Shown one piece after another: positions 1 to 64,000 of a stretch of DNA of 64,000 bases (the first letter of the stretch is position 1; every line of letters begins with the position of its first letter). A program made the position numbers and the translations under genes. The notes beneath the pieces are model-generated. The model saw only the letters and a program-made list of their open reading frames with translations. It searched no databases and was not told the origin of the DNA. Source of the stretch: Euzebya sp. (lineage in GTDB: Bacteria > Actinomycetota > Nitriliruptoria > Euzebyales > Euzebyaceae); contig NZ_CAXQBR010000075.1 in assembly GCF_964222135.1 (NCBI RefSeq), positions 1 through 64,000 on the forward strand, written 5' to 3'.

Positions 1-217
1 TGGCCGGGGTCAGGAACTGCACTGACATGGCAGCCAGCGGCGGGGTCCGCCACCCGGTGCGCAGGTCCGCGCCGGAGCGGGCGGAGAAGCCGACCTCCAG
101 GCGGGTGATCGTGGTCACGTGCACCAGACCACGCTGGATGCGGTCAGCCCACGCCTGGGCGTCCGGACTCTCACCGAGGCGCACGAGTGCGGACTTGTCG
201 GCGAGCCATTCGGTCAC
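1..217 (-). CDS. vapC: VapC-type PIN-domain toxin, 3' end outside the window
   Basis: Toxin half of a type II toxin-antitoxin module. PIN-domain VapC proteins are Mg-dependent ribonucleases that cut tRNA or rRNA when not bound by antitoxin. The visible 72 codons start at GTG and read [14 protein letters not shown], which carries the first conserved PIN aspartate (D7). [11 protein letters not shown] near residues 42-52 carries the conserved glutamate. The remaining acidic residues would lie beyond base 1. The start overlaps the antitoxin stop by GTGA, so the two are translationally coupled. The first residues match the common FitB/VapC family closely. Completeness cannot be judged because the gene runs off the window. 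Confidence 0.85.
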
Positions 218-435
218 GACCAGGCAGACCGCATGATGTCGGGATCATCAAGGTCCCTGTGGCGCTCGCTGAACGCGCGGAGGTCATCGACGCTGACGGC
301 TCCGACGGTGACCCGGGCGTCACGGATGAGGGCTCGCCGGAGGTACTCGGTCCGCGAGATCCCCATCCGCTTCGCGCGGGCATCGATGGCGGAGACGACC
401 TCGTCGGGCACGTCCCTGATCAGCACGTCTGACAT
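214..435 (-). CDS. vapB: VapB/FitA-like ribbon-helix-helix antitoxin
   Basis: Antitoxin of 73 residues. The N-terminus ([14 protein letters not shown]...) is a typical ribbon-helix-helix DNA-binding region, followed by the helix [12 protein letters not shown]. The C-terminal part would wrap around the toxin. ATG at 435 is chosen because GAGGGGG lies about 8 bases upstream; an in-frame ATG at 462 falls inside the putative -10 element and is less likely. Its stop overlaps the toxin start as GTGA. RHH antitoxins usually repress their own operon, and an inverted repeat sits in the promoter just upstream. The pair lies within a putative integrated element, where it may act in maintenance. Confidence 0.88.
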
Positions 436-451
436 CCGATGGCCCCCTCGT

Positions 452-488
452 CGATAGCGCATGATATCGCGTCACGCGCCAGGGTGAA
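452..488 (-). promoter_or_regulatory. vapBC promoter with inverted-repeat operator
   Basis: Read on the minus strand, TTCACC (483-488) and TATCAT (461-466) are separated by 16 bases and precede vapB by about 25 bases. The arms CGATA (452-456) and TATCG (465-469) form an inverted repeat over the -10 region, a suitable site for autorepression by a ribbon-helix-helix antitoxin. This rests on sequence pattern only. Confidence 0.5.
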
Positions 489-568
489 GAAGTCCATCGT
501 CGATCAGGATGGGGTGGACGCACCGGCTGGTGGCTACCCGGTTCCCAGACCTCCGAGAGCGGCTGATC

Positions 569-790
569 TCAGACGTTGAAGTCCTGATCGTCTGGAGGTT
601 CCGGCACCGACGTGCGGGGCGAGGGCTTGGGCTGCCAGGCGGTGAGCCGGGAGAGCACGGTGTCGTAGAAGTGGGTGATGGCGTGCTCGACGCTGTCGAT
701 GAAGCCCTGCTGCTTGGCGGTGCCGCCGGCCTTGCGGCCCGCACCCATCGGGTACCTCTGGATCAGGATGAACTGGGCGGGCTCGCGCTT
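569..790 (-). other. In-frame continuation of the PD-(D/E)XK gene after TAG
   Basis: Directly after the TAG at 791-793 the same frame stays open for 73 codons to TGA at 569. It begins KREPAQFILIQRYPMGAGRK and later reads GFIDSVEHAITHFYDTVL and LTAWQPKP. As I remember the family, full-length members end with a similar segment (hydrophobic strand, G-x-GRK-x-GG, GFIDSV, FY, then a WQPK-like end). This looks like the true C-terminus cut off by a nonsense codon, not random open sequence. No start codon with a ribosome-binding site was seen for independent translation. Confidence 0.6.
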
Positions 791-1882
791 CTAATCATCG
801 ACCAGGCGCGCCGAGTCCTCGCGCGCTTCCGCCAGGGTGGTCATGGGTCCGGACTTGGCACGATGTGCGCGAGATTCGATGCACAGCTGATCGGGCGCGT
901 CCTTGAGCTGGCGAGTGACCCAGCCCACCCGGCCGCGCGCCCCCTTGTCCTCCGCCGCCTTGATCGTGGTCGTGCACGTCAGCTGCCGGGCCTTCAGGTC
1001 GGCATGGATCTCGAGATCACCGGTGGTGTTCGGGATACGCAGCGCCGCATCCAGCGTGCCGTGGTCGATGAGGGTCCGACTGAGCGCGTCGGCGCGTGCC
1101 TTGGCGTCGCTCCGGTGGCTCGCCGCGAGGACCTGGTGGACGTCGTGCCCGATCTCCGCCCCCATGGTCAGGGCGACGTAGCGGATGAGCTGGTCCCAGC
1201 GGCTGCAGACCTCGGCGACATCGCCGCTCTGGCGGGCCAGGGTCCCGTCCCGTGCCGCGCTGCGGACTGCGACCCAGGAGCCGCCCATGTCGTTGAACGA
1301 CAGCGCGCCCGATGACCGGTGCTCGAGGTAGCGGATGAGCTCCTCGAGGATCCAGCGCTGCTCGACGTCCTCGACGCCGGTGTGCTCCTTGAGCCGGACC
1401 GCTGTGGCGATCAGCTGGGTCCAGGAGATGTGGTGCAGCGCGACGGTGGAGTTCGACCGCGGCTGGGCGCCGGGGGTGGGATGGATGCCCGGGGCGGGGG
1501 CGATCTCGTTGGAGATGGTCACGACGGCGTTGAAGCGGTTGGCGCGGGCGAGCTTGATGTAGGTCTGGATCTGCTCGGCCTCGAGAGCGTTCGTGCCGGT
1601 CTTGACCTCGATCAGCGCGGTCCAGGTGTTCTTGGCGTAGCTGATCTGCACGAGCCCGTCGGGGCGGATCTTGCGGCCGTCGTGGTCGAAGATCACCTCG
1701 GTGAAGGTGTCGACCTGGGCACGTGCAGCCCGCGACGCCCCCATGGGACTGAACAGCTCGACGGAGAGCGGTCGGACGACACCGACCACGGCGAGCAACG
1801 CCGACGTCGCACGTTCCTCTGCCTCACGGTCCGATCCGATCCCCTTCACCGGGATCAGCCGCGCTCGAGTCCAACCCTCCAT
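791..1882 (-). CDS. PD-(D/E)XK nuclease-like protein, ended early by an amber codon
   Basis: Soluble protein of 363 residues. An N-terminal nuclease-like core contains RPDGLVQ (D75) and ALIEVKTG (E92, K94), the PD-(D/E)XK arrangement, followed by helices around NALEAEQIQTYIKLA. Proteins of this type are common in actinobacteria, often named only stress response protein; the substrate is unknown. ATG at 1882 is preferred because GGAGGG lies 6 bases upstream; ATG at 1888 abuts the Shine-Dalgarno sequence. The reading frame stops at TAG (791-793), yet the same frame continues for 73 sense codons with family-like sequence. The gene is therefore probably a recent nonsense mutant or a readthrough case. 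Confidence 0.75.
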   Translation of the reverse strand: MEGWTRARLIPVKGIGSDREAEERATSALLAVVGVVRPLSVELFSPMGASRAARAQVDTFTEVIFDHDGRKIRPDGLVQISYAKNTWTALIEVKTGTNALEAEQIQTYIKLARANRFNAVVTISNEIAPAPGIHPTPGAQPRSNSTVALHHISWTQLIATAVRLKEHTGVEDVEQRWILEELIRYLEHRSSGALSFNDMGGSWVAVRSAARDGTLARQSGDVAEVCSRWDQLIRYVALTMGAEIGHDVHQVLAASHRSDAKARADALSRTLIDHGTLDAALRIPNTTGDLEIHADLKARQLTCTTTIKAAEDKGARGRVGWVTRQLKDAPDQLCIESRAHRAKSGPMTTLAEAREDSARLVDD

Positions 1883-2013
1883 GGACATCCCTCCCACCTC
1901 GCCGCCGCCACGGATCATGCCAGATGGCATCCATCCCGAGGGGAGCTGATCCGCGCTCGGGACGCGCTGCGGGAGCGGTTGCAGCGCTCCAAGGACGACA
2001 TCTCTGGTGGACG

Positions 2014-2496
2014 TCAGCGCATCACCGGCTGTCCAGTGACGATCAGGTTCTCTCCTTCGGTCCGGACCCGGTCCACGAGGAACGGGGAACGGAGGACGTC
2101 GCGCACGTCCGGTGTGACGAAGTAGGTGTCGTGGACGAAGCGACCCGTGCCGGTGACCCCGCCGGGGAAGGAACCGGGGATGGCGAGGTGCAAGCCGTCG
2201 CAGTCCAAGATCGTCCAGTGACGGACCACGGCCACCGCGGAGCACGTGAACCGGTACGTCGCCGACCACGGCGGCACAGCCTCGAACTCCGCCTCGCCGT
2301 CGACCGACGCGGCCTCGACGTGAGGGTGCCAGTCGCTCGGGGTGGTGGCCCCGCGTCGTTGCACCTCGACCATGGCGGTCCACACCTCGCCTGGCGTCGG
2401 GACGGGTTCACCGTCACCGATCATCCAGCCGGGGTGGAAGATCTCGATGCTGGCACCCACGATGCCCACAGCCTGGACCACCGGTGCGCAGGCCAC
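2014..2496 (-). CDS. Hypothetical protein, 160 residues
   Basis: Not recognised. The product is probably cytosolic: no signal peptide or membrane segment is visible and the composition is balanced, with many aromatic residues (for example HPGWMIG, PPWSATYRF, HDTYFVTPDV). The GTG start at 2496 has GGAG about 7 bases upstream. The gene lies between the PD-(D/E)XK gene and a lipoprotein gene, all on the minus strand inside the presumed integrated element, so it may be cargo of that element. Confidence 0.65.
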   Translation of the reverse strand: MACAPVVQAVGIVGASIEIFHPGWMIGDGEPVPTPGEVWTAMVEVQRRGATTPSDWHPHVEAASVDGEAEFEAVPPWSATYRFTCSAVAVVRHWTILDCDGLHLAIPGSFPGGVTGTGRFVHDTYFVTPDVRDVLRSPFLVDRVRTEGENLIVTGQPVMR

Positions 2497-2539
2497 GCGA
2501 CGTCTCCGCCCGCGCCGTAGGAACGCGCAGCCCGACGCG

Positions 2540-3013
2540 TCACCCAGTCATCGTCACCTCGACCGCTCCGGACGCGTTGAAGACCGCCGTCTCCCCCGTG
2601 GGGGCGCAGGCGTCGTCCACGAGGGCCAGGTCCGGGTGGTACCCGCCACCCCCGGACACCACGTCACCCACCGTCACGGTCCTCCCGTCCGACAGCTCCA
2701 GCGTCAACGGGTCCGTCCCGACGAGCCCGGTGCCGTGGGGCCACACCACCGGGTAGCGCACGTCGACCTCCTCGTCGTGGAGCACGGCCCCGCACGCCTC
2801 GTCGTACTCCACCGTCCCCCGCACCAGCGCGTCGAGGCCAGCCGTGCTCGGTTGGGCGCTCCGCCAGATCTGCACCTCGTCGAGCTCCACGAACTCGAAG
2901 CGGCCATCCGCTGCGGCGTCGACGACCGTCCCGCCGCCCGATGGATCAGCGCAGCCTGCGCCGGCGATCGCCAGCGCGACGACGAGACCGATCAGCTGCC
3001 GGGGGATGCCCAT
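2540..3013 (-). CDS. Small secreted lipoprotein of unknown function
   Basis: Protein of 157 residues with a lipoprotein signal peptide: MGIPRQ, a hydrophobic stretch, then the lipobox AGAGC with the lipidated Cys near residue 21. The mature part is acidic and Gly/Val rich with no family I can name. ATG at 3013 is chosen because GGAGG lies 5 bases upstream; the in-frame GTG codons just before it overlap the Shine-Dalgarno sequence. It is transcribed divergently from the excisionase-like gene and is probably part of the same integrated element. Confidence 0.75.
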   Translation of the reverse strand: MGIPRQLIGLVVALAIAGAGCADPSGGGTVVDAAADGRFEFVELDEVQIWRSAQPSTAGLDALVRGTVEYDEACGAVLHDEEVDVRYPVVWPHGTGLVGTDPLTLELSDGRTVTVGDVVSGGGGYHPDLALVDDACAPTGETAVFNASGAVEVTMTG

Positions 3014-3055
3014 CACCACCTCCGACGCCCATCGGGGCGCGTCCGTTCCAACTTC

Positions 3056-3066
3056 GTTGACACAAC
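3056..3066. promoter_or_regulatory. Inverted repeat with TTGACA in a divergent intergenic region
   Basis: GTTGacaCAAC (3056-3066) is a short inverted repeat between the divergent lipoprotein and excisionase-like genes, and it contains TTGACA (3057-3062) on the plus strand. No good -10 sequence is seen 17 bases downstream. An operator role for an element-encoded regulator is a guess. Confidence 0.25.
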
Positions 3067-3093
3067 CTCGCCTCCTCCCCCGTCCAACCCTGC

Positions 3094-3411
3094 ATGGACG
3101 TCCCGGCCGGCAGCGAACCCGTCACACGCGTGGCGGTCCTCAGCACCGACGAGCTCGAAGTGCTGGTCGCCGAGGCATCTGCCCGCGCCGCCGAACAGGT
3201 GCTCCACGCATCGACGACCCAGCGCGGCTTGAAGGTGTCCGAGGTCGCCGAGCGGCTGTCGTGTGCGGAGTCGACGGTGTACGGGATGATCCAGCGGGGT
3301 GAGTTCCCGGTGATCCGGCTCGGCTCGGCCATCCGGGTCCCCGAGTCCGCCCTCGACGACTGGGTCAGGTCTCAGACGGCACCGCTCCACCAGCCCCGCC
3401 CTCCTGCGTGA
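3094..3411 (+). CDS. xis: Excisionase-like helix-turn-helix protein
   Basis: Protein of 105 residues. Residues about 50-95 (LKVSEVAERLSCAESTVYGMIQRGEFPVIRLG...VPESALDDWV) form a MerR-like winged HTH of the HTH_17/excisionase family: locate helix, recognition helix with TVYGMI, then the beta wing RLGSAIRVP. Such proteins bend DNA at attachment sites and help the integrase excise the element. The N-terminus is a predicted helix (ELEVLVAEASARAAEQVL). The gene is convergent with the integrase and the 3' ends overlap by 47 bases, an unusual layout because xis normally precedes int on the same strand. ATG at 3094 lacks a clear Shine-Dalgarno sequence; a GTG at 3130 is an alternative. Confidence 0.75.
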   Translation: MDVPAGSEPVTRVAVLSTDELEVLVAEASARAAEQVLHASTTQRGLKVSEVAERLSCAESTVYGMIQRGEFPVIRLGSAIRVPESALDDWVRSQTAPLHQPRPPA

Positions 3412-4636
3412 ACACCCGGTTCAGCCTGGCCGCGTTCAGCCGGCGCCGCTCGTCCAGCACATGGCCGTAGCGCGACAGCACCAACGCGCCGCCATCCGCA
3501 TGCCCCAGCAGGTCGGCGACCTCACGCACCGACGCGCCAGCCGCGAGGGCGAAGGTGGCCGCGGAGTGCCGCAGGTCGTGCAGCCGCATTCCCGGCAGGG
3601 CGGCCCCCTCACGGACATCGACCCACCACCGTCGAAGGTTCCCCACCTCCACCGCCGTCCCAACCGCGGACGTGACCACCAGCGGCCCCGGTTCGGGGTC
3701 GGTCCACACCGGTGCGGTCGCCCGCGCCGCCGCCTGCCGCCCACGATGGGCCACGAGCGCCTCGACCACGACCTCGGGGAGCACGATCATCCGCCGGCTG
3801 GCCGCGGACTTCACGTCCGGGAACGTCATCCTCCCCCCGTAGCGGCGCGCCTGGCGACGGATGCGCACCGTCGGGCCGTCGAGGTCCACGTCGGACCACG
3901 CCAGACCCAGCGCCTCTCCCACCCGCAGGCCGAGGACGGCCATCAGCACGACCGCGATGCCGAACTGGTCGTCGGCGACCAGGTCCAGCAGGTGACGGGC
4001 CCGCTCGGGCGTGGCCACGACCGGCTCACCTCTCCGCTCGGGTAGGGACCGCACGTCCGCGGCGACGTTGGTGACCGGGAACCCCGCGCGGCGGGCGTCG
4101 CCGAGCGCGAGGGACAGGACGGCCTTGCTCCGGTTGGCCGTGCCCGGCTTGCGGCCCGCGCGCGTCACCGCGTCCAGCAGCATCTCGACGTGCCGGGGAC
4201 GCAGGTCGCGCAGCTTCACCTGCCCGATGGTCGGGATGACCCAGGTCCGCGCCCGCTGGGCGTACAGGTCGGCGGTCTGCGGCCGGATCTCCCCGCGCGC
4301 GGCTCGGGCCTCCAGCCGCGGCAGCCACGTCTGCTCCAGGTACGCCGCCAACGTCAGGTCCGGCTCGGCCAGTCGCTCGCCGTGCGCCTCCAGCTCGGCC
4401 TGCAGCACCTTTAGCTTCCGGCGCGCCTCCGCCCGGGTGTCGGCGACGCGCGTGCGACGACGGCGCTTGCCTGTCGCGGGATCCGGACTGAGATCGATCG
4501 TGGCGACCCGGTCGGGCCCCTCCCGGTCCCCAGGCGCAATGGAGGGGGGTTCGAAAGGGGGGCGGAGCCCCCATTGGGGAGAACAGCGCCGCAGGCGCTC
4601 GCGAGTTGGAAGGAGCGCGCAGCGCGACTGACCCAC
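3365..4636 (-). CDS. int: Tyrosine site-specific integrase with abnormal N-terminus
   Basis: Tyrosine recombinase of about 423 residues. It has a SAM-like core-binding domain (about 90-180) and a catalytic domain with R238 (GLRVGEALGL), K276 (PDVKSAAS), H353 and R356 (LHDLRHSAAT), H379 (LLGHAD) and nucleophile Y390 (SRYGHV), all present. It integrates and excises a mobile element at the adjacent tRNA-Arg, whose 3' end is 22 bases from the first codon. The AP2-like N-terminal domain is incomplete: family-like sequence starts only at VATIDLSPDPATGKRRRR (residue 44), and the preceding residues are low-complexity sequence translated through hairpins. The only in-frame start found is GTG at 4636, without a good ribosome-binding site. 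Confidence 0.85.
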   Translation of the reverse strand: MGQSRCALLPTRERLRRCSPQWGLRPPFEPPSIAPGDREGPDRVATIDLSPDPATGKRRRRTRVADTRAEARRKLKVLQAELEAHGERLAEPDLTLAAYLEQTWLPRLEARAARGEIRPQTADLYAQRARTWVIPTIGQVKLRDLRPRHVEMLLDAVTRAGRKPGTANRSKAVLSLALGDARRAGFPVTNVAADVRSLPERRGEPVVATPERARHLLDLVADDQFGIAVVLMAVLGLRVGEALGLAWSDVDLDGPTVRIRRQARRYGGRMTFPDVKSAASRRMIVLPEVVVEALVAHRGRQAAARATAPVWTDPEPGPLVVTSAVGTAVEVGNLRRWWVDVREGAALPGMRLHDLRHSAATFALAAGASVREVADLLGHADGGALVLSRYGHVLDERRRLNAARLNRVFTQEGGAGGAVPSET

Positions 4637-4651
4637 GGGCCGGAGGCCCGT
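4558..4651. repeat. Cluster of short hairpins with purine triloops beside the attachment site
   Basis: Three perfect hairpins lie within 94 bases: GGGGGC-GGA-GCCCCC (4558-4572), AGCGCC-GCA-GGCGCT (4585-4599) and ACGGGCC-GGA-GGCCCGT (4635-4651). All have 6-7 bp stems and three-base loops GGA or GCA. They sit between the integrase body and tRNA-Arg and are read through by the first codons of the integrase frame. They could be integrase arm or regulatory structures, or a small dispersed repeat family. Confidence 0.6.
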
Positions 4652-4657
4652 CGCGAG

Positions 4658-4730
4658 CGCCCCCGGCAGGATTCGAACCTGCGACGCACGGTTTAGGAAA
4701 CCGACGCTCTATCCCCTGAGCTACGGGGGC
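4658..4730 (-). tRNA. tRNA-Arg (anticodon CCU)
   Basis: Cloverleaf of 73 bases without encoded CCA. Acceptor arm GCCCCCG pairs with CGGGGGC, D-stem GCTC pairs with GAGC, the anticodon loop TTCCTAA gives CCT, and the T arm GCAGG-TTCGAAT-CCTGC is perfect. tRNA-Arg(CCU) is a frequent integration target for tyrosine-integrase elements, and the integrase is directly downstream. A TACGAT hexamer (4758-4763, complement) about 28 bases upstream of the 5' end is a plausible -10 element. Confidence 0.95.
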
Positions 4731-4929
4731 TCGGCCGCGTGGTGCGGCGGGGTCGACATCGTAGGCGGCGCCGGGGGGTGGGGCCGAGCGAGCCGATGAC
4801 ATCTGCGGACCCGCCACGTCCCAACGGCGTGACCCGACGTACAGGAGCAGCGATGCACGAACCCGATCCCCGCCCCTCCCCCGCCGCGGTAGCGTGCGCC
4901 CGTTCGACATCCCACGATGAGGCGGGACG

Positions 4930-5952
4930 ATGACGACCCTGGCGATCGGCACCGAGAAGGGCGCCTACCTGCTCACCGACGACGGCGGGGCGTGGTCCGT
5001 GGAGCAGCTGTTCCCCGGCTGGCGGGTGACCGCGTTCGGCAAGGCCGCGGACGGGACCTACCTCGCCGGCGCGGCGAGCGGCTGGTTCGGCCCGTCGGTC
5101 CACACGAGCCCGGACCTCGTCGAGTGGACCCAGGTCGTCGACGGGCCCGCCTACCCCGAGGACGGCCCGGACCTCGAGCAGATCTGGACCTTCACGACTG
5201 CACCCGACGGCCGGGTGTGGTGCGGGGTGGCGCAGGCCGGCCTGTTCACCTCCGACGACCACGGGCGGTCCTGGCAGCCCGTCGAGGCCTTCAACGGCCA
5301 CCCGACCCGACCGCGGTGGGAGCCGGGCGCCGGCGGCCTGTGCACCCACCGGATCCTGCTCGACGGCGACCGCGTGTGGGCGGCCGCCTCCGCCGTCGGC
5401 GTGTTCCGCTCCGACGACGCCGGTGCGACGTTCATCCCGCGCAACACCGGGCTCGGGATCGCGGTCCCCGGCGGCGAGGCGCCGGAGGTGGGGTCGTGCG
5501 TCCACGCGCTGGTGGCCGACCCGGGCAACCCCGACCTGCTGTGGATGCAGAACCACATGGGCGTGTTCCGCTCGACCGACGGCGCGGACTCCTGGGAGCG
5601 GATCGAGCAGGGCCTGCCCGCCAACTTCGGCTTCCCCATCGGCAGGGACGCGGCGTCGGGGTCGCTCTTCATCGTCCCCCTGGACGCCGACGTCGACCGC
5701 ACCCCCGTGGATGGCGACTTCGCGGTCTGGCGCTCCACCGACGCCGGGGACACCTGGCACCGGTCGGGCGAGGGCTGGCCCGAGGCCGCCACGTACGACT
5801 CGGTGCTCCGCGGCGCGATGGCCACCGACGGCGACGGCGGGGTCGTCATCGGCACAACCGGCGGGCAGATCTGGGCGACCGAGGACGCCGGCGACCACTG
5901 GACCCGCCTGCCCGGCACCTTCCCGCGCATCGACGCCGTGGCGGTGCTGTAG
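4930..5952 (+). CDS. BNR/Asp-box beta-propeller protein (sialidase-fold, F510_1955-like)
   Basis: Protein of 340 residues built of repeated beta-propeller blades with Asp-box motifs of the form S-x-D-x-G-x-x-W: TSDDHGRSW, RSDDAGATF, RSTDGADSW, RSTDAGDTW and ATEDAGDHW. Such proteins carry a sialidase or VPS10-like fold, but the sialidase catalytic residues are not obvious, so hydrolase activity is uncertain. No signal peptide is present, suggesting cytosolic location. ATG at 4930 follows GAGGCGGG. The MoaD-like gene begins 3 bases after the stop, and I recall this pairing from other genomes, which suggests joint function. A TAGCGT hexamer near 4893 could be the -10 element. Confidence 0.8.
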   Translation: MTTLAIGTEKGAYLLTDDGGAWSVEQLFPGWRVTAFGKAADGTYLAGAASGWFGPSVHTSPDLVEWTQVVDGPAYPEDGPDLEQIWTFTTAPDGRVWCGVAQAGLFTSDDHGRSWQPVEAFNGHPTRPRWEPGAGGLCTHRILLDGDRVWAAASAVGVFRSDDAGATFIPRNTGLGIAVPGGEAPEVGSCVHALVADPGNPDLLWMQNHMGVFRSTDGADSWERIEQGLPANFGFPIGRDAASGSLFIVPLDADVDRTPVDGDFAVWRSTDAGDTWHRSGEGWPEAATYDSVLRGAMATDGDGGVVIGTTGGQIWATEDAGDHWTRLPGTFPRIDAVAVL

Positions 5953-5954
5953 CG

Positions 5955-6230
5955 GTGGCCCGCGGCGCGGTGCTGCTCCCGTCGGTCCTCACCCCGGCGA
6001 TCGGCGGCGTCCGGCGCGTCGACGTCGACGGCGCGACGATCCGCGAGGCCCTCACCGACCTGTGCCGGCAGCACCCGGCGCTCATGGTGCACCTGTTCGA
6101 CTCCGCCGGCCGCTGGCGCCGCCACGTGCTGTGCGTCCACCACGACGAGCCGGTCGGTGAGGCGGCGATGGACGCCGCGTTCGCCGAGGACGACGAGCTG
6201 GTCATCATGCCCGCCGTGTCCGGGGGTTGA
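5955..6230 (+). CDS. MoaD/ThiS-family ubiquitin-like protein ending in GG
   Basis: Small protein of 91 residues with a beta-grasp pattern: VLLPSVLTPAIGG, a helix around TIREALTDLCRQHPAL, and EDDELVIMPAVSGG at the end. The C-terminal diglycine is the site that becomes adenylated and thiocarboxylated (sulfur carrier for molybdopterin, thiamine or cysteine) or conjugated to protein. The GTG start is 3 bases after the stop of the propeller gene, so the two are co-translated. No E1-like activating enzyme (MoeB/ThiF) lies nearby, so its partner is elsewhere. A role in pterin synthesis versus a different sulfur transfer cannot be decided here. Confidence 0.82.
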   Translation: MARGAVLLPSVLTPAIGGVRRVDVDGATIREALTDLCRQHPALMVHLFDSAGRWRRHVLCVHHDEPVGEAAMDAAFAEDDELVIMPAVSGG

Positions 6231-6264
6231 CCGGGCGCCCGCCACCCACACCGCCACCACCGCA

Positions 6265-6278
6265 TGTAAGCGCTTGCA
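6265..6278. promoter_or_regulatory. LacI-family operator upstream of msiK
   Basis: TGTAAGCGCTTGCA is a nearly perfect palindrome around AAGCGCTT, the core typical of LacI/CcpA-type operators. It lies 81 bases before the sugar ABC ATPase gene and just after the MoaD-like gene. No LacI-family regulator is encoded in the window, so it must act in trans. Sugar-dependent control of the ATPase is inferred. Confidence 0.7.
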
Positions 6279-6304
6279 GCCAAAGTGGTTGCGCACCGCC
6301 ACCC

Positions 6305-6342
6305 GGTCAGCGACCATGCACGCCACTGCAGGGTCAGCGACC
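6305..6342 (+). repeat. Direct repeat GGTCAGCGACC in the msiK leader
   Basis: The 11-mer GGTCAGCGACC occurs at 6305-6315 and 6332-6342, with start points 27 bases apart (between two and three helical turns), just before the Shine-Dalgarno region of msiK. It may be a second regulator-binding site or chance. Confidence 0.4.
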
Positions 6343-6358
6343 GGAGGGTGAACCCCAG

Positions 6359-7558
<1,200 letters not shown>

Positions 7559-7580
7559 CCCGCACCGTCTCATCCCGCGA

Positions 7581-7607
7581 CGCGCCGACCCGCACCGGGT
7601 CGGCGCG
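7581..7607 (+). terminator. Hairpin terminator between msiK and rbsK
   Basis: Perfect 11-bp stem (7581-7591 with 7597-7607) and five-base loop GCACC, 22 bases after the msiK stop and 17 bases before the ribokinase start. There is no U-run, as is usual in high-GC actinobacteria, so it may be partial or structure-dependent. Confidence 0.65.
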
Positions 7608-7624
7608 CGCATGAGGAGGCCCAC

Positions 7625-8533
7625 ATGACCCGGATCCTGGTGGTCGGCTCGCTCGTGATGGACCTGGCCTTCGACGTGCCGGCGGTGCCCGGGCCGGGGG
7701 AGGTGATCCTGGCCACGGCGTTCGGCCGCTACCGGGGCGGCAAGGGCTACAACCAGGCCGTCGCCGCGGCGCGCATGGGGGCGGAGGTGGTCATGGTCGG
7801 CGCGGTCGGGGACGACGACTTCGGCCGCGCGTTCCTCACGGCCCTCGACGCCGAGGGGGTCGACGCCTCCCGCGTGGTGGTCCTCGACGGCGTCGCCACC
7901 GCGGTGGCGGTCCCGCTGGTCACCCCCGACGGCGACGTCGGGTTCGTGCAGTACCAGGGCGCGAACCGCCAGCTCGACGCGGCGGTCGCCGCCGACCTGC
8001 CCGACTGCGACGCGCTGCTGCTGCAGGGTGAGATCCAGGCGCCGGTCAGCCTGGCCGCGGCACGGGCGGTCCGGTCGAGGGGCGGGCGGGTCGTCCTGAA
8101 CCCCGCGCCGGTGCACGACATCTCCGACGAGCTGGCGACCACCGCGACGGTCATCACCCCCAACGAGGTGGAGGCCGCCGCGCTGCTCGGCCGCGACGCG
8201 GCGGACCTCGACGGCGAGGCGGCTGCCCGCGCGCTGGTCACCGACCAGCGCGCCGCCGTCGTCACCCTCGGCGCTCGCGGGGCGGCGTGGGCCGACGGGT
8301 CGCGGTCCGGTGCGGTCGCCCCGCCGGGCGTGGAGGCGATCGACGCCACCGCAGCCGGCGACTCGTTCAACGCCGCGCTCGCCATCGCCCTGGCGGAGGG
8401 GCAGGGGTACGCCGACGCGCTGCGGTTCGCGACCGCCGCAGGCGCGCACGCGACGACGATCAGAGGGGCGGAGCCGGCGCTGCCGACCCGCGCGGACGTC
8501 GAGGCCCTGCTCGACGCGGCGGGGTCCGACTAG
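7625..8533 (+). CDS. rbsK: Ribokinase-like PfkB family sugar kinase
   Basis: Kinase of 302 residues, PfkB fold. The N-terminal signature GGKGYNQAVAAARMGA near residues 38-53 binds the sugar, and DATAAGDSFNAALA near residues 240-253 holds the anion hole and the catalytic Asp. It would phosphorylate ribose, or possibly another pentose or nucleoside, with ATP. The usual DTTGAGD sequence reads DATAAGD here; the key GD pair is kept. Good GAGGAGG ribosome-binding site. It follows the sugar-transport ATPase, so sugar use is a consistent theme. Its stop overlaps the stop of the convergent crotonase gene at CTAG (8530-8533). Confidence 0.85.
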   Translation: MTRILVVGSLVMDLAFDVPAVPGPGEVILATAFGRYRGGKGYNQAVAAARMGAEVVMVGAVGDDDFGRAFLTALDAEGVDASRVVVLDGVATAVAVPLVTPDGDVGFVQYQGANRQLDAAVAADLPDCDALLLQGEIQAPVSLAAARAVRSRGGRVVLNPAPVHDISDELATTATVITPNEVEAAALLGRDAADLDGEAAARALVTDQRAAVVTLGARGAAWADGSRSGAVAPPGVEAIDATAAGDSFNAALAIALAEGQGYADALRFATAAGAHATTIRGAEPALPTRADVEALLDAAGSD

Positions 8534-9309
8534 TCGGTCTCCTCGAAGTGCCCGTGCCGGCCGGCGCCGGCGACGAAGCGGCTGGCGCCCTCGTCCGCCT
8601 CTCCCGACAGGAGCACGTTGCGGCCGAGGAGGTACTCGCGCATGTGCCAGCGCTCGTCGTCGAGGTCCCACTGCTCGATCGCGACCTGCCGGTCCGACCG
8701 CATGGTGCGCTGCGGGAACGACGCGATGGTCCGGGCCAGCTCCACGGCGGCGCCGCGGGCCTGGCCGTCGGGCACCACGCGGTTGGCGAGCCCCATCGCC
8801 TTGGCCTCCTCGGCGTCGACGGGCCGTCCGGTCAGGATCATGTCCATGGCGTGTGAGTGGCCGACGAGCCGCGGCAGCCTGACCGCCCCCAGATCCACGA
8901 GGGGGACGCCGAAGCGGCGGCAGAACACGCCGAAGACCGCGGACTCGGCGGCGACGCGGAGGTCGGCCCAGATGGCGAGCTCCAGCCCGCCGGCCACCGC
9001 GTAGCCCTCCACGGCGGCGATGACCGGCTTGGAGAGCCGCATGCGGCTGATCCCGAGCGGCCCCGGGGCGGGGGGCGCCTGGATGGTCAGGGCGCGGTCC
9101 CCGCCCTCGGCGAAGGCCGCCAGATCGGCACCGGCGCAGAAGTGCTCACCGGCTCCGGTGTGCACCGCCACGAGCTGCCGCTCGTCGGCGTCGAAGGTGG
9201 CGAACGCCTGCCGCAGGGCATCCGCGGTCGGCCCGTCGATCGCGTTCCGGCTCTCCGGCCGGTCGATCTCCACGATCGTGATGGGGCCGTCGATGTCGAC
9301 GTTGATCAT
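8530..9309 (-). CDS. Enoyl-CoA hydratase/isomerase family protein (crotonase)
   Basis: Protein of 259 residues with the crotonase fold. RPESRNAID binds CoA; the first oxyanion-hole strand is HFCAGADLAAF and the second is AAVEGYAVAGGLELAIWADLRVAA, with E in GGLELA. The position of the second catalytic Glu of classical hydratases reads VPLVDLGAVRLP, so the reaction (hydration, isomerisation or other) is uncertain. It would act on an acyl-CoA thioester in the cytosol. It stands alone on the minus strand; the ABC permease stop lies 31 bases upstream of its start. The stop codon is shared with that of ribokinase through the palindrome CTAG. Confidence 0.85.
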   Translation of the reverse strand: MINVDIDGPITIVEIDRPESRNAIDGPTADALRQAFATFDADERQLVAVHTGAGEHFCAGADLAAFAEGGDRALTIQAPPAPGPLGISRMRLSKPVIAAVEGYAVAGGLELAIWADLRVAAESAVFGVFCRRFGVPLVDLGAVRLPRLVGHSHAMDMILTGRPVDAEEAKAMGLANRVVPDGQARGAAVELARTIASFPQRTMRSDRQVAIEQWDLDDERWHMREYLLGRNVLLSGEADEGASRFVAGAGRHGHFEETD

Positions 9310-9340
9310 GGGGCGGCAGGCTACCTCCGCCGCCCCCCTC

Positions 9341-11860
9341 CTACGTCGCCTCGATCGCCCGCAGGACGTCGACCCGGGAGGCTCGGCGGGCTGGCAGGAT
9401 CGCCGCCAGCACCCCGGCGATCGCGGAGGCGATCAGACCGGTGACCAGCCACCCCAGCGGGAACGCGAGGTCGAGGGGCGCCTCGTCCGCCAGCGCGGTC
9501 ACGACCAGCCAGGCGAACAGCACGCCCAGGACCAGGCCGAAGATGGCGCCCAGCAGCGCGATCAAGACCGACTCCCAGCGGATCATCGACCGGACCTGGC
9601 TGCGGGTCGCCCCGACGGCGCGGAGCAGGCCCAGCTCGCGGGTGCGCTCGAAGACGCTGAGGCCGAGGGTGTTGACGATCCCGAACAGCGCGACGATCAC
9701 GCTGAGGGCGAGGAGCGCGCTCACCACCCCGAGCAGCTGGTTGATCTGGCCGGTGATGAGCTCCTGGACCTCCGTCACGTCGCGGAGCTCGAGGGTCGGG
9801 TAGGCCTCCAGCACGGCCTCGACCTCGGGGCGGACGGCCGTCGCGTCGGCGTCGTCATCCAGCTCGACCATCATCGCGCCGAAGGCGAGACCGGGGACCT
9901 GGCTGGCGTCGACCACCCAGCCGCTGGCCACCGGCGACGTCTCGTAGACCGCACCCAGCTCGAGGGCCACCGCCTCGCCGTCGACGATGATCTCGATGGT
10001 GTCGCCGACGGCCACGTCCTCGCGGTCGGCCACGTCGTCCGACACGGCCAGGCCGGTGGCGAGGAGGCCGTCCGCCCCTCCCTCGAGCACGTCGAGGGTC
10101 AGGACCTCGTCGATCTCCTCGGGGTCGAAGCCGGCGACGAACGTGTCCTCGCCGTCGATCTCGACCTGCCCGAACTGCTGGACGGCGACGGTCTGGACCC
10201 CGGCGACGGCTGCGACGTCCTCCTCGAGCTGCGGGCCGGGCCCGCCCTGACCGGTGAAGAAGCCGGCGGGGTTGACCTGGAAGTCGCCGGCGAACGACTC
10301 CTCGATGGACGCGGTGGCGGACCGGGTGAAGGACTCCGCCAGGATCGCCATGAAGGCGACCAGCGCCAGGCCGATCATCAGCGCCGACGCGGTGGCGGCG
10401 GTGCGCCGCGGGTTGCGGCGGGCGTTCTCGGTCGCGAGCTGCCCCTGGATCCCCCGGGCGGACAGGGGCACGCCGAGGATGCCGAGGAGCGGCTTGGTGA
10501 CCAGGGGCGCGAGGGATGCCGCCCCGAGGAGGGTGATGACCGCGGCGACACCGACGGCGAGGATGCCGGTGCCCTGGGTCAGGGTGAGGGCCAGTCCGGC
10601 CACGCCGAGGGCGAAGACCACGCCGCCGGCGGCGTAGCGCAGGACGCTGTAGCGCTTGGGCGGCGGGGCGGCGACGGCCTGCAGCGCGGCGACCGGGGGG
10701 ATGCGGGTCGCGCGGGCGGCGGGGACGACCGCGACGACCGCGGTCAGCACCGTGCCGAGGAGGATCGCGACCACGAAGGTGGCCGGCGCGATGACGAGGT
10801 CACCCTGGGGGAGGGCGATGCCGAAGGCGTCGAGCAGCGCGAAGAGCCCGACGGCGAGCGCGGCGCCGAGGCCGAACCCGAGCACGGAGCCGACCAGCCC
10901 GGTGGCGAGCGCCTCGCCGAGGACCGAGCCGAGGATCTGGCGCCGGGATGCCCCGACGGCGCGGAGCAGCGCGAGCTCGCGGGTGCGCTGGGCGAGGATG
11001 ATCGAGAAGGTGTTCGCGATCAGGAACGCGCCCACGAACAGCGACACGCCGGCGAAGACCAGCAGGCCGGTGGTGAAGAAGCCGAGCCCCTCGGAGATGT
11101 CGGAGGCCTGGTCGTCGGCGAGTTCCTCGCCGGTCAGCACGTCGACGCCGTCGCCGAGGGCCGCGGCGATGTCGTCGGCCAGGTCGTCGGGGTCCACGCC
11201 GCCCTCAGCCGCGGCGTAGACGGTGTGGTAGCCGCCGTCGCCGTACAGGGAGAAGGCGGTGTCGGGGTCGAACACGACGGCGGTGGCGCCGGCGAGGCTG
11301 TCGAGCTCGCCGAAGCCGAACGTCCCGGTGATCGTGTACTGCTGGACCGGGCCTTCGACCACCAGCCCGACGGTGTCACCGACCGCGAAGTCGTTGGTGG
11401 CCGCGGTGCCGGCGTCGATGGCGATCTCGTCCGGTCCGGTGGGGTACGCACCGTCGCGGATGGTGGCGGTGTCGAGCTCGGGTGACAGCGGGACGTTGAA
11501 GGCGAGGGTCGGGGGGCCGAACCCGCCGATGGGCTCGCCGTCGTCGCCGATCAGCTGCGCGAAGCCGCTGACCTCCGGCGAGACGGCCGAGACCCCGTCC
11601 ACGGCGGCGATCTCGTCGGCGACCTCGACCGGCAGGGGGTCGCGGAGGCCCGTCAGCGGATCGGTGGTGTCCTCCGGGCCCTGCACGGCGATGTCGATGC
11701 CGGCGGTCGTCTGCCCGAACAGCTCGTCGAAGGTGGCGTTGAGGGTGTCGGAGAGGATCAGGGTGCCGGTGACGAACGCGACGCCGACGATGATCGCGAG
11801 GGAGGTGGCGGCGAGGCGCAGCTTGTGCGCCGCGATGCTGCGCAGCGTGGTGCGGAACAC
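9341..11860 (-). CDS. FtsX-type ABC transporter permease (MacB-like, two FtsX domains)
   Basis: Membrane protein of 839 residues. An N-terminal membrane helix (ATSLAIIVGVAFVTGTLIL) is followed by an extracellular MacB_PCD-like domain, three helices of a first FtsX domain (about 260-400), a second extracellular domain and a second FtsX domain at the C-terminus ending in LPARRASRVDVLRAIEAT. Such permeases are mechanotransmission exporters or control envelope enzymes and do not import nutrients. The GTG start is 4 bases from the stop of the cognate ATPase gene. Together with the upstream two-component genes this resembles antibiotic- or envelope-stress-sensing modules. Substrate unknown. Confidence 0.88.
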   Translation of the reverse strand: MFRTTLRSIAAHKLRLAATSLAIIVGVAFVTGTLILSDTLNATFDELFGQTTAGIDIAVQGPEDTTDPLTGLRDPLPVEVADEIAAVDGVSAVSPEVSGFAQLIGDDGEPIGGFGPPTLAFNVPLSPELDTATIRDGAYPTGPDEIAIDAGTAATNDFAVGDTVGLVVEGPVQQYTITGTFGFGELDSLAGATAVVFDPDTAFSLYGDGGYHTVYAAAEGGVDPDDLADDIAAALGDGVDVLTGEELADDQASDISEGLGFFTTGLLVFAGVSLFVGAFLIANTFSIILAQRTRELALLRAVGASRRQILGSVLGEALATGLVGSVLGFGLGAALAVGLFALLDAFGIALPQGDLVIAPATFVVAILLGTVLTAVVAVVPAARATRIPPVAALQAVAAPPPKRYSVLRYAAGGVVFALGVAGLALTLTQGTGILAVGVAAVITLLGAASLAPLVTKPLLGILGVPLSARGIQGQLATENARRNPRRTAATASALMIGLALVAFMAILAESFTRSATASIEESFAGDFQVNPAGFFTGQGGPGPQLEEDVAAVAGVQTVAVQQFGQVEIDGEDTFVAGFDPEEIDEVLTLDVLEGGADGLLATGLAVSDDVADREDVAVGDTIEIIVDGEAVALELGAVYETSPVASGWVVDASQVPGLAFGAMMVELDDDADATAVRPEVEAVLEAYPTLELRDVTEVQELITGQINQLLGVVSALLALSVIVALFGIVNTLGLSVFERTRELGLLRAVGATRSQVRSMIRWESVLIALLGAIFGLVLGVLFAWLVVTALADEAPLDLAFPLGWLVTGLIASAIAGVLAAILPARRASRVDVLRAIEAT

Positions 11861-11864
11861 GGGC

Positions 11865-12623
11865 CTACAGCCCCTTCATGCGGTCGAGCACGCGCTCGGC
11901 GGTGGGCTCCCGCATCTCGTCGACGACGTGGCCGTCGGCCAGGAACACGATCCGGTCGGCGTACCCGGCCGCCATCGGGTCGTGGGTGACCATGACGATG
12001 GACTGGCCGTGCTCGTCGACGCTGCGGCGCATGAAGCCGAGGACCTCCGCGCCGCTGGTCGAGTCGAGGTTGCCGGTCGGCTCGTCGGCGAAGACGATGT
12101 CCGGGCGGCTGATCAGCGCCCGCGCCACGGCGACGCGCTGCTGCTGCCCGCCGGACAGCTCGCCAGGCCGGTGGTCCAGGCGGTCGCCCAGCCCCACGGT
12201 GGTCACCACGGTGTCGAACCACGCGTCGTCCGGCTTCGCGCCCGCGAGCCGCAGGGGCAGGAGCATGTTCTCCCGGGCGTCCAGCTGCGGCAGCAGGTTG
12301 AAGGCCTGGAAGACGAAGCCGATCCGCTCGCGCCGGAGCACGGTGAGCTGCCGGTCGCTCAGACCGGTCAGATCGGTGTCACCGACGAAGACCTGCCCGG
12401 CGGTGGGCTGGTCCAGCGCCGCGAGGCAGTGCATCAGCGTCGACTTCCCCGAGCCCGACGGGCCCATGACCGCGGTGAACTCCGCAGCGGCGAAGTCGAC
12501 CGACACGCCGTCGAGCGCGCGCACCGCGGTGTCCCCGCGGCCGTAGACCTTCTCGAGGCCGACCGCGCGCGCGGCGAGGCGCGTCGCGGTCGTGGTTGCG
12601 CTGCTTGGGGTGGAGGAGCTCAT
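11865..12623 (-). CDS. ABC transporter ATP-binding protein (LolD/MacB type)
   Basis: ATPase of 252 residues. Walker A GPSGSGKST, Q-loop VFQAFNLLPQLDARENM, signature LSGGQQQRVAVARAL, Walker B DIVFADEPTGNLDS and switch histidine in VTHDP are all present. It pairs with the FtsX-type permease encoded 4 bases downstream. The N-terminal 15 residues are Ser/Thr rich and precede the family start, so the true start may be a little further in, but ATG at 12623 is the only good candidate. A two-component system is encoded upstream on the same strand after a hairpin, suggesting transcriptional control by that system. Confidence 0.9.
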   Translation of the reverse strand: MSSSTPSSATTTATRLAARAVGLEKVYGRGDTAVRALDGVSVDFAAAEFTAVMGPSGSGKSTLMHCLAALDQPTAGQVFVGDTDLTGLSDRQLTVLRRERIGFVFQAFNLLPQLDARENMLLPLRLAGAKPDDAWFDTVVTTVGLGDRLDHRPGELSGGQQQRVAVARALISRPDIVFADEPTGNLDSTSGAEVLGFMRRSVDEHGQSIVMVTHDPMAAGYADRIVFLADGHVVDEMREPTAERVLDRMKGL

Positions 12624-12710
12624 CGTCGGTGCCTGTCGTGGGCTGATCGGTGTCGGGGGTCAACCTTGCCGGGCGGGGGGGCCGGGCACATCCGCCGGGG
12701 TCGTGATCTC

Positions 12711-12745
12711 GGTCTCCTCCCCGCGGAGGACCCGTGGGGGAGACC
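12711..12745 (-). terminator. Hairpin between response regulator and ABC genes
   Basis: GGTCTCC (12711-12717) pairs with GGAGACC (12739-12745), with further GC pairing inside. On the minus strand it starts directly after the response-regulator stop TAA. No U-run is present. It could reduce readthrough from the two-component genes into the ABC genes. Confidence 0.45.
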
Positions 12746-12747
12746 CC

Positions 12748-13407
12748 TTACTCCCCCGGCAGGACCAGCCGTTGCTCGTAGGCGAAGACGACTGCCTGCA
12801 CGCGGTCGCGCAGCCCCAGCTTCGACAGCACCCGACCCACGTGGGTCTTGACGGTGGTCTCGGAGACGAACAGCTCCTCGGCGATCTCGCCGTTGCTGAG
12901 CCCCCGCGCGATCAGGATCAGCACCTCGCGCTCGCGGGCGGTGAGGCGGGCGGCGTCGCCGGTCGGCTCACGGGTCTCCGGGCGGGCGGCGAACTCGCCG
13001 ATGAGCCGCTTGGTGACCGCGGGCGCGAGCAGCGCATCGCCGCCGGCGCAGACCCGGATGGCGTGGACCAGCTCCTCGGGCGGGGCGTCCTTCAGGAGGA
13101 ACCCGCTCGCACCGGCGCGCAGGGCGCCGTAGACGTACTCGTCCAGGTCGAACGTCGTGAGGATCAGGACGCTGATCGGGTCGGTCACGTCCGGCCCGGC
13201 CAGGCGCTCGGTCGCGGCGACGCCGTCGAGCCGCGGCATGCGGATGTCCATCAGCACCACGTCGGGCCGGAGCCTGTGGGCCTCGGCCACCGCCTCCTCC
13301 CCGTCCCCGGCCTCGCCGACCACCTCGATGTCGTCCTCGCCGTCGAGGATCATCCGGAACCCGGTGCGCATCAGCGCCTGGTCGTCGGCGAGGAGCACCC
13401 GGATCAC
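12748..13407 (-). CDS. NarL/LuxR-family response regulator
   Basis: Regulator of 219 residues. The receiver domain (VLLADDQ, acidic pair at residues 8-9; VVLMDIRMP with the phospho-acceptor Asp near 54; ILTTF; LLKDAPPEEL with Lys) is followed by a LuxR-type HTH (LTAREREVLILIARGLSNGEIAEELFVSETTVKTHV, about 150-190). GTG at 13407 overlaps the kinase stop as GTGA, so kinase and regulator are coupled. It probably controls the adjacent ABC exporter genes, as in other actinobacterial modules of this layout. The signal is unknown. Confidence 0.92.
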   Translation of the reverse strand: MIRVLLADDQALMRTGFRMILDGEDDIEVVGEAGDGEEAVAEAHRLRPDVVLMDIRMPRLDGVAATERLAGPDVTDPISVLILTTFDLDEYVYGALRAGASGFLLKDAPPEELVHAIRVCAGGDALLAPAVTKRLIGEFAARPETREPTGDAARLTAREREVLILIARGLSNGEIAEELFVSETTVKTHVGRVLSKLGLRDRVQAVVFAYEQRLVLPGE

Positions 13408-14624
13408 GACGCGACCTCGGGGACCGGGCTCGGGTGGTCGTCCAGGGGCAGCACCGCCGCGACGCGGTAGCCGCCGCCCGGCCGGGGACCGGCCTCGAGC
13501 CGCCCGCCGACCAGCGCAGCGCGCTCGCGCATTCCGACCAGCCCGAACCCACCCGACTCCATCCGGACGCCCTGCCCACCCGGCTGGTGCCCCCGGTCGC
13601 GGCCACCGTCGTCGAGGACCTCGAGGTGGAGGGCGCCGTCGCGAGCTCGCAGCTCGACGATCGTCCGGGTCGCCGCGGCGTGCTTGAGCACGTTGGTCAG
13701 GGCCTCCTGCACGATCCGGTAGCCGGAGAGGGAGATCGCGACGTCGACCGCCGGCAGGTGGCCGACCACCCGCAGCTCGACCTGCAGGCCGGCCAGCCGG
13801 AACTCCTCGACGAGCCCGGTCACGTCCTCGAGGCCGGGCTGGGGGCGTGTGGGCGGCACCACCTCGTCGTCGTCGCGGAGGAGGCCGAGCATCCGCCGGA
13901 GCTCGCCGAGGGACTGCCGGCCGGTGTCCTCGATCACCTGCAGCGCGGCCGCCGCCTGGTCCGGCTTGGCGGGCAGCATGCGCCGCGCGCCGGTGGCCTG
14001 CACGACCATGACGGAGGTGGAGTGGGCGAGCACGTCGTGCATCTCCCGCGCGATCCGGCTCCGCTCGGCGCGGACGGCCAGGGAGGCCCGCTCCTCGCGT
14101 GAGCGCTCGAGCTCCGCGGCGTGGGCGGCGAGCTCCTCGGTCTGCTCTCGGTAGGCCTGGACGATCCGGCCGATGATGGCCACGCCCAGCACGATCAGGG
14201 TGTTGGCGTAGAGGAGCGCGATGCCCCCCTGGCTGAGCGCCAGGCCGGTCGTGACGGCGAAGAAGATCCCGGTGGCCACCACGGTGTCGGCGAGGGGCGT
14301 GTACGCCGCCACCGTGTACAGCGCCACCAGCGGGGCGAGGGCCTGGATGGGGATGCCGAACGCCCCGGCGAGACCGGCGCCGAACCCCGTCAGCATGATG
14401 GTGAGATCCGGGTTCTGGCGCCGGAAGACCAGCGGCAGGGAGATGAGCAGCACGGCCACGATGGCCACCGGGGTCGGGGCCGTGCCCCACGGGCCGGGGC
14501 TCCGGTTGCCGAACAGCACCGCCACGAGGTCGGCCTGGCTGACCGCGATCGCGAGGACGAGGTCCTGCAGCCAGGGGGGCGAGCTGCGGATCCGGTCGAG
14601 TGCGGCGGATGCCCGGTCGGTCAT
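13404..14624 (-). CDS. NarL-type sensor histidine kinase (HisKA_3)
   Basis: Kinase of 406 residues. The N-terminal half has several membrane helices (about residues 20-150) with little extracellular sequence, so it may sense within the membrane. A coiled linker leads to the HisKA_3 box EREMHDVLAHS... in which H is the phosphorylated residue (SRIAREMHDVLAH). The ATPase domain shows the N box QEALTNVLKHA and the G box GGFGLVGMRERA. ATG at 14624 has no clear Shine-Dalgarno sequence. Divergent from crtA with 126 bases between starts. The downstream GTGA overlap joins it to the response regulator. Confidence 0.9.
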   Translation of the reverse strand: MTDRASAALDRIRSSPPWLQDLVLAIAVSQADLVAVLFGNRSPGPWGTAPTPVAIVAVLLISLPLVFRRQNPDLTIMLTGFGAGLAGAFGIPIQALAPLVALYTVAAYTPLADTVVATGIFFAVTTGLALSQGGIALLYANTLIVLGVAIIGRIVQAYREQTEELAAHAAELERSREERASLAVRAERSRIAREMHDVLAHSTSVMVVQATGARRMLPAKPDQAAAALQVIEDTGRQSLGELRRMLGLLRDDDEVVPPTRPQPGLEDVTGLVEEFRLAGLQVELRVVGHLPAVDVAISLSGYRIVQEALTNVLKHAAATRTIVELRARDGALHLEVLDDGGRDRGHQPGGQGVRMESGGFGLVGMRERAALVGGRLEAGPRPGGGYRVAAVLPLDDHPSPVPEVAS

Positions 14625-14737
14625 GGTCGACGATGACGGTACCCCTGCCCCGGCCGGCCGGCGTCCTCCCGCCGGCGGGTGCGCGGTCATCCCCGAGGAG
14701 GATGCCGCCGACGTCGGCCGCCCCTCCCCCCGCCGTC

Positions 14738-14743
14738 TACCGT
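14738..14743 (+). promoter_or_regulatory. Probable -10 element for a leaderless carotenoid operon
   Basis: TACCGT ends 7 bases before the crtA-like ATG at 14751, and no Shine-Dalgarno sequence is present. A transcript starting about 7 bases after the hexamer would begin at or next to the AUG. No TTGACA-like -35 is seen. Confidence 0.45.
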
Positions 14744-14750
14744 CGGGGCG

Positions 14751-15482
14751 ATGTCCCACGTGACGGTGCACCTCTGGCGCGTCCCCACCGCGGCGGTGCC
14801 CCTCGCCGTCGCGCGGATGGCCGCGGACCGCTGGCTGCTGCGCGGCACACCCGGCCTGACGTTCTCCAAGCTGCTCGGCACCGGGGACGGGCGGACGTTG
14901 AGCCCGCGGGACGCCGACCCGCGCACCTGGGGGCTGGTGGCGGCCTGGCAGCGGGCGGAGGACGCGGTGGCCTTCGAGGCCCACCGCACGCCGCGTGGGT
15001 GGCGACGCATCGCCGAGGAGGAGTGGCGCGCCGACCTCGCGTGCCAGCGGACGCGGGGGCGGTGGAGCGGGCGGGAGCCGTTCACCGCTCGTGAGGACCT
15101 CCGGGGCTGGGACGGCCCGGTCGTGTCGCTGACGCGCGCACGGTTGCGACCCCGCACGGCCGCGACGTTCTGGCGGGCCGTGCCGCCGGTGGTCGCCGAC
15201 CTCGAGGCCGGCCCCCAGCCCCTGCTCCGCGTCGGCATCGGCGAGGCCCCGATCGGGGTGCAGGGCACGCTCACGCTGTGGCGCGCTGCCGCCGACCTCG
15301 AGGCGTTCGCGTACCGGCGCGGCCCCCACCGCCGGGCCATCGCCGACACCACCCGTCTGGACTGGTACGGCGAGGAGCTGTTCGCCAGGTTCGCGCTGCT
15401 GGGGGTGCGGGGAACCGTGTCGCAGGTCTCCACCACCTCCCCGGTCGGGACCGCCCCCGGACGAGGAGATCTGCGTGCGTGA
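14751..15482 (+). CDS. crtA: Spheroidene monooxygenase-like carotenoid oxygenase (CrtA family)
   Basis: Protein of 243 residues. The N-terminus VTVHLWRVPTAAVP and the segment TPGLTFSKLLGTGDG match the CrtA family, which introduces a keto group at C-2 of acyclic carotenoids such as spheroidene or spirilloxanthin. The C-terminal part LGVRGTVSQ is also family-like. It is first in a five-gene carotenoid operon; its last 8 bases overlap the CrtO-like gene, which has its own GAGGAG site. The true substrate here is unknown: with CruF and CrtO homologues present, a hydrated acyclic carotenoid is likely. The start may be leaderless. A heme-dependent mechanism has been reported for the family. Confidence 0.78.
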   Translation: MSHVTVHLWRVPTAAVPLAVARMAADRWLLRGTPGLTFSKLLGTGDGRTLSPRDADPRTWGLVAAWQRAEDAVAFEAHRTPRGWRRIAEEEWRADLACQRTRGRWSGREPFTAREDLRGWDGPVVSLTRARLRPRTAATFWRAVPPVVADLEAGPQPLLRVGIGEAPIGVQGTLTLWRAAADLEAFAYRRGPHRRAIADTTRLDWYGEELFARFALLGVRGTVSQVSTTSPVGTAPGRGDLRA

Positions 15483-17103
15483 TGTCGTGGTGGTCGGCGC
15501 CGGCCACAACGCCCTGGTGGCCGCCTGCTACCTGGCGGCCGAGGGACTCGACGTCGAGGTCGTCGAGCGCCGCGACGTGGTGGGCGGCGCGGTGTCGACC
15601 GTCGACCGCTTCGACGGCTACCGGATGGACGTCGGGTCGAGCGCCCACATCATGGTCCGGCACACCGGCATCATCGAGGACCTCGACCTGGCCGACTGCG
15701 GACTCGCCTACGTCGACCTCGACCCCTGGGGCTTCGCGCCGGTCGCCGAGTCCCCCGACGCCGACGGTCCGGCGACGCAGGCGATCGCGTTCCACCTGGA
15801 CCTCGACGCCACCTGCGACTCGATCGCGGCGGTCTGCGGCGACGCCGACGCCACGGCCTACCACGCGTTCGCGACCGACTGGGGCGAGCGCAACGCCAGG
15901 ATCTTCGAGCTGTTCTGCGAGGCGCCCACCCTCGGCAACGTCGGCCGGCGGATGGCCGGCGTCGGGCGCGCGACCGGCCTCGACGGGCTGGAGCTGTCCC
16001 GGCAGTTCCTCACCTCGGGCGACGCCCTGCTCGACGAGCACTTCGGCGACGAGCGGCTGAAGACCGCGCTCGCCTGGCTGGGCGCGCAGTCGGGACCGCC
16101 GACGCACGAGCCCGCGACCGCCGACCTGGTCGGCTGGAACATGGTCATGCACCGCCTGGCGCCCGGACGGGCCATCGGCGGGTCGGGATCCCTCAGCACC
16201 GCGCTCGCCGAGCGGCTCCGCCGGCTGGGCGGCACCGTCCGTCTCGGCGACGGCGCGGCGCGCATCGTGGCGCGCGACGGCCGGGTGCGGGGGGTGGTGA
16301 CCGAGTCCGGCGAGCGGATCGCCGCCGACGTCGTCGTGGCGGGCTGCCACGTCCTGACCACGCTGGGGCTCGTCGGCGACGAGGCGCTGCCGCACGGCTT
16401 CGCCGACCGGGCCCGCCGCACGATCCGGACGGGGAACGGCATCGGGATGGTGGTGCGGCTCGGCACCACCGCCCTGCCGTCCTACCCGGGGTCGCTCGGC
16501 GGCGCCGAGCACCACGCGCTGCAGCTCCTCGCCCCCTCACGCCGGTTCCTGCGCGAGGCGCACGGGGACTTCGTCGCCGGACGCCCGCCGTCCCGGCCGG
16601 CCGCCCTGGCGATGGCGTTCTCCGCGATCGATCCGTCGATCGCCCCCGAGGGCCGGCACAACGTGACCGTGTGGGGCCAGTGGCACCCCTACCGCCTGTC
16701 GACCGGCGAGTCGTGGGACGCCATCCGCGAGCGTGAGGGCCAGAAGCTCATCGACGCCGTCGACGCCGCCGCCCCGGGCTTCGCCCGCACGGTCGAGCAC
16801 GCCTACGTCCAGACCCCCCTCGACCTCGAGCGCGAGCTCGGCCTGGTGGACGGGCAGGTGATGCACGTGGACATGTCGCTCGACCAGATGTTCGCGTGGC
16901 GGCCGATGCCGGAGCTGTCGGGCTACCGGATGCCGGTCGACGGGTTGTACCTGACCGGCGCGTCCACGCACCCGGGCGGCGGCGTCTTCGGCGCCAGCGG
17001 CCGGACGGCCGCCAGGGTCGTGGTCCGCGACCGCGCGAGGGCGGCCAGGCCCTGGCGGCGCGCGGCGTCGGCGGTGCGCCGCCGTGTCGGGGGGCGCACG
17101 TGA
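15475..17103 (+). CDS. crtO: CrtO-type carotenoid ketolase (phytoene-desaturase-like flavoprotein)
   Basis: FAD-dependent protein of 542 residues. The N-terminal dinucleotide fold is VVVVGAGHNALVAACYL with E at EVVERRD. The region GSSAHIMVRHTGIIEDL and the C-terminal GLYLTGASTHPGGGVFGASGR closely resemble CrtO ketolases of Rhodococcus and Deinococcus, which oxidise C-4 of beta-ionone rings or related positions. GTG at 15475 is chosen for the GAGGAG 6 bases upstream. It overlaps crtA before and cruF after (GTGA). In a pathway with CruF and CrtD homologues the product would resemble a ketolated monocyclic or acyclic carotenoid; this is inference. Confidence 0.85.
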   Translation: MRDVVVVGAGHNALVAACYLAAEGLDVEVVERRDVVGGAVSTVDRFDGYRMDVGSSAHIMVRHTGIIEDLDLADCGLAYVDLDPWGFAPVAESPDADGPATQAIAFHLDLDATCDSIAAVCGDADATAYHAFATDWGERNARIFELFCEAPTLGNVGRRMAGVGRATGLDGLELSRQFLTSGDALLDEHFGDERLKTALAWLGAQSGPPTHEPATADLVGWNMVMHRLAPGRAIGGSGSLSTALAERLRRLGGTVRLGDGAARIVARDGRVRGVVTESGERIAADVVVAGCHVLTTLGLVGDEALPHGFADRARRTIRTGNGIGMVVRLGTTALPSYPGSLGGAEHHALQLLAPSRRFLREAHGDFVAGRPPSRPAALAMAFSAIDPSIAPEGRHNVTVWGQWHPYRLSTGESWDAIREREGQKLIDAVDAAAPGFARTVEHAYVQTPLDLERELGLVDGQVMHVDMSLDQMFAWRPMPELSGYRMPVDGLYLTGASTHPGGGVFGASGRTAARVVVRDRARAARPWRRAASAVRRRVGGRT

Positions 17104-17939
17104 CCGCCAGCACCGGGCCCTCGACCGCGCCGGTCGCCGTGCGCGCCCGTGTCCTCGACGGTCGCGCCGAACGCGGCCGGCCGGCCGCGCGGGCGGTGCC
17201 GGTCGTGCTGGCCGCCGCGGCGATCACCGCCCAGGTCGTCTACCCGCTCGTCGGCGGTCAGGCGCGGGACGCGGTGACGATCGCGACCGTCGTGGCCTTC
17301 TCCGCCGCGTCGCTGTCGCACGCGGTGGTCCACCACGGCTGGAGGGTCGGCGTCGCCATCGGGGCGGTCTTCGCGGGCGGCGGGTTGGCCGTCGAGCTGC
17401 TCGGCGTCGCCACGGGGTTCCCGTTCGGGGACTACGCCTACGACCAGTCCCGCCTCGGCCCGACCGTCGGCGAGGTCCCCCTGGTGATCCCGCTGGCCTG
17501 GACGATGCTCGGCTACCCGGCGCTGGTGGTCGCGCGGCTGACCGCGTCGTCCCGGCTGGTCGGGACCGCGGTGGGCGCGATCGCGCTGGCGGCCTGGGAC
17601 CTGTTCCTCGATCCGCAGATGGTGGCCGAGGGGTACTGGCGGTGGTCCTCGGCGGGACCGCACCTGCTCGACGGGATCCCCGCGACGAACTACGCGGCCT
17701 GGCTGGGGACGGCGTGGCTCATGATGATGGCGTCATGGCACCTGACGGGCGCGTGGACCCCCGACCGGGTCGACCTCCGCGTCCCGGTCGCGCTGTACGT
17801 GTGGACCTGGGCGGGGTCGGCGCTGGCGCACGCGGCCTTCTTCGACCTGCCGCAGTCGGCGCTCTACGGCGGCGTCGGGATGGGGGTCGTGGTCGTGGCC
17901 GCGCTGGTGCGGACCCGCACCCGGCCGGACGGGACGTGA
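17100..17939 (+). CDS. cruF: CruF-like carotenoid 1',2'-hydratase (DUF422 membrane protein)
   Basis: Integral membrane protein of 279 residues with about seven hydrophobic helices. Conserved family blocks are visible: ELLGVATGFPFGDYAYD, VPLVIPLAWTMLGYPA, AAWDLFLDPQMV-EGYWRW and GIPATNYAAW. CruF adds water to the psi end group of carotenoids such as gamma-carotene, creating the 1'-hydroxyl that is later glycosylated or desaturated. GTG overlaps the crtO stop as GTGA, and the next gene overlaps the stop in the same way, so the group is translated together. CruF is typical of myxol and deinoxanthin-type pathways. Confidence 0.85.
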   Translation: MTASTGPSTAPVAVRARVLDGRAERGRPAARAVPVVLAAAAITAQVVYPLVGGQARDAVTIATVVAFSAASLSHAVVHHGWRVGVAIGAVFAGGGLAVELLGVATGFPFGDYAYDQSRLGPTVGEVPLVIPLAWTMLGYPALVVARLTASSRLVGTAVGAIALAAWDLFLDPQMVAEGYWRWSSAGPHLLDGIPATNYAAWLGTAWLMMMASWHLTGAWTPDRVDLRVPVALYVWTWAGSALAHAAFFDLPQSALYGGVGMGVVVVAALVRTRTRPDGT

Positions 17940-19087
17940 CGGCTGCGCGGAGGTCCGTCGTGCCGGCCACCGCGGTCGTGGCGGTCGCCGGCGTCGCGGC
18001 GACCGCGCTGTCGGTCCACTCGGTCCTGAACTGGCGGCTGCTGCGCAAGACCCCGGCCACGGCGACGCCTGAGGCGCTGCGGCCGTCGGTCTCGGTGCTG
18101 ATCCCCGCGCGGGACGAGAGCGACCGGTTGGGCCCGACGCTCGAGTCGGTGCTCGACCAGGCAGGCGTGGCCCTCGAGGTGATCGTCCTCGACGACGGGT
18201 CGACCGACGACACGGCGGTGACCGCCCGCAGCGTGGCCGACGGCGACCGCCGCTTCCGACTGGTCACCGGTCGCCCCCTCCCCCGCGGGTGGCTCGGCAA
18301 GCCGCACGCCTGCGCCCAGCTGGCGGCGGAGGCGACCGGAGAGGTGCTGGTCTTCCTCGACGCCGACGTGCGCCTGGAGCCCGGCGCGCTCGCCGCCTGC
18401 GTCGACATGCTGGTCCAGGGGGAGGTCGACCTGCTGAGCCCCTACCCGCGCCAGGTCGTCGAGGGGACCGCCGAGCGCCTGGTCCAGCCGCTCCTGCAGT
18501 GGTCCTGGTTGACGTTCCTCCCGCTCCGCCTGGCCGAGCGCAGCCGGCACGAGTCGATGACGGCGGGGAACGGCCAGCTGATCCTCTGCCGCGCCGACGC
18601 GTACCGCGCCGCGGGGGGGCACGGCCGGGTCCGCGGCGAGGTGATCGAGGACGTCGCGCTGGCCCGCGCCTTCAAGCGGGCGGGACTGCGCGTGGGGATG
18701 GCGGACGGGACGCCGCACGCGACGTGCCGGATGTACGACGGCTGGGCCGAGCTGCGTGAGGGGTACGCCAAGTCGCTGTGGCGGGCGTTCGGCAGCCGGA
18801 CCGGCGCGGTGGCGGTGCTGGCCTGCCTGGTGCTGCTGTACGTGGTGCCGCCCCTCGCCCTGGTCGTGGGGCTGGCCGCGCGCCGGCGGGATCTGGCGCT
18901 GGCCGGCGGCGTCGGGTACGTCGGCGCCGTGCTCGGCCGGGCCCACGCGGCGTGGCGCACCGGTGGGCACGTGCGGGACGCGCCGACCCACCCGGTCAGC
19001 GTCCTGGTGCTCGCCCACCTGACCCGCGAGTCGTGGCGCCGCAAGCGCCTCGGGGCCCTGTCCTGGAAGGGCAGGCCGGTTCCCTGA
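17936..19087 (+). CDS. cruG: CruG-like family 2 glycosyltransferase
   Basis: Glycosyltransferase of 383 residues. An N-terminal membrane helix is followed by a GT-A domain: SVLIPARDESDRLGPTL, VIVLDDGSTDD (nucleotide-binding DD), VLVFLDADVRL (DxD) and the acceptor region GEVIEDVALARAFKRAG. Two C-terminal membrane helices follow (about 295-345). CruG homologues transfer a sugar to the hydroxyl made by CruF. The start GTG overlaps the cruF stop and the stop TGA overlaps the next ATG. The sugar donor cannot be read from the sequence. Confidence 0.82.
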   Translation: MTAARRSVVPATAVVAVAGVAATALSVHSVLNWRLLRKTPATATPEALRPSVSVLIPARDESDRLGPTLESVLDQAGVALEVIVLDDGSTDDTAVTARSVADGDRRFRLVTGRPLPRGWLGKPHACAQLAAEATGEVLVFLDADVRLEPGALAACVDMLVQGEVDLLSPYPRQVVEGTAERLVQPLLQWSWLTFLPLRLAERSRHESMTAGNGQLILCRADAYRAAGGHGRVRGEVIEDVALARAFKRAGLRVGMADGTPHATCRMYDGWAELREGYAKSLWRAFGSRTGAVAVLACLVLLYVVPPLALVVGLAARRRDLALAGGVGYVGAVLGRAHAAWRTGGHVRDAPTHPVSVLVLAHLTRESWRRKRLGALSWKGRPVP

Positions 19088-20568
19088 TGGCGGGGCGGTC
19101 ACGGGTCGTGGTGGTCGGCGCGGGGGTGGGCTGGTTGGCGTGCGCGGCGCGGCTGGCCGCGACCGGGTGGGACGTGGCGGTGCTCGAGCAGGCGCCGGTC
19201 GTCGGCGGGAAGCTCGGCATCCGCGAGGTCGACGGGTTCCGGTTCGACACCGGACCCTCCCTCGTGACCCTCCCGTGGACGGTGCGGGACGTCCTCGGCG
19301 ACACGGGGGCCGTCGATGCGCTGGACCTCCGCCGGCTGGACCCGATCGCCCGGTACCGCTTCGCCGACGGCACGTGGCTGGACGCCCACGCCGACGACGA
19401 CCGGTTCGCCGCCGAGCTCGACGCCGTGATCGGGGTCGGTGCCGCCGTCCAGTGGGCGGCGCTGATGGCCCGCGCCGCCCACGTCTGGGGGGCCTCGGCC
19501 GATCCCGTGCTCCGCTCGCCGCTGCGGGGCGTGCGGGACCTGCTGCCGCTCGCCGCCGACCCGCGCGACCTGGCGGCCGTCGCGCCCCACCGCACCGTCC
19601 GCTCCCTCGGCCGGGAGTACCTGAGCGACCCGCGCCTCCGGGTGCTGCTCGACCGGTACGCGACCTACTCGGGCTCGGACCCCCGGCGTGCGCCGGCGGC
19701 CCTGGTGACCGTCCCCTACGCCGAGCGGCGGTGGGGCGGGTGGTACGTCACCGGCGGCCTCCGTCGGATCGCCGACGTCCTGGCCGACCGGGTCCGGGCG
19801 CACGGCGGGCACATCGCCACGTCGACGCCGGTGAGCTCGATCACCGTGCGGGGGGGCCGCGCGACCGGGGTGGTCACCGCAGACGGCCGGGAGTGGCCCG
19901 CCGACGCGGTGGTGGCGAACGCCGACGCCGCGGTCGTCGCCGATGTCCTGCTGCCCCGGGCGGTCGGCCGGCCGCTGCGCCGCCGCCTGCGGGTCGCGCC
20001 CCGCTCCCTCGCCGGGTGGGTGCTCCTGCTCGGCGTCCGGACCGACCGGCTCAGCGGACGTGCCGCCGCCATGCCCGGGCACACGGTGCTGTTCGGTGGC
20101 GACTACGACGCCGAGTTCGACGCGCTGTTCGGACGGCACCCGGCCTACGCGACCGATCCGACGATCTACGTCGCGGTCCCCGACGACCCGTCCGTCGCGC
20201 CGCCCGGCCACCAGTCGTGGTTCGTCCTGGTGAACGCCCCCCGGACCGACCAGGTCGCCTCCCCCCCGGCCGGGTACGCCGACCGCGTCCTCGAGCTGAT
20301 GGCCGCACGCGGCATCGACGTCCGACCCGGCGTGGTCCTCGCCGAGGAGCGGCCGCCGTCGGTGCTGGCCCGCGAGGCGGCCGCCCCCGGCGGGGCGATC
20401 TACGGCTCGTCGTCCAACGGGCCGCTGGCGGCGTTCCTCAGGCCACCGAACGCCGGCCCGGTGGAGGACCTGCACCTGGTGGGCGGATCGAGCCACCCGG
20501 GCGGGGGGCTGCCGCTGGTGCTGCTCAGCGCCGAGATCGTCGCGCGGGCGGTGGTCAGCGCGCGATGA
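19087..20568 (+). CDS. crtD: CrtI/CrtD-like carotenoid desaturase
   Basis: Flavoprotein of 493 residues, last in the operon. FAD-binding N-terminus VVVVGAGVGWLACAARL, EQAPVVGGKLG, and the C-terminal HLVGGSSHPGGGLPLVLLSAEIVA typical of CrtI-family desaturases. Next to CruF and CruG it more likely performs the 3',4'-desaturation of hydroxylated carotenoid (CrtD) than phytoene desaturation, but this is not decisive. Oddity: in the GxGxxG dinucleotide motif the third glycine (residue 16) is tryptophan, one base away from Gly. The ATG overlaps the cruG stop and the 3' end overlaps the convergent CWB2 gene by 14 bases. Confidence 0.82.
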   Translation: MAGRSRVVVVGAGVGWLACAARLAATGWDVAVLEQAPVVGGKLGIREVDGFRFDTGPSLVTLPWTVRDVLGDTGAVDALDLRRLDPIARYRFADGTWLDAHADDDRFAAELDAVIGVGAAVQWAALMARAAHVWGASADPVLRSPLRGVRDLLPLAADPRDLAAVAPHRTVRSLGREYLSDPRLRVLLDRYATYSGSDPRRAPAALVTVPYAERRWGGWYVTGGLRRIADVLADRVRAHGGHIATSTPVSSITVRGGRATGVVTADGREWPADAVVANADAAVVADVLLPRAVGRPLRRRLRVAPRSLAGWVLLLGVRTDRLSGRAAAMPGHTVLFGGDYDAEFDALFGRHPAYATDPTIYVAVPDDPSVAPPGHQSWFVLVNAPRTDQVASPPAGYADRVLELMAARGIDVRPGVVLAEERPPSVLAREAAAPGGAIYGSSSNGPLAAFLRPPNAGPVEDLHLVGGSSHPGGGLPLVLLSAEIVARAVVSAR

Positions 20569-22255
20569 GTGCGGCGACCGCGTCCTCGACGGCGGCGGAC
20601 AGCGCCGACGTCCCGCCCAGCAGGTGGGCGGCGGTGACCGTGGTGGTGTCGGCCAGGTAGTCGGCCACCGCTTCGGAGAGGCGGTCGGTGTCGCTGAGCA
20701 GCAGCGGCGCACCCAGACCGGCCACGAGCGGTCCGCCGGCGAGGGCGTCGGGGAACGCCTCCGCCGTCGCGAGCCCCACGACCCGCGGTGCGGCGCCGAA
20801 CGCCCGGGCGACCGCGACGCTGGTCCCCGCGGGCGTCGAGCCCGACAAGGCCGCCGTGCCGGGCAGCGCCGCCGCCGCTGACGCGCCGATCGCCCAGTCG
20901 ATGCGGCTGGTGAGGGGTGCGAGCTCGTCCGGGACCCGGTCGCCGGCGGTGAGCACGAGCGCGCCCCCGGCCGCCGCCATGGCCGCGCCGGCCACGACCG
21001 CGTCGGCGTGGGCGTCCCCGTCGGCTGCGGCGACGGTGGGGGGACGTCCGAGGGCCTCGTAGATCGCGACGGCGGTCGCGTACCGGTTGGGTCCCATCAC
21101 GCGGGTCGTGGCGTAGCCGGCGTCCTCGAGGGCGGCGGCCACGGCCTCCCCGATCGCGGCGGTGCCCCCGAGGAGGTGCACGGTGCGGCCGCGATCGAGC
21201 ACCCGGTCGATCTCGGCCAGCGTGGCGGGTGGCAGGTCCCCGGGGCTGGTCAGCAGGATCGGCGCGGACAGCTCGGCGGCGAGGGGTCCACCCGCCAGCG
21301 CATCGGCGGGCGCGTCGGCGCGGGCGAGCACGACCGCGCGGGCCGGGCCCGCCTCGAAGCGGGCCCGGCTGACGGCGACGGCCGTGGCGATCCGCTCGCC
21401 GCCTGCGTGGCGGACGACCTCCCCCGCGACCGGGGTGCGCGGCGCGAGGTCGACGGTGGTCGTCGCGGCGGCCGGATCGGGGTCGGTGAGGTCCTGCGCG
21501 ACCGCCGTGAGGGTCACCGCGCGCGCGTCCTCGCCGGGCTCCGGGCGCTCGAGCGGGAGCGCGACCGTGCGCTGCGTCCCCGGTGCGGCGCGGCCGAGCG
21601 GGCAGCGCCAGCCGGCCCCGTCGGGATGGCAGCCGTCGTGGTCGAGGCGGTCGACGCCCACCACCACCAGATCGACGTCGGCCTCGCGGCCGCCGCGGTG
21701 GACGACCGTCGCCCGCAGCTCGACGACGCGCGCGGCCGCGAGAGCCACGTCACCACCGCCGTCGGGGTCCCGGAGGACGACGTCGGTGATGGCCAGGTCG
21801 GCCGCCGGCGGTCTGAGGGCGACCTCCGCGCTGTTCCCGTCGCCGGGGTGCGGATCCGGCGTGCCGGCGGCCTCGGCGACCGCCCGGACGGACGTCCCGG
21901 CGCGGACCGACACGGCGACGTCCATCGACATCGACGTGTTGGCGGCGAGGTGCTCGACGCTGCACGACACCTGCGCCTCGTCAGCCGCGCACCCGACCCC
22001 GTCGGCGAGCGACCCGGGCTGGGGATCGCCGGTGTGGGCGGTGATCGCGCCGCGCTCGACGGCCACCCGCAGGATGGGGTGCTCGGCGTCGTCAGGACCG
22101 CGGTTGGTCAGTCGGGCCCGCACCACCTGGGGGTCGGATCCGTCGTCGACGACGGTGAGGTCGACGGTCAGGTCGGCGCTCTGGGACCGTGCCGCGACCG
22201 GGGTGCCGGCCAGGACGCCAGCCAGGACCAGCAGCGTGATCAACAGCGATCTCAT
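20555..22255 (-). CDS. Secreted CWB2-repeat surface protein with CARDB/DUF11-like N-terminal domains
   Basis: Exported protein of 566 residues: signal peptide MRSLLITLLVLAGVLAGTPVAA. Two or so Ig-like repeats follow (about 30-270; DLTVVDDGSDP..., DLAITDVVLRDPDGGG), resembling CARDB or DUF11 domains. Three cell-wall-binding repeat 2 units follow (about 280-566; ERIATAVAVSR, LLGGTAAIGEAVAAAL, NRYATAVAIYEALG, HLLGGTSALSAAVEDAV). CWB2 repeats anchor proteins to secondary wall polymers in Firmicutes; in Actinobacteria the ligand is unproven. ATG at 22255 with GGAGG 8 bases upstream. Convergent with crtD. No LPXTG or hydrophobic tail is present. Confidence 0.85.
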   Translation of the reverse strand: MRSLLITLLVLAGVLAGTPVAARSQSADLTVDLTVVDDGSDPQVVRARLTNRGPDDAEHPILRVAVERGAITAHTGDPQPGSLADGVGCAADEAQVSCSVEHLAANTSMSMDVAVSVRAGTSVRAVAEAAGTPDPHPGDGNSAEVALRPPAADLAITDVVLRDPDGGGDVALAAARVVELRATVVHRGGREADVDLVVVGVDRLDHDGCHPDGAGWRCPLGRAAPGTQRTVALPLERPEPGEDARAVTLTAVAQDLTDPDPAAATTTVDLAPRTPVAGEVVRHAGGERIATAVAVSRARFEAGPARAVVLARADAPADALAGGPLAAELSAPILLTSPGDLPPATLAEIDRVLDRGRTVHLLGGTAAIGEAVAAALEDAGYATTRVMGPNRYATAVAIYEALGRPPTVAAADGDAHADAVVAGAAMAAAGGALVLTAGDRVPDELAPLTSRIDWAIGASAAAALPGTAALSGSTPAGTSVAVARAFGAAPRVVGLATAEAFPDALAGGPLVAGLGAPLLLSDTDRLSEAVADYLADTTTVTAAHLLGGTSALSAAVEDAVAALIAR

Positions 22256-22333
22256 CTCTCGTACCTCCACAACCCACGTCGATCGGTGTCAGCAGACGAT
22301 AGGCAGCGCCCAGCAGACCGCGCGACCGGGGGG

Positions 22334-22342
22334 TGTGGACAA
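22334..22342 (-). other. Single DnaA-box-like sequence
   Basis: TTGTCCACA (minus strand) matches the actinobacterial DnaA-box consensus exactly. It lies in the spacer between the CDP-alcohol phosphatidyltransferase stop and the CWB2 gene. It is isolated, with no cluster or AT-rich region, so it is not an origin; a titration or regulatory site is possible. Confidence 0.35.
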
Positions 22343-22352
22343 CCCGTGTGCG

Positions 22353-23108
22353 TCAGGGGGCCGTCGACAGGTCGCGGTGGATCGCGACCAGCACCTGGAC
22401 GACGCCGACGACGCCGGCGACGGCGAGCACCGCAGCCGCAGCGGCCGTGATGAGGTCCTCCAACGGGGGGAGGACCGCCCCGAACAGCACCCCGACGGCC
22501 ACGGCGATCACCCGGACGGCCCGCTCCCCGACGGTGATCGTCCCCACCTCGGTGCCGCCGGCGTTGCGACCCCGCGCTCGCGCGTACTCGATCAGCCAGC
22601 CGGTGACGCCGGCGAGCAGGACCAGCCAGGGCGGGGCACCCACCACCCAGAGGGCCAGGAGCAGCACCACGTCGGTCACCCGATCGGTGACCGAGTCGAC
22701 CACGTAGCCCCAGGCGCTCGTCCGGTCGGTGGCGGCGGCGACCGCGCCGTCGAGGGTGTCGGCCAGCCCGCTGACCACGACCAGTACGCCCCCGAGGACC
22801 TGCCAGGCGCCTCCCTCGGCCGCCGCGGCGAGCGCGGCGCACGCCAGCCACGCCCCGGTCAGCGTCAGCACGTCCGGCCGCACGCCGCGACGCGCCAGGG
22901 GACGGGCGACCGCGTACCCGAGCACCAGCCACCGCCGCAGCGGTGCCGAGGCACGCGGGTCCACGCCGCCGTGCAGGGGACGCCAGCGATCCAGGTACCC
23001 CTCGGTGTCCGGGACGGGGTCGCGGGGCGGGCGTGCCGTCGAGATCGCCAGGACGACGAGGGCGACGCCGAGCACCGCCACGACCGCGAGCGCCACCAGC
23101 CCGGACAT
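22353..23108 (-). CDS. CDP-alcohol phosphatidyltransferase family membrane protein
   Basis: Membrane protein of 251 residues. The family signature D-G-x2-A-R-x8-G-x3-D-x3-D is seen at residues 120-142 (LDGAVAAATDRTSAWGYVVDSVTD region: D120, G121, G134, D138, D142) with one change: the arginine position (125) is alanine. Enzymes of this family join a CDP-activated lipid or inositol alcohol with a second alcohol to make phospholipids. Several hydrophobic helices flank the motif. ATG at 23108 has no Shine-Dalgarno sequence but has TAACCT 7 bases upstream, suggesting a leaderless transcript. Substrate is not predictable and the Arg change may alter activity. Confidence 0.8.
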   Translation of the reverse strand: MSGLVALAVVAVLGVALVVLAISTARPPRDPVPDTEGYLDRWRPLHGGVDPRASAPLRRWLVLGYAVARPLARRGVRPDVLTLTGAWLACAALAAAAEGGAWQVLGGVLVVVSGLADTLDGAVAAATDRTSAWGYVVDSVTDRVTDVVLLLALWVVGAPPWLVLLAGVTGWLIEYARARGRNAGGTEVGTITVGERAVRVIAVAVGVLFGAVLPPLEDLITAAAAAVLAVAGVVGVVQVLVAIHRDLSTAP

Positions 23109-23215
23109 GACCCAGAGGTTACGGGCCGCGACGCCCCTCCCGCGGACCCCGCTGACGGGCGTAGAGTCCGGCGGGATCGGCGGTGCCGCCGCCGACGTGG
23201 TCGAGGAGGTCCCAG

Positions 23216-23473
23216 ATGGGGTTCGTCGTGGCACTGGTCGTGGTGGCGCTCATCGTCATCCTCGTCTCCCGCAGCAGCGGTCGGGGGACGTCGTCCCACA
23301 GCACCGGCTACCGGTCCCGGCGGCGCTCGAGCGCCTCGCGGTCGCGCAGCTCCCGGTCGCGCACCTCGCGGTCGCGCAGCCGCGCGTCGGCACGGCGGAG
23401 CACCCCCCGGCGGCGCAGCGGGGGGGCCGCCAAGCGGCGCAGCGGTGTCGTCGGGCGCAAGGGACGTCGCTGA
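23216..23473 (+). CDS. Small membrane protein with Arg/Ser-rich basic tail
   Basis: Protein of 85 residues, not matched to a family. One N-terminal membrane helix (MGFVVALVVVALIVILVS) is followed by a long tail of RS and SR dipeptides (for example SRSRSSRSRTSRSRSR near residues 42-57) and a basic end (GVVGRKGRR). An excellent GAGGAGGT ribosome-binding site lies 5 bases before the ATG. With a type III (N-out) topology the strongly positive tail would be cytosolic and could bind RNA, DNA or acidic lipids; this is inference. It sits alone before the adenosine deaminase gene. The repeat could be unstable by slippage. Confidence 0.7.
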   Translation: MGFVVALVVVALIVILVSRSSGRGTSSHSTGYRSRRRSSASRSRSSRSRTSRSRSRASARRSTPRRRSGGAAKRRSGVVGRKGRR

Positions 23474-23505
23474 GGGTGGCCTGGCGGCGCCGCCCTGCGG
23501 CGCAC

Positions 23506-23511
23506 GTACCA
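23506..23511 (+). promoter_or_regulatory. Probable -10 element for leaderless add
   Basis: TACCAT ends 10 bases before the adenosine deaminase ATG. There is no Shine-Dalgarno sequence, so the transcript is likely leaderless or nearly so. No -35 is recognisable. Confidence 0.45.
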
Positions 23512-23521
23512 TCTGCGCGCC

Positions 23522-24478
23522 ATGGCGACCCCCCACGCAGAGCTCCACGTCCACCTCGAGGGGACGGTGCTGCCGTCCCGGCTCCTGCGGCTCGCGCGCC
23601 GCAACGGCCAGACCCTCCCGGCTGACACCGTCGAGGGGATCGCCGCCCTCTACACGTTCACCGACTTCTCCCACTTCCTCGACGTCTGGAACCTCACGAC
23701 GAACTGCCTCCGGACCGCTGAGGACTTCCGCGAGATCACGCTCGACTACGCGGCCCAGGCCGCCGGGCACGGCGCGAGGTACGTGGAGGCGATCTTCAGC
23801 CCGGCGGAGCGGGTGATCCGCGGCGTCCCGTTCGAGGACCTGTTCGAGGGGTACTGCACCGGCGCCGCCGAGGCACTCGATGCGCACGGCGTGGCGGTCA
23901 GGCTCACCCCGGACCTGTTCTGGACCGCCGACCCCGACCTCGCCGAGGAGACCGCCCGGTGGGCGGTCCGCTACGCCGACCGGGGGATCGTGGGGCTGGG
24001 CATCGGCGGGGACGAGGCGCGCGCCGACCCCTCGGCGTACGCCCGGGCGTTCGCGATCGCGCGCGAGGGCGGCCTGGCCGTGGTGCCCCACGCCGGCGAG
24101 GTGACGGGCCCGGCGCTCGTCCGCGAGGTGGTCGAGGTGCTCCACCCGCGGCGGATCCGCCACGGGATCGGCGCCGCCGGCGACCCCGCGCTCGTCGGGG
24201 AGTTGCGAGCCCGCGGCATCGGCCTCGACATCTGCCCGACGTCGAACGTCCGCACCGGCGCGGTCGGGGACGTCGACGCGGTCCCGCTGGCTGTGCTGGC
24301 CGACGCCGGCGTCGCCGTCAGCATCGGCACCGACGACCCGGCGATGTTCGGCACCGACCTCGGGCGGGAGCACGCCATCGCCGCCGCGCACGGCATCACC
24401 CCGGAGCGGCTGTGGGCGGACGCCCTGCGGACGTGCGCGGCCGAGCCGGCGTTGGTCGCCGAGATGGTCGGCTGGTAG
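23522..24478 (+). CDS. add: Adenosine deaminase family protein
   Basis: Amidohydrolase of 318 residues. Zinc ligands are H9 and H11 (ELHVHLEGT), the His of [10 protein letters not shown], and the Asp pair in [12 protein letters not shown]; the catalytic Glu is in [12 protein letters not shown] is also family-typical. It would deaminate adenosine or deoxyadenosine to (deoxy)inosine in the cytosol; related members act on adenine or aminodeoxyfutalosine, and the sequence alone does not exclude these. Length is slightly below the usual 330-350. An S-adenosylhomocysteine hydrolase that releases adenosine is encoded at 51-52 kb. Confidence 0.85.
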
Positions 24479-24542
24479 AACCCGCCGGAGCCGTCCGACC
24501 TCCCACCCCACCGGCCTTCGCTCAGCCGGTGCAGGAGCCCCA

Positions 24543-25565
24543 ATGCGCCTCGGCCTGAACATCGGCTACTCCGGATCCGCGATCGGCGACGTGATGCCGC
24601 TGGTCGCCCACGCCGACGCGGTCGGCATCGACTCGGTGTGGACCGCGGAGGCGTACGGCTCCGACGCCGCGACCGTGCTCGGCTACCTCGCCGGCCGGAC
24701 CGAGCGGATCAAGCTGGGCTCGGCGATCTTCCAGATGCCGGCCCGGACCCCCGCGAACACCGCCATGACCGCCATGACCCTCGACGCGCTGAGCGGCGGG
24801 CGGATGCTCCTCGGCCTGGGCCTGTCGGGCCCGCAGGTGGTGGAGGGGTGGCACGGGGTGCCCTACGGCAAGCCGCTCACGCGCACCCGGGAGTACGTCG
24901 AGATCGTCCGCATGGCGATCGCCCGCGAGCAGCCGGTCGAGTTCCACGGCGAGGAGTACGACGTCCCCTACAGCGGTGCCGACGCGACCGGGCTCGGGAA
25001 GGCGCTCAAGTCGATCCTGCACCCGGTCCGTCCGCACATCCCGATCTACCTGGCGGCCATCGGGCCGAAGAACGTCCAGCTGACCGCCGAGATCGCCGAC
25101 GGCTGGCTGCCGATCTTCTACTCCCCCGAGCGCGAGGACATCTTCAACGCCGACCTCGACGAGGGCCTCGCGGCCGCGGGCCGCGACGGCAGCGACTTCG
25201 ACATCGCCCCGACGGTGTCCGTCGTGACCGGCGACGACCTGGACGCCTGCCGGGACGCGCTCAGGCCGATGTTCGCGCTGTACATCGGGGGCATGGGCGC
25301 GAAGGGCCGGAACTTCTACTTCAACCTCGCGTGCCGCTACGGCTTCGAGGAGGCGGCGACCCGCATCCAGGACCTCTACCTCGACGGCAAGAAGGGCGAG
25401 GCGACGGCGCTGGTGCCGGACGCACTGGTCGACGAGTGCGCCCTCGTGGGGCCGATGGACCGGATCCTCGACCGCCTCGAGGCGTGGAAGGCGTCGCGGG
25501 TCGGCACGATGATCCTGGGCACCTACCAGGCGGAGGTGCTCGAACCGCTGGTGGCCGCGCTGTAG
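24543..25565 (+). CDS. LLM-class F420-dependent oxidoreductase
   Basis: Protein of 340 residues with the luciferase-like TIM-barrel fold: [54 protein letters not shown] and [16 protein letters not shown]. These blocks match the F420-dependent group found widely in actinobacteria, where it reduces or oxidises small organic substrates with coenzyme F420. Start ATG preceded by AGGAG. Substrate unknown. It follows add by 64 bases and is convergent with the MOSC gene (8 bases between stops). Confidence 0.88.
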
Positions 25566-25573
25566 CGCCCGGG

Positions 25574-26251
25574 TCAGGTCGTGCCCGCGCCGGCGCGGGC
25601 CAGCACGTGGACGATGTAGCCGCGGAGCGCCGCCGGCACCTGCCAGTCGTCGGACTCCGCGTCCAGCAGGGCCTTCGCGTCGGCCGGGTCGTTGGCGGTG
25701 AACCAGCGGCCGATCGTCACCCCGTGCGCGGGACGTGACAGCACCTCCACGGCATCGCCCGGCGCGACCGGGCCTCCGGCCAGCACCCGCAGGTACGTCC
25801 CGGTCCGGCCGACGTCGGCGAAGCGCTTGACCCAGCCGGGGCGGTCCCCCATGTGGTGCTGGAAGGGGGCGCACGGCACGCGTGGCTCGGAGACCTCCAC
25901 GAGGACGTCCGCGCCGATGCGCCACCGCTCCCCGATCACCGCGCCGACCAGGTCGACGCCGCGGGTGCGGAGGTTCTCCCCGAAGCGGCCGGGCCAGATG
26001 TCCTCGCCGAGCTCGGCCGCCCACCAGGCGGCGTCCTCGTCGGCGTAGGCGTACACGGCCTTGTCGATGCCGCCGGGGTGCTCGACGTCGCGGACCTCGT
26101 CCCCCTCGACCCCGGTCGGGGTGACCACGACGGCGTCGACCCCGCCCTTGTCGATGCCGGACAGGTGGCGGCTCGACGCGGTGCGGGGTTGCAGCGCACG
26201 GGTGCGGCAGACCGCGACGATGGCGGGGTGATCCGTCGGGTGGCGGTCCAC
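25574..26251 (-). CDS. MOSC-domain protein (YiiM-like)
   Basis: Protein of 225 residues with a MOSC domain: TGVEGDEVRDVEHPGG, AVYAYADEDAAWW, PGRFGENLRTRGVDL and EPRVPCAPFQHHMG with the conserved cysteine that may hold persulfide or molybdenum cofactor. MOSC proteins deliver sulfur to metals or reduce N-hydroxylated bases (YiiM/YcbX) using Moco. The C-terminal tail (TANDPADAKALLD) matches the 3-alpha extension. GTG at 26251 has AGGAG 7 bases upstream. The gene directly follows the TetR-family gene (3 bases apart), so the pair forms an operon probably under its own TetR repressor. Confidence 0.85.
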   Translation of the reverse strand: MDRHPTDHPAIVAVCRTRALQPRTASSRHLSGIDKGGVDAVVVTPTGVEGDEVRDVEHPGGIDKAVYAYADEDAAWWAAELGEDIWPGRFGENLRTRGVDLVGAVIGERWRIGADVLVEVSEPRVPCAPFQHHMGDRPGWVKRFADVGRTGTYLRVLAGGPVAPGDAVEVLSRPAHGVTIGRWFTANDPADAKALLDAESDDWQVPAALRGYIVHVLARAGAGTT

Positions 26252-26254
26252 GGC

Positions 26255-26851
26255 TCAGCTCCTGACGCGGGTGGCGGAGTCCACGAGGTGGAGGATCTGG
26301 TTGGTCAGGTCGCCGGCGCCCAGCGCGTCCCCGGCGGCCAGGCCCACCCGCAGGGCCTCCCGGATCGCCCCCAGGATCATCGGCCCGGCGATCGAGGGGT
26401 CGAGCTCGGTGTCCACCTTCCCGAGGTCCTGCCCGCGGGCCAGCATCGCGGCCACGATCGCGGCCTGGCGGGCCTGGCGGTCGACCATGACCGCCGCGAC
26501 CTCGGGTTCGCGGGCCAGGCCGCCGAGGGCCACGCGGGCCATCGGCTCGGCGTAGTGGAACGCGACCATCAGCTCGATGCGCCGGCGTTCCCGGGCCCGC
26601 CAGTCGTCGGCCTCGATCTCGGCCATCAGCACCGCGTTGTCCTGGCGGTCGAAGAAGTCCTCCACGACGGCGGCCGCGAGCGCGCCCTTGTTCTGGAAGT
26701 AGCGGTACGTCAGGCCGATGGAGGTGCCGGCGCGGCGGGCCACGGCCGCGACCTCGAGCTGCCCCTCGGACTCGACCAGCTCCGCCGCCGCGGCCTTGAG
26801 CAGCTTCGCCCTCGTCTGGGCGCCCTTCCCCGTGACCTGCGGTTCTGCCAT
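26255..26851 (-). CDS. TetR-family transcriptional regulator
   Basis: Regulator of 198 residues. The N-terminal HTH (RAKLLKAAAAELVESEGQLEVAAVARRAGTSIGLTYRYFQNKGALAAAVV) is canonical TetR; the rest is an all-helical ligand domain. ATG at 26851 is chosen because upstream in-frame codons run into the promoter. The gene has TACGTT 6 bases before the ATG and a palindrome across it, so the transcript is likely leaderless and autoregulated. It is first in a two-gene operon with the MOSC protein; the ligand is unknown. Confidence 0.88.
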   Translation of the reverse strand: MAEPQVTGKGAQTRAKLLKAAAAELVESEGQLEVAAVARRAGTSIGLTYRYFQNKGALAAAVVEDFFDRQDNAVLMAEIEADDWRARERRRIELMVAFHYAEPMARVALGGLAREPEVAAVMVDRQARQAAIVAAMLARGQDLGKVDTELDPSIAGPMILGAIREALRVGLAAGDALGAGDLTNQILHLVDSATRVRS

Positions 26852-26855
26852 CGGG

Positions 26856-26868
26856 TGAACGTAGTTCA
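26856..26868. promoter_or_regulatory. TetR operator overlapping the -10 element
   Basis: TGAACgtaGTTCA is a perfect inverted repeat with 5-bp arms that overlaps the -10-like hexamer TACGTT (26858-26863, minus strand) of the TetR-family gene, 4 bases from the start codon. Binding there would block RNA polymerase. Assignment to this regulator is inferred from position. Confidence 0.6.
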
Positions 26869-26918
26869 GAGCGCGGGATCCCGCCACTCCCGGACGCGCG
26901 CCTGGGCGCGCCGTGGCA

Positions 26919-27479
26919 TCACCCGTGGTGGGAGCCCGACCGCTCCTCGGCGCGGTCGAGCGAGATGCCCTCCGCCGTCGCGGCCAGGTGGTCCACCACG
27001 GCCTCGATCAGCCGGCCGTCGCGGGTCTCGAACCCCTCCCAGCGCCGGCGCTCGCCACCGCCCGTCAGCTCGAAGCCGACCAGGGCGTGGGGGGCCTCGC
27101 CGCCGCGGACGAGGAACCAGGAGGCGGTGAGCGCATACGGGTCCTCGGGCACCCGCACCCAGGAGATGCCGCGGAGCGACGGCCCGCCGTCGCAGCCGTA
27201 CGCGATCACCTCGACGCCGGCGGCGAGGAGGCTGCGGTACACGTCGCGCTGGACGTCGAGTCGGTGCCCGTGCTGGACGCCGACGTACAGCGGGACGTCG
27301 GCGCTGACCATGGAGGTCTGCTCGATCTCGCGGCTGACGCGCAGCATCTCGCCGGTGGTGAACAGGAACCGGGTGCCCTCGACGGCGGACGTCGACACCA
27401 GCTCGCAGGCGCGCGCGAGCAGGTCGGCGACCCCGTGTGGATCCGCCGGATCGGTCCCTGGTCGTCGGCGCCAATCCAT
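26919..27479 (-). CDS. Probable DICT-domain sensory protein
   Basis: Protein of 186 residues. After a short N-terminus, residues about 20-150 ([35 protein letters not shown]..., [43 protein letters not shown]) match the pattern of the DICT domain. That domain accompanies diguanylate cyclases and two-component proteins in cyanobacteria and actinobacteria and is thought to sense light or another stimulus. No output domain is attached. ATG at 27479 has no evident ribosome-binding site. It is divergent from ilvD and downstream neighbours are unrelated. Family assignment is from memory. Confidence 0.6.
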
Positions 27480-27578
27480 GCCGCGACTGTTCCCGGGCGC
27501 CCGGGGGGCAAACGCCGCCCCTCCGCCCGCCATGGTCACCAGGACAACTATCGTGTGCACCCCGTCCGAGGAGGAGCC

Positions 27579-29249
27579 ATGCAACGCCCGCGCAGCACCG
27601 ACGTCACCGAGGGGCCGACCAAGGCCCCCGCCCGGGCCATGCTGCGGGCGGTCGGCATGTCCGAGGAGGACTTCACCAAGCCGCAGGTCGGGGTGGGGTC
27701 GTCCTGGAACGAGGTCACGCCCTGCAACCTGCCGTTGAAGCGCCTGGCCGAGGCGTCGAAGGACGGGGTGCGCGCCGGCGGGGGGTTCCCGATCGAGTTC
27801 ACGACGATCGCGGTCTCCGACGGGATCTCGATGGGGACCGAGGGCATGCGGGCGTCGCTGGTGAGCCGCGAGGTGATCTGCGACTCCGTCGAGACGGTCA
27901 TGCACGCCGAGCGCCTGGACGGCATGGTCCTGTTCGCGGGGTGCGACAAGTCGATCCCCGCGATGGCGATGGCGGCGGCGCGCATGGACCTCGCCGCCGT
28001 GGTCCTCTACGGCGGCACGATCATGCCGGGGACGCTCGACGGCCGGGACATCGACATCAAGGACGTGTTCGAGGCCGTGGGCGCCCACGCCGCGGGGACG
28101 ATCGACGACGACCACTTGCACGCGGTGGAGGCGAACGCCTGCCCCGGTGAGGGGTCCTGCGGCGGGATGTACACCGCGAACACCATGGCGAGCGCGCTCG
28201 AGGCGATGGGCCTGTCGCTGCCCGGCTCGGCGTCACCCCCGGCGATCGACCCGCGGCGGGCCGACCTCGCCGTCCGGTCGGGACGGGCCGTCACGGGGTT
28301 GCTCGACCGGGGGATCACCGCCCGCCAGATCATCACGCGCGCGTCGATCGAGAACGCGATCGCGGTGGTGATGGCCGTCGGCGGGTCGACGAACGCCGTC
28401 CTGCACCTGCTGGCCATCGCCCACGAAGCCGGTGTGGCGCTCGACCTCGAGGACTTCGACCGCATCGGCCGGCGGGTGCCGCACGTCGTCGACTCCCGCC
28501 CCCACGGGCGGTTCCTCATGCGCGACATCGACGAGGTCGGCGGGATCCCGACGGTGATGCGCATGCTGCTGGAGCGCGACCTGATCGACGGGTCGTGCCT
28601 GACCGTCACCGGCCGGACGGTCCAGGAGAACCTGTCGGACCTGGGTGACGTCCCCGACCCGGACGGCGACGTCATCCGCGACCTGGACGACCCGATCAAC
28701 GCCGACGGCGGGCTGGCGATCCTGCGTGGGTCGCTCGCGCCCGACGGCGCCGTCGTCAAGGTCGCGGGAGTGGACGAGATGGTGTTCGAGGGGACCGCCC
28801 GGGTGTTCGACGGCGAGCAGGACGCGATGGCGTTCGTGCTCGGCGGCGGGTTGCAGCCCGGCGACTTCATCGTGATCCGCTACGAGGGCCCGAAGGGCGG
28901 GCCGGGCATGCGGGAGATGCTCGGCGTCACCGCCGCCGTGAAGGGCGTCGGCAGGGGCGGCGACGTCGGACTGGTCACCGACGGACGGTTCTCCGGCGCC
29001 ACCCACGGGCTGTCGGTCGGGCACTGCGCCCCCGAGGCGGTCGACGGCGGGCCGATCGGGCTCGTCGCCGACGGTGACCGCATCCTGCTCGACATCGCGG
29101 CACGTCGGCTCGACCTGCTGGTCGACGACGCGGAGCTCGACCGCCGTCGCGCGGCGGTCCGCCACCCCGAGCCGCGCTACACCGCCGGTGTGCTGGCGAA
29201 GTACGCCAGGCTCGTGAGCGGCGCCGAGCGGGGCGCGGTCACCGGCTGA
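27579..29249 (+). CDS. ilvD: Dihydroxy-acid dehydratase
   Basis: Enzyme of 556 residues, full family length. It dehydrates 2,3-dihydroxy-isovalerate and 2,3-dihydroxy-3-methylvalerate in branched-chain amino-acid synthesis and holds an Fe-S cluster. Conserved blocks: [43 protein letters not shown] (cluster cysteines and Mg site), [11 protein letters not shown], and GRFSGATHG near the C-terminus. ATG at 27579 is preceded by GAGGAG, and a TATCGT hexamer (27549-27554) may be the -10 element. No other ilv genes are nearby, so it is a single-gene unit. Confidence 0.95.
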
Positions 29250-29356
29250 CCCCGGGCCCGCCCGGTTGCGTGGCTCGGCCGGTGCGCCGATAGGCTCCTG
29301 GCCCGCTGCGGGTCAGTCCCGCGCCCGTCCCGTCCCCGAGCCCAGGGAGCCCGACC

Positions 29357-30304
29357 GTGTCCTCCGCCGCGCCCGCCCGCGCCCGCCGCACCTGCCTGGC
29401 CGTCCCCGGCTCGAGCCCGAAGATGCTCGCGAAGGCGCCGGGCATGGCCGTCGACCAGGTGTTCCTCGACCTCGAGGACTCCGTCGCCGCCGGGGAGAAG
29501 GCCCAGGCGAGGACCAACGTCGTCAGCGCCCTCGAGGAGCAGGACTTCGGCGAGAAGACGGTCGTCGTGCGCGTGAACGCCGTCGACACCCACTTCTGCC
29601 ACCGCGATGTGATCGAGGTCGTCGGCGCGGCCGGCCAGCACATCGACTGCGTGATGATCCCGAAGGTGCAGGACCCCGGCCAGATCGAGTTCGTCGACCA
29701 CCTGCTGCGGATGGTGGAGGCCGAGATCGGGCTCGAGCACCGCATCGGCCTCGAGGCCCAGATCGAGGACGCCGCCGGGCTCACGAACATCGACGACATC
29801 GCCTTCGCCTCGGACCGGGTCGAGACGCTGATCCTCGGCCCGGGCGACATGGCCGCGGCGCTGGGGATGCCGGGCACCACCCTCGGGGAGCGGTCGGCCA
29901 GCTACCCCGGCGACCTGTGGCACCACGTGCTGATGCGGATCCTGATCGCCGCCCGGAACGCCGGCGTGCAGGCGATCGACGGGCCGTATGCGAAGATCAA
30001 GGACGCCGACGGGCTGCGCGAGGTGGCGGGGATGGCCCGGGCGCTCGGGTTCGACGGCAAGTGGGTGCTCCACCCCGCCCAGGTCGACGTCGTCAACGCG
30101 GTCTTCAGCCCGACCCAGGAGGAGTTCGAGCACGCGAGCGACCTGCTCGCCGCCTACCGCCGGGCGACGGAGGAGGACGCCACCGGTGCGGTGATGTTCG
30201 GCGACGTGATGATCGACGAGGCGTCGCGGAAGATGGCCGAGCGGATCCTGCAGCGCGGCGAGGCGGCGGGCATGACCGCCCGCCCGGAGTCACAGCGGAG
30301 CTGA
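29357..30304 (+). CDS. mcl: HpcH/HpaI-CitE family lyase, malyl-CoA/beta-methylmalyl-CoA lyase-like
   Basis: Enzyme of 315 residues, TIM-barrel CitE superfamily. Motifs: RTCLAVPGSSPKMLAKA, FLDLEDSVAAGEK (Mg-binding Asp/Glu), VVRVNAVDT, IGLEAQIEDAAGL, ILGPGDMAAALG and GKWVLHPAQV. These fit L-malyl-CoA/beta-methylmalyl-CoA lyases, which cleave beta-methylmalyl-CoA to glyoxylate and propionyl-CoA or malyl-CoA to glyoxylate and acetyl-CoA. Two further putative ethylmalonyl-CoA pathway genes lie 7-10 kb away, supporting this role over citrate lyase beta. GTG at 29357 follows AGGGAG. Convergent with the CWB2-PD40 gene. Confidence 0.8.
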   Translation: MSSAAPARARRTCLAVPGSSPKMLAKAPGMAVDQVFLDLEDSVAAGEKAQARTNVVSALEEQDFGEKTVVVRVNAVDTHFCHRDVIEVVGAAGQHIDCVMIPKVQDPGQIEFVDHLLRMVEAEIGLEHRIGLEAQIEDAAGLTNIDDIAFASDRVETLILGPGDMAAALGMPGTTLGERSASYPGDLWHHVLMRILIAARNAGVQAIDGPYAKIKDADGLREVAGMARALGFDGKWVLHPAQVDVVNAVFSPTQEEFEHASDLLAAYRRATEEDATGAVMFGDVMIDEASRKMAERILQRGEAAGMTARPESQRS

Positions 30305-30317
30305 CGCGCGCGGCAGG

Positions 30318-32801
30318 TCAGCCGCCGGGGACGACGGCGCGGTAGATGTCCGGGACGGTGTTCTGATCGGCCCCGACCAGCGCCGTCGAGGAGTCGAACA
30401 CCACCTCGCCGCCGGCGCCGACCGACGTGCCCGTGGTCGGGCACAGGTTGCCGGGCGTGTCGCCGTGCAGGCGGAGGGGTTCGGCGGTCTCCACGTCGAG
30501 GAGGTACACCCCGCAGCCCTGGTCGCCGCTGCCAGGAGGTGACTCGGTCGAGACGAGCGCGATCAGCGAGCCGTCGGCCGAGATCGACGGGGCGAGCTGC
30601 TCGCCGGCGCCCACGACGATCGGCGCGGTGCGCCCGGCACCCCGTTCGCGGAGGACGACCTGCTGGCCGGCGCCGGGGCCGAGGTTGGTGGCGGTCGTGG
30701 TGAAGATCACCCGGTCGCCGTCGGCGGTGATCCCGAGGTGGGATGCGAGCGCCGCCCCTCCTCCGGTCGCCTCGGCGCCGTCGGCAGTGACGTTCACCCG
30801 CTCGATCGCCTGGGCGGCGACGTCGTAGGCGTAGACGTCGGGGCGGGCGTTGGTGTCACCGGCCACCAGCTCCGCCCGTTCGCTCGAGAACGCGAGCGTC
30901 GACCCGTCCGCGGAGATCACCACGTCGCCGGGGTCGGCGTTCGCGAACGGCGCGCCGGTGTGGTCCCGCACGACGTCGGTGGTGCCGTTGAACTGGCGGT
31001 GGATGAAGATGTGGCGGCTCGGGTTCGCCCCGTCCGCAGCCGCACCGGTCCCCGTGAAGGTGTACGTGCGCCCGTCGGCGCTGGCGGCGCCGAAGACCGC
31101 GTCGGCGACCGGCTCACCGGCCCCGTCGACGGACAGGAGCCGCACGTCACCCGACGTCAGGTCGCGGACGTAGACGTTCGTGCCGGTCGATGACCCGACC
31201 GCTCCGCCGGTGTCCAGCCCGGGGTCGGGCGCCGCGAACACCACCGAGTAGCGGCCCTCGCCGATGACCTGGGGTGCGGTGTCGCCCGACGGGATGATCC
31301 CCCCGCCGGCGGTGCCGTCGGGCCGTGCGTCGACCAGGTGGACCTCCCCGGCCTCGTCGAGGGCGTACACGTGCACCCCGCTGGTGCCGGCACCGGTCGG
31401 GTCGCCGTCGGAGAGGAACGCGACGACCAGGCCGTCGTCGCTCGCGTCGGCATAGCGCCCCCCGACCGCGGTGCCGTCCGGTCCGGCGGAGATCAGCTCG
31501 ACCGCTCCGCCGCCCCCCACCGCGTAGGTGGCCGTCTCGGTCTGGGTGGCGCCGCCGTCGAGGGGGAAGGTCACGACCAGGTCGCAGGTCGGACCGCCGG
31601 CGGTGATCGTGACCTGCCCGTCACCGAGCGAGCCGCCGTCGCCGACGCAGGACCCGGAGACCGACGCCGTCGACGGCGCCCCGCTGACCGCCACCGCGCT
31701 GCCGGTGGCGACCGTCGCACCGGTCGGCGGGTCGAAGGTGACGTCTGCGAGCGGCGGCAGGTCCAGCGCCTGGCGACCCTCCGCGCAGGCGGCGAAGGGC
31801 GTGACGCACGTCACCCGCACGCCCCCGCCCACCTGGGCGAACCCGCCGCCCGCCAGCCAGGCCTCGGTCGGACCGGGCACGGACTCGCCGGTGGTCAACA
31901 CGATCGGGGCGTCGAAGTGGGCCGCGTGGGCGGCCGCGGCGAACCCGCCCGCCCACGCGTCCGCGCCCTGGCCCTCCACCAGGGTGACCCGGGCGACGTC
32001 GGCGGCCGACTCCGCGCCGGTCTCCTTCGCGATCTCCACGCCGGTGGTGAACCGGTCGGGACCGGCGATCCGGTCGACGGTGCCGGCCAACGCGGCCACC
32101 TCGCCCGCGACCGCGTCGGACACCGGTGCGGTGCCGCCGAGGATGAGGACCCGGTCGAAGGCCTGCTCGGCCAGGAAGTCGCGGGTCGGGCCGCTCAGCA
32201 CGTCGGTCTGGGTCAGCAGGATGGGCCACCCGTTCTCCGCGGCCATGTAGCCCGCCGCGAGGGAGTCGGCGAAGGCCTGCGTCGGGTCCGTCGCCCCCGG
32301 CGCCTCGAAGGCGCGGACGAGGATCGCCGTGTCCGACGGACCCGCGTCGCGGGCGATCGCCACCGCGGTCTCGAAGCGCGAGTCCCCGGCGCGGCGGTCG
32401 ACGGCGTAGCCCGCGGCGGCCAGCTCGTCGGCGACCGGGGCCTGCACCGCGCTCTCGCCGCCGAGGAGGGTGACCCGGCTAGCGCCGGTCCCCTCCAGCG
32501 CGGCCATGACCTCGGCGGGAACCGGCCCCGCCGGCGGGACGAGCAGCAGGGGGCTCTCGTCCTGCAGGACGCCGGCCGCCATCGAGTCGACGAAGACGTC
32601 GTCACGGCCGATGAGCACGCGGTCGGGCGTGAGCGGGGTCTCGGTCAGGAGGTCCACGGCGATCTGGGCGTTGGAGGGATCGGTCCCCTCCTTGACGATC
32701 GACAGGGTGTCGCTGGTCTCGGTCACGCCGTCAGCCGCCACCGGCAGGGCCGCCACGCCCACCAGCACGGCCACGACGCCCGCAATCGTGACGCGTCGCA
32801 T
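30318..32801 (-). CDS. Secreted protein: CWB2 repeats fused to a PD40/TolB-like propeller
   Basis: Exported protein of 827 residues. Signal peptide MRRVTIAGVVAVLVGVAALPVAA. CWB2 repeats cover about 35-350 (SRVTLLGGESAVQAPVADEL, SRFETAVAIARDAG, VLILGGTAPVSDAVAGEV, DRFTTGVEIAKETG). A short beta-rich linker (about 360-450) is followed by a propeller of PD40 type with repeated blades such as YADASDDGLVVAFLSDGD, VVISADGSTLAFSSERAELV, GITADGDRVIFTTTATNLG and SISADGSLIALVSTE. PD40 propellers bind peptides or glycans. Placing the CWB2 module at the N-terminus is the opposite of the two other CWB2 proteins here. AGGG lies upstream of the ATG. Confidence 0.85.
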   Translation of the reverse strand: MRRVTIAGVVAVLVGVAALPVAADGVTETSDTLSIVKEGTDPSNAQIAVDLLTETPLTPDRVLIGRDDVFVDSMAAGVLQDESPLLLVPPAGPVPAEVMAALEGTGASRVTLLGGESAVQAPVADELAAAGYAVDRRAGDSRFETAVAIARDAGPSDTAILVRAFEAPGATDPTQAFADSLAAGYMAAENGWPILLTQTDVLSGPTRDFLAEQAFDRVLILGGTAPVSDAVAGEVAALAGTVDRIAGPDRFTTGVEIAKETGAESAADVARVTLVEGQGADAWAGGFAAAAHAAHFDAPIVLTTGESVPGPTEAWLAGGGFAQVGGGVRVTCVTPFAACAEGRQALDLPPLADVTFDPPTGATVATGSAVAVSGAPSTASVSGSCVGDGGSLGDGQVTITAGGPTCDLVVTFPLDGGATQTETATYAVGGGGAVELISAGPDGTAVGGRYADASDDGLVVAFLSDGDPTGAGTSGVHVYALDEAGEVHLVDARPDGTAGGGIIPSGDTAPQVIGEGRYSVVFAAPDPGLDTGGAVGSSTGTNVYVRDLTSGDVRLLSVDGAGEPVADAVFGAASADGRTYTFTGTGAAADGANPSRHIFIHRQFNGTTDVVRDHTGAPFANADPGDVVISADGSTLAFSSERAELVAGDTNARPDVYAYDVAAQAIERVNVTADGAEATGGGAALASHLGITADGDRVIFTTTATNLGPGAGQQVVLRERGAGRTAPIVVGAGEQLAPSISADGSLIALVSTESPPGSGDQGCGVYLLDVETAEPLRLHGDTPGNLCPTTGTSVGAGGEVVFDSSTALVGADQNTVPDIYRAVVPGG

Positions 32802-32859
32802 GGTCCGACCCTAGACCACGCAGCCGGCGCCGTGAACGCCTACAGTGCGCGGCGAGGCG

Positions 32860-34074
32860 ATGGACACCGGACGGACCCCCCACCTGACCGCCCGACTGCA
32901 GGGCATCGGCACGACGATCTTCACCGAGGTGTCGGCGCTGGCGCTCCGCAGCGGCGCGGTCAACCTCGGCCAGGGCTTCCCCGACTTCGACCCGCCCGCG
33001 GACCTGGCCGACGCCGCCCGGCGGGCCATCGCCGACGGCCACAACCAGTACGCACCCGGTCCGGGCATCCCGACCCTCCGCGCCGCCGTGGCCGGCCACG
33101 CCACCCGCCACTTCGGGCTCAGCTACGACCCCGACCACGAGGTCACCGTCACCACCGGCGCGACCGAGGCGATGTTCGCCACGATCCAGGCGCTGGTCGA
33201 CGTCGGGGACGAGGTCGTGCTCTTCGAGCCGGCCTACGACGTGTACCCGGCCGCGGTGGCCATGGCGGGCGGGCGGGCCCGCGGGGTGCCCCTCGGACCG
33301 GACGCCGACGGCGTGTGGCGCTTCGACCCCGAGGCGCTGCGGCGGGCGGTGGGCCCCCGGACCCGCGCGATCGTGCTCAACAGCCCCCACAACCCCTGCG
33401 GGAAGGTCTACGACCGCGACGAGCTCGAGGTGATCGCCGACGTCGCGACCGCCGCGGACGTGGTCGTCATCACCGACGAGGTGTACGAGCACCTGGTCTA
33501 CGGCGACGCCGTCCACGTCCCGATCGCGTCCCTGCCGGGGATGCACCAGCGGACCGTGCGGATCTCCTCGGCCGGCAAGACGTTCAGCGTGACCGGGTGG
33601 AAGGTGGGGTGGGTCTGCGCGCCCGCGCCGCTCACCCAGGCGATCCGGGCCGCCAAGCAGTGGGTGACCTTCACCTCCGGCACCCCCTTCCAGCACGCGG
33701 TGGCCGACGCGCTGACGTGGGGCGAGACCTACACCGCGCCGCTCGCCACGAGCTTCGCCGCGCGGGCGGCACGGCTGTCGGGCGCGCTCGCGGATCTGGG
33801 GTTCGCGGTGCACCGGACCGACGGGACGTACTTCGTGACCGTCGACGTGCGGCCGCTCGGCTTCGCCGACGACGTCGACTTCTGCGCCCGCCTGCCGCTC
33901 GAGGTGGGGGTGGCCGCCATCCCCGTGTCGGTGTTCTTCGACGACCCGGCCGACGGCCGGGGGTACGTCCGCTTCGCCTTCTGCAAGACCGACGAACTGC
34001 TGGACGTCGGCATCGCGCGGCTGCAGGACCGGTTGCACGGGATGTCACGCTCGCTGCCCCCCGGGAGGACCTGA
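32860..34074 (+). CDS. Class I/II PLP aminotransferase (KAT/GTK-like)
   Basis: Aminotransferase of 404 residues. The PLP lysine is K240 in SSAGKTFSVTGWKVGW; other signatures are NLGQGFPDFDPP, TTGATEAMFA, NSPHNPCGKVY and VITDEVYEHLVY. It resembles kynurenine/glutamine transaminase K and YbdL, which act on methionine, glutamine or aromatic amino acids. The gene for a nitrilase-type amidohydrolase starts 3 bases after its stop, which points to the transaminase/omega-amidase couple that recycles 2-oxo acids such as ketomethiobutyrate using glutamine. A TACAGT hexamer (32841-32846) 13 bases before ATG suggests a very short leader. Confidence 0.9.
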   Translation: MDTGRTPHLTARLQGIGTTIFTEVSALALRSGAVNLGQGFPDFDPPADLADAARRAIADGHNQYAPGPGIPTLRAAVAGHATRHFGLSYDPDHEVTVTTGATEAMFATIQALVDVGDEVVLFEPAYDVYPAAVAMAGGRARGVPLGPDADGVWRFDPEALRRAVGPRTRAIVLNSPHNPCGKVYDRDELEVIADVATAADVVVITDEVYEHLVYGDAVHVPIASLPGMHQRTVRISSAGKTFSVTGWKVGWVCAPAPLTQAIRAAKQWVTFTSGTPFQHAVADALTWGETYTAPLATSFAARAARLSGALADLGFAVHRTDGTYFVTVDVRPLGFADDVDFCARLPLEVGVAAIPVSVFFDDPADGRGYVRFAFCKTDELLDVGIARLQDRLHGMSRSLPPGRT

Positions 34075-34077
34075 CCC

Positions 34078-34836
34078 ATGCGCATCGCCGCTCTGCAGTC
34101 CGAGCTGGTCTGGGAGGACCACGAGACCAACCGCCGCCGGTTCGCGGAGAAGCTGTGGGCCGCCGCCGGCGCCGGCGCCGGACTGGTGCTGCTGCCCGAG
34201 ATGTTCCCGACCGGCTTCTCGATGGATGCCGAGCGGATCGCCGAGCCAGCCGACGGCGACACCGTCCGCTGGATGGTGGACCAGGCGTCGACGCACGGGC
34301 TGGTGCTGGCCGGGTCGATGGCGACGTCGTCGGCGGGACCGCTGCCCACGAACCGGCTCGTGGTCGCGGGGCCCGACGGGGTGCTCGGGTCCTACGACAA
34401 GATCCACCCGTTCAGCTACTCCGGCGAGGACCGACACTACGGGCGCGGCGCCGACTTCCTGACCGTCGACGTCGGCGGCCTCCGCACGACCTGCTTCGTC
34501 TGCTACGACCTGCGGTTCGCCGACGAGTTCTGGGCGACCGCGGCCGACACCGACCTGTACGTGGTGGTCGCCAACTGGCCGCGGGCCCGCCGCGAGCACT
34601 GGCAGGTGCTGCTGCGGGCCCGCGCGATCGAGAACCAGGCCTACGTGGCCGCCGTCAACCGGGTGGGCACCGACGGCAACGACCTCGACTACGCCGGCGA
34701 CTCGATGATCATCGATCCGTCGGGCAACCTGCTGGCGACGGCGAGCGAGGGGGAGGCGATGCTCCTCGCCGACGTCGACCCCGAGGAGGTCGAGCGGGTC
34801 CGCAAGCGGTTCCCGTTCATGGCCGACCGCCGCTGA
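34078..34836 (+). CDS. Nitrilase-superfamily omega-amidase-like hydrolase
   Basis: Hydrolase of 252 residues with the Glu-Lys-Cys triad of the nitrilase fold: E41 (VLLPEMFPTGF), K108 (SYDKIHPF) and C142 (CFVCYDLRF). RARAIENQAYVAAVNRVG is also typical. Closest in pattern to YafV/Nit2 omega-amidases, which hydrolyse alpha-ketoglutaramate or ketosuccinamate left after glutamine or asparagine transamination. Encoded 3 bases after the aminotransferase with GGGAGG upstream, so the two enzymes act in sequence. Convergent with a broken globin gene whose frame reads through the antisense of this gene's 3' end. Confidence 0.88.
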   Translation: MRIAALQSELVWEDHETNRRRFAEKLWAAAGAGAGLVLLPEMFPTGFSMDAERIAEPADGDTVRWMVDQASTHGLVLAGSMATSSAGPLPTNRLVVAGPDGVLGSYDKIHPFSYSGEDRHYGRGADFLTVDVGGLRTTCFVCYDLRFADEFWATAADTDLYVVVANWPRARREHWQVLLRARAIENQAYVAAVNRVGTDGNDLDYAGDSMIIDPSGNLLATASEGEAMLLADVDPEEVERVRKRFPFMADRR

Positions 34837-34839
34837 GGT

Positions 34840-35063
34840 GCGGGGGCCGGCAGCAGCTCGTCCAGCCGGTCCATGCGCGTGACCGCCGTGTTGAGCATCG
34901 TCATCAGCTTCCGGCCCTGCTCGACGACGTCGCCGCTGAACAGGGGGCGCAGCTCCGGCGCGATCTCGAACAGCCGCTCGTAGAAGTGCGTGGCGGCCAG
35001 GGGCGTGACGGGGACGACCTGGGCCCACGAGGTCTGCACCAACCGGACGTGATCGGCATGCAT
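34840..35063 (-). pseudogene. Truncated globin remnant (flavohemoglobin/globin-like N-terminal half)
   Basis: From ATG at 35063 the product MHADHVRLVQTSWAQVVP...HFYERLFEIAPELRPLF...GRKLMTMLNTAV matches the first three helices of bacterial globins, up to about residue 73 (DRLDELLPA). The frame then runs into the antisense of the nitrilase gene and stops at 34689, giving 124 codons without the proximal-histidine helix or later helices. A strong GGAGG site 5 bases before ATG shows this was a working gene. It is best read as a 3'-truncated pseudogene created by a deletion or rearrangement next to the nitrilase stop. Confidence 0.7.
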
Positions 35064-35192
35064 CTCACCCTCCCGCACGTGCGGTGCGCAGGATCCAGGG
35101 CGCGCGTGGCGCAGCGTACTGCACCCCTGGTCCACCCGTCCCTCAGCTGCCGGCCGAGGGTGCCGGGGCGCGCAACGCGTCCGCGACGGCGT

Positions 35193-37058
35193 TCAGGTGC
35201 GCTCGATGCCCATGGCCTTGCGGATCGACGCGTCGATGCCCGCCGCGTCGAGGCCGAGCTCGGCGAGGATCCGGTCGGGCTTCGCGTGGGGGATGTAGGC
35301 GTCGGGGACGCCGAGACGGAGGACGGGCGGGGCCTCCATGACCCCGGTCCGCTCGACCAGGCGGTCGGCGATGTACGCACCGGCGCCGCCGTTGACCACG
35401 CCGTTCTCCACGGTCACGACGACGCGGTGGCCGGCGAGGTCGTCGATCATGGTCGCGTCCACCGGTCGGATGACCCTGGGGTCCCACACCGCCGCCTCGA
35501 TGCCGTCGGCGGCCAGCAGCTCCGCGGCCTGGAGGCAGGCCTCCACGCGGTCGCCGACCGCGACGATGGCCAGGTCCGACCCCTCCCGCAGGCGGTTGGC
35601 GGCCAGGCCCGACCCCGGGTGCTCGCGCTGGATCGCCGCGGTCTTCGGGAACCGCAGCGACACCGGTCCCTCGAGGCCGACGGCGGTGTCGAGCATCGTG
35701 ACCAGCTCCTGCTCCGAGGACGGCGCGAAGACCGTCATCGCCGGGATCCGCAGGCACAGGCTCATGTCGAGGACGCCGTGGTGGCTGGGCCCGTCGTCGC
35801 CGGTGATCCCGGCGCGGTCGAAGCAGAAGATCACGTGCTCGTCGTGCAGCCCGACGTCGAGGTTGGTCTGGTCGAACGCCCGGCTGAAGAACGTCGAGTA
35901 GACCGCCACGAGCGGCAGCTTCCCGCCGCGCGCCAGACCTGCCGCCGAGGTGACCATGTGCTGCTCGGCGATCCCCACGTCGATGACGCGCTCGGGGTAG
36001 CGGGCCATCACGGGCAGGAGGCCCGTCGAGCCGGGCATCGCCGCGGTCATCGCGATCAGCTCGGGGTGGCGGGCGGCCAGCTCGAGGGCGGCGTCGGCGA
36101 AGGCCTGGGTCCAGCTGCGCCCCTTGGACTTGAGCCCCTGCCCGGTCACGACGTCGAAGGCGGAGGTGTCGTGCAGCTTCTTCTCGCGGTCGGTCTCCGC
36201 CGGGGTGTACCCCTTGCCCTTCTGGGTGAGGGCGTGCACCAGCACCGGACCGTCCTGCGCCGCCGCGATGCCGAGGGCGCGCTCGAGGTCGGCGTGGTCG
36301 TGACCGTCCACGGGGCCGAGGTAGCGGATCCCCAGCGCCTCGACGAAGCCCTGCAGCGCGGGGTCGTCGCTGACCACGGCCTTGACGGCGGTCAGGCCGG
36401 CGTCGGCCAGGCGCGAGGCGTACGGGAACCGGTCGATCAGCGGGTCGACGGTGCGTCGGGCACGCCGGTACTGGCTCGAGAACCGGACCTTGCTGACCTC
36501 GTTCGCCAGCCGGGAGACCGTCTTGTCGTAGGACCGCCCGTTGTCGTTCAGCACGATCACGACGGGGACCTGGAGGTGGCCGATCGTGTTCAGCGCCTCG
36601 TAGGCCATCCCGCCGGTCAGCGCGCCGTCGCCGATGACCGCCACGACCCGTCCGGCGCCGTTCCGCCCGCGCCGGGCGTTGGCCAGACCGAACGCCCAGG
36701 ACAGCGACGTGGACGCGTGGCTGTTCTCGATGACGTCGTGCTCGGACTCGGTGCGGCTGGGGTAGCCCGACAGCCCACCCGCCTGGCGCAGCTGGTCGAA
36801 GTGGTCCCGACGGCCGGTCACGATCTTGTGGACGTAGGCCTGGTGCCCGGTGTCCCACAGGATCGTGTCGCGGGGGGACTCGAAGACGCGGTGGAGGGCG
36901 AGGGTCAGCTCGACCGCGCCCAGGTTGGAGCCGAGGTGCCCGCCGGTCTTCGCCACCGCGGCCACGATGAACTCGCGGATCTCGTCGGCCAGAGCGGGCA
37001 GCTCGTCGGCGTCGAGGGCCTTGAGGTCGGCTGGTCCGTTGATGCGGTCGAGCACCAT
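35193..37058 (-). CDS. dxs: 1-deoxy-D-xylulose-5-phosphate synthase
   Basis: TPP-dependent enzyme of 621 residues that joins pyruvate and glyceraldehyde 3-phosphate, the first step of the MEP isoprenoid pathway. Seen: KTGGHLGSNLGAVELT, WDTGHQAYVHKI, VIGDGALTGGMAYEALN (TPP/Mg motif GDG..N), VDVGIAEQHMV with the catalytic Glu and DRAGITGDDGPSHHG. This supplies IPP/DMAPP for menaquinone, wall lipid carriers and the carotenoids encoded at 15-20 kb. Stand-alone gene, 102 bases downstream of the acyl-CoA dehydrogenase gene on the same strand. Confidence 0.96.
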   Translation of the reverse strand: MVLDRINGPADLKALDADELPALADEIREFIVAAVAKTGGHLGSNLGAVELTLALHRVFESPRDTILWDTGHQAYVHKIVTGRRDHFDQLRQAGGLSGYPSRTESEHDVIENSHASTSLSWAFGLANARRGRNGAGRVVAVIGDGALTGGMAYEALNTIGHLQVPVVIVLNDNGRSYDKTVSRLANEVSKVRFSSQYRRARRTVDPLIDRFPYASRLADAGLTAVKAVVSDDPALQGFVEALGIRYLGPVDGHDHADLERALGIAAAQDGPVLVHALTQKGKGYTPAETDREKKLHDTSAFDVVTGQGLKSKGRSWTQAFADAALELAARHPELIAMTAAMPGSTGLLPVMARYPERVIDVGIAEQHMVTSAAGLARGGKLPLVAVYSTFFSRAFDQTNLDVGLHDEHVIFCFDRAGITGDDGPSHHGVLDMSLCLRIPAMTVFAPSSEQELVTMLDTAVGLEGPVSLRFPKTAAIQREHPGSGLAANRLREGSDLAIVAVGDRVEACLQAAELLAADGIEAAVWDPRVIRPVDATMIDDLAGHRVVVTVENGVVNGGAGAYIADRLVERTGVMEAPPVLRLGVPDAYIPHAKPDRILAELGLDAAGIDASIRKAMGIERT

Positions 37059-37160
37059 CGAGGTGGGTCCTGTCGTCGGGGGCGCCGCGGTCGTCGTCCG
37101 ATGCTAGATCGATCAGAGGCTGGGCGCGTTCGTGGACGTTCTGCCCGCTGGGCGGCGCCG

Positions 37161-38792
37161 CTACGCGCCGGAGGCGTCGGCGAGGAGCTGGCGGATGATC
37201 ACGCGCAGCGCGAGCACCTCGTCGGCGCCCTCGAAGATGCTGAGGACGCGGGCGTCCACGAAGTACCGGCTGACCGCGTACTCCTCGGCGTAGCCGTAGC
37301 CGCCGTGGATCTGCATGGCCTCCCGGGTGAGCCACTCCGCGGCGAGGCAGCTGAAGGACTTGACCATCGCCGCCTCCACCTGCCCCGCGCCGGCCCCGAG
37401 CAACTGGGCGGACCGGTAGCTGAAGGCGCGGCTGGCGGCGATGACGGCTGCCATCCGACCGAGCTTGGTGCGCGTCAGCCCGTAGTCCCCGAGGGGGACG
37501 TCGAAGACGTGGCGCTCGCGGGCGTAGGTGACCGCCGCCTCGAAGGCGGCCTGCATGACGCCGGTCGCCCGCGCCGCGGTCTGCAGGCGGCCGTTCGCGA
37601 AGGCGGTCATCTGCAGGTAGAAGCCCCTGCCGAGGGCGTCCTCCCCGCCGACGAGGCTGGAGGCCGGGATCCGGTAGTCGTCGAAGCTGATCTCGAAGCT
37701 GTGCATCCCCCGGTAGCCGATCGTGGGGATGGCCTTCGCCTCCATGCGGCCGCCGAGCTCGGAGGTGTGGGACCACTCGTGGCCGCCGAAGGACGGCTTC
37801 TCCACGACGAACATGCTGAGGCCCTTGTGCTTCAGGCTCCGGTCGGGGTCGGTGCGGGCCAGCACCAGCAGGAGGTTGGCCTTGCCGCCGAACGTGCACC
37901 AGGTCTTCACGCCGTTGAGCACGAACTCGTCGCCGTCCCGCGTCGCGGAGGTCTTGATCCCGGCGACGTCGGAGCCGAAGTCCGGCTCGGTGACGGCCAC
38001 GCCGCACATGAGCTCGCCCGATGCGATCCGCGGCAGCCACTCCGCCTTCTGCTCCTCGGTCCCCCCGGCGGCGATGGCCTTCGAGATGATCTCCGGCCGG
38101 GTGATCAGCGATCCCGCGACGCCGAGGGAGCCGCGGGACAGCTCCTCGGTCACCACGACCATGGACATGAAGTCGTCCTCGGACTCCCCCTCCGCGAAGC
38201 CGCCGTGCGCCTCGGGGATCGACAGCCCGAAGCAGCCCATCTCCCCGAGCTCGGCGATGATCTCGTCGGGGATGTCGGCGTCCTGGCGGTGGACCTCCTC
38301 GGCGACGGGGCGCACGCGGGACTCGGCGAAGTCCTTGAACGTGCCCCGGACCAGCTCCATCTCCTCCGACAGGTGGCGGGGCAGATCGGGGTTGGCCAGC
38401 ACCGCCTCGCCCAGGGACTCGAGCAGCTCGGTGGACCGCGCCTCCGCCAGCGCCTCGGCGACGTCGTCTGAGCGCCACGCGGCGTCGGCGGCCAGCCCCC
38501 AGTCGCCCTCGCGCCCCACCATCCGCGCAGCCAGGTCGGCGGCGACCTCGCCGGCGAAGGCGAGGGTGAGGCGGGCCTCCAGATCGCCTCGCTCGCCGTA
38601 GGCCAGCACCTCCTCCGCAGCCGCGACGCGCGACGCGGCGCTCGCGAGGTCGTAGGCCAGCTGCTGCTCGCGGTCGACCACGTCGAGGTCGATCCGACCG
38701 TCGGTCACGGCGTCCGCGGCCAGGCGGGCGAGGGCGCCGTCGACGACCTCGCGGGCGGCGGCGACGATGGTGCGGGCAGCGTCGGTTGGCAT
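37161..38792 (-). CDS. mcd: Acyl-CoA dehydrogenase, (2S)-methylsuccinyl-CoA dehydrogenase-like
   Basis: Flavoprotein of 543 residues. The C-terminal 400 residues are a normal acyl-CoA dehydrogenase (CFGLSIPEAHGGF, GVAVTEPDFGSDVAGI, VLNGVKTWCTFGGKANLLLVLART, MQIHGGYGYAEEYAVSRYFVDARVLSIFEGADEVL). About 150 N-terminal residues precede it (AARTIVAAAREVVDGALARLAADA..., helical), as in methylsuccinyl-CoA dehydrogenase (Mcd), which makes mesaconyl-CoA in the ethylmalonyl-CoA pathway. A MaoC hydratase and a malyl-CoA lyase-like gene nearby support this. ATG at 38792 is taken for its GAGGT site; a GTG at 38813 is possible. A promoter with operator lies upstream. Confidence 0.82.
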   Translation of the reverse strand: MPTDAARTIVAAAREVVDGALARLAADAVTDGRIDLDVVDREQQLAYDLASAASRVAAAEEVLAYGERGDLEARLTLAFAGEVAADLAARMVGREGDWGLAADAAWRSDDVAEALAEARSTELLESLGEAVLANPDLPRHLSEEMELVRGTFKDFAESRVRPVAEEVHRQDADIPDEIIAELGEMGCFGLSIPEAHGGFAEGESEDDFMSMVVVTEELSRGSLGVAGSLITRPEIISKAIAAGGTEEQKAEWLPRIASGELMCGVAVTEPDFGSDVAGIKTSATRDGDEFVLNGVKTWCTFGGKANLLLVLARTDPDRSLKHKGLSMFVVEKPSFGGHEWSHTSELGGRMEAKAIPTIGYRGMHSFEISFDDYRIPASSLVGGEDALGRGFYLQMTAFANGRLQTAARATGVMQAAFEAAVTYARERHVFDVPLGDYGLTRTKLGRMAAVIAASRAFSYRSAQLLGAGAGQVEAAMVKSFSCLAAEWLTREAMQIHGGYGYAEEYAVSRYFVDARVLSIFEGADEVLALRVIIRQLLADASGA

Positions 38793-38848
38793 CTGGACCT
38801 CGGTTCTCGGCACGGGGCGACCGGACCTCCGGTCCGGCGGGCGCCCGC

Positions 38849-38878
38849 ATTGTTACCCGCCAGTAGCACTGGACCCAA
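38849..38878 (-). promoter_or_regulatory. Promoter and palindromic operator of the mcd-like gene
   Basis: On the minus strand TTGGGT (38873-38878) is followed after 17 bases by TAACAAT (38849-38855). The spacer begins with the palindrome CCAGTgctACTGG (38860-38872), a natural place for a repressor between -35 and -10. A small hairpin CCGGACC-TCC-GGTCCGG (38821-38837) lies in the leader. The regulator is not identified. Confidence 0.6.
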
Positions 38879-38911
38879 CATCGGCCCGGTGTCCGCTGGC
38901 ACGCTGTGGCC

Positions 38912-39547
38912 ATGGAGGACCACGTGGACATCACCGCCGCCTTCACCGCCGAGGCGGAGGCGGTGGAGGCGACGATCGCGACGATCACCGACGGGGACTG
39001 GGACCGGCCGGCGCTCGGCGAGTGGTCCGTGGCCGAGCTGGTCGCGCACCTGGTGCGCGCCGCGGACCGGATCGCGGCCTACGCCGACGAGGAGGTGGAG
39101 GGGGAGGGCCCGGTGTGCGACCGCGTGTCGTACTTCGACTTCGACCACGCCGCGGCGGCCCCGGGTGTGGCCGACCGCTCACGGCAGGACGCCCGGCGCG
39201 TCGGCTCGGACGGGCTGCCCGCCGCGTTCGCGGAGGCCTGGCGGTCGACGGCCGACCTCCTCGCCGCCGCGGACCCCGCCCGGTCGATCCAGACCTTCCG
39301 CGGTCCGATGGCGCTCGAGGAGTACGCCGCCACCAGGGTCCTCGAGCTGGTGGTCCACCACCTCGACCTGTGCCGTGCCCTCGGCCGACGCCCGGCCACG
39401 ACACCGGCCGCGCTGTCGGTCACCGAGGGGATCCTCGTCGGGCTCCTCGACGGCGACCCGCCGGAGACCCTCGACACCGCCTCGTTCGTCCTGGCGGCGA
39501 CGGGACGGGAGGCGCACCCCGACCCGCGCCTGCCGGTCATCGCCTGA
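38912..39547 (+). CDS. DinB-fold maleylpyruvate isomerase-type protein (TIGR03083 family)
   Basis: Protein of 211 residues. The N-terminal four-helix bundle shows LGEWSVAELVAHLVRAADRIAAYA, the signature of mycothiol-dependent maleylpyruvate isomerase-like proteins; later VLELVVHHLDLCRAL supplies the metal-site His residues. Such proteins use mycothiol (or bacillithiol) in thiol transfer or are of unknown function; they are numerous in actinobacteria. ATG at 38912 is preferred to GTG at 38906. Divergent from the mcd-like gene, with the mcd operator between them. Confidence 0.75.
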   Translation: MEDHVDITAAFTAEAEAVEATIATITDGDWDRPALGEWSVAELVAHLVRAADRIAAYADEEVEGEGPVCDRVSYFDFDHAAAAPGVADRSRQDARRVGSDGLPAAFAEAWRSTADLLAAADPARSIQTFRGPMALEEYAATRVLELVVHHLDLCRALGRRPATTPAALSVTEGILVGLLDGDPPETLDTASFVLAATGREAHPDPRLPVIA

Positions 39548-39623
39548 GGGACGGCGATTCGGCGCGCCATCCGGGCAGTGCGTAGCCTCCGGCCCGATCC
39601 CGCACGAGCCAAGGAGGCCACGC

Positions 39624-40127
39624 ATGCAGTTCGGTCGGTACCTCGAGGAGTTCCAGGTCGGTGACGTGTACAAGCACTGGCCCGGCAAGACGATCACCCA
39701 GGCCGAGGACATCCTCTTCTGCGCCATCACCCAGAACCAGCACCCGCTGCACTCCGACGACAACTACGCGGCGGCGGCCACGCCGCACGGCAAGGCGATG
39801 GTCGTGGGCAACCTCGTGTACTCCATCGTGCTCGGCCAGAGCGTCCCGGACGTCTCGGGTCGCGCGATCGCGAACCTCGAGATCGAGTCGCTGAAGCACG
39901 CCAACCCCACCTTCCACGGCGACACGATCTACTCGGAGACCGAGGTGCTCGAGGTCCGCGAGTCGAAGTCGAAGCCGGACCGCGGCATCGTGAAGGTCCG
40001 CACGATCGGCTACACCCAGGACGGGACGATCGTCTGCGAGTTCACCCGCAAGGTGCTGATCCCGAAGCGCGGCGACGGGCCCGAGACGTTCCCGGGGCGG
40101 CCGGAGCCGAAGGTCGACGAGGGGTAG
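39624..40127 (+). CDS. MaoC-like hotdog dehydratase (mesaconyl-CoA hydratase candidate)
   Basis: Hotdog-fold protein of 167 residues: YLEEFQVGDVYKHWPGKTITQAEDILFCAITQNQHPLHSDDNYA has the MaoC catalytic Asp/His pattern (Q-x-HPLH), followed by GKAMVVGNLVYSIVLGQSV. It hydrates enoyl-CoA thioesters; the length and motif fit single-domain MaoC proteins, some of which act as mesaconyl-CoA hydratase or in C4/C5 metabolism. Strong AAGGAGG ribosome-binding site 6 bases before ATG. The proximity to the mcd-like gene suggests the substrate is mesaconyl-CoA, but other enoyl-CoAs are possible. It ends before a bidirectional terminator. Confidence 0.8.
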   Translation: MQFGRYLEEFQVGDVYKHWPGKTITQAEDILFCAITQNQHPLHSDDNYAAAATPHGKAMVVGNLVYSIVLGQSVPDVSGRAIANLEIESLKHANPTFHGDTIYSETEVLEVRESKSKPDRGIVKVRTIGYTQDGTIVCEFTRKVLIPKRGDGPETFPGRPEPKVDEG

Positions 40128-40161
40128 CACGCTCCCCGGGGGACGGATCCCCTGGGAACAG

Positions 40162-40197
40162 CACGGAGGGCCGCCGGCGGGATGGCGGCCCTCCGTG
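40162..40197. terminator. Bidirectional terminator between MaoC-like and dps genes
   Basis: Perfect 14-bp stem (40162-40175 with 40184-40197) and 8-base loop, located between two convergent genes. No long U-run on either side. Position and stability support a terminator for both genes. Confidence 0.8.
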
Positions 40198-40253
40198 GTG
40201 AGGGAGTGGACGTCAGCCGGGGGACTGGCTGCGCCCGTTGGTGGGGGCTGGTG

Positions 40254-40751
40254 CTACTTCTTCAGCTCGCCCGCGGCGTTCTCGAGGTGGGCGCGGACGA
40301 ACCACTGGAACATCTCGAGCTGCTCGGTCTGCTCGACCATCATGTCGTGGGTGACGAGGTCGAGCTCCTCGAACTCGCGCATCACCTCGCGGTGGTCGGC
40401 GATCAGGCCGTTGTAGACCTCGTCGAGCTTCTTGAGGTGGGAGTCGACGCTGGCGCGCTTCAGGTCGTACTCGTCCCAGTCACGGGTCGTGGCGACGTAG
40501 CCGGGCGTGCCGACCGGCTCGCCGCCGAGCGTCGCGATGCGCTCTGCGGTGGCGTCGGTCATCTCGCGGACGGCCTCGACGTGCGGGTCCAGCATCTCGT
40601 GGACGCCGATGAAGTTCGGGCCGACGACGTTCCAGTGGATGTGCTTCAGGGTCAGCTGGAGGTCGATCAGGGCGACCAGGCGCTCCTGCAGCTGGGTGCG
40701 GACCTTCTCGGCGGCGCTGTCGTCCAGGCCGGGTACGGACCAGGCGGTCAT
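40254..40751 (-). CDS. dps: Dps family DNA-binding ferritin-like protein
   Basis: Protein of 165 residues, four-helix ferritin-like fold. The intersubunit ferroxidase motif is visible: LKHIHWNVVGPNFIGVHEMLDPHVEAVREMTDATAERIATLGG, with His, Asp and Glu ligands. Dps dodecamers store iron, consume hydrogen peroxide and protect DNA in starvation or oxidative stress. AGGAG lies about 10 bases before ATG. It is the only intact peroxide-defence gene in a window where the ohr locus is decayed and a globin gene is truncated. Confidence 0.92.
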   Translation of the reverse strand: MTAWSVPGLDDSAAEKVRTQLQERLVALIDLQLTLKHIHWNVVGPNFIGVHEMLDPHVEAVREMTDATAERIATLGGEPVGTPGYVATTRDWDEYDLKRASVDSHLKKLDEVYNGLIADHREVMREFEELDLVTHDMMVEQTEQLEMFQWFVRAHLENAAGELKK

Positions 40752-40839
40752 ATCCGTTCAGCTCCTCGGGCATGTCGGGGGCGGGAGGGTTGCCCCAGTC
40801 CTTGCCCCGCAGGTCCGCCCGGAAACCCGACGCGCCCGG

Positions 40840-42603
40840 TCAGCCGGCGAGGGACGAGGCGACCGCGTCGGCGACGGCGTGCTCGCCGCCCACCACCAGC
40901 AGCTGGCCGGCGTTCCCGCGCAGCCACTGCTCGCTGGCCGGCGCACCGCCGGGGGTGCGGCCGTCGACGAGCACGAGCGGCGATCCGGAGGCGGCTGCCG
41001 CCGGCCCCGCGGCGAGGGCGTCGGGGTAGTCGAGGCCGGTCGCGACCCACACCTCGGCCGCGTCGAGGCCGCGGTCGACCGCCGCGTCGGCGATCGCCAC
41101 GCTGGTCTCGTACCGGGTGGCGCCAGCCAGCCGGGTGGCCGTGCCACCGGCGAGGGCGGCGGCCTCCTCGGCGACGTGCGCGCTGATCGCGGCGGTCCCG
41201 CCGACCACGGTGACCCCGTCCGGCCGATGGGTGGTCAGGAAGTCCGCCACCGGGTCGGGCAGCCGGTCGGACTCCACCAGCAGCACGGGCGTGACGGCGT
41301 TCGCCGCCAGCGCGCTCGCGGAGAGCGCATCCGGCCACGCGCGGTCGCCGGCATCGGCGTCGCCGAGGGCGAGGATCACGTCGTCGTAGGGCGAGGCCGA
41401 CCCGTAGGTCAGGATGTCCTCGGCCACCGCGACGCTGAGCGCGTACCGGTCCTGCCCGGTCAGACGGCCGATGTTCCGCACGCCGGCGTCGCGCAGGTCG
41501 TCCTCGACCGATCCGGGCAGGTCCGACGGCGAGCCGACGAGGTAGGCGTTGCGCGCCCCGAGCCGACGGATCTCGTCGCTGACGTCGTCATCGAGCCCGG
41601 TGCTGCCGGTGAGCAGGACGGGAGCGTCGAGGAACCCGGCGAGGGGGGCGGAGACCAGGGCCTCGACGTAGCTGCCGGCGGGGACCACCACCACGGTCGA
41701 GGCGGCGCTGCGTGCAGCCCGGGACATCGCGACGGCCGTCGCGACGCGGGTGTCGCCCGCCAGCCGGGTGAACCCGATCGGCCCGCGGTCACCCGGCGCG
41801 TCGTCGTCATCTCCGTCGTCATCGCCGGCGTCGCCCTGGTCGTCGTCGTCCTGGTCGTCGCCCCCGGTCGGGGCGGGCATCGGCGACGGGGCCTCGGGGA
41901 AGTCGCCGCGGGCCTCGGCGGCCTCGAACGACGGGTAGGGGTTGATCCGGATGTCGGCGTCGGTGTCCTCGACGATCTCGAAGTGGAGGTGCGACCCGCT
42001 CGACTCGGCGTTGCCGGAGTCTCCGACCCATCCGAGGAGGTCGCCGCGCTCGACCCGCGCGCCCTCCTCGATCCCGGGGGCGAAGGCGTTCTCCATGCCG
42101 CCCATCCCGTCATCGGTGCCCGGGGTGTCGTCGTTCATGTGGATGTAGAAGTAGCTGAGGCCGTCGTCCCCGCAGAGCCGGAAGTACCAGCCCGCCGACG
42201 CGTGCTCCTGGGTCTTCAGGTAGCAGATCGTGCCGCCGACGACCGCGTGCGCGGGGGTCATCTTGTCCGCCATGACGTCGATCGCGCGGTGCGTCCGTCC
42301 GCCGGACCGCCCGTCGTAGTAGCTGTCGTACAGGGGTCGTTGGTACTGCCCCTCGGGGAGCGGGAACGTCAGGTCGACGACGCGGGTGTCCCCCTCGTAG
42401 GCGTATGACGACGAGTCCCCGTCCCCGTGCGGGGCGTGCGGGTGGCCGTGGTCGTCGAGCGGTGCCTCGCCGTGGTCGGGGATGCCGTCCGTGGCGACCA
42501 CCGGCGAGGTGGCCAGGACCGTCGACGACACGAGGGCCATCGACAGGACGAGCAGCACGGGCAGGGTTCGGCGCAGGGGGAAGCGGCGGCGCATGGGATC
42601 CAT
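40840..42603 (-). CDS. Secreted M23-family peptidase fused to CWB2 repeats
   Basis: Exported protein of 587 residues. Signal peptide (RRTLPVLLVLSMALVSSTVLA), His/Asp-rich stretch (about 42-62), then a LytM/M23 metallopeptidase domain with zinc-site motifs HRAIDVMAD and GSHLHFEI (about 105-215). A very acidic linker (DDQDDDDQGDAGDDDGDDDD near 245-264) follows, then three CWB2 repeats to the end. M23 enzymes cut peptidoglycan cross-links; the CWB2 part should hold the enzyme on the wall. The first M23 motif is HxxxD, as in active enzymes. ATG at 42603 or 42594. A structured leader lies upstream. Confidence 0.87.
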   Translation of the reverse strand: MDPMRRRFPLRRTLPVLLVLSMALVSSTVLATSPVVATDGIPDHGEAPLDDHGHPHAPHGDGDSSSYAYEGDTRVVDLTFPLPEGQYQRPLYDSYYDGRSGGRTHRAIDVMADKMTPAHAVVGGTICYLKTQEHASAGWYFRLCGDDGLSYFYIHMNDDTPGTDDGMGGMENAFAPGIEEGARVERGDLLGWVGDSGNAESSGSHLHFEIVEDTDADIRINPYPSFEAAEARGDFPEAPSPMPAPTGGDDQDDDDQGDAGDDDGDDDDAPGDRGPIGFTRLAGDTRVATAVAMSRAARSAASTVVVVPAGSYVEALVSAPLAGFLDAPVLLTGSTGLDDDVSDEIRRLGARNAYLVGSPSDLPGSVEDDLRDAGVRNIGRLTGQDRYALSVAVAEDILTYGSASPYDDVILALGDADAGDRAWPDALSASALAANAVTPVLLVESDRLPDPVADFLTTHRPDGVTVVGGTAAISAHVAEEAAALAGGTATRLAGATRYETSVAIADAAVDRGLDAAEVWVATGLDYPDALAAGPAAAASGSPLVLVDGRTPGGAPASEQWLRGNAGQLLVVGGEHAVADAVASSLAG

Positions 42604-42641
42604 CTGGGTCGGGAGTGTCCGTCATCCAGATCGGCGGGCAA

Positions 42642-42710
42642 CTGGTCACCTTGACAGGTCGGAGGCCGTAACGGCTGCCGCCGCTGCCGCGAGGCCCCCC
42701 AGATGACCAG
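42642..42710 (-). ncRNA. Structured 5' leader candidate of the M23-CWB2 gene
   Basis: In the 5' region of the M23 gene, CTGGTCA and TGACCAG (42642-42648 and 42704-42710) can close a 69-base domain that contains inner pairing around GGCC and GCGGC/GCCG blocks. Cell-wall hydrolase genes in actinobacteria are often under c-di-AMP (ydaO) riboswitch control, but I do not see the ydaO consensus here. Class is unknown; a cis-regulatory RNA is only a possibility. Confidence 0.3.
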
Positions 42711-42748
42711 CGGCCCGCCGTGCCGGGGGGGATAGCACGGCGGGCCGC
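42710..42748 (-). terminator. Terminator downstream of pspA operon
   Basis: Perfect 14-bp stem GCGGCCCGCCGTGC (42710-42723) with its complement (42735-42748) and an 11-base loop that is C-rich on the transcribed minus strand. It lies 82 bases after the pspA stop and before the M23 gene leader, separating the two units. Confidence 0.8.
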
Positions 42749-42829
42749 CGGAAGGTGATCGTACTGCGTCCCGCGACCACCGCGCGACCGCGGGAGCGGA
42801 TTTGTGCGCCTGGTTACCTGGCCCCCTGG

Positions 42830-43630
42830 TCAGGTGGCCTGGCCGGCGTCGGTCCCGGTCGCCGTCTCGGTGGTCGGCGCGGCCTCCGCGGGCGCCTCGG
42901 CCGGCCCGCCGTCGAGCCCGAGCTCGGAGCGGATCTGGGACAGCCGGGCCTGGGCCTCGGTGTTGAGGGCCGCCTGCTCGATCTCGAGCATCCGCCCCTC
43001 GACCGACTCGCCCTGGAGCTCCTGGGCGCCCTTGGCCTTGGCGTAGCGGGCCTCGATCTTCTCCCGCACCTCGTCGAAGGAGGGGGTCTCCTGTCCGACG
43101 GTCTCGGACAGCGACGCCATCGCGGCGTTCATCTGCTCCTGCATCTTCGCCTGGTCCAGCTGGCTCAGCAGCTTCTGGCGCTCGGCCAGCTTCTTCTGCA
43201 GGGCCGTCGAGTTCTGCTGCACCGCGGCCTTCGCCTGGTCGGCGGACTGCGCCTGCTGCAGCGACAGCGCCTTCAGCTCCTCGACCTCGTGCTCGACGGC
43301 GATGAGGCGGTTGGCGAAGGACTCCGCGGCGGAGGTGTACTCCCCCGCCTTCTTCGCGTCGCCCTTCTTGGTGGCGTCCTCGGCCATCAGCACGGCCTGG
43401 CGGGCGGAGCGGGAGATCTTCTCCATCTCCTCCATCGCCCGGTTCAGGCGCATGTCGGTCTGCTTCTGGTTGGCGATGACGTTGGCCGCGTTCTCCTTGA
43501 GCTGCCGGTGCTGCTCCTGGGCCTCCATGATCGCCTGCTCCAGCTGGACCTTCGGGTCGGCGCGCTCGTTGAACCGACCGGTGAGCAGCGCCACCAGGTA
43601 GTTCCACGCTCGGCGGATCAGCTTGATCAT
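42830..43630 (-). CDS. pspA: PspA/IM30 family phage-shock protein
   Basis: Protein of 266 residues, almost entirely coiled coil. The amphipathic N-terminal helix MIKLIRRAWNYLVALLTG binds stressed membranes; the following helices (DPKVQLEQAIMEAQEQHRQLKENAANVIANQ..., about 25-215) form the ESCRT-III-like core. The C-terminus is Ala/Glu/Thr rich and acidic. It stabilises the cytoplasmic membrane under stress by oligomerising. ATG overlaps the stop of the preceding membrane coiled-coil gene (ATGA), so the two proteins are made together. No PspB/C or ClgR regulator is nearby, as in many actinobacteria. Confidence 0.9.
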   Translation of the reverse strand: MIKLIRRAWNYLVALLTGRFNERADPKVQLEQAIMEAQEQHRQLKENAANVIANQKQTDMRLNRAMEEMEKISRSARQAVLMAEDATKKGDAKKAGEYTSAAESFANRLIAVEHEVEELKALSLQQAQSADQAKAAVQQNSTALQKKLAERQKLLSQLDQAKMQEQMNAAMASLSETVGQETPSFDEVREKIEARYAKAKGAQELQGESVEGRMLEIEQAALNTEAQARLSQIRSELGLDGGPAEAPAEAAPTTETATGTDAGQAT

Positions 43631-44397
43631 TGCTCGGTCACTCCCATCTGGGCGGTTCCACCGCCGGTCTCTTCCAGCGCCTGTCTCAGCGCCTCCATCT
43701 CGTTGACCACGCTGTCCACGTGGGATCCCAGGCCCGACAGCTGGCCGCTGTCGCCGGAGAGGGACAGCTCGACCGCCCGCGCCACGGCCTCGTCGAGGCG
43801 GGCATCGAGGAGGCGCAGCCGCTCCGCGGCGTCCTGGGTGACGTCCCGGAGGCGTCGCGCGGTCGCCACCTGGGCCTGCAGCGCCTCGACGCGCCGGCGG
43901 TTCGCCTCGCTCGGGTTGCGCTGCGCCTCGGCCTGCGCGGCGGGCAGGGCCCGCTCGGCCTCCGCCGGTTCGAGCTGGTGCAGGCCGTCCTCGAGGGCCT
44001 GGCCGCGCTGGGCGATCCGCCACGCCTCCCGGACGCCGTCGGTGATCCGCGCCCCGATCCCCTCGAGGCGATCCCGCAGCGGGCCGGGCTGGGCGCCGCG
44101 CAGGACCTGGGCGTACCGCTTCTCGGCGATCTGGGTCTCGTGCACGTAGTCGCGCCACGGCGAGCGCAGCGCCATCGGGTCGACGGCATCCGCGCGCCCC
44201 CGTCGGGGCACGGCCGTGAGGACGCGTGCGGCGTAGGCCCCGAGGCCGAGGACCGCACCGACCAGAGGACCCCCCGCCAGGATCCCGGCGGCGGCAGCGC
44301 CGCCGAGCAGCAGGATCGAGGACGGCGCGGCGATCGTCCGCGCGACCCTCGGGGTGAAGAAGCGGTCGCGGAACGACCGGTCCTCGATGGCTGTCAT
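43627..44397 (-). CDS. Membrane protein with coiled coil, partner of PspA
   Basis: Protein of 256 residues not matched to a named family. Residues about 20-60 form one or two membrane helices (IAAPSSILLLGGAAAAGILAGGPLVGAVLGLGAYA), and the remainder (about 85-240) is helical and probably coiled (EAERALPAAQAEAQRNPSEANRRRVEALQAQVATARRL). It resembles the PspM-type membrane partners found beside pspA in actinobacteria only in layout, not in clear sequence. The start lacks a Shine-Dalgarno sequence and has TAGTCT 8 bases before ATG; the pspA start overlaps its stop. Likely a membrane anchor or sensor for PspA. Confidence 0.7.
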   Translation of the reverse strand: MTAIEDRSFRDRFFTPRVARTIAAPSSILLLGGAAAAGILAGGPLVGAVLGLGAYAARVLTAVPRRGRADAVDPMALRSPWRDYVHETQIAEKRYAQVLRGAQPGPLRDRLEGIGARITDGVREAWRIAQRGQALEDGLHQLEPAEAERALPAAQAEAQRNPSEANRRRVEALQAQVATARRLRDVTQDAAERLRLLDARLDEAVARAVELSLSGDSGQLSGLGSHVDSVVNEMEALRQALEETGGGTAQMGVTEQ

Positions 44398-44405
44398 CCG
44401 CCGGG

Positions 44406-44411
44406 AGACTA
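44406..44411 (-). promoter_or_regulatory. Probable -10 element for a leaderless psp operon
   Basis: TAGTCT (minus strand) ends 8 bases before the ATG at 44397, with no Shine-Dalgarno sequence between. It fits the TAnnnT pattern seen at several other starts in the window. Confidence 0.45.
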
Positions 44412-44530
44412 CCGGGCTCCGGGAGGTGCAGCGAGGGCCGTGGGACCCTCCGCTGCCACTAGGGGATGGCCAGGCCCCCGCGCCGCCGCCGACCCTGACG
44501 ACCCGTACGATCAGAGGAGGACCGGCGGGG

Positions 44531-44959
44531 TCAGTCCGCGTGCCGCGTGGCGTCGCGGCGGTCGCGCCACGCGCCGGTGGACCACAGGGCCCACGCGACC
44601 AGCACCGGCTGGAAGAAGAGCCGGACGAGCCTGGCCCGGTCGGATTCGAGTCCGAACGCGTCGACGCCCTCCACGTACTGGGACACGTTGCCCGGGAAGA
44701 TCGCCACGAAGAACCCCGCCACGACCCAGCCGACCAGCGACCGGCGACGTCGCGGGGCCGCCAGCAGCGCCGTGCCGAGGGCCAGCTCGACGACGCCGGA
44801 GCCGACGACGACCGCGTCGGCGTCGACGGGGATCCACGACGGCACCTGCGCCTGGAACTCCTCGCGCGCCACGATCAGGTGACCGGTGCCGGCCACCAGC
44901 AGCGCACCGCCGAGGGCCAGGCGCCCGAGGGTCCGCACGAGGCCTGTGCGCGCGCTCAC
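44531..44959 (-). CDS. DoxX-like small membrane protein
   Basis: Membrane protein of 142 residues with about four hydrophobic helices: LGRLALGGALLVAGTGHLIVAREEF, ADAVVVGSGVVELALGTALLA, LVGWVVAGFFVAIFPGNVSQYVEG and FQPVLVAWALWSTGA. The GTGHL and PGN-x-xQY pattern is typical of DoxX-like/DUF4267-type proteins linked to redox or thiosulfate metabolism and oxidative stress. GTG overlaps the stop of the broken ohr gene as GTGA, with GGAGG directly upstream, so it was co-translated with ohr. Exact family is uncertain. Confidence 0.72.
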   Translation of the reverse strand: MSARTGLVRTLGRLALGGALLVAGTGHLIVAREEFQAQVPSWIPVDADAVVVGSGVVELALGTALLAAPRRRRSLVGWVVAGFFVAIFPGNVSQYVEGVDAFGLESDRARLVRLFFQPVLVAWALWSTGAWRDRRDATRHAD

Positions 44960-45269
44960 GCCTCCACCACGTCGATCACGACGTCGACGTTCCCGTGGAT
45001 CGCGTTCGAGTACGGGCAGACCTCGTGGGCGCGGTCGGCCAGCTCCTGGGCCGTCTCCCGGTCCAGGCGGGGGATCGCGACGTGCAGTGCGACCTCGAGG
45101 CCGAACCGTCCCCGGCGGCGAACAGCTGCTCGGGGTTGGCGCCGTCACCGGAGCCGCCCATGGCCTGGGGGACGGCGAGGTCGAGGTCGATGCGGCCGTC
45201 CGGGGTCGCGGCGTGGCCGTCGCGCCCGCCTCCGGTGGCGATGGCCTCAGCGGTGTACAGGGTCTTCAC
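44956..45269 (-). pseudogene. ohr: Broken organic hydroperoxide resistance gene (OsmC/Ohr), internal deletion
   Basis: The first 53 codons (MKTLYTAEAIATGGGRDGH ... NPEQLFAAG) match the start of Ohr. The following codons in that frame are not Ohr, but the +1-type frame resumes family sequence: GRFGLEVALHVAIPRLDRE, then ELADRAHEVCPYSNAIHGNVDVVIDV, to TGA at 44956. Comparison with family pattern shows that about 30-35 codons, including the YAACF block with the peroxidatic cysteine, are missing and the frame is shifted. Only the resolving-type cysteine (VCPYS) remains. The gene cannot make active Ohr, which normally reduces organic peroxides. Confidence 0.82.
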
Positions 45270-45424
45270 GTGGGGTGCTCCTCGGTGGTGGGGTCGGGGG
45301 CGGACAGACCCGAGAGCCGCCGCGCGAGCGCGTGGAGGGTCATGGCCTCATCGGGGGTGAGCGTCGTGTCGAGCTGGGACGCGAGCGTCCGGTGGACGCC
45401 GGGTGCGTCGGCGCGCACAACCAT
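45266..45424 (-). pseudogene. Fragment resembling the C-terminus of a MarR/OhrR regulator
   Basis: Fifty-two codons ending PGVHRTLASQLDTTLTPDEAMTLHALARRLSGL... just before ohr, with a GTGA overlap. The LTPDEAMTLHALARRL pattern resembles the C-terminal helix of MarR-family OhrR proteins, which are usually encoded next to ohr. The winged-helix DNA-binding part is absent; in the same frame a TAG lies at 45437-45439. It is probably a remnant of ohrR that decayed together with ohr. Identification is moderate because the fragment is short. Confidence 0.5.
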
Positions 45425-45542
45425 GTTGTGCACGATCTAGATGGTGTCCTGCGACACCCGCCCGAGGTTCGTCGGGGTGGCCATCCGGGCAGGGTCGACC
45501 CACATCGCTCGCGCGGCACCACACACCTGAGGAGGGTCGGAG

Positions 45543-45689
45543 ATGGACGTGACCACGATCGCGATCCTCGTCGTCGTGGCGGTCCTGGTGCTGGTCCTCG
45601 CCGTGCTGTGGGTCCAGCGGCGACGCCGGCGGGGCGGGCTGAAGGTCGTCGCGAACCCGCAGGCGCCTGGCGACGGTGAGGCGACGTGA
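45543..45689 (+). CDS. Small single-helix membrane protein, 48 residues
   Basis: Start ATG with GGAGGG about 7 bases upstream. The product is MDVTT, one membrane helix (IAILVVVAVLVLVLAVLWV), a strongly basic stop-transfer RRRRR, and a short hydrophilic tail. No known family. Its TGA overlaps the GTG of the PRC-barrel gene (GTGA), so it is first in a three-gene unit and may tether or accompany the PRC-barrel proteins at the membrane. Confidence 0.65.
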   Translation: MDVTTIAILVVVAVLVLVLAVLWVQRRRRRGGLKVVANPQAPGDGEAT

Positions 45690-46240
45690 CCGCCGCGCGC
45701 GATGCCCTCCTGATCCACGCGATGGACGTCACCGGCATGCCGGTCGTGACCCTGGGCGGTGACGCGGTGGCGCAGGTCCGCGACGTCCTGTTCGACCGCA
45801 CCGGCAACGTCCGCGGGTTCACCCTCGCCGGGCGGGGGCTGTTCAGCGGGCCGATGGCGGAGTGGCTGCCCTGGGCCGGCGTCCACGGCTTCGGACCGGA
45901 CGCGATCATCGTCGCCGACGTCGAGGCGCTGACGCGGGAGGGCCGCGACCCCGTCGACGGTGACGTGGTGGGCGACGAGGTCCTCACCCGCTCGGGCACC
46001 GTCGTCGGCACCGTGACCGACGCCGTCCTGCGCCTCGAGCCGGAGGTGCTCGACGTCGTGGGCTACGAGGTCGAACCGTCTGACGGCGGCGAACCACGGT
46101 TCATCCCGCTGCCCGACACCCTGTCGGTCACAGGCGGTCGCCTGGTCGTGCCCGACGAGGCGATGGAGTTCCTGGCACGCGACCTGTCGGGCTTCGGGGC
46201 GTCGGTCGACACGTTCCGCGAGCGCCTGAGAGGGGCCTGA
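45686..46240 (+). CDS. PRC-barrel domain protein
   Basis: Protein of 184 residues with two PRC-barrel-like halves: TGMPVVTLGGDAVAQVRDVLFDRTGNVRGFTLAG (about 14-50) and VGDEVLTRSGTVVGTVTDAVLRLEPEVLDVVGYEV (about 94-130). The beta-barrel is found in RimM and the photosynthetic reaction-centre H subunit and mediates protein or RNA contacts. No signal peptide. GTG overlaps the stop of the small membrane gene, and a second PRC-barrel gene starts 2 bases after the stop. Function unknown. Confidence 0.78.
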   Translation: MTAARDALLIHAMDVTGMPVVTLGGDAVAQVRDVLFDRTGNVRGFTLAGRGLFSGPMAEWLPWAGVHGFGPDAIIVADVEALTREGRDPVDGDVVGDEVLTRSGTVVGTVTDAVLRLEPEVLDVVGYEVEPSDGGEPRFIPLPDTLSVTGGRLVVPDEAMEFLARDLSGFGASVDTFRERLRGA

Positions 46241-46242
46241 TC

Positions 46243-46659
46243 GTGGCCACCAGCCTGAAGTCCCTCCGCAAGCGGAAGGTCGTCGACACCGCGACCGCCG
46301 AGACGATCGGCCGGGTCCGCGGCGTCAGGATCGACCCGAGCGGCCCGTCGGTCATCGCCCTCGAGGTCAAGGGCGCCGTCAGCGGCGTGGTCGCCTTCTC
46401 CGAGATCATCGGCATCGGCCCGGACGCGGTGACGCTGCCACGCGCCGCGACGGTCATCGAGCAGGACGTCGACGCGCCGACCGACGCCGACGCCTACGGC
46501 GCGCGACTGCTCGACGACGGCGGTCGCGAGCACGGGACGGTCAGCGACCTGGTCATCGACGACGACGGGCGGGTCATCCAGGTCGTCGCCGGCGACCAGA
46601 CCTTCGACCGGACCCTCCTCGGCATCGGCTCCTACGCGGTCGTCATCTCCAGGGCCTGA
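46243..46659 (+). CDS. PRC-barrel domain protein, shorter paralogue
   Basis: Protein of 138 residues. Two barrel repeats can be read: KVVDTATAETIGRVRGVRIDPSGPSVIALEV (about 12-43) and ARLLDDGGREHGTVSDLVIDDDGRVIQVVAG (about 87-117). It is clearly related in pattern to the protein encoded just upstream (GxVxxVxxD), perhaps by duplication. GTG start 2 bases after the neighbour's stop. The operon ends at a set of hairpins at 46667-46755. Function unknown. Confidence 0.75.
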   Translation: MATSLKSLRKRKVVDTATAETIGRVRGVRIDPSGPSVIALEVKGAVSGVVAFSEIIGIGPDAVTLPRAATVIEQDVDAPTDADAYGARLLDDGGREHGTVSDLVIDDDGRVIQVVAGDQTFDRTLLGIGSYAVVISRA

Positions 46660-46666
46660 CGGCCCT

Positions 46667-46755
46667 CCCCGGCTGCGCCGGGGTGCAGGGCGTCGTGCGG
46701 CTTCGCCGCGCTCATCCCCGTTCCGGTGAGCGAAGGGCTTCGCCCCGCTCACCGG
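46667..46755. terminator. Three hairpins with triloops between convergent genes
   Basis: CCCCGGC-TGC-GCCGGGG (46667-46683), GCGGC-TTC-GCCGC (46697-46709) and a long hairpin 46723-46755 (10-bp outer stem CCGGTGAGCG/CGCTCACCGG, inner GGGC-TTC-GCCC). They fill the space between the PRC-barrel operon and the convergent VWA lipoprotein gene, whose stop lies at the edge. Probable bidirectional terminator. The triloops are complements of the GCA/GAA type seen beside the integrase. Confidence 0.7.
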
Positions 46756-48642
46756 CTAGAAGGTGGAGATGACGGCGGTGAAGACCTGGTCGATGGAGCG
46801 GGGGTCGGAGGAGTCGTAGACGACGGCGTCGGTGGCCTCGGCGATCAGCTCGAGGTCGCTCGTGTCGGCGTCCTGGCCGTAGCGGATCGGGAAGATGCGG
46901 ATCTGCGTCGCGTTCTCGCCCTGGGCCTGGGACAGCACCTCGAGCATCGCCGCGCGGTCGTCGTTGCGGGGGTCGTCGTTCTGGCCGTCGCTCAACAGGA
47001 CGATGGCGTTGATCTTGTCCGGGTCGAACTGCTCGGCCATGTCGGTGAAGCTGTCCTGGGTGACGGTGTACAGCGGGGTGCCCGCCACCGGCAGCAACCC
47101 GCTGAGGGCATCCCGCAGCGCCTGCTCGTTCTGCCCGATCGGCGCGAGGGGGACCAGGTCGAGGTGGTCGAGCGGCTCCCCCGTGTCGGGGTCGACACCC
47201 AGGTCCGTGGAGAAGATCCGCAGACCCACCACGTCGGCGTCGATGAACTCATCGAGGGCGGTGGTGGCCGCCGAGATCGCCAGGTCGAGCTTGGTCTCCC
47301 GGCTGCCCGACGCCGCGAAGTCCGCCATCGACCCCGAGACGTCGAGGACCAGCAGCACCTGCGCCGGCTTGCGGGTCTCCGACCACTGGGCGATCAGGTC
47401 CACCATCACGTCGGAGTCGGGCGTGGAGAGCGTGGTGGTCGGCTGCGCCGGGTCGACGCCGTTCTCCGGCACCACCGGGTCGGCGATCGGCACCTCGATG
47501 TTCCCGGGGCGGAACCCGAACTCGAGGACGCGCTCCTGGTTCTCGGGCTGCTGGACGAAGTCGGTGAAGATCTGCGCCGCCGCGGCCTGCTCGTCAGAGA
47601 CCCACTCGGCGTCGGAGAGGATGAAGAACGGGTTGTCGCTGAACAGCGTCCCCTCCTCGGGGTAGATGGCGACCAGCGGCGTCCGCGGCTCGACGACCTC
47701 CTCCCCCGGCTCGAGCACGCCGTCGGGGTTGCCGCGGTTGTAGTTGATCAGGCTGACCTCCTCGACGGCCACCGCCGAGGCGTAGGTCAGCGCCGTCCCG
47801 CGCTGGTCGTTGCGGTACCAGTTGTTGAGGAACGTCAGCGTCGTGTCCCCGTAGTGGACGACGGCGGACTCGATGCTGGCCGCGCCCTCCAGCACGTCGG
47901 CCCGCGAGATGTCCTCACCGGTGAGGTCCTGGGTCTTGTCGACCAGCGCGTAGTACTGGGCGATCAGCGCCGACAGGCCGGAGGTGGAGAAGTTGGGGTT
48001 CGTCTTCCCCAGCCGGAACGGCCCCCACTCGGGGTGGCCGTAGGCCGCCCAGCCCTGCGGGTCGCGGGACAGCTCGAGGATCGTGTTCCACCCGATCGGC
48101 TCGTCGGGGTGCCCGAGCGCCTCGGCCATCGGCTGCGGCATGGCGATGACCAGCGGGCTCAGCATGAACGGCGCGTAGTCCTCCGGGACGTACGGCGTCT
48201 CGCCGGCGTCGATCAGGCGCTGGTTCAGCACCTGCCCCCACGCGGCGGAGGCCGGCGACCAGATCACCGGCAGGGGCCCCTCGAGGTCGGTGTCCCAACC
48301 GGTCGCGAGCAGGTCGGCCGCCAGGCCCGACGCCTTGGTCTGGGGCCGGACGAAGATGCACCCGCCGCCGATCGCCTCGACGTCCTGGGACTCGTCGGAG
48401 CCGTTGAACTCGTTCGCCAGGTCCGTGAGCAGGTCGATCTTCTCACTCGACACCGCCATGTCGACCGTGGTGCACCCCCCGGGGTCCGCCTGCGCCAGAC
48501 CGCCCTGGGTCAGGTCCCCCTCCCCTCGACCGTCACCGCCGTCGAGGGTCTCCCCCCCGCCGTCGGCGCTGGGCGTGCACGCCGCGACCACCAGCGCCAG
48601 CACCACCCGCACCCCGAGCGCACGCCACCGAGCCACAACCAC
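46756..48642 (-). CDS. Lipoprotein fusing a solute-binding fold with a VWA domain
   Basis: Exported lipoprotein of 628 residues. Signal peptide and lipobox VAAC (C22). Residues about 60-400 show the type 2 periplasmic-binding fold (VDMAVSSEKIDLLTDLANEFNG, ATGWDTDLEGPLPVIWSPAS, MLSPLVIAMPQPMAEALG, FILSDAEWVSDEQAAAAQIFTDFVQQPENQ). Residues about 425-620 form a von Willebrand A domain with MIDAS DVSGS (D434) and VLLSDGQND. Last gene of a three-gene operon with a membrane-anchored binding-fold protein and a TerB-like-AAA ATPase. TACCCT (48678-48683, complement) may be an internal promoter. Ligand unknown; I recall similar SBP-VWA proteins in actinobacteria. Confidence 0.85.
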   Translation of the reverse strand: MVVARWRALGVRVVLALVVAACTPSADGGGETLDGGDGRGEGDLTQGGLAQADPGGCTTVDMAVSSEKIDLLTDLANEFNGSDESQDVEAIGGGCIFVRPQTKASGLAADLLATGWDTDLEGPLPVIWSPASAAWGQVLNQRLIDAGETPYVPEDYAPFMLSPLVIAMPQPMAEALGHPDEPIGWNTILELSRDPQGWAAYGHPEWGPFRLGKTNPNFSTSGLSALIAQYYALVDKTQDLTGEDISRADVLEGAASIESAVVHYGDTTLTFLNNWYRNDQRGTALTYASAVAVEEVSLINYNRGNPDGVLEPGEEVVEPRTPLVAIYPEEGTLFSDNPFFILSDAEWVSDEQAAAAQIFTDFVQQPENQERVLEFGFRPGNIEVPIADPVVPENGVDPAQPTTTLSTPDSDVMVDLIAQWSETRKPAQVLLVLDVSGSMADFAASGSRETKLDLAISAATTALDEFIDADVVGLRIFSTDLGVDPDTGEPLDHLDLVPLAPIGQNEQALRDALSGLLPVAGTPLYTVTQDSFTDMAEQFDPDKINAIVLLSDGQNDDPRNDDRAAMLEVLSQAQGENATQIRIFPIRYGQDADTSDLELIAEATDAVVYDSSDPRSIDQVFTAVISTF

Positions 48643-48704
48643 ACCGAACCCCTCAGCCGATCCGACCTCTCGGCGACAGGGTAGTGCAGCCCGGCCCAGC
48701 CGGG

Positions 48705-49682
48705 TCAGGGCAGCCGTTCGCGGAGCGCGAAGAGGGTGCCGCCGCTCGGCAGCCCGTCGTCATCCGGCGGGGCGGGCGGGCCGTCCGCCACCGGCGCGCC
48801 GTCCGGCCCGCGCCACCCGGCGTCGAGGAGGGCCTGCGCGGTGCGCTCGCCGAGATCCCCGACGTCAGCCCCGTCGACCCCGACGGCCACCACGGGCAGG
48901 TGGGCGACCGGGGTCGGCCAGGCCAGGTTCGCGTTGTCGCGGGTCGAGCCGCGCACGGCCGGCAGCGCGGTGGCCTCGAGCGCGACCGCGGTGTCGTTCT
49001 GCGCCCCGCCGGTGAGGATCAGCTGGCTGACGGGGTCACCGGTGCGCACCGACTGGCCCAGCACCCCGTCGACCCAGCTGACGTACGCCGTCCCCTGCAG
49101 GTCCGCGAGGCTGTACGCGGACCCGCCGAACAACCCGCCGGCCAGCGCTCCCAGGCCGGTGAGCGCCTCGGTGCTGCCGTCGAAGCTCGCGAACCCGCCG
49201 CGGAGGTCCCCGGTGCGGAGCAGCTCGGCCGCGCAGGCCCAGGTGATCTCGGCTCCGCAGGCGTCGGCGACCAGCTCGTCGCGGGCGACGGCGGTCACCA
49301 GGACCAGCGGCGAGGTCGCGAGCACGTCGCGGTCCTCACCGAAGGTGGCGCGGCTCCGCTGGGACTGCTCGATCATCTCGACGACGGCGAGCGGCGCCAC
49401 CAGGGCGTCGTAGGTGACCGGGGCGGTCGTGAAGGCGTCGAGCAGCTCGGCGAGGTCCAGCGCGTCCGACCCCGCCGGGCAGGCCTGGCCGAGGACCTCG
49501 TCGCACGCGACCGCGAGCTCGGCGTCCCCCTCCCCTCCCCCGCTGCCGGTCGCGGCCGTGGGACCCGTCGAGGGTGCGGCGACCGGCTCGTCGGACTCGA
49601 TGAACTCGCTCCGGACGTACAGGGCCCCGCCCACCAGCCCGACGGCGAGGACCAGCGCCAGGATCGTCTTGACCGCGCTCAC
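48705..49682 (-). CDS. Membrane-anchored extracellular protein, degenerate binding-protein-like
   Basis: Protein of 325 residues with an N-terminal membrane anchor (VKTILALVLAVGLVGGALYV), a short Thr/Ser/Gly linker and an extracellular domain. Blocks such as DVLATSPLVLVTAVARDELVADACG and SVRTGDPVSQLILTGGAQNDTAVALEATALPAVRG resemble in order the type 2 solute-binding fold of the next protein in the operon, but no confident family match is possible. Several cysteines (about residues 60-70 and 140-155) could form disulfides. GTG start 11 bases after the ATPase stop, with GAGGG upstream. Confidence 0.65.
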   Translation of the reverse strand: MSAVKTILALVLAVGLVGGALYVRSEFIESDEPVAAPSTGPTAATGSGGGEGDAELAVACDEVLGQACPAGSDALDLAELLDAFTTAPVTYDALVAPLAVVEMIEQSQRSRATFGEDRDVLATSPLVLVTAVARDELVADACGAEITWACAAELLRTGDLRGGFASFDGSTEALTGLGALAGGLFGGSAYSLADLQGTAYVSWVDGVLGQSVRTGDPVSQLILTGGAQNDTAVALEATALPAVRGSTRDNANLAWPTPVAHLPVVAVGVDGADVGDLGERTAQALLDAGWRGPDGAPVADGPPAPPDDDGLPSGGTLFALRERLP

Positions 49683-49692
49683 GTGCCGACCC

Positions 49693-51096
49693 TCATGACG
49701 TCGCGATCCGGTCGGGCAGGTCCTCGGTGGTGAGGGTCTGCAGGACCTCCGCGGTGGGCTGGTCGAGGGTGACCACCCGGCTGGCGTGGCGGGCCACGGC
49801 CGCCTCGAAGACGTTGCGGGCCAGCCGGCCGTTGCCGAAGCCCCGGTCGCGGGGCACGTCGTCGATCAGCTCGGCCAGGCGCGCCCGGGCGTCGTCGTCG
49901 AAGTGGTACTCGTTGCCGTCGGCGATCAGGTCGGCGATCGCGACCAGCTCGTCGGTGGTGTAGTCGGGGAAGTGGATCGTCTGGGGGAACCGCGACCGCA
50001 GCCCGGGGTTCGAGTCCATCAGCTGGACCATCTCGTCGGGGTAGCCGGCCATGATCACGACCGTGTCGTCCCGGCGGTCCTCGACCAGCTTGACGATCGC
50101 GTCGATCGCCTCGCGACCGAAGTCCTTCTCGCCACCGCGCACGAGCGAGTAGGCCTCGTCGATCAGCAGCACCCCGCCGCGGGCCGCGTCGAAGACCTTG
50201 ACCACGTTCGTCGCCGTCTGCCCGACGAAGCCCGCGACCAGACCCGAGCGGTCGGTCTCGACCAGGTGCCCGCGCGGCACGACCTCGAGGGTGCGGTAGA
50301 TCTGGGCGATCAGCCGGGCGACGGTCGTCTTCCCGGTGCCCGGGTTGCCGGTGAAGACCAGGTGGCGGCTCGAGTCCGAGACCTTCAGACCCTTCTCCGC
50401 CCGCAGCTTCTGGACCTGGATCAGGTTGGTGACCAGGCGCACCTCGGACTTGACCGGGTCGAGGCCGACCAGCTCGTCGAGCTCGGCGAGGAGCTCCTCG
50501 AGCGGCCGTGGCGGCGGCAGCTCCTCGAGCGCCGCCTCGGCGTCGGCGTCGGCGTCGGCCGTCGCCTCCTGCGCGGCGAGGGTGGGGTTCGGCGGCGGTC
50601 CCTGCGCCCTCGGGCCGCGGGGCAGCCCGGCGGACGTGATCGCGGTGAGGAGGGTGCGGCGGAACCGCTCGATGGCCTGCAGCTCGACGTGCTGGGTGAC
50701 GCTGTCGAGGGCCACGACGTGGTGGGCCAGGCGGAGGGCGTGGACGTAGTAGGTCCAGGCGTGGTTGGTCTGCTTGGCCCGGTCCGCTGCGACCAGCGTG
50801 TCGAACATCAGCGACGGCTTGTCGATGAAGACCCGCTTGCCGGCCATCATCCCCATTCCGCGAAGCGCCGCAGGGGTGGCGTGGTGGATGTGGGTGTCCA
50901 TCAACCCGCTGAACGCACCGATCAGGGCCCACAGCTCGGTGTCCGAGTGCGCCCCGTCGGCGTCGATCATGGCGCCGACGATCTCGTAGGCCTCCGCGAC
51001 CACGTCGGCCTGGGGGTCCTTCGAGCCGAGCTCCTCGAGGGCGGGGGAGACGCCGGCGACGAACTCACGGACGGGGGCGCGCAGGGTGTCGGTCAC
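49693..51096 (-). CDS. CbbX/SpoVK-type AAA ATPase with TerB-like N-terminal region
   Basis: Cytosolic ATPase of 467 residues (from GTG 51096; an upstream GTG at 51117 is possible). The N-terminal 130 residues are helical, with an acidic pattern AMIDADGAHSDTELWALI and a second ALDSVTQHVELQAIERFRR, resembling TerB/TerB-like domains. An Ala/Asp/Glu linker leads to an AAA+ module: LDELVGLDPVKSEV, Walker A GNPGTGKTT (250-258), Walker B GVLLIDEAYSL, and arginine finger in PGLRSRFPQTI. Related ATPases remodel or activate partner proteins (CbbX, EccA). First of the operon with the two extracellular proteins. TerB assignment is by pattern only. Confidence 0.8.
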   Translation of the reverse strand: MTDTLRAPVREFVAGVSPALEELGSKDPQADVVAEAYEIVGAMIDADGAHSDTELWALIGAFSGLMDTHIHHATPAALRGMGMMAGKRVFIDKPSLMFDTLVAADRAKQTNHAWTYYVHALRLAHHVVALDSVTQHVELQAIERFRRTLLTAITSAGLPRGPRAQGPPPNPTLAAQEATADADADAEAALEELPPPRPLEELLAELDELVGLDPVKSEVRLVTNLIQVQKLRAEKGLKVSDSSRHLVFTGNPGTGKTTVARLIAQIYRTLEVVPRGHLVETDRSGLVAGFVGQTATNVVKVFDAARGGVLLIDEAYSLVRGGEKDFGREAIDAIVKLVEDRRDDTVVIMAGYPDEMVQLMDSNPGLRSRFPQTIHFPDYTTDELVAIADLIADGNEYHFDDDARARLAELIDDVPRDRGFGNGRLARNVFEAAVARHASRVVTLDQPTAEVLQTLTTEDLPDRIATS

Positions 51097-51136
51097 AGCG
51101 GCCCCAGTCTGCACCACGCGCCGGGGAGGTGAGGGG

Positions 51137-52387
51137 TCACAGCCCGTGCGGCACGTCCCGCTGGTCCGCGGACAGCTCGTCGACCGACAGGCCGTGCGCC
51201 GCGAGCTTCGCGGCGGCGATCTCGCGGTCCAGTGCCGGCGAGATCACGTGCACCCCCGGCTCGTAGCCGCCGCGTGCGAGCTCGTGGCAGCCCACGCCCT
51301 GGACGGCGAAGGACAGGTCCATGATCTCGATCGGGTGGCCCAGTCCGCCGGCGATGTTCACCAGCGCCCCGCCGGCGAGGACGTGCACCCCGCGGCCGTC
51401 GGGGAGCTCGTAGCGCTCGATGCCCTCGCGGACCTCGACCACCTCGACCGCCGCGCCGGCCAGGGCCTCGACGTCGACCTCGAGGTCGTGGTGGCCGGCG
51501 TTGGCGAGGATCACCCCGTCGGCGAGCAGGTCGAGGTGGCGGGCCCCGATCGCCCGCAGCCCGCCGGTGGCGGTGATGACCAGGTCGGCGGTCGGCAGCG
51601 CCTCGACGGCGGTGGCGACGCTGTGGCCGTCCATGAACGCCTCGAGGGCCTTCACCGGGTCGATCTCGACCACCACCGGGGTCGCGCCGAGCGCCCGGAG
51701 GTAGGTGGCCAGACCCCTGCCGACCCAGCCGTAGCCGACGACGGCGACGGTCATGCCGGCGACCAGCATGTTGGTGAGGCCCATGATCGCCTGCACCGTC
51801 GACTGGCCCGTCCCGTAGCGGTTGTCGAAGAGGTGCTTGCAGGCCGCGTCGTTGGCCGCCATCGCCGGGAACGGGAGCCGACCGGCGTCGGCCAGGGCCC
51901 GCAGCCGCGCCACGCCGGTGGTCGTCTGCTCGGTGACCCCGACCAGGCCCGCGTAGGCCTCCGGGCGGTGGCGGGCCATGCGGGTGGTCAGCTCGGCCCC
52001 GTCGTCGATCACGAGCTCGGGGCGGGAGTCCGCCACGGCCAGCAGGTCCTCCTCCCACACCGCGTAGCCGCTCGCCCGGGTCGAGTGGACCTCGATCCCC
52101 CGGTCGACCAGGGCCGCGGCGACCTCGTCCTTGGTCGACAGCGGGTTTGACCCGGCGACGACGACCTCGGCACCGGCGTCCGCGAGGACCGTGGCGAGCA
52201 GCGCCGTCTTCGCCTCCAGGTGGACCACCAGCGCGACCCGACGGCCGTCCAGCGCCCCGTCGGCGAGGCGCTCGCGCAGGTAGGTGTCCACCACGGGTGA
52301 GTGCCGCCGCGCCCACTCGATCGCCCGCCGCCCCCCGGGCGCCAGGCCGAGGTCGGCGATGCGGGATCGGTCGGCGGCGTCGGACAC
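51137..52387 (-). CDS. ahcY: S-adenosylhomocysteine hydrolase-like protein (short form)
   Basis: NAD-dependent enzyme of 416 residues. The NAD-binding Rossmann motif is VAVVGYGWVGRGLATYLRALGATPVVVEIDP; the catalytic-domain blocks are VVAGSNPLSTKDEVAAAL, NDAACKHLFDNRYGTGQS and VGCHELARGGYEPGVHVI. It resembles the short archaeal/Thermotoga type that lacks the 40-residue insert. It splits S-adenosylhomocysteine into adenosine and homocysteine (or uses the inosyl analogue). GTG at 52387 has GGAG 5 bases upstream. An adenosine deaminase gene is at 23.5 kb. Divergent from the HAD gene. Confidence 0.85.
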   Translation of the reverse strand: MSDAADRSRIADLGLAPGGRRAIEWARRHSPVVDTYLRERLADGALDGRRVALVVHLEAKTALLATVLADAGAEVVVAGSNPLSTKDEVAAALVDRGIEVHSTRASGYAVWEEDLLAVADSRPELVIDDGAELTTRMARHRPEAYAGLVGVTEQTTTGVARLRALADAGRLPFPAMAANDAACKHLFDNRYGTGQSTVQAIMGLTNMLVAGMTVAVVGYGWVGRGLATYLRALGATPVVVEIDPVKALEAFMDGHSVATAVEALPTADLVITATGGLRAIGARHLDLLADGVILANAGHHDLEVDVEALAGAAVEVVEVREGIERYELPDGRGVHVLAGGALVNIAGGLGHPIEIMDLSFAVQGVGCHELARGGYEPGVHVISPALDREIAAAKLAAHGLSVDELSADQRDVPHGL

Positions 52388-52512
52388 GGGAGCTCCAGTC
52401 AGGTGGCGGTCGGGGCGGGCGACCGGCAGTGTGCCGGACACCGACGACAGCGCGCAGGTCCGGGTGCGGGCGGGCCCCGACGTGTGCGGACGCGTGTGCG
52501 ACGCTCGTCCCC

Positions 52513-53379
52513 ATGCCCGAGCTCGCCTCCGACGCCGTCGACCCGCTGATCGACCACCTGGTCGCCCTCCCGCCCGTGGAGGTGGTCTACACCGACCTCG
52601 ACGGCACCCTCCTCGGGCGCGGCGGGTCGGTGCTGCGCGACGCGGACGGCCGGCCGAGCCTGCGGGCGGCGGGCGCGCTGGTGGCCGCGGCGGAGGAGGG
52701 GATCGCGGTCGTCGCCGTCAGCGGCCGCCGGGCGGCGGACCTGCGCCACGACGCGCGGCTGCTCGGGCTGGACGGGGCGATCGCGGAGGTGGGCACGGTG
52801 GTCATCCGCGGCGGCGCCCAGCACCACCGCTGGGGCGGGTGCCCCCGGGACCTGGCCGACACCCCGCGGGAGGCGCTGCGCGTCGCGGGGGCGCTCGACG
52901 TCCTGCTCGCGGCGTTCGACGGGGACATCCGTCCGTTCGAGCCCTGGGACGCCGGCCGCGAGGGCGGGCACCTGCTGCACGGCCGGATCGACGTCGCCGC
53001 GGCGGACGCGGCGCTCGAGGCCGCGGGCCTGGGCTGGGCACACGTGCTCGACAACGGGCGCGCGGGCGGCTGGGAGGGCCGCGCGGACGTGCACGCCTAC
53101 CACCTCGTCGCGCGGGGGACGGGGAAGGCGGCGGCGCTGGCCGAGGACCTCGCCGAGCGCCGACTGACCCGCGACCAGGCGCTGGCGGTCGGCGACTCCG
53201 TCGAGGACCTGACGATGGCGGGCGAGGTGGGGACCTACGTCATCGTGGCGAACGGCCACGGGGAGGAGGGGGCCGGCTGCGTGCGCGTCCCCGGGCGGAA
53301 CGGCGACGGCGTGGCCGACGCGATCGACGCGGTCCTGGCCGCCCGCCGGCTCCGTCCCGACCTGCGGAGCCGTGGCTAG
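52513..53379 (+). CDS. HAD-superfamily phosphatase (Cof/MPGP-like)
   Basis: Hydrolase of 288 residues. Motif I is YTDLDGTLL (D28, D30), motif II VAVSGRRAADL, motif III Lys in GTGKAAAL and motif IV AVGDSVEDLTMAGEVG, a full HAD set with a C2-type cap (about 90-200). Substrates of this group include sugar phosphates, mannosyl-3-phosphoglycerate and nucleotides; none can be assigned. Its stop overlaps that of the convergent LytR_C gene through CTAG (53376-53379). Confidence 0.82.
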   Translation: MPELASDAVDPLIDHLVALPPVEVVYTDLDGTLLGRGGSVLRDADGRPSLRAAGALVAAAEEGIAVVAVSGRRAADLRHDARLLGLDGAIAEVGTVVIRGGAQHHRWGGCPRDLADTPREALRVAGALDVLLAAFDGDIRPFEPWDAGREGGHLLHGRIDVAAADAALEAAGLGWAHVLDNGRAGGWEGRADVHAYHLVARGTGKAAALAEDLAERRLTRDQALAVGDSVEDLTMAGEVGTYVIVANGHGEEGAGCVRVPGRNGDGVADAIDAVLAARRLRPDLRSRG

Positions 53380-53990
53380 CTGGGCCAGTCCTCGCCCACG
53401 AGGACGTGGATCTGGATCTGCTCGGTCAGGGTGCCGGGGTTCTCCCCCACCGTGGTGAAGCGCTCGTCGGCGGAGACCAGCGCCTGGGCGGCGGCGTCCT
53501 GACCGGGGCTCGGGAACACGGTGGTCTGGGGGTAGGGGTTCGGCGAGACGCCGGACTCGGTCACGTCGTAGCCGAGCTCGGTGAGCGCTTGCACGGCCGC
53601 GTCGAACTGCTCCGCGGTGGTGTTCGCCCCGGCGATCACCTGCACCGACGTGCCCGCACCGACCTGGCCGCCCGCGGCGCCGGGTGTCTCGGTCCCGGCC
53701 GGGGCGGCGGACGGCCCCTCGGTGCCGCCGGGAAGGCCCGGCGCCTCCGTGACCGGGCCGGTGGGCAGGGTCTCGAGGGGGATCTCGCTCCCGGTCACCA
53801 GCGGGGTGGTGTCCTGCGGCGTCTCGGTGCCGTCGAGGGCCGTCACCTCCTCGCCGTCGCCCATGCTGCCGAAGACGATCCAGTAGATGAGGAACGCCAG
53901 CGCGGCGAACAGCAGGGCGCGGATGAGGGGCGCGGCGATCGACGACTGCGTCGGCGCCGGCCCGTAGTCGTCCTGCTCGTAGGAGTCCAT
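53376..53990 (-). CDS. Membrane protein with LytR C-terminal domain
   Basis: Protein of 204 residues. A cytosolic N-terminus with Tyr/Asp/Gln, a single membrane helix (LIRALLFAALAFLIYWIVFG, about 24-43), a Pro/Thr/Gly-rich linker (about 55-110) and a LytR_C domain (SVQVIAGANTTAEQFDAAVQALTELGYDVTESG ... IQIHVLVGEDW, about 115-204). LytR_C occurs next to LCP enzymes that attach wall polymers, and alone in actinobacteria with unknown ligand. ATG at 53990 is the likely start. DUF3263 lies just upstream, a pairing common in actinobacteria. Confidence 0.82.
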   Translation of the reverse strand: MDSYEQDDYGPAPTQSSIAAPLIRALLFAALAFLIYWIVFGSMGDGEEVTALDGTETPQDTTPLVTGSEIPLETLPTGPVTEAPGLPGGTEGPSAAPAGTETPGAAGGQVGAGTSVQVIAGANTTAEQFDAAVQALTELGYDVTESGVSPNPYPQTTVFPSPGQDAAAQALVSADERFTTVGENPGTLTEQIQIHVLVGEDWPS

Positions 53991-54000
53991 CGCCGTGACC

Positions 54001-54279
54001 CTACTTCGTCTGCCCGCGGCCACGGTGGTCCGTCAGTCCGGGTGCGGTCGTCCGCGCGTGGCGGGCGCGGCGGCGACGGCGGAGGCGGCGGACCAGCAGG
54101 GGGTCGTGGCGCTCGGCGGCGGGTGAGTCCACCAACTCGGCGAGGACCTGGTAGTAGCGGGTGGGCGAGAACCCGAAGGTCGCGGCGATCGCCGCGAGCT
54201 TGCCGCCCTGGTGGGCGGTCCAGTCGCGCTCGAAGTCGAGCACCGCGCGGTCGCGGTCGCTCAGCTCTCGCCTGGGCAC
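54001..54279 (-). CDS. DUF3263 protein
   Basis: Protein of 92 residues: the N-terminal 60 residues (LSDRDRAVLDFERDWTAHQGGKLAAIAATFGFSPTRYYQVLAELVD) match DUF3263, a small actinobacterial domain with a helix-turn-helix-like core, and the C-terminus is a basic tail (RRLRRRRRARHARTTAP). Possibly DNA binding; not established. GTG start with GAGGAG about 14 bases upstream. It precedes the LytR_C gene by 10 bases, so they are likely co-transcribed. The neighbouring tRNA-Thr is divergent. Confidence 0.85.
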   Translation of the reverse strand: MPRRELSDRDRAVLDFERDWTAHQGGKLAAIAATFGFSPTRYYQVLAELVDSPAAERHDPLLVRRLRRRRRARHARTTAPGLTDHRGRGQTK

Positions 54280-54372
54280 AGCACCTCAGCTCCTCGGGGG
54301 TGGACGGCGCGATCGTACGCACCACCCCCGCCCGGGCCGCGGAACCGCCGCACGCCGGGGGCGGCCCGCCGC

Positions 54373-54378
54373 TACCCT
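54373..54378 (+). promoter_or_regulatory. -10 element of tRNA-Thr
   Basis: TACCCT lies 11 bases before the first base of tRNA-Thr, the expected distance for a -10 element. No clear -35 is visible. Confidence 0.5.
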
Positions 54379-54389
54379 GACGGCCACCC

Positions 54390-54462
54390 GCCGGGATAGC
54401 TCAGTTGGCAGAGCGTCGCTCTTGTAAAGCGAATGTCCGGGGTTCGATTCCCCGTCCCGGCT
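54390..54462 (+). tRNA. tRNA-Thr (anticodon UGU)
   Basis: Cloverleaf of 73 bases without encoded CCA. Acceptor GCCGGGA pairs with TCCCGGC, D-stem GCTC pairs with GAGC, anticodon loop CTTGTAA gives TGT (Thr), and the T arm CGGGG-TTCGATT-CCCCG is complete. The end of a YhhN-family gene overlaps it on the opposite strand. Confidence 0.95.
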
Positions 54463-55159
54463 CCGCGTCCGCGACCCTCCGGAGCCCGTCGGCGATGCAC
54501 CACTGGCCTGCGGTGTAGGTCGCCATGACGGCGCCCTCGAGGAGCGGGGAGGGGGCGCGGCGCAGGAACCGCTGCACCCCGATGAGGGAGTCGCTGAGCA
54601 GGAACAGGGCGGTGCCCGCGACGATCTCGCCGCGGGTCCGCCGGGGCAGGTGGCGGTCGAGGACCGTCGAGGCGGCCACCATCGTGCAGATGATCCCCGC
54701 GTAGCCGGCCACGGGCAGGCGCAGCTCGGGGTCGTCCCGACCGGCCGCGGCGGCCAGCGCCGGCGCGAGCAGGACCCAGGTGCCGGCCGCGGCCACGGGC
54801 CCGGGCTCCCGCCAGGACGCCGCGGGGTCGCGGACGGACCGGAAGGCCGCGACGTAGCCGACGTGGGCGCCCGCGAAGGACCCGACCCCGGCGAGGAAGG
54901 GGGTCCGCCCCTCCCCCAGCAGCGCGAGGTCGCCGGCCCAGGACAGCAGCTGGGCGACAGCCGTGGCGCGGGCGACGGCCCGCCGCCGGGCGCGGGGGCG
55001 CGTCGCGAGGTGCAGCACCGGCATCAACAGCGGCTTGGTGACCCGTCGCACCGGCCGGGCCGTGGGACCTCGGGCCGCGAGCGCGGCGTCGAGCACCGCG
55101 ACCGCGGCGTAGACGGCGGTCGCGGGGCGACGCGCACCGCCGGATCCCATCGGGCGCAT
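54401..55159 (-). CDS. YhhN-family membrane protein (lysoplasmalogenase-like), 3' end antisense to tRNA-Thr
   Basis: Membrane protein of up to 252 residues with about seven helices. Family-typical motifs are VTKPLLMPVLHLA, LLSWAGDLALLGEG, FLAGVGSFAGAHVGY and LFLLSDSLIGVQRF. YhhN/TMEM86 proteins hydrolyse the vinyl-ether bond of lysoplasmalogens in animals; bacterial substrates are unclear. The last 20 codons, ending GRGIEPRTFALQERRSAN, are the complement of tRNA-Thr, so the natural stop has been lost or the gene truncated. ATG at 55150 is an alternative start with GAGG 9 bases upstream. Two large hairpins lie in its leader. Confidence 0.8.
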   Translation of the reverse strand: MRPMGSGGARRPATAVYAAVAVLDAALAARGPTARPVRRVTKPLLMPVLHLATRPRARRRAVARATAVAQLLSWAGDLALLGEGRTPFLAGVGSFAGAHVGYVAAFRSVRDPAASWREPGPVAAAGTWVLLAPALAAAAGRDDPELRLPVAGYAGIICTMVAASTVLDRHLPRRTRGEIVAGTALFLLSDSLIGVQRFLRRAPSPLLEGAVMATYTAGQWCIADGLRRVADAEPGRGIEPRTFALQERRSAN

Positions 55160-55218
55160 CCTCGCCGATCAGCGCGTGCGGAGCCACCAGGTGCCGCCAT
55201 CCGGAGGGGGAGGGGGAC

Positions 55219-55293
55219 GGTGTGGCCCCGCGCCGAGCCGATAGCGCAGGGCCACACCAGAGGTCGTGCCCTATGGAGGGAGGGAGCACGACC
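55219..55293 (-). repeat. Two tandem hairpins upstream of the YhhN gene
   Basis: On the minus strand, GGTCGTGC pairs with GCACGACC (55286-55293 with 55262-55269), and GGTGTGGCCC pairs with GGGCCACACC (55249-55258 with 55219-55228). Both have loops of 16-20 bases. They lie between the hydrolase terminator and the YhhN start. A regulatory leader, a second terminator or a repeat element are all possible. Confidence 0.55.
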
Positions 55294-55329
55294 GGGCCCA
55301 GAGTAGACCCCTTCCGTCGATCGGCATGC

Positions 55330-55356
55330 AAAACCCGTGTGACGGGTGCGTCACAC
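55330..55356 (-). terminator. Rho-independent terminator overlapping the hydrolase stop codon
   Basis: GTGTGACG-CACC-CGTCACAC (55337-55356, minus strand) is an 8-bp stem that contains the TGA stop of the alpha/beta hydrolase, followed by GGGTTTTG with a short U-run (55330-55333). One of the few terminators here with U residues. Confidence 0.75.
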
Positions 55357-56220
55357 CTCGTCGACGGGATCCGCCGCCAGTGCCAGGAGGGCCTCGGCCA
55401 CCGCGTCGGGCTGCTGGAGGTGGACGTCGTGCGCGCCGTCGAACCAGTGGACCCGACCGCGGGGCAGGACGGCCAGCGCCGCGTCGACGGCCGCCGCCTT
55501 CTCCGCCCCCCAGGCCCCCTCGCCGCGGACCGGGAGCAGCAGCACCGGGGCCTCCACGTCACCGAAGACGCCGCTCGGGTCCGCCGCGTGCATCGCCTCG
55601 ACGATCTGGCGGTGGTCGGCCAGCGCCAGACGCGGCCGGACCGTGCCGTCCTCGAGCTCGAGGAAGTTGCCCATCTGCGCCTCGAGCGCCCCGTCCGGCC
55701 ACCCGGCGACCCCCGCGGCGATCATGTCCCGGACCTCGGTGGCCGGGCGACCGGCGAGCGGCGGCGGACGCAGCGCCTCCCAGGCCTCCTGGGGGTCGGC
55801 GAACCGGTCGCCGATGGCGATGGTGCCGCCGTCGACCGCGGCGATCGCGTGCCACCGGTCGGGGTGGGCGGCCCCGGCGTGGATCACGACGTTCCCGCCC
55901 CAGGACTGGCCGACGAGGACCGGGGTGCCGAGGTCCATCGCCTCGACCAGCGCGACGAGGTCGCCGGTCACCTCCGGGTACCGGTAGCCCGTCGCGGCCC
56001 GATCGCTCTCGCCGTGCCCGCGCTGGTCCACCGCGACGACCCGGTGGCCCGCCGCGGCGAGCACCGCCGAGACCCCGTCCCACAGCCGCGCGTTGGACGC
56101 GAGCCCGTGGACGAGGAGGAACGGGCGGCGGTCGCCGGGCCGCTCGCGGACGCTCAGCGCCCGCCCGGGCTCGACCTCGACGCGGTGCGTGCGGATCGGC
56201 GGGGGCGGTGGTGGCGGCAC
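55351..56220 (-). CDS. Alpha/beta hydrolase
   Basis: Hydrolase of 289 residues. Oxyanion strand FLLVHGLASNARLW, nucleophile elbow GQSWGGN (Ser), acid region LLLPVRGEG and catalytic His in WFDGAHDVHLQQP. The fold is typical of epoxide hydrolase/haloperoxidase-like enzymes; the substrate is unknown. The Pro-rich N-terminus (VPPPPPPP) follows a GTG start at 56220; a later start is possible. Divergent from the SURF1 gene, 24 bases apart, so their promoters overlap. The stop codon is inside a terminator stem. Confidence 0.85.
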   Translation of the reverse strand: MPPPPPPPIRTHRVEVEPGRALSVRERPGDRRPFLLVHGLASNARLWDGVSAVLAAAGHRVVAVDQRGHGESDRAATGYRYPEVTGDLVALVEAMDLGTPVLVGQSWGGNVVIHAGAAHPDRWHAIAAVDGGTIAIGDRFADPQEAWEALRPPPLAGRPATEVRDMIAAGVAGWPDGALEAQMGNFLELEDGTVRPRLALADHRQIVEAMHAADPSGVFGDVEAPVLLLPVRGEGAWGAEKAAAVDAALAVLPRGRVHWFDGAHDVHLQQPDAVAEALLALAADPVDEV

Positions 56221-56231
56221 CGGGCGAAACC

Positions 56232-56237
56232 TACAGT
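56232..56237 (+). promoter_or_regulatory. Probable -10 element for leaderless SURF1 gene
   Basis: TACAGT ends 7 bases before ATG at 56245 with no Shine-Dalgarno sequence. The hexamer lies within 24 bases of the divergent hydrolase start, so the two promoters must overlap. Confidence 0.45.
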
Positions 56238-56244
56238 GGACGCC

Positions 56245-57057
56245 ATGGCCCGCATGCTGCTGCGCCCGGGGTGGATCGTCACGCACCTCATCGTGATCGC
56301 GATCGTGGTGCTGTTCGTGAACCTCGGGCTGTGGCAGCTCGACCGGCACGCCGAGCGCCAGGATGAGATCGCCCGGACCGAGGCCGCGCTGGCCGGCGCG
56401 CCGGTGCCGCTCGACGAGGCCCTCGGGGCCGAGGACGTCGCGCACCGCCCGACGACGGCCACCGGGACCTACCTGGCCGACGGGCAGGTCCAGCTGAGCC
56501 CGCGATCGAACGCGGACCGGCCGGGCTATGAGGTGCTGACGCCGCTCGCGCTGGCCGACGGCCGCACGCTGGTGGTCAACCGCGGCTGGATGCCGCTCGA
56601 CAGCCCGATGCCGCTGCCGCCGGCGGGCGAGGTGGCGGTGGAGGGCCGGCTCCAGCCGCCGACCACGGCTCGGCAGGTCCTGCCGCCGGGCGGCGACGTC
56701 GCGGAGCTCGTCAGCAGCGTCGACCTGGCGCGCCTGAGCGGGCAGGTGGACGACCTGGTCACCACCGCGTACCTCGAACGGGTCGACGAGGAGGCCCGCA
56801 CCGCGGGCGACCTGCCGCTGCCCGCCGGCCCGGTCAGCCTCGATGCCGGCAACCACCTGTCCTACGCCGTCCAGTGGGTCGTCTTCGCCGCCGTCGGCCT
56901 GATCGGCTACCCCCTCCTCCTGCGCCGCCGGCTGCAGGACGCCGCGGGCACCGCGCCCGGTGACGGCGCCGGCCCGCCCCCGGACCCAGCCGACGCGCCC
57001 GACGGGGACGACGCCCGGCCGGGCGGCCGCGTCGAGCGATCCGGGGTTTCGCAGTAG
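56245..57057 (+). CDS. SURF1-family cytochrome oxidase assembly protein
   Basis: Protein of 270 residues with the SURF1 layout: N-terminal membrane helix (IVTHLIVIAIVVLFVNLGLWQLDRHAER, with the conserved GLWQLDR), an extracellular domain with HRPTTATGTYLAD, LVVNRGWMPL and VEGRLQPP, and a C-terminal helix (YAVQWVVFAAVGLIGYPLLLRRR, conserved Y-x-x-QW). SURF1 helps insert heme a or assemble aa3-type cytochrome oxidase. The C-terminal 30 residues are Pro/Asp/Gly rich and cytosolic. Probably leaderless. Followed by a LytR_C gene 14 bases later. Confidence 0.9.
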   Translation: MARMLLRPGWIVTHLIVIAIVVLFVNLGLWQLDRHAERQDEIARTEAALAGAPVPLDEALGAEDVAHRPTTATGTYLADGQVQLSPRSNADRPGYEVLTPLALADGRTLVVNRGWMPLDSPMPLPPAGEVAVEGRLQPPTTARQVLPPGGDVAELVSSVDLARLSGQVDDLVTTAYLERVDEEARTAGDLPLPAGPVSLDAGNHLSYAVQWVVFAAVGLIGYPLLLRRRLQDAAGTAPGDGAGPPPDPADAPDGDDARPGGRVERSGVSQ

Positions 57058-57071
57058 CCTCGCGGTTCGCC

Positions 57072-57623
57072 GTGGAGAACCTCCTGAGACTGCTGTCGCT
57101 GAACGCCGCCCGCCTCATCTTCGTGGGCAGCCTCCTGGTGGCGCTGTACGTCGGGTTGAACTGGGCCCTCGACATCGAGGCGCGGCCCGACGCCACGTCG
57201 CTCGCCGCCGAGCGGGCGGCGGCGGAGGCCAGCGCGAGCGAGGACGCCGCGGCCGCCGCGACCCCGACCCCGACCCCGACGGCCGCCAGCGCCACCCCGA
57301 CGGCGCCGCCCACCGTCGACCCGGAGGAGCTGATCGCCGCCGCGGCACCCCCGGCGGAGACCTCGGTCCAGGTGCTCGACGCCGGCGGCGGGCAGGCCAG
57401 GGTCGACGCGGTCGTGTCCGCCCTCGAGCAGATCGGCTACGACATCGTCGCGCGGCAGAGCTCGTCGCGCGACGTCGAGCGCACCACGGTCTACTTCACC
57501 GACGGCAACCAGCCGCAGGCCGAGGGGCTCCGCGCCCGGGACCCGCGGTTCCAGGTCGTCGAGGCGAACCAGGGCCTGTCCGACGGCGTCGACATCCACG
57601 TCCTGGTCGGCCCGGACTTCTGA
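57072..57623 (+). CDS. Second membrane protein with LytR C-terminal domain
   Basis: Protein of 183 residues: N-terminal helix (LIFVGSLLVALYVGLNWALDI, about 15-36), an Ala/Thr/Pro linker with TPTPTPT (about 45-90) and a LytR_C domain (SVQVLDAGGGQARVDAVVSALEQIGYDIVAR ... VDIHVLVGPDF, about 97-183). It shares the domain and the IHVLVG end with the protein encoded at 53.4 kb, though the linkers differ. GTG at 57072, with no strong Shine-Dalgarno sequence. It lies between the SURF1 and FAD oxidoreductase genes with short gaps, so it is likely co-transcribed. Confidence 0.78.
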   Translation: MENLLRLLSLNAARLIFVGSLLVALYVGLNWALDIEARPDATSLAAERAAAEASASEDAAAAATPTPTPTAASATPTAPPTVDPEELIAAAAPPAETSVQVLDAGGGQARVDAVVSALEQIGYDIVARQSSSRDVERTTVYFTDGNQPQAEGLRARDPRFQVVEANQGLSDGVDIHVLVGPDF

Positions 57624-57628
57624 GCCGG

Positions 57629-59002
57629 GTGGCGCGCACCAGCCGACGTGCGGTGCTGGGGGGCCTCGCCGCGCTCGGGGCGGCGGCGTGCACCGGACCG
57701 CCGCCGCGGGAGCGCCAGGTCGACCGTCGACAGGCCGTGGTGGTGGGCGCCGGCCTCGCGGGGCTGACCGCGGCCTTCGACCTCGAACGGGGTGGGTGGC
57801 AGGTGGAGGTGCTGGAGGCCTCCGCACGGGTCGGTGGGCGCGTGCACACGCTCCGCGGCGGGCCCCTGCCGGCCGACGCGTGGATGGAGGCGGGCGCCGA
57901 CCGCATCGCCGCCGACCACGCAGCGGTCCTCCGCCTGGCCGAGGAGGTCCGCGTCCCCCTGGTCGACGCGGGTCCGCGGACCGGCCTGGACGACGTCGTC
58001 TGCCTCGGCAGCCTCCCCACCAGGGCCCCCGGCGCGCTGTCCCCGGACGAGGCGACCGCGCTGGCCACCGCCAGGGAGGTGCTGGTCCGCTACGCCGACC
58101 CGGACGTCGTCGACGTCGCCGTGCCCGCCGCGCTCCGCGCCCTGGACCCCGATCCCCGGGTGGTCCGCCTCCTCGACGCGCAGGTCCGCGACCTGGTCGG
58201 CCACGACCTCAGCGACCTGTCCGCGGGCTTCGTCGGGACCGCGCTCGCGCCCGCCCCCGACGCCGACGGGACGTCCACGGACGCCGAGCCCCGGACCGTC
58301 GAGGGCGGGATGGACGTCCTCGTGTCGGCGCTGGCCGACGCGCTCGCCGCGCCGGTGCGCACGAACCACGCGGTGACGGCGATCAGCCAGGGGCCCGGCG
58401 GCGCGATCGTCACCCACAGCCGCGGGCAGACGCGCGCCGACCGCGTCGTGCTGGCGGTGCCCGCCCCGGTGGCCGCGACCCTGGACCTGGGCGACCCGGA
58501 CGCGACGGCGAGGTTCGCGGCGCTCCCGACCGGGCGTGAGACCCGCGTCCTGCTGGTCTACGAGGCCCCGTCGTGGCGCGACGAGGACCTGTCCGGCCGC
58601 CTGCTCGGCGACGGGGTGGTCGGCACGACGGCTGAGTCCGCGGCTCAGCGCGAGGGGGGACCGGGGCTGCTGGTGGCGGGTGCCGTCGGCGGCCAGGCCG
58701 TCCGGCTGGTCGCGCTCGCCGAGGCCGTGGGCGCCGTCAAGGCCGCTGTCGACGCCTGCATGCCCGCCGCGCCGTTCGCCGCCGCCCGGCCCGCGGTGAC
58801 GGGCGCGGGGCACGACGAGCCGTGGGCGCTCGGCGGCCGCCCGGGGCACTCCCCGGCCACGTGGGGCACCCGCGCCGCCCTGGCCCAGCCGATCGGCCTG
58901 GGGCACGTCGCCGGCGACCACACGGGCACGCGCCCGGGGACCCTCGACGCCGCGGTCGAGTCGGGCCGTCGGGCGGCGGCGGAGGTCCTGGCGACCCGCT
59001 GA
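57629..59002 (+). CDS. Exported FAD-dependent amine-oxidase-like protein
   Basis: Flavoprotein of 457 residues. The N-terminus RTSRRAVLGGLAALGAAAC has twin Arg and a lipobox AAAC (C21), so it is probably exported by Tat and lipidated. FAD fold: AVVVGAGLAGLTAAFDLERGG, EVLEASARVGGRVHTLRGG, and the C-terminal GLGHVAGDHTGTRPGTLDAAVESGRRAA. This matches flavin monoamine oxidases and protoporphyrinogen oxidase-like proteins. The substrate is probably an extracellular amine but is unproven. The GTG start is 6 bases after the LytR_C stop. Confidence 0.82.
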   Translation: MARTSRRAVLGGLAALGAAACTGPPPRERQVDRRQAVVVGAGLAGLTAAFDLERGGWQVEVLEASARVGGRVHTLRGGPLPADAWMEAGADRIAADHAAVLRLAEEVRVPLVDAGPRTGLDDVVCLGSLPTRAPGALSPDEATALATAREVLVRYADPDVVDVAVPAALRALDPDPRVVRLLDAQVRDLVGHDLSDLSAGFVGTALAPAPDADGTSTDAEPRTVEGGMDVLVSALADALAAPVRTNHAVTAISQGPGGAIVTHSRGQTRADRVVLAVPAPVAATLDLGDPDATARFAALPTGRETRVLLVYEAPSWRDEDLSGRLLGDGVVGTTAESAAQREGGPGLLVAGAVGGQAVRLVALAEAVGAVKAAVDACMPAAPFAAARPAVTGAGHDEPWALGGRPGHSPATWGTRAALAQPIGLGHVAGDHTGTRPGTLDAAVESGRRAAAEVLATR

Positions 59003-59023
59003 ACCGGCGCGGGTGCCCGCCGC

Positions 59024-61537
59024 TCAGCTGCGGTCGGCCGCCCGGGCCCGGAGGGCGCGGAGGGTCGCGTCGCGGCTCTCCGACACCGTGCGCCCGGCGA
59101 CGGCGGGCAGGTCGGATGCCAGGGCCCGGTCGGCAGCGGCCACGACGGCGTCGTCGACGATGGCGGAGGGGTAGAGCGCCTCGGTCATGGTGAGCGCCTC
59201 CTCGACGTTCGCGTGGGCCCACAGGTCGGCGAGCGCGTCCACCCAGCGGCCCTCCGCGTACTCCGCCAGCAGCTCCTGCTGCTCGACCTGCCAGAACCCG
59301 CTCAGGATCGCCCGGCGCGTGTGCAGGGTGGTGGAGCGGTCGAGGGCGGTCTCCCATGCCGCCGCCTTCGCCTCGGCCAGCGGTCGCGCCGCACGCGCCG
59401 CCGCGGCACCGCGGCGACCGACGTCGGTGGGGTCGCGCTCGAGCTCGGCGTCGATCGCCGCGGCGTCGACGTGGCCGCCGGCTGCCAGGTGCCCGAGGAC
59501 GTACCAGCGCAGGTCGTGGTCGACGGCGAGCCCCTCGAGGGTCGTCGACCCGTCGAGCAGCCCCGCGCCGAAGGCCGGGTCGGTCCGCGTCGCCACCAGC
59601 GTGCGGACCCACACCAGCTGGGCGTCCGAGCCGGGCTCGGCCTCGCCGAGCTGGCCGCGGGCGAGGTCGGCGAGGGCCGCGCGCATCGCGTCGCGGTTCT
59701 CCGGTGCGCCGTAGCGGTCCGCGCACGCGGTGGCCTGGCGGAGCAGGGTCTGCATCACGCTGATGTCGGTCTCCACGGGACCGTGGTGGGCGACCAGCTC
59801 GGCGAAGCGCCGCGCGGCCAGCTCGGCGTCGCGGGTGGCGTCCCACAGCGAGCTCCAGCACACCGCGCGCGCGACGCTGCCCTGGAGCGTGCCGAGGCCG
59901 GCTTCGAGGGTCTGCACCGAGCGCTCGTCGAGGCGGACCTTCGCGTACGCCAGGTCGTCGTCGTTGACGAGCAGGAGCGCGGGACGTGGTCGACCCGCCA
60001 GCGCGTCGACGACCGTCGCGGCGCCGTCGACGTCGGTCTCGACCACGTCGGTGCGGACCAGGCCGTCGGGGCCGGTGTCGTACAGGCCGATGCGCAGGCG
60101 GTGCGGGCGGAGGGTGGGGTGGTCCGCCGGCGCGTCCTGGGTGATCGTCACCGACGTCATCACGTCGTCCGGTCCGGTCTCGATGGTCGCGGCGATGGTC
60201 GCCACGCCCGCCGTCTGCAGCCACGTCGCCGCCCACGGGGTCAGGTCACGACCGGACGGGCCCTCGAGCGCGGCCAGGAAGTCCGCGAGCGTCGCGTTGT
60301 CCCACTCGTGGGCGTCGAAGTAGCTGCGCAGCCCCTCGACGAAGGGGTCCGCGCCGACCCAGGCGTGGAGCTGCTTCAGAACGCTCGCGCCCTTCGCGTA
60401 GGTGATGCCGTCGAAGTTGGCCATGACCGACTGGGTGTCGACGGCGTCCGCCACGATCGGGTGGGTGGAGGGGAGCTGGTCCTGGGCGTACGCCCAGGCC
60501 TTCACGGAGTGGGCGAAGTCCGCCCAGGAGTCCTCGCCGAAGCGGGTGGCCTCGGCGACGGCGGTGTGGGCGATGAACGTCGCGAAGGACTCGTTCAGCC
60601 ACAGGTCGTCCCACCAGCGCATGGTGACGAGGTCGCCGAACCACATGTGGGCCATCTCGTGGAGGATCGTGTTGGCCCTGGACAGCCTCGCGGCGTTCGT
60701 GACCCGCGACCGGAAGACGTAGCGCTCGCTGAACGTCACGCAGCCCGGGTTCTCCATCGCGCCGAAGTTGAACTCCGGCACGAACAGCTGGTCGTACTTG
60801 CCGAAGGGGTAGGGCCGGTCGAAGGTCGCGGCGAACCAGTCCAGACCCTGGCGGGTCAGCTCGAGGACCTCGTCGGGGTCGAGGTGCTCGGCGAGGGAGC
60901 GTCGGCAGTAGACCCCGAGCGGGATGCCGCGGTGCTCGGCGGTGACGCGGTGGTAGGGCCCCGCGACCACCGCGGTGATGTAGGTGGGGAGGGGCGGGGT
61001 CCGCTCGAAGGTCCACCGGCCTGCCTCACCCGCGTCGGGGCGGTCGGTGACGGTGCCGTTGGACACGACCTCCCACCCGGCCGGCGCGTGGACGGCGAGC
61101 TCGAACGTCGCCTTCAGGTCGGGCTGGTCGAAGCACGCGAAGACGCGGTGGGCCTCGAAGGGCTCGAACTGGGTGTAGAGGAAGACCTGGTCGTCGACCG
61201 GGTCGACGAAGCGGTGCAGACCCGCCCCCGCCGTGCTGTACGGGCAGCGGGCGGTGACCACGACCTCGTTGCGCTCGGCGAGGTCGGTGAGGTGCAGCTG
61301 CCCGCGCTCGTGGCGGACCGGCACGTCGACGCCGTCGACGGTGACCGACTCCACCGCCACCGCGTCGAGGTCGAGGAACGTGGCCGCGCCCTCGCGGGCG
61401 GTGAAGGTGACCCGGGTCGTGGATCCGAACGTCGACGGGTCCCCGTCGGCGACGTCGAGCTCGACGTGGTAGGCGACGTCGGAGATCGACGCCGCGCGGG
61501 CTCGGGCGTCCTCACGCGTGAGGTTCGTGGCGGTCAC
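59024..61537 (-). CDS. pepN: Aminopeptidase N (M1 family)
   Basis: Metallopeptidase of 837 residues. The exopeptidase motif is GAMENPG and the zinc site is HEMAHMWFGDLVTMRWWDDLWLNESFA, with H293, H297 and E316 as ligands and E294 catalytic. The C-terminal ERAP1-like helical region follows (about 540-837). It removes N-terminal residues from peptides in the cytosol; actinobacterial PepN is typically of this size. GTG at 61537 has GGGGAGG 4 bases upstream. Convergent with the FAD oxidoreductase gene (21 bases between stops). Confidence 0.95.
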   Translation of the reverse strand: MTATNLTREDARARAASISDVAYHVELDVADGDPSTFGSTTRVTFTAREGAATFLDLDAVAVESVTVDGVDVPVRHERGQLHLTDLAERNEVVVTARCPYSTAGAGLHRFVDPVDDQVFLYTQFEPFEAHRVFACFDQPDLKATFELAVHAPAGWEVVSNGTVTDRPDAGEAGRWTFERTPPLPTYITAVVAGPYHRVTAEHRGIPLGVYCRRSLAEHLDPDEVLELTRQGLDWFAATFDRPYPFGKYDQLFVPEFNFGAMENPGCVTFSERYVFRSRVTNAARLSRANTILHEMAHMWFGDLVTMRWWDDLWLNESFATFIAHTAVAEATRFGEDSWADFAHSVKAWAYAQDQLPSTHPIVADAVDTQSVMANFDGITYAKGASVLKQLHAWVGADPFVEGLRSYFDAHEWDNATLADFLAALEGPSGRDLTPWAATWLQTAGVATIAATIETGPDDVMTSVTITQDAPADHPTLRPHRLRIGLYDTGPDGLVRTDVVETDVDGAATVVDALAGRPRPALLLVNDDDLAYAKVRLDERSVQTLEAGLGTLQGSVARAVCWSSLWDATRDAELAARRFAELVAHHGPVETDISVMQTLLRQATACADRYGAPENRDAMRAALADLARGQLGEAEPGSDAQLVWVRTLVATRTDPAFGAGLLDGSTTLEGLAVDHDLRWYVLGHLAAGGHVDAAAIDAELERDPTDVGRRGAAAARAARPLAEAKAAAWETALDRSTTLHTRRAILSGFWQVEQQELLAEYAEGRWVDALADLWAHANVEEALTMTEALYPSAIVDDAVVAAADRALASDLPAVAGRTVSESRDATLRALRARAADRS

Positions 61538-61624
61538 TGCGCCTCCCCTGGGGCTGCGATGGGCGGCGCCGGAAGGCTAGTCGGCCGGGACCCCCGTCGC
61601 CCTCGCCGGACCAGCCCCGGCGCA

Positions 61625-62185
61625 TCAGCCCCGGCGGGCGACCGCGGCGCGCTCGCGGGCCGCACGGGCCGCGACGGTGGTGAGCACCGCCATGGCGGCG
61701 TCGAGTCGGCCGTGGCGGTCGTCGGCGAGCGCATCGACGAAGAGGCAGTCGGCCGTCGCCTCCAGCCGGCGGATCGCGATCGTGGCGTCCCGTGCGGCGT
61801 GGCGGTCGCGCGGGCGCGCGGTCACCTGCAGCTGGGCGTCGTCGACGGCGCTGGCGCCCGCGCGGAGCGCCTCCACCGCGGCGGCGGTGGTGCGGCAGGT
61901 GTCCACGGCGTCGCGGGCGGCCGGCTCAACCGCGTGCACCTGCGCGGTCTGCTCCGCGACCTGCGCCCACACCGCGCAGAGCGCGTCGATGTCGCCGAAC
62001 AGGTCGTGGTAGGCCACCTCGAGCGTCAGCCCGTGCGCCAGGGCGATCCCCTCCCAGCACGTCTCGAGGAGGACCCGCGCGACCTCGTCCCGGTAGGTGT
62101 GGCCGAGGCTGGTGCACCCGACGTCGAGCGCCCGCGCGATGCGGTCCAGCCGGTCGAGCACCGCGGTGAGGTCGTCGTCGCGCAC
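61625..62185 (-). CDS. Hypothetical helical protein
   Basis: Protein of 186 residues (GTG 62185, with GAGGT just upstream), not recognised. Sequence is mostly helical and Ala-rich (LTAVLDRLDRIARALDVG, EVARVLLETCWEGIALAHGL, AAAVEALRAGASAVDDAQLQ, AAMAVLTTVAARAARERAAV), with several His and Cys residues but no recognised motif or membrane segment. It is encoded 64 bases downstream of the sigma factor on the same strand. Possibly a small regulatory or structural protein; no function is claimed. Confidence 0.6.
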   Translation of the reverse strand: MRDDDLTAVLDRLDRIARALDVGCTSLGHTYRDEVARVLLETCWEGIALAHGLTLEVAYHDLFGDIDALCAVWAQVAEQTAQVHAVEPAARDAVDTCRTTAAAVEALRAGASAVDDAQLQVTARPRDRHAARDATIAIRRLEATADCLFVDALADDRHGRLDAAMAVLTTVAARAARERAAVARRG

Positions 62186-62249
62186 GACCTCACCGTACCG
62201 CCGGCGTCCACCGCCGGTCGATGGTCGATGACATGACGTCAACGCGGGA

Positions 62250-62873
62250 TCACGCAGCGTGGTCGCGGGCGCGCGCGTGGCGGAGGGGACCGTCCAGCTT
62301 GCGCCGGATCCGCTGCCTGGCGTTGTCGATGGCCTTGTCGGTCACCCCCAGCGCCTCGGCGATCTCGGCGTACCGGTGCCCGTCCGCCAGACCGGCCAGG
62401 ACGGCCACCTCGAGGTCGCTCAGCAGCTGGCGGACGACCCTGCCCACGACCTCCGCCTCGGCCCGTCGGATCAGGTCCTCCGCGGGATCGCCCGACCCGG
62501 GCCGGTCCGCGGGGAGGGGCAGGTCGGGGTGGAGGGGCACCGCGGCGTTGAGCAGCAGGTGCTTGTCCCGGGTCGCCGCCCGCACCGCGGTCAGGATCTG
62601 GCGGACGACGCAGAGCTCGGCGAAGGTGCGGAACGACGCCGGGCGCCCATCGACCCCGTCGGGCGCGAAGTCCCGGATGGCCTTGTACAGCCCGACCATC
62701 CCCTCCTGGACCACGTCGTCGCGGTCCGCGCCGGCGAGGTGGTAGCGCCGGGCTCGCGCCCGGACCACCGGCCGGTAGCGGACGAGGAGGGCGTCGAGTG
62801 CGACCCCGTCGCCGCGCCGGGCGCGCACGACCAGCTCCTCGTCGCGCACACCGGACTGCGCGGGTGCGTCCAT
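62250..62873 (-). CDS. sigH: SigH-like RNA polymerase sigma factor
   Basis: Sigma factor of 207 residues. Region 2 is LDALLVRYRPVVRARARRYHLAGADRDDVVQEGMVGLYKAIRDF (core and -10 binding), with FRTFAELCVVRQILTAVRAATR, and region 4 is LSDLEVAVLAGLADGHRYAEIAEALGVTDKAIDNARQRIRRKL (-35 HTH). It resembles SigH of Bacillus (sigma-70 family without regions 1.1 and 3) rather than ECF factors. Bacillus also places sigH near cysS and rlmB, as seen here, so this is a conserved neighbourhood. ATG at 62873; the regulon is unknown. Confidence 0.85.
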   Translation of the reverse strand: MDAPAQSGVRDEELVVRARRGDGVALDALLVRYRPVVRARARRYHLAGADRDDVVQEGMVGLYKAIRDFAPDGVDGRPASFRTFAELCVVRQILTAVRAATRDKHLLLNAAVPLHPDLPLPADRPGSGDPAEDLIRRAEAEVVGRVVRQLLSDLEVAVLAGLADGHRYAEIAEALGVTDKAIDNARQRIRRKLDGPLRHARARDHAA

Positions 62874-62895
62874 CACTCGGGCAACCCTACGCGGC

Positions 62896-63687
62896 TCAGC
62901 CAGTCGCGGCGGCCCGCGCCAGGTGGCGGCGCCGCCACTCGAAGGCGGCGACCGCGGTGGCCGTCGAGGCGTTCAGCGAGTCGAGCCGCCCCGCCATCGG
63001 GATGGCGACCAGCGCGTCCGCCTGCTCGGCGACGAGCCGCGACAGGCCTCGGCCCTCCTCCCCCACGACCAGCGCCACCCGCTCGTCCATGAGGGGGGCG
63101 TCCCACACCGTCCACTCGGCCTCGCCCGCCAGGCCGAGGGTCCACAGGCCGGCGTCGCGCAGCGTCGCGAGGGCCCGGGCGATGTTCGTGACGCGGACCA
63201 CCGGCAGCCAGGACAGCGCGCCAGCGCTGGCCTTCTCCGCCGCGGGGGACGGTCCTGCCGCCCGCTTGTCGCGGATGACCACACCGCCGGCCCCGGCCTG
63301 CTCGCTGACGCGCACGATCGCCCCGAGGTTGCGGGGGTCGGTCACCCCGTCGACGACCACGACGAGATCCGCGCCGGCGACGTCGGCCAGGTCGGCGTAC
63401 GCGAACGGCTCGGCGACGGCGACGACGCCCTGGTGGCGCACCTCCCCCGCCATGGCATCGAGCTCGTCGCGGGTGGCGGCACGGACGTCCAGGCCCGCCT
63501 GGCGGGCCTGCTCCGCCAGGTCGTCGAGGGTCCCGCCGCCGCGCCGATCGACCACGACCCACCGGAGGGCGCGCCCGGCGCGCAGCGCCTCCGCGACCGG
63601 CTGGCGACCAGGGATGACCTCGAGCGCGGGCTCGTCGTCGGCACCGCCGCCGCGCTGCGGTCGTCCGCCCCTGCGCGGCCTGCTCAC
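62896..63687 (-). CDS. rlmB: 23S rRNA (guanosine-2'-O)-methyltransferase RlmB (SpoU/TrmH family)
   Basis: Methyltransferase of 263 residues. N-terminal SpoU substrate-binding domain (EVIPGRQPVAEALRAGRALRWVVVD, about 23-47), then a SPOUT knot domain with DGVTDPRNLGAIVR, ALVVGEEGRGLSRLV and IPMAGRLDSLNASTATAVAAFEW (SAM-binding knot). The preceding basic N-terminus (RPRRGGRPQRGG) may bind RNA. It methylates G2251 of 23S rRNA in E. coli. GTG overlaps the cysS stop (GTGA). The order cysS-rlmB-sigH is kept as in Bacillus. Confidence 0.92.
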   Translation of the reverse strand: MSRPRRGGRPQRGGGADDEPALEVIPGRQPVAEALRAGRALRWVVVDRRGGGTLDDLAEQARQAGLDVRAATRDELDAMAGEVRHQGVVAVAEPFAYADLADVAGADLVVVVDGVTDPRNLGAIVRVSEQAGAGGVVIRDKRAAGPSPAAEKASAGALSWLPVVRVTNIARALATLRDAGLWTLGLAGEAEWTVWDAPLMDERVALVVGEEGRGLSRLVAEQADALVAIPMAGRLDSLNASTATAVAAFEWRRRHLARAAATG

Positions 63688-64000
63688 GCGAGCCGCCAGC
63701 GGGCGCCGTCCCGGGAGTCCTCCACCACGATGCCACCGGCGGTCAGGGCGTCGCGGATGCGATCGGACGTGGCGAAGTCCCGGTCCTGTCGCGCCTGGGC
63801 CCTGAGCTCGAGCAGCACCTCGACGAGCGGCGCGACGTCCGGTCCGTCCCCGGCGTGCTGGACCGGGTCCAGCCCGACGAGGCGGCAGATCGCGATCGCG
63901 GTCGCCCGCGCGGTGGCCGCCGCAGCGGCGTCCCCGCCGGACAGCGCGGCGTTGCCGTCCCTGACGACGCCGAACAGCACGCTCGACAGCTCGGGGGTGT
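63684..64000 (-). CDS. cysS: Cysteinyl-tRNA synthetase, C-terminal part
   Basis: The last 105 codons of cysS are visible; the gene starts beyond base 64000. The C-terminal segment PLVEVLLELRAQARQDRDFATSDRIRDALTAGGIVVEDSRDGARWRLA matches the end of CysRS (DxxIRDxLxxxGIxxEDxxxGxxW). The enzyme charges tRNA-Cys; an upstream part of the gene would contain HIGH and KMSKS motifs. The stop overlaps the rlmB start. Confidence 0.92.
   Translation of the reverse strand, partial: TPELSSVLFGVVRDGNAALSGGDAAAAATARATAIAICRLVGLDPVQHAGDGPDVAPLVEVLLELRAQARQDRDFATSDRIRDALTAGGIVVEDSRDGARWRLA

Follow-up and report, generated by a model that had tools for sequence, protein, structure and literature searches.

An AAA+ ATPase locus of Euzebya sp. 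was followed up in the window, by which we mean the whole stretch of 64,000 nucleotides that was analysed, and its genes were found to belong to a conserved unit of five same-strand genes, encoding the AAA+ ATPase, a membrane-anchored protein with a binding fold (MID), a lipoprotein that joins a solute-binding domain to a von Willebrand domain (SBP-VWA), a protein here named PspU, and PspA. Neighbourhood reading recovered all five, with order and strand unchanged, in 23 loci, including the window, from two actinobacterial classes, and this five-gene synteny is conserved far above chance. At a probability of about 0.5, we read the unit as an actinobacterial envelope-maintenance module of the PSP (phage shock protein) type, in which the AAA+ ATPase would act on PspA, or on PspU or MurJ, and would be tuned by the outer binding proteins.

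Gene order and spread of the module

The original prediction described an operon of three genes, and these are present in the predicted order as intact minus-strand ORFs (Table 1). Their co-occurrence was upheld by the neighbourhood survey, but the boundary drawn around them was not, as the unit consists of five genes, or six where MurJ is counted. Similarly, the attention it drew to a pspA gene 3 kb away was justified, although PspA turned out to be a member of the module and not a mere neighbour.

Table 1. Features of the locus, in positions of the window.
Feature	Position	Strand	Remarks
AAA+ ATPase (gene 1)	49693..51096	minus	467 aa; intact ORF
N-terminal domain of ATPase	50497..51096	minus	all-helical, about residues 1-157, then low-confidence linker
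MID (gene 2)	48705..49682	minus	325 aa; 10 nt after AAA+ gene
SBP-VWA lipoprotein (gene 3)	46756..48642	minus	628 aa; 62 nt after MID
PRC-barrel gene pair	45686..46659	plus	inserted between genes 3 and 4; outside module
DoxX/MauE-like membrane protein	44531..45148	minus	between genes 3 and 4; weak Pfam matches only
PspU (gene 4)	43627..44397	minus	256 aa; conserved synteny; name coined in this analysis
PspA/IM30 (gene 5)	42830..43630	minus	PF04012 1.7e-31, 110 bits
M23 peptidase with CWB2 repeats, secreted	40840..42603	minus	downstream of pspA; Pfam

The window was first compared with genomes of the same genus and the same order. All five genes are contiguous in two loci of the genus (L013 and L014), with about 80 nt between the SBP-VWA and PspU genes; the PRC-barrel pair on the opposite strand is absent from both and is shared by the window and a third locus of the genus (L012). 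The DoxX-like gene, which is not in the conserved unit, lies between SBP-VWA and PspU in the window in addition to this pair, and because these genes intervene, the link to PspU and PspA is hidden there. The start of pspA overlaps the stop of pspU by 4 nt (ATGA). A homolog of the M23/CWB2 peptidase also follows pspA in L012, L013 and L014; we treat it as a neighbour in the genus of the window, and its membership in the module is uncertain.

Of 296 genomes sampled from the phylum, 21 matched a profile of gene 3, as did 27 of the 198 genomes of a second class, which is probably Acidimicrobiia because a named Acidimicrobiales MAG (L011) has the matching gene order. Eight loci of this Acidimicrobiia-like group (L011, L048, L049, L092, L093, L098, L099 and L100) carry a MurJ gene after that of PspU and before that of PspA. 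A same-strand pspA was found near the AAA+ gene in every locus that was read with a full-length AAA+ (29/29), including those that are reduced: four loci of one family (L113-L116) carry AAA-PspU-MurJ-PspA without SBP-VWA, L134 carries AAA-PspU-PspA, and L117 carries AAA-PspA alone. Across the 198 genomes, the ATPase N-terminal domain and SBP-VWA occurred together in 16 (Fisher p 1.4e-12, uncorrected for phylogeny), while the N-terminal domain was found without SBP-VWA in 5 and SBP-VWA without the N-terminal domain in 11 of its 27 genomes, so that the outer part can work without the AAA+. Loci with SBP-VWA but no AAA+ are commoner than the reverse, and their outer part varies. For example, L102 and L108 have a Peripla_BP_6 binding lipoprotein between PspU and PspA, and L108 has an adenylate cyclase domain protein there as well. 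Other actinobacteria have distant homologs of SBP-VWA (L051, L052, L054-L061), which were found without the remaining genes of the module.

When distance matrices were compared, those of the AAA+ correlated best with PspU (0.82) and PspA (0.81). Shared ancestry contributes to this, as the control gene Obg gave 0.62 with the AAA+ when a smaller set, of eight loci, was used. Since the pairing of AAA+ and PspA persists without the outer proteins, and the outer part varies, the cytosolic core is the AAA+ with PspA, plus PspU, and the binding proteins outside the cytoplasm can be exchanged, as expected of sensors.

The AAA+ ATPase and its N-terminal domain

Among NCBIfam models, the ATPase matched SpoVK (5.2e-89), CbbX (4.1e-70) and EccA (8.5e-70), all under the equivalog cut-offs; SpoVK proper (TIGR02881) reached 297.7 bits against a cut-off of 422.95. 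Pfam placed the AAA domain (PF00004, 7.8e-17) and its lid (AAA_lid_6, 2.4e-18) at about residues 203-460, and the solved relatives are CbbX (3syk/3zuh) and EccA1 (9lur). The Walker A motif GNPGTGKT and the arginine finger, both named in the original prediction, were confirmed in all 23 loci, as were the Walker B DE, the F/Y of the aromatic pore loop and the SR of the arginine finger; R369 is invariant and R367 is kept in 20 of 23. A tyrosine in a GY sensor 1, an upstream asparagine and a second arginine finger at sensor 2 are the hallmarks of the SpoVK/CbbX/EccA clade (PMC10659427). Each has its counterpart in 23/23 loci, namely G351 and Y352, N363, which precedes the first arginine finger by four residues, and R424 and R427 in the sensor-2 motif GN[GA]R, and by these sequence features gene 1 is classed as a cytosolic AAA+ ATPase of that clade. 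The three named members have in common with it the AAA+ core, the clade hallmarks and a variable N-terminal domain, SpoVK being a MurG chaperone, CbbX a Rubisco activase and EccA a component of type VII secretion; the ATPase of the window differs from them in scoring below all three cut-offs, in its distinct helical N-terminal domain and in its PspA context.

The proposed analogy to MoxR/VWA couples did not hold. The locus resembles them in that an AAA+ and a VWA protein are encoded together, but the AAA+ is of another family (AAA and AAA_lid_6 are best, and AAA_3 is absent among 24 Pfam matches), and the two proteins would act on opposite sides of the membrane, with the VWA domain on an outer lipoprotein and the ATPase in the cytosol. 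Anti-phage defence was also considered and set aside, as the ATPase gave generic matches only (IetA, 5.5e-12) and genes 2 and 3 gave none.

The N-terminal domain was modelled by AF2 as all-helical with a pLDDT of 89.1, and neither Foldseek nor VIA returned a significant structural match to this model. An MIT-like domain was considered and rejected, because the structures 2v6y and 2cpt (Foldseek E 1.6 and 2.3) and the CdvC/Vps4 structure 4lcb (profile-search E 0.81) are at the level of noise, and no recognised PspA-binding fold was found in the domain.

A TerB-like N-terminus had been predicted for the ATPase, and if this were right the locus could be a Ter-type system for metal or oxidative stress, built of a TerB-AAA protein and a VWA protein. 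The domain does carry two helix-turn-helix repeats, in which the ADG/LD and E positions align co-linearly with TerB, and HHalign against nine TerB domains from actinobacterial genomes gave an E of 0.0045, compared with 0.076 and 0.32 for control alignments, but at a probability of just 7.7%. The VIA list for the domain includes 2h5n, which we take to be a TerB-like structure (Z 4.8, rmsd 3.9, 97 aligned), yet it ranks no higher than the unrelated helical folds with which it is tied. Pfam TerB (PF05099) was matched by none of 22 members of the domain at E up to 1, with nothing else of note in Pfam, and by no protein in the genome of the window; nor is there a ter gene among the annotated proteins of the loci. 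The TerB profile cut-off was not reached, and the link to Ter systems is as tentative as the TerB fold. The TerB identity of the domain is weak, although the evidence is not contradictory and the domain is possibly TerB-like at best, and we consider a Ter-type system quite improbable. What the locus has in common with Ter systems (TerB/TerD/TerY) is a VWA domain and, possibly, a fold resembling that of TerB; it differs from them in the missing TerB profile match and ter neighbours.

The outer binding proteins and the PspA side of the module

All 24 MID homologs have one N-terminal hydrophobic helix. The degenerate solute-binding fold predicted for MID was recovered in its AF2 model (pLDDT 90.5), which has a type 2 binding-protein fold, with a Foldseek match at 3.4e-8 and a VIA match to 5um2 with Z 18.9 and rmsd 3.8 over 252 aligned residues. 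MID alone matched no family in NCBIfam or Pfam, while SBP_bac_11 was matched by 8 of the 24 members. Comparison of the MID and SBP-VWA profiles by HHalign gave 98.7% (E 3.4e-16, 335 columns), and in three loci (L102, L106 and L108) the MID ORF was matched with about equal strength by the MID profile and by the SBP portion of the profile of gene 3; on these profile matches MID is judged to be a paralog of the gene 3 SBP domain that has diverged from it. Four cysteines (C60, C68, C142 and C150) are invariant in the MID alignment, which suggests two disulfides outside the cell. The protein is diverged in the SBP motif region.

The SBP-VWA protein has a lipobox cysteine, C22, followed by SBP_bac_11 (1.2e-15, residues 62-378) and VWA (2.1e-6, residues 429-622). 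An extracellular VWA domain with a MIDAS (D434) had been predicted, and both the Pfam match and the alignment of 34 homologs agree with it. The MIDAS is complete: D434, S436, S438 and D552 are kept in 34/34, and T522 in 32/34 with Ser in the other two. The motif HPEWGxFxLGKTNPNxSTSGL is near-invariant in the same alignment, and together with the MIDAS it suggests a working pocket.

The substrate-binding fold in both outer proteins would also be expected if they fed a transporter assembled by the AAA+, with PspA as a passenger. No recurrent transporter was found in the clustered neighbourhoods, however, MID is anchored and diverges in the SBP motif region, and the AAA+ is retained with PspA where the SBPs are lost, all of which makes this explanation highly improbable.

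PspU has a hydrophobic N-terminal stretch at about residues 28-60 followed by a helical, coiled-coil-like C-terminal region, and is predicted from hydropathy to lie in the membrane. It accompanies pspA in most loci and has no NCBIfam or Pfam family; it may correspond to mycobacterial PspM, but no match among these family profiles points that way. The identity of PspA is clear from PF04012 (110 bits against a cut-off of 33.9), and no PspA other than that of the operon was detected in the genome of the window, or in three congeners. The C-terminal tails of PspA differ in length and sequence, so there is no obvious conserved tag by which it could be pulled. The operonic MurJ was identified by PF03023 (1.4e-86).

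MurJ leads to the main rival of our reading, in which the AAA+ would serve a lipid II step as the dedicated chaperone of a flippase or an enzyme of peptidoglycan precursors (MurJ/MurG), with PspA only supporting the local membrane. SpoVK, which is the best family score of the AAA+ and is of the same clade, is a dedicated chaperone that activates MurG (PMC10659427); MurJ is operonic in four loci (L113-L116) in addition to the eight, three of the genomes (G159, G060 and G140) have no strong MurJ match besides the operonic one, and in the genus of the window a secreted wall enzyme, the M23/CWB2 protein, comes after pspA. Most five-gene loci, that of the window among them, nevertheless have the AAA+ and PspA without an operonic MurJ, and the constant partner of the AAA+ is PspA, not MurJ; we therefore hold this rival to be rather unlikely.

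Proposed mechanism and relation to known systems

From the gene module itself, which is observed, we infer a substrate and a direction of signalling for a probable PSP-type envelope-maintenance module. PspA would polymerise on the membrane's inner face, where PspU would anchor it, and the AAA+ hexamer would be recruited through its helical N-terminal domain. It would pull either on PspA, in the way that Vps4 acts on ESCRT-III, or on PspU or MurJ, so that the complex is disassembled or reset. Outside, the SBP-VWA lipoprotein may bind either a ligand or a protein partner that depends on a metal, and its state may be relayed across the membrane by the anchored MID. The likely role would be to repair the membrane and to match the supply of lipid II to envelope stress.

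PspA belongs to the ESCRT-III family of membrane-remodelling proteins, and it has been stated to be unclear if PspF plays the part of Vps4, or if Vipp1 is served by an ATPase of this kind (PMC8281802). PspA rods have a slow intrinsic ATPase, and PspF was judged non-essential for PspA remodelling (PMC11746142); therefore an AAA+ partner is not obligatory for PspA. Since the AAA+ described here is of the threading type, comes from a clade of narrow, dedicated chaperones (PMC10659427) and is encoded with PspA in every locus read, it is by analogy a good candidate for the Vps4-equivalent role. A stronger version, in which it would be a dedicated Vps4-like motor of PspA, recruited by an adaptor in the membrane, with the binding-protein/VWA sensor pair controlling it from outside the cell, is put forward tentatively, with more doubt than assurance. 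The module has in common with ESCRT-III/Vps4 a polymer protein of the ESCRT-III family and an AAA+ whose N-terminal domain is helical and whose pore loop is aromatic; it differs in that its AAA+ is of the SpoVK/CbbX/EccA clade, in its outer binding proteins, and in an N-terminal domain whose matches to MIT are at noise level, and the tie between ATPase and polymer protein is seen as genetic linkage.

With PSP systems, including the actinobacterial ClgR-PspA-PspM-PspN, the module has in common PspA, an operonic membrane protein and a presumed role in envelope stress, but the classical partners PspB/C/F, LiaF and ClgR are absent from the five operon genes, and the operon adds the SpoVK-clade AAA+, the anchored binding-fold protein and the SBP-VWA lipoprotein. 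Two PSP surveys (PMC11237479, PMC9239133) do not use the term vWA in their main texts, nor does the first use CbbX there, and we found no paper that combines PspA, a von Willebrand lipoprotein and an AAA+ ATPase operon in a search that covered subscription papers and supplements in part. As literature coverage was partial, the novelty of this PSP-type arrangement is provisional.

If the stronger version is true, the module would be an ESCRT machine regulated across the membrane, with a motor from another AAA+ clade than Vps4. It offers a specific candidate ATPase for PspA, in genomes where the operon PspA is the sole PspA. This candidate is thereby linked to binding proteins outside the cytoplasm and, where lineages carry it in the operon, to MurJ, the lipid II flippase. 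Thus, the question of a Vps4-equivalent for PspA and Vipp1 would become directly testable with purified proteins.

Genes within and around the operon

The PspA operon includes a MurJ gene in compared actinobacterial loci L048, L049, L092, L093, L098-L100 and L113-L116, usually with convergent obg-proB nearby, and in genomes G159, G060 and G140 this operonic MurJ is the sole strong MurJ match per genome. The otherwise conserved operon of the window is interrupted by a PRC-barrel gene pair in opposite orientation, which is also present in L012 and absent from L013 and L014, all three from the window's genus. Across that genus, the peptidase gene 3′ of pspA is kept; the adenosylhomocysteinase-like gene lies outside the conserved unit.

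Features within and around the operon in the window and compared loci
Feature	Position	Strand	Remarks
Ferritin-like (Dps-type) gene	window 40254-40751	-	two genes downstream of pspA; PF00210 1.2e-23
Secreted M23 peptidase, CWB2 cell-wall-binding repeats	window 40840-42603	-	directly downstream of pspA
PRC-barrel gene pair	window 45686-46659	+	
Adenosylhomocysteinase-like gene	window 51137-52441	-	just upstream of operon; NCBIfam 5.8e-150
Protein-kinase/PQQ-type beta-propeller protein	L015:6855-9167; L016:7067-9349	opposite	between AAA+ and MID genes
Peripla_BP_6 binding lipoprotein	L102:5579-6730; L108:11911-14068		between PspU and PspA; loci without AAA+
Two tandem SBP-VWA genes	L050:1561-7013		with PspU-like and PspA genes

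Other inserted genes and a possible origin of MID

The kinase/beta-propeller protein of L015 and L016 is possibly another sensor. In L108, where the range 11911-14068 covers it together with the lipoprotein, an adenylate/guanylate cyclase domain protein also sits between PspA and PspU, the protein with a hydrophobic N-terminus and helical C-terminus. The tandem SBP-VWA lipoprotein genes of L050 may represent an intermediate of the duplication that produced MID, the membrane-anchored binding-fold protein.
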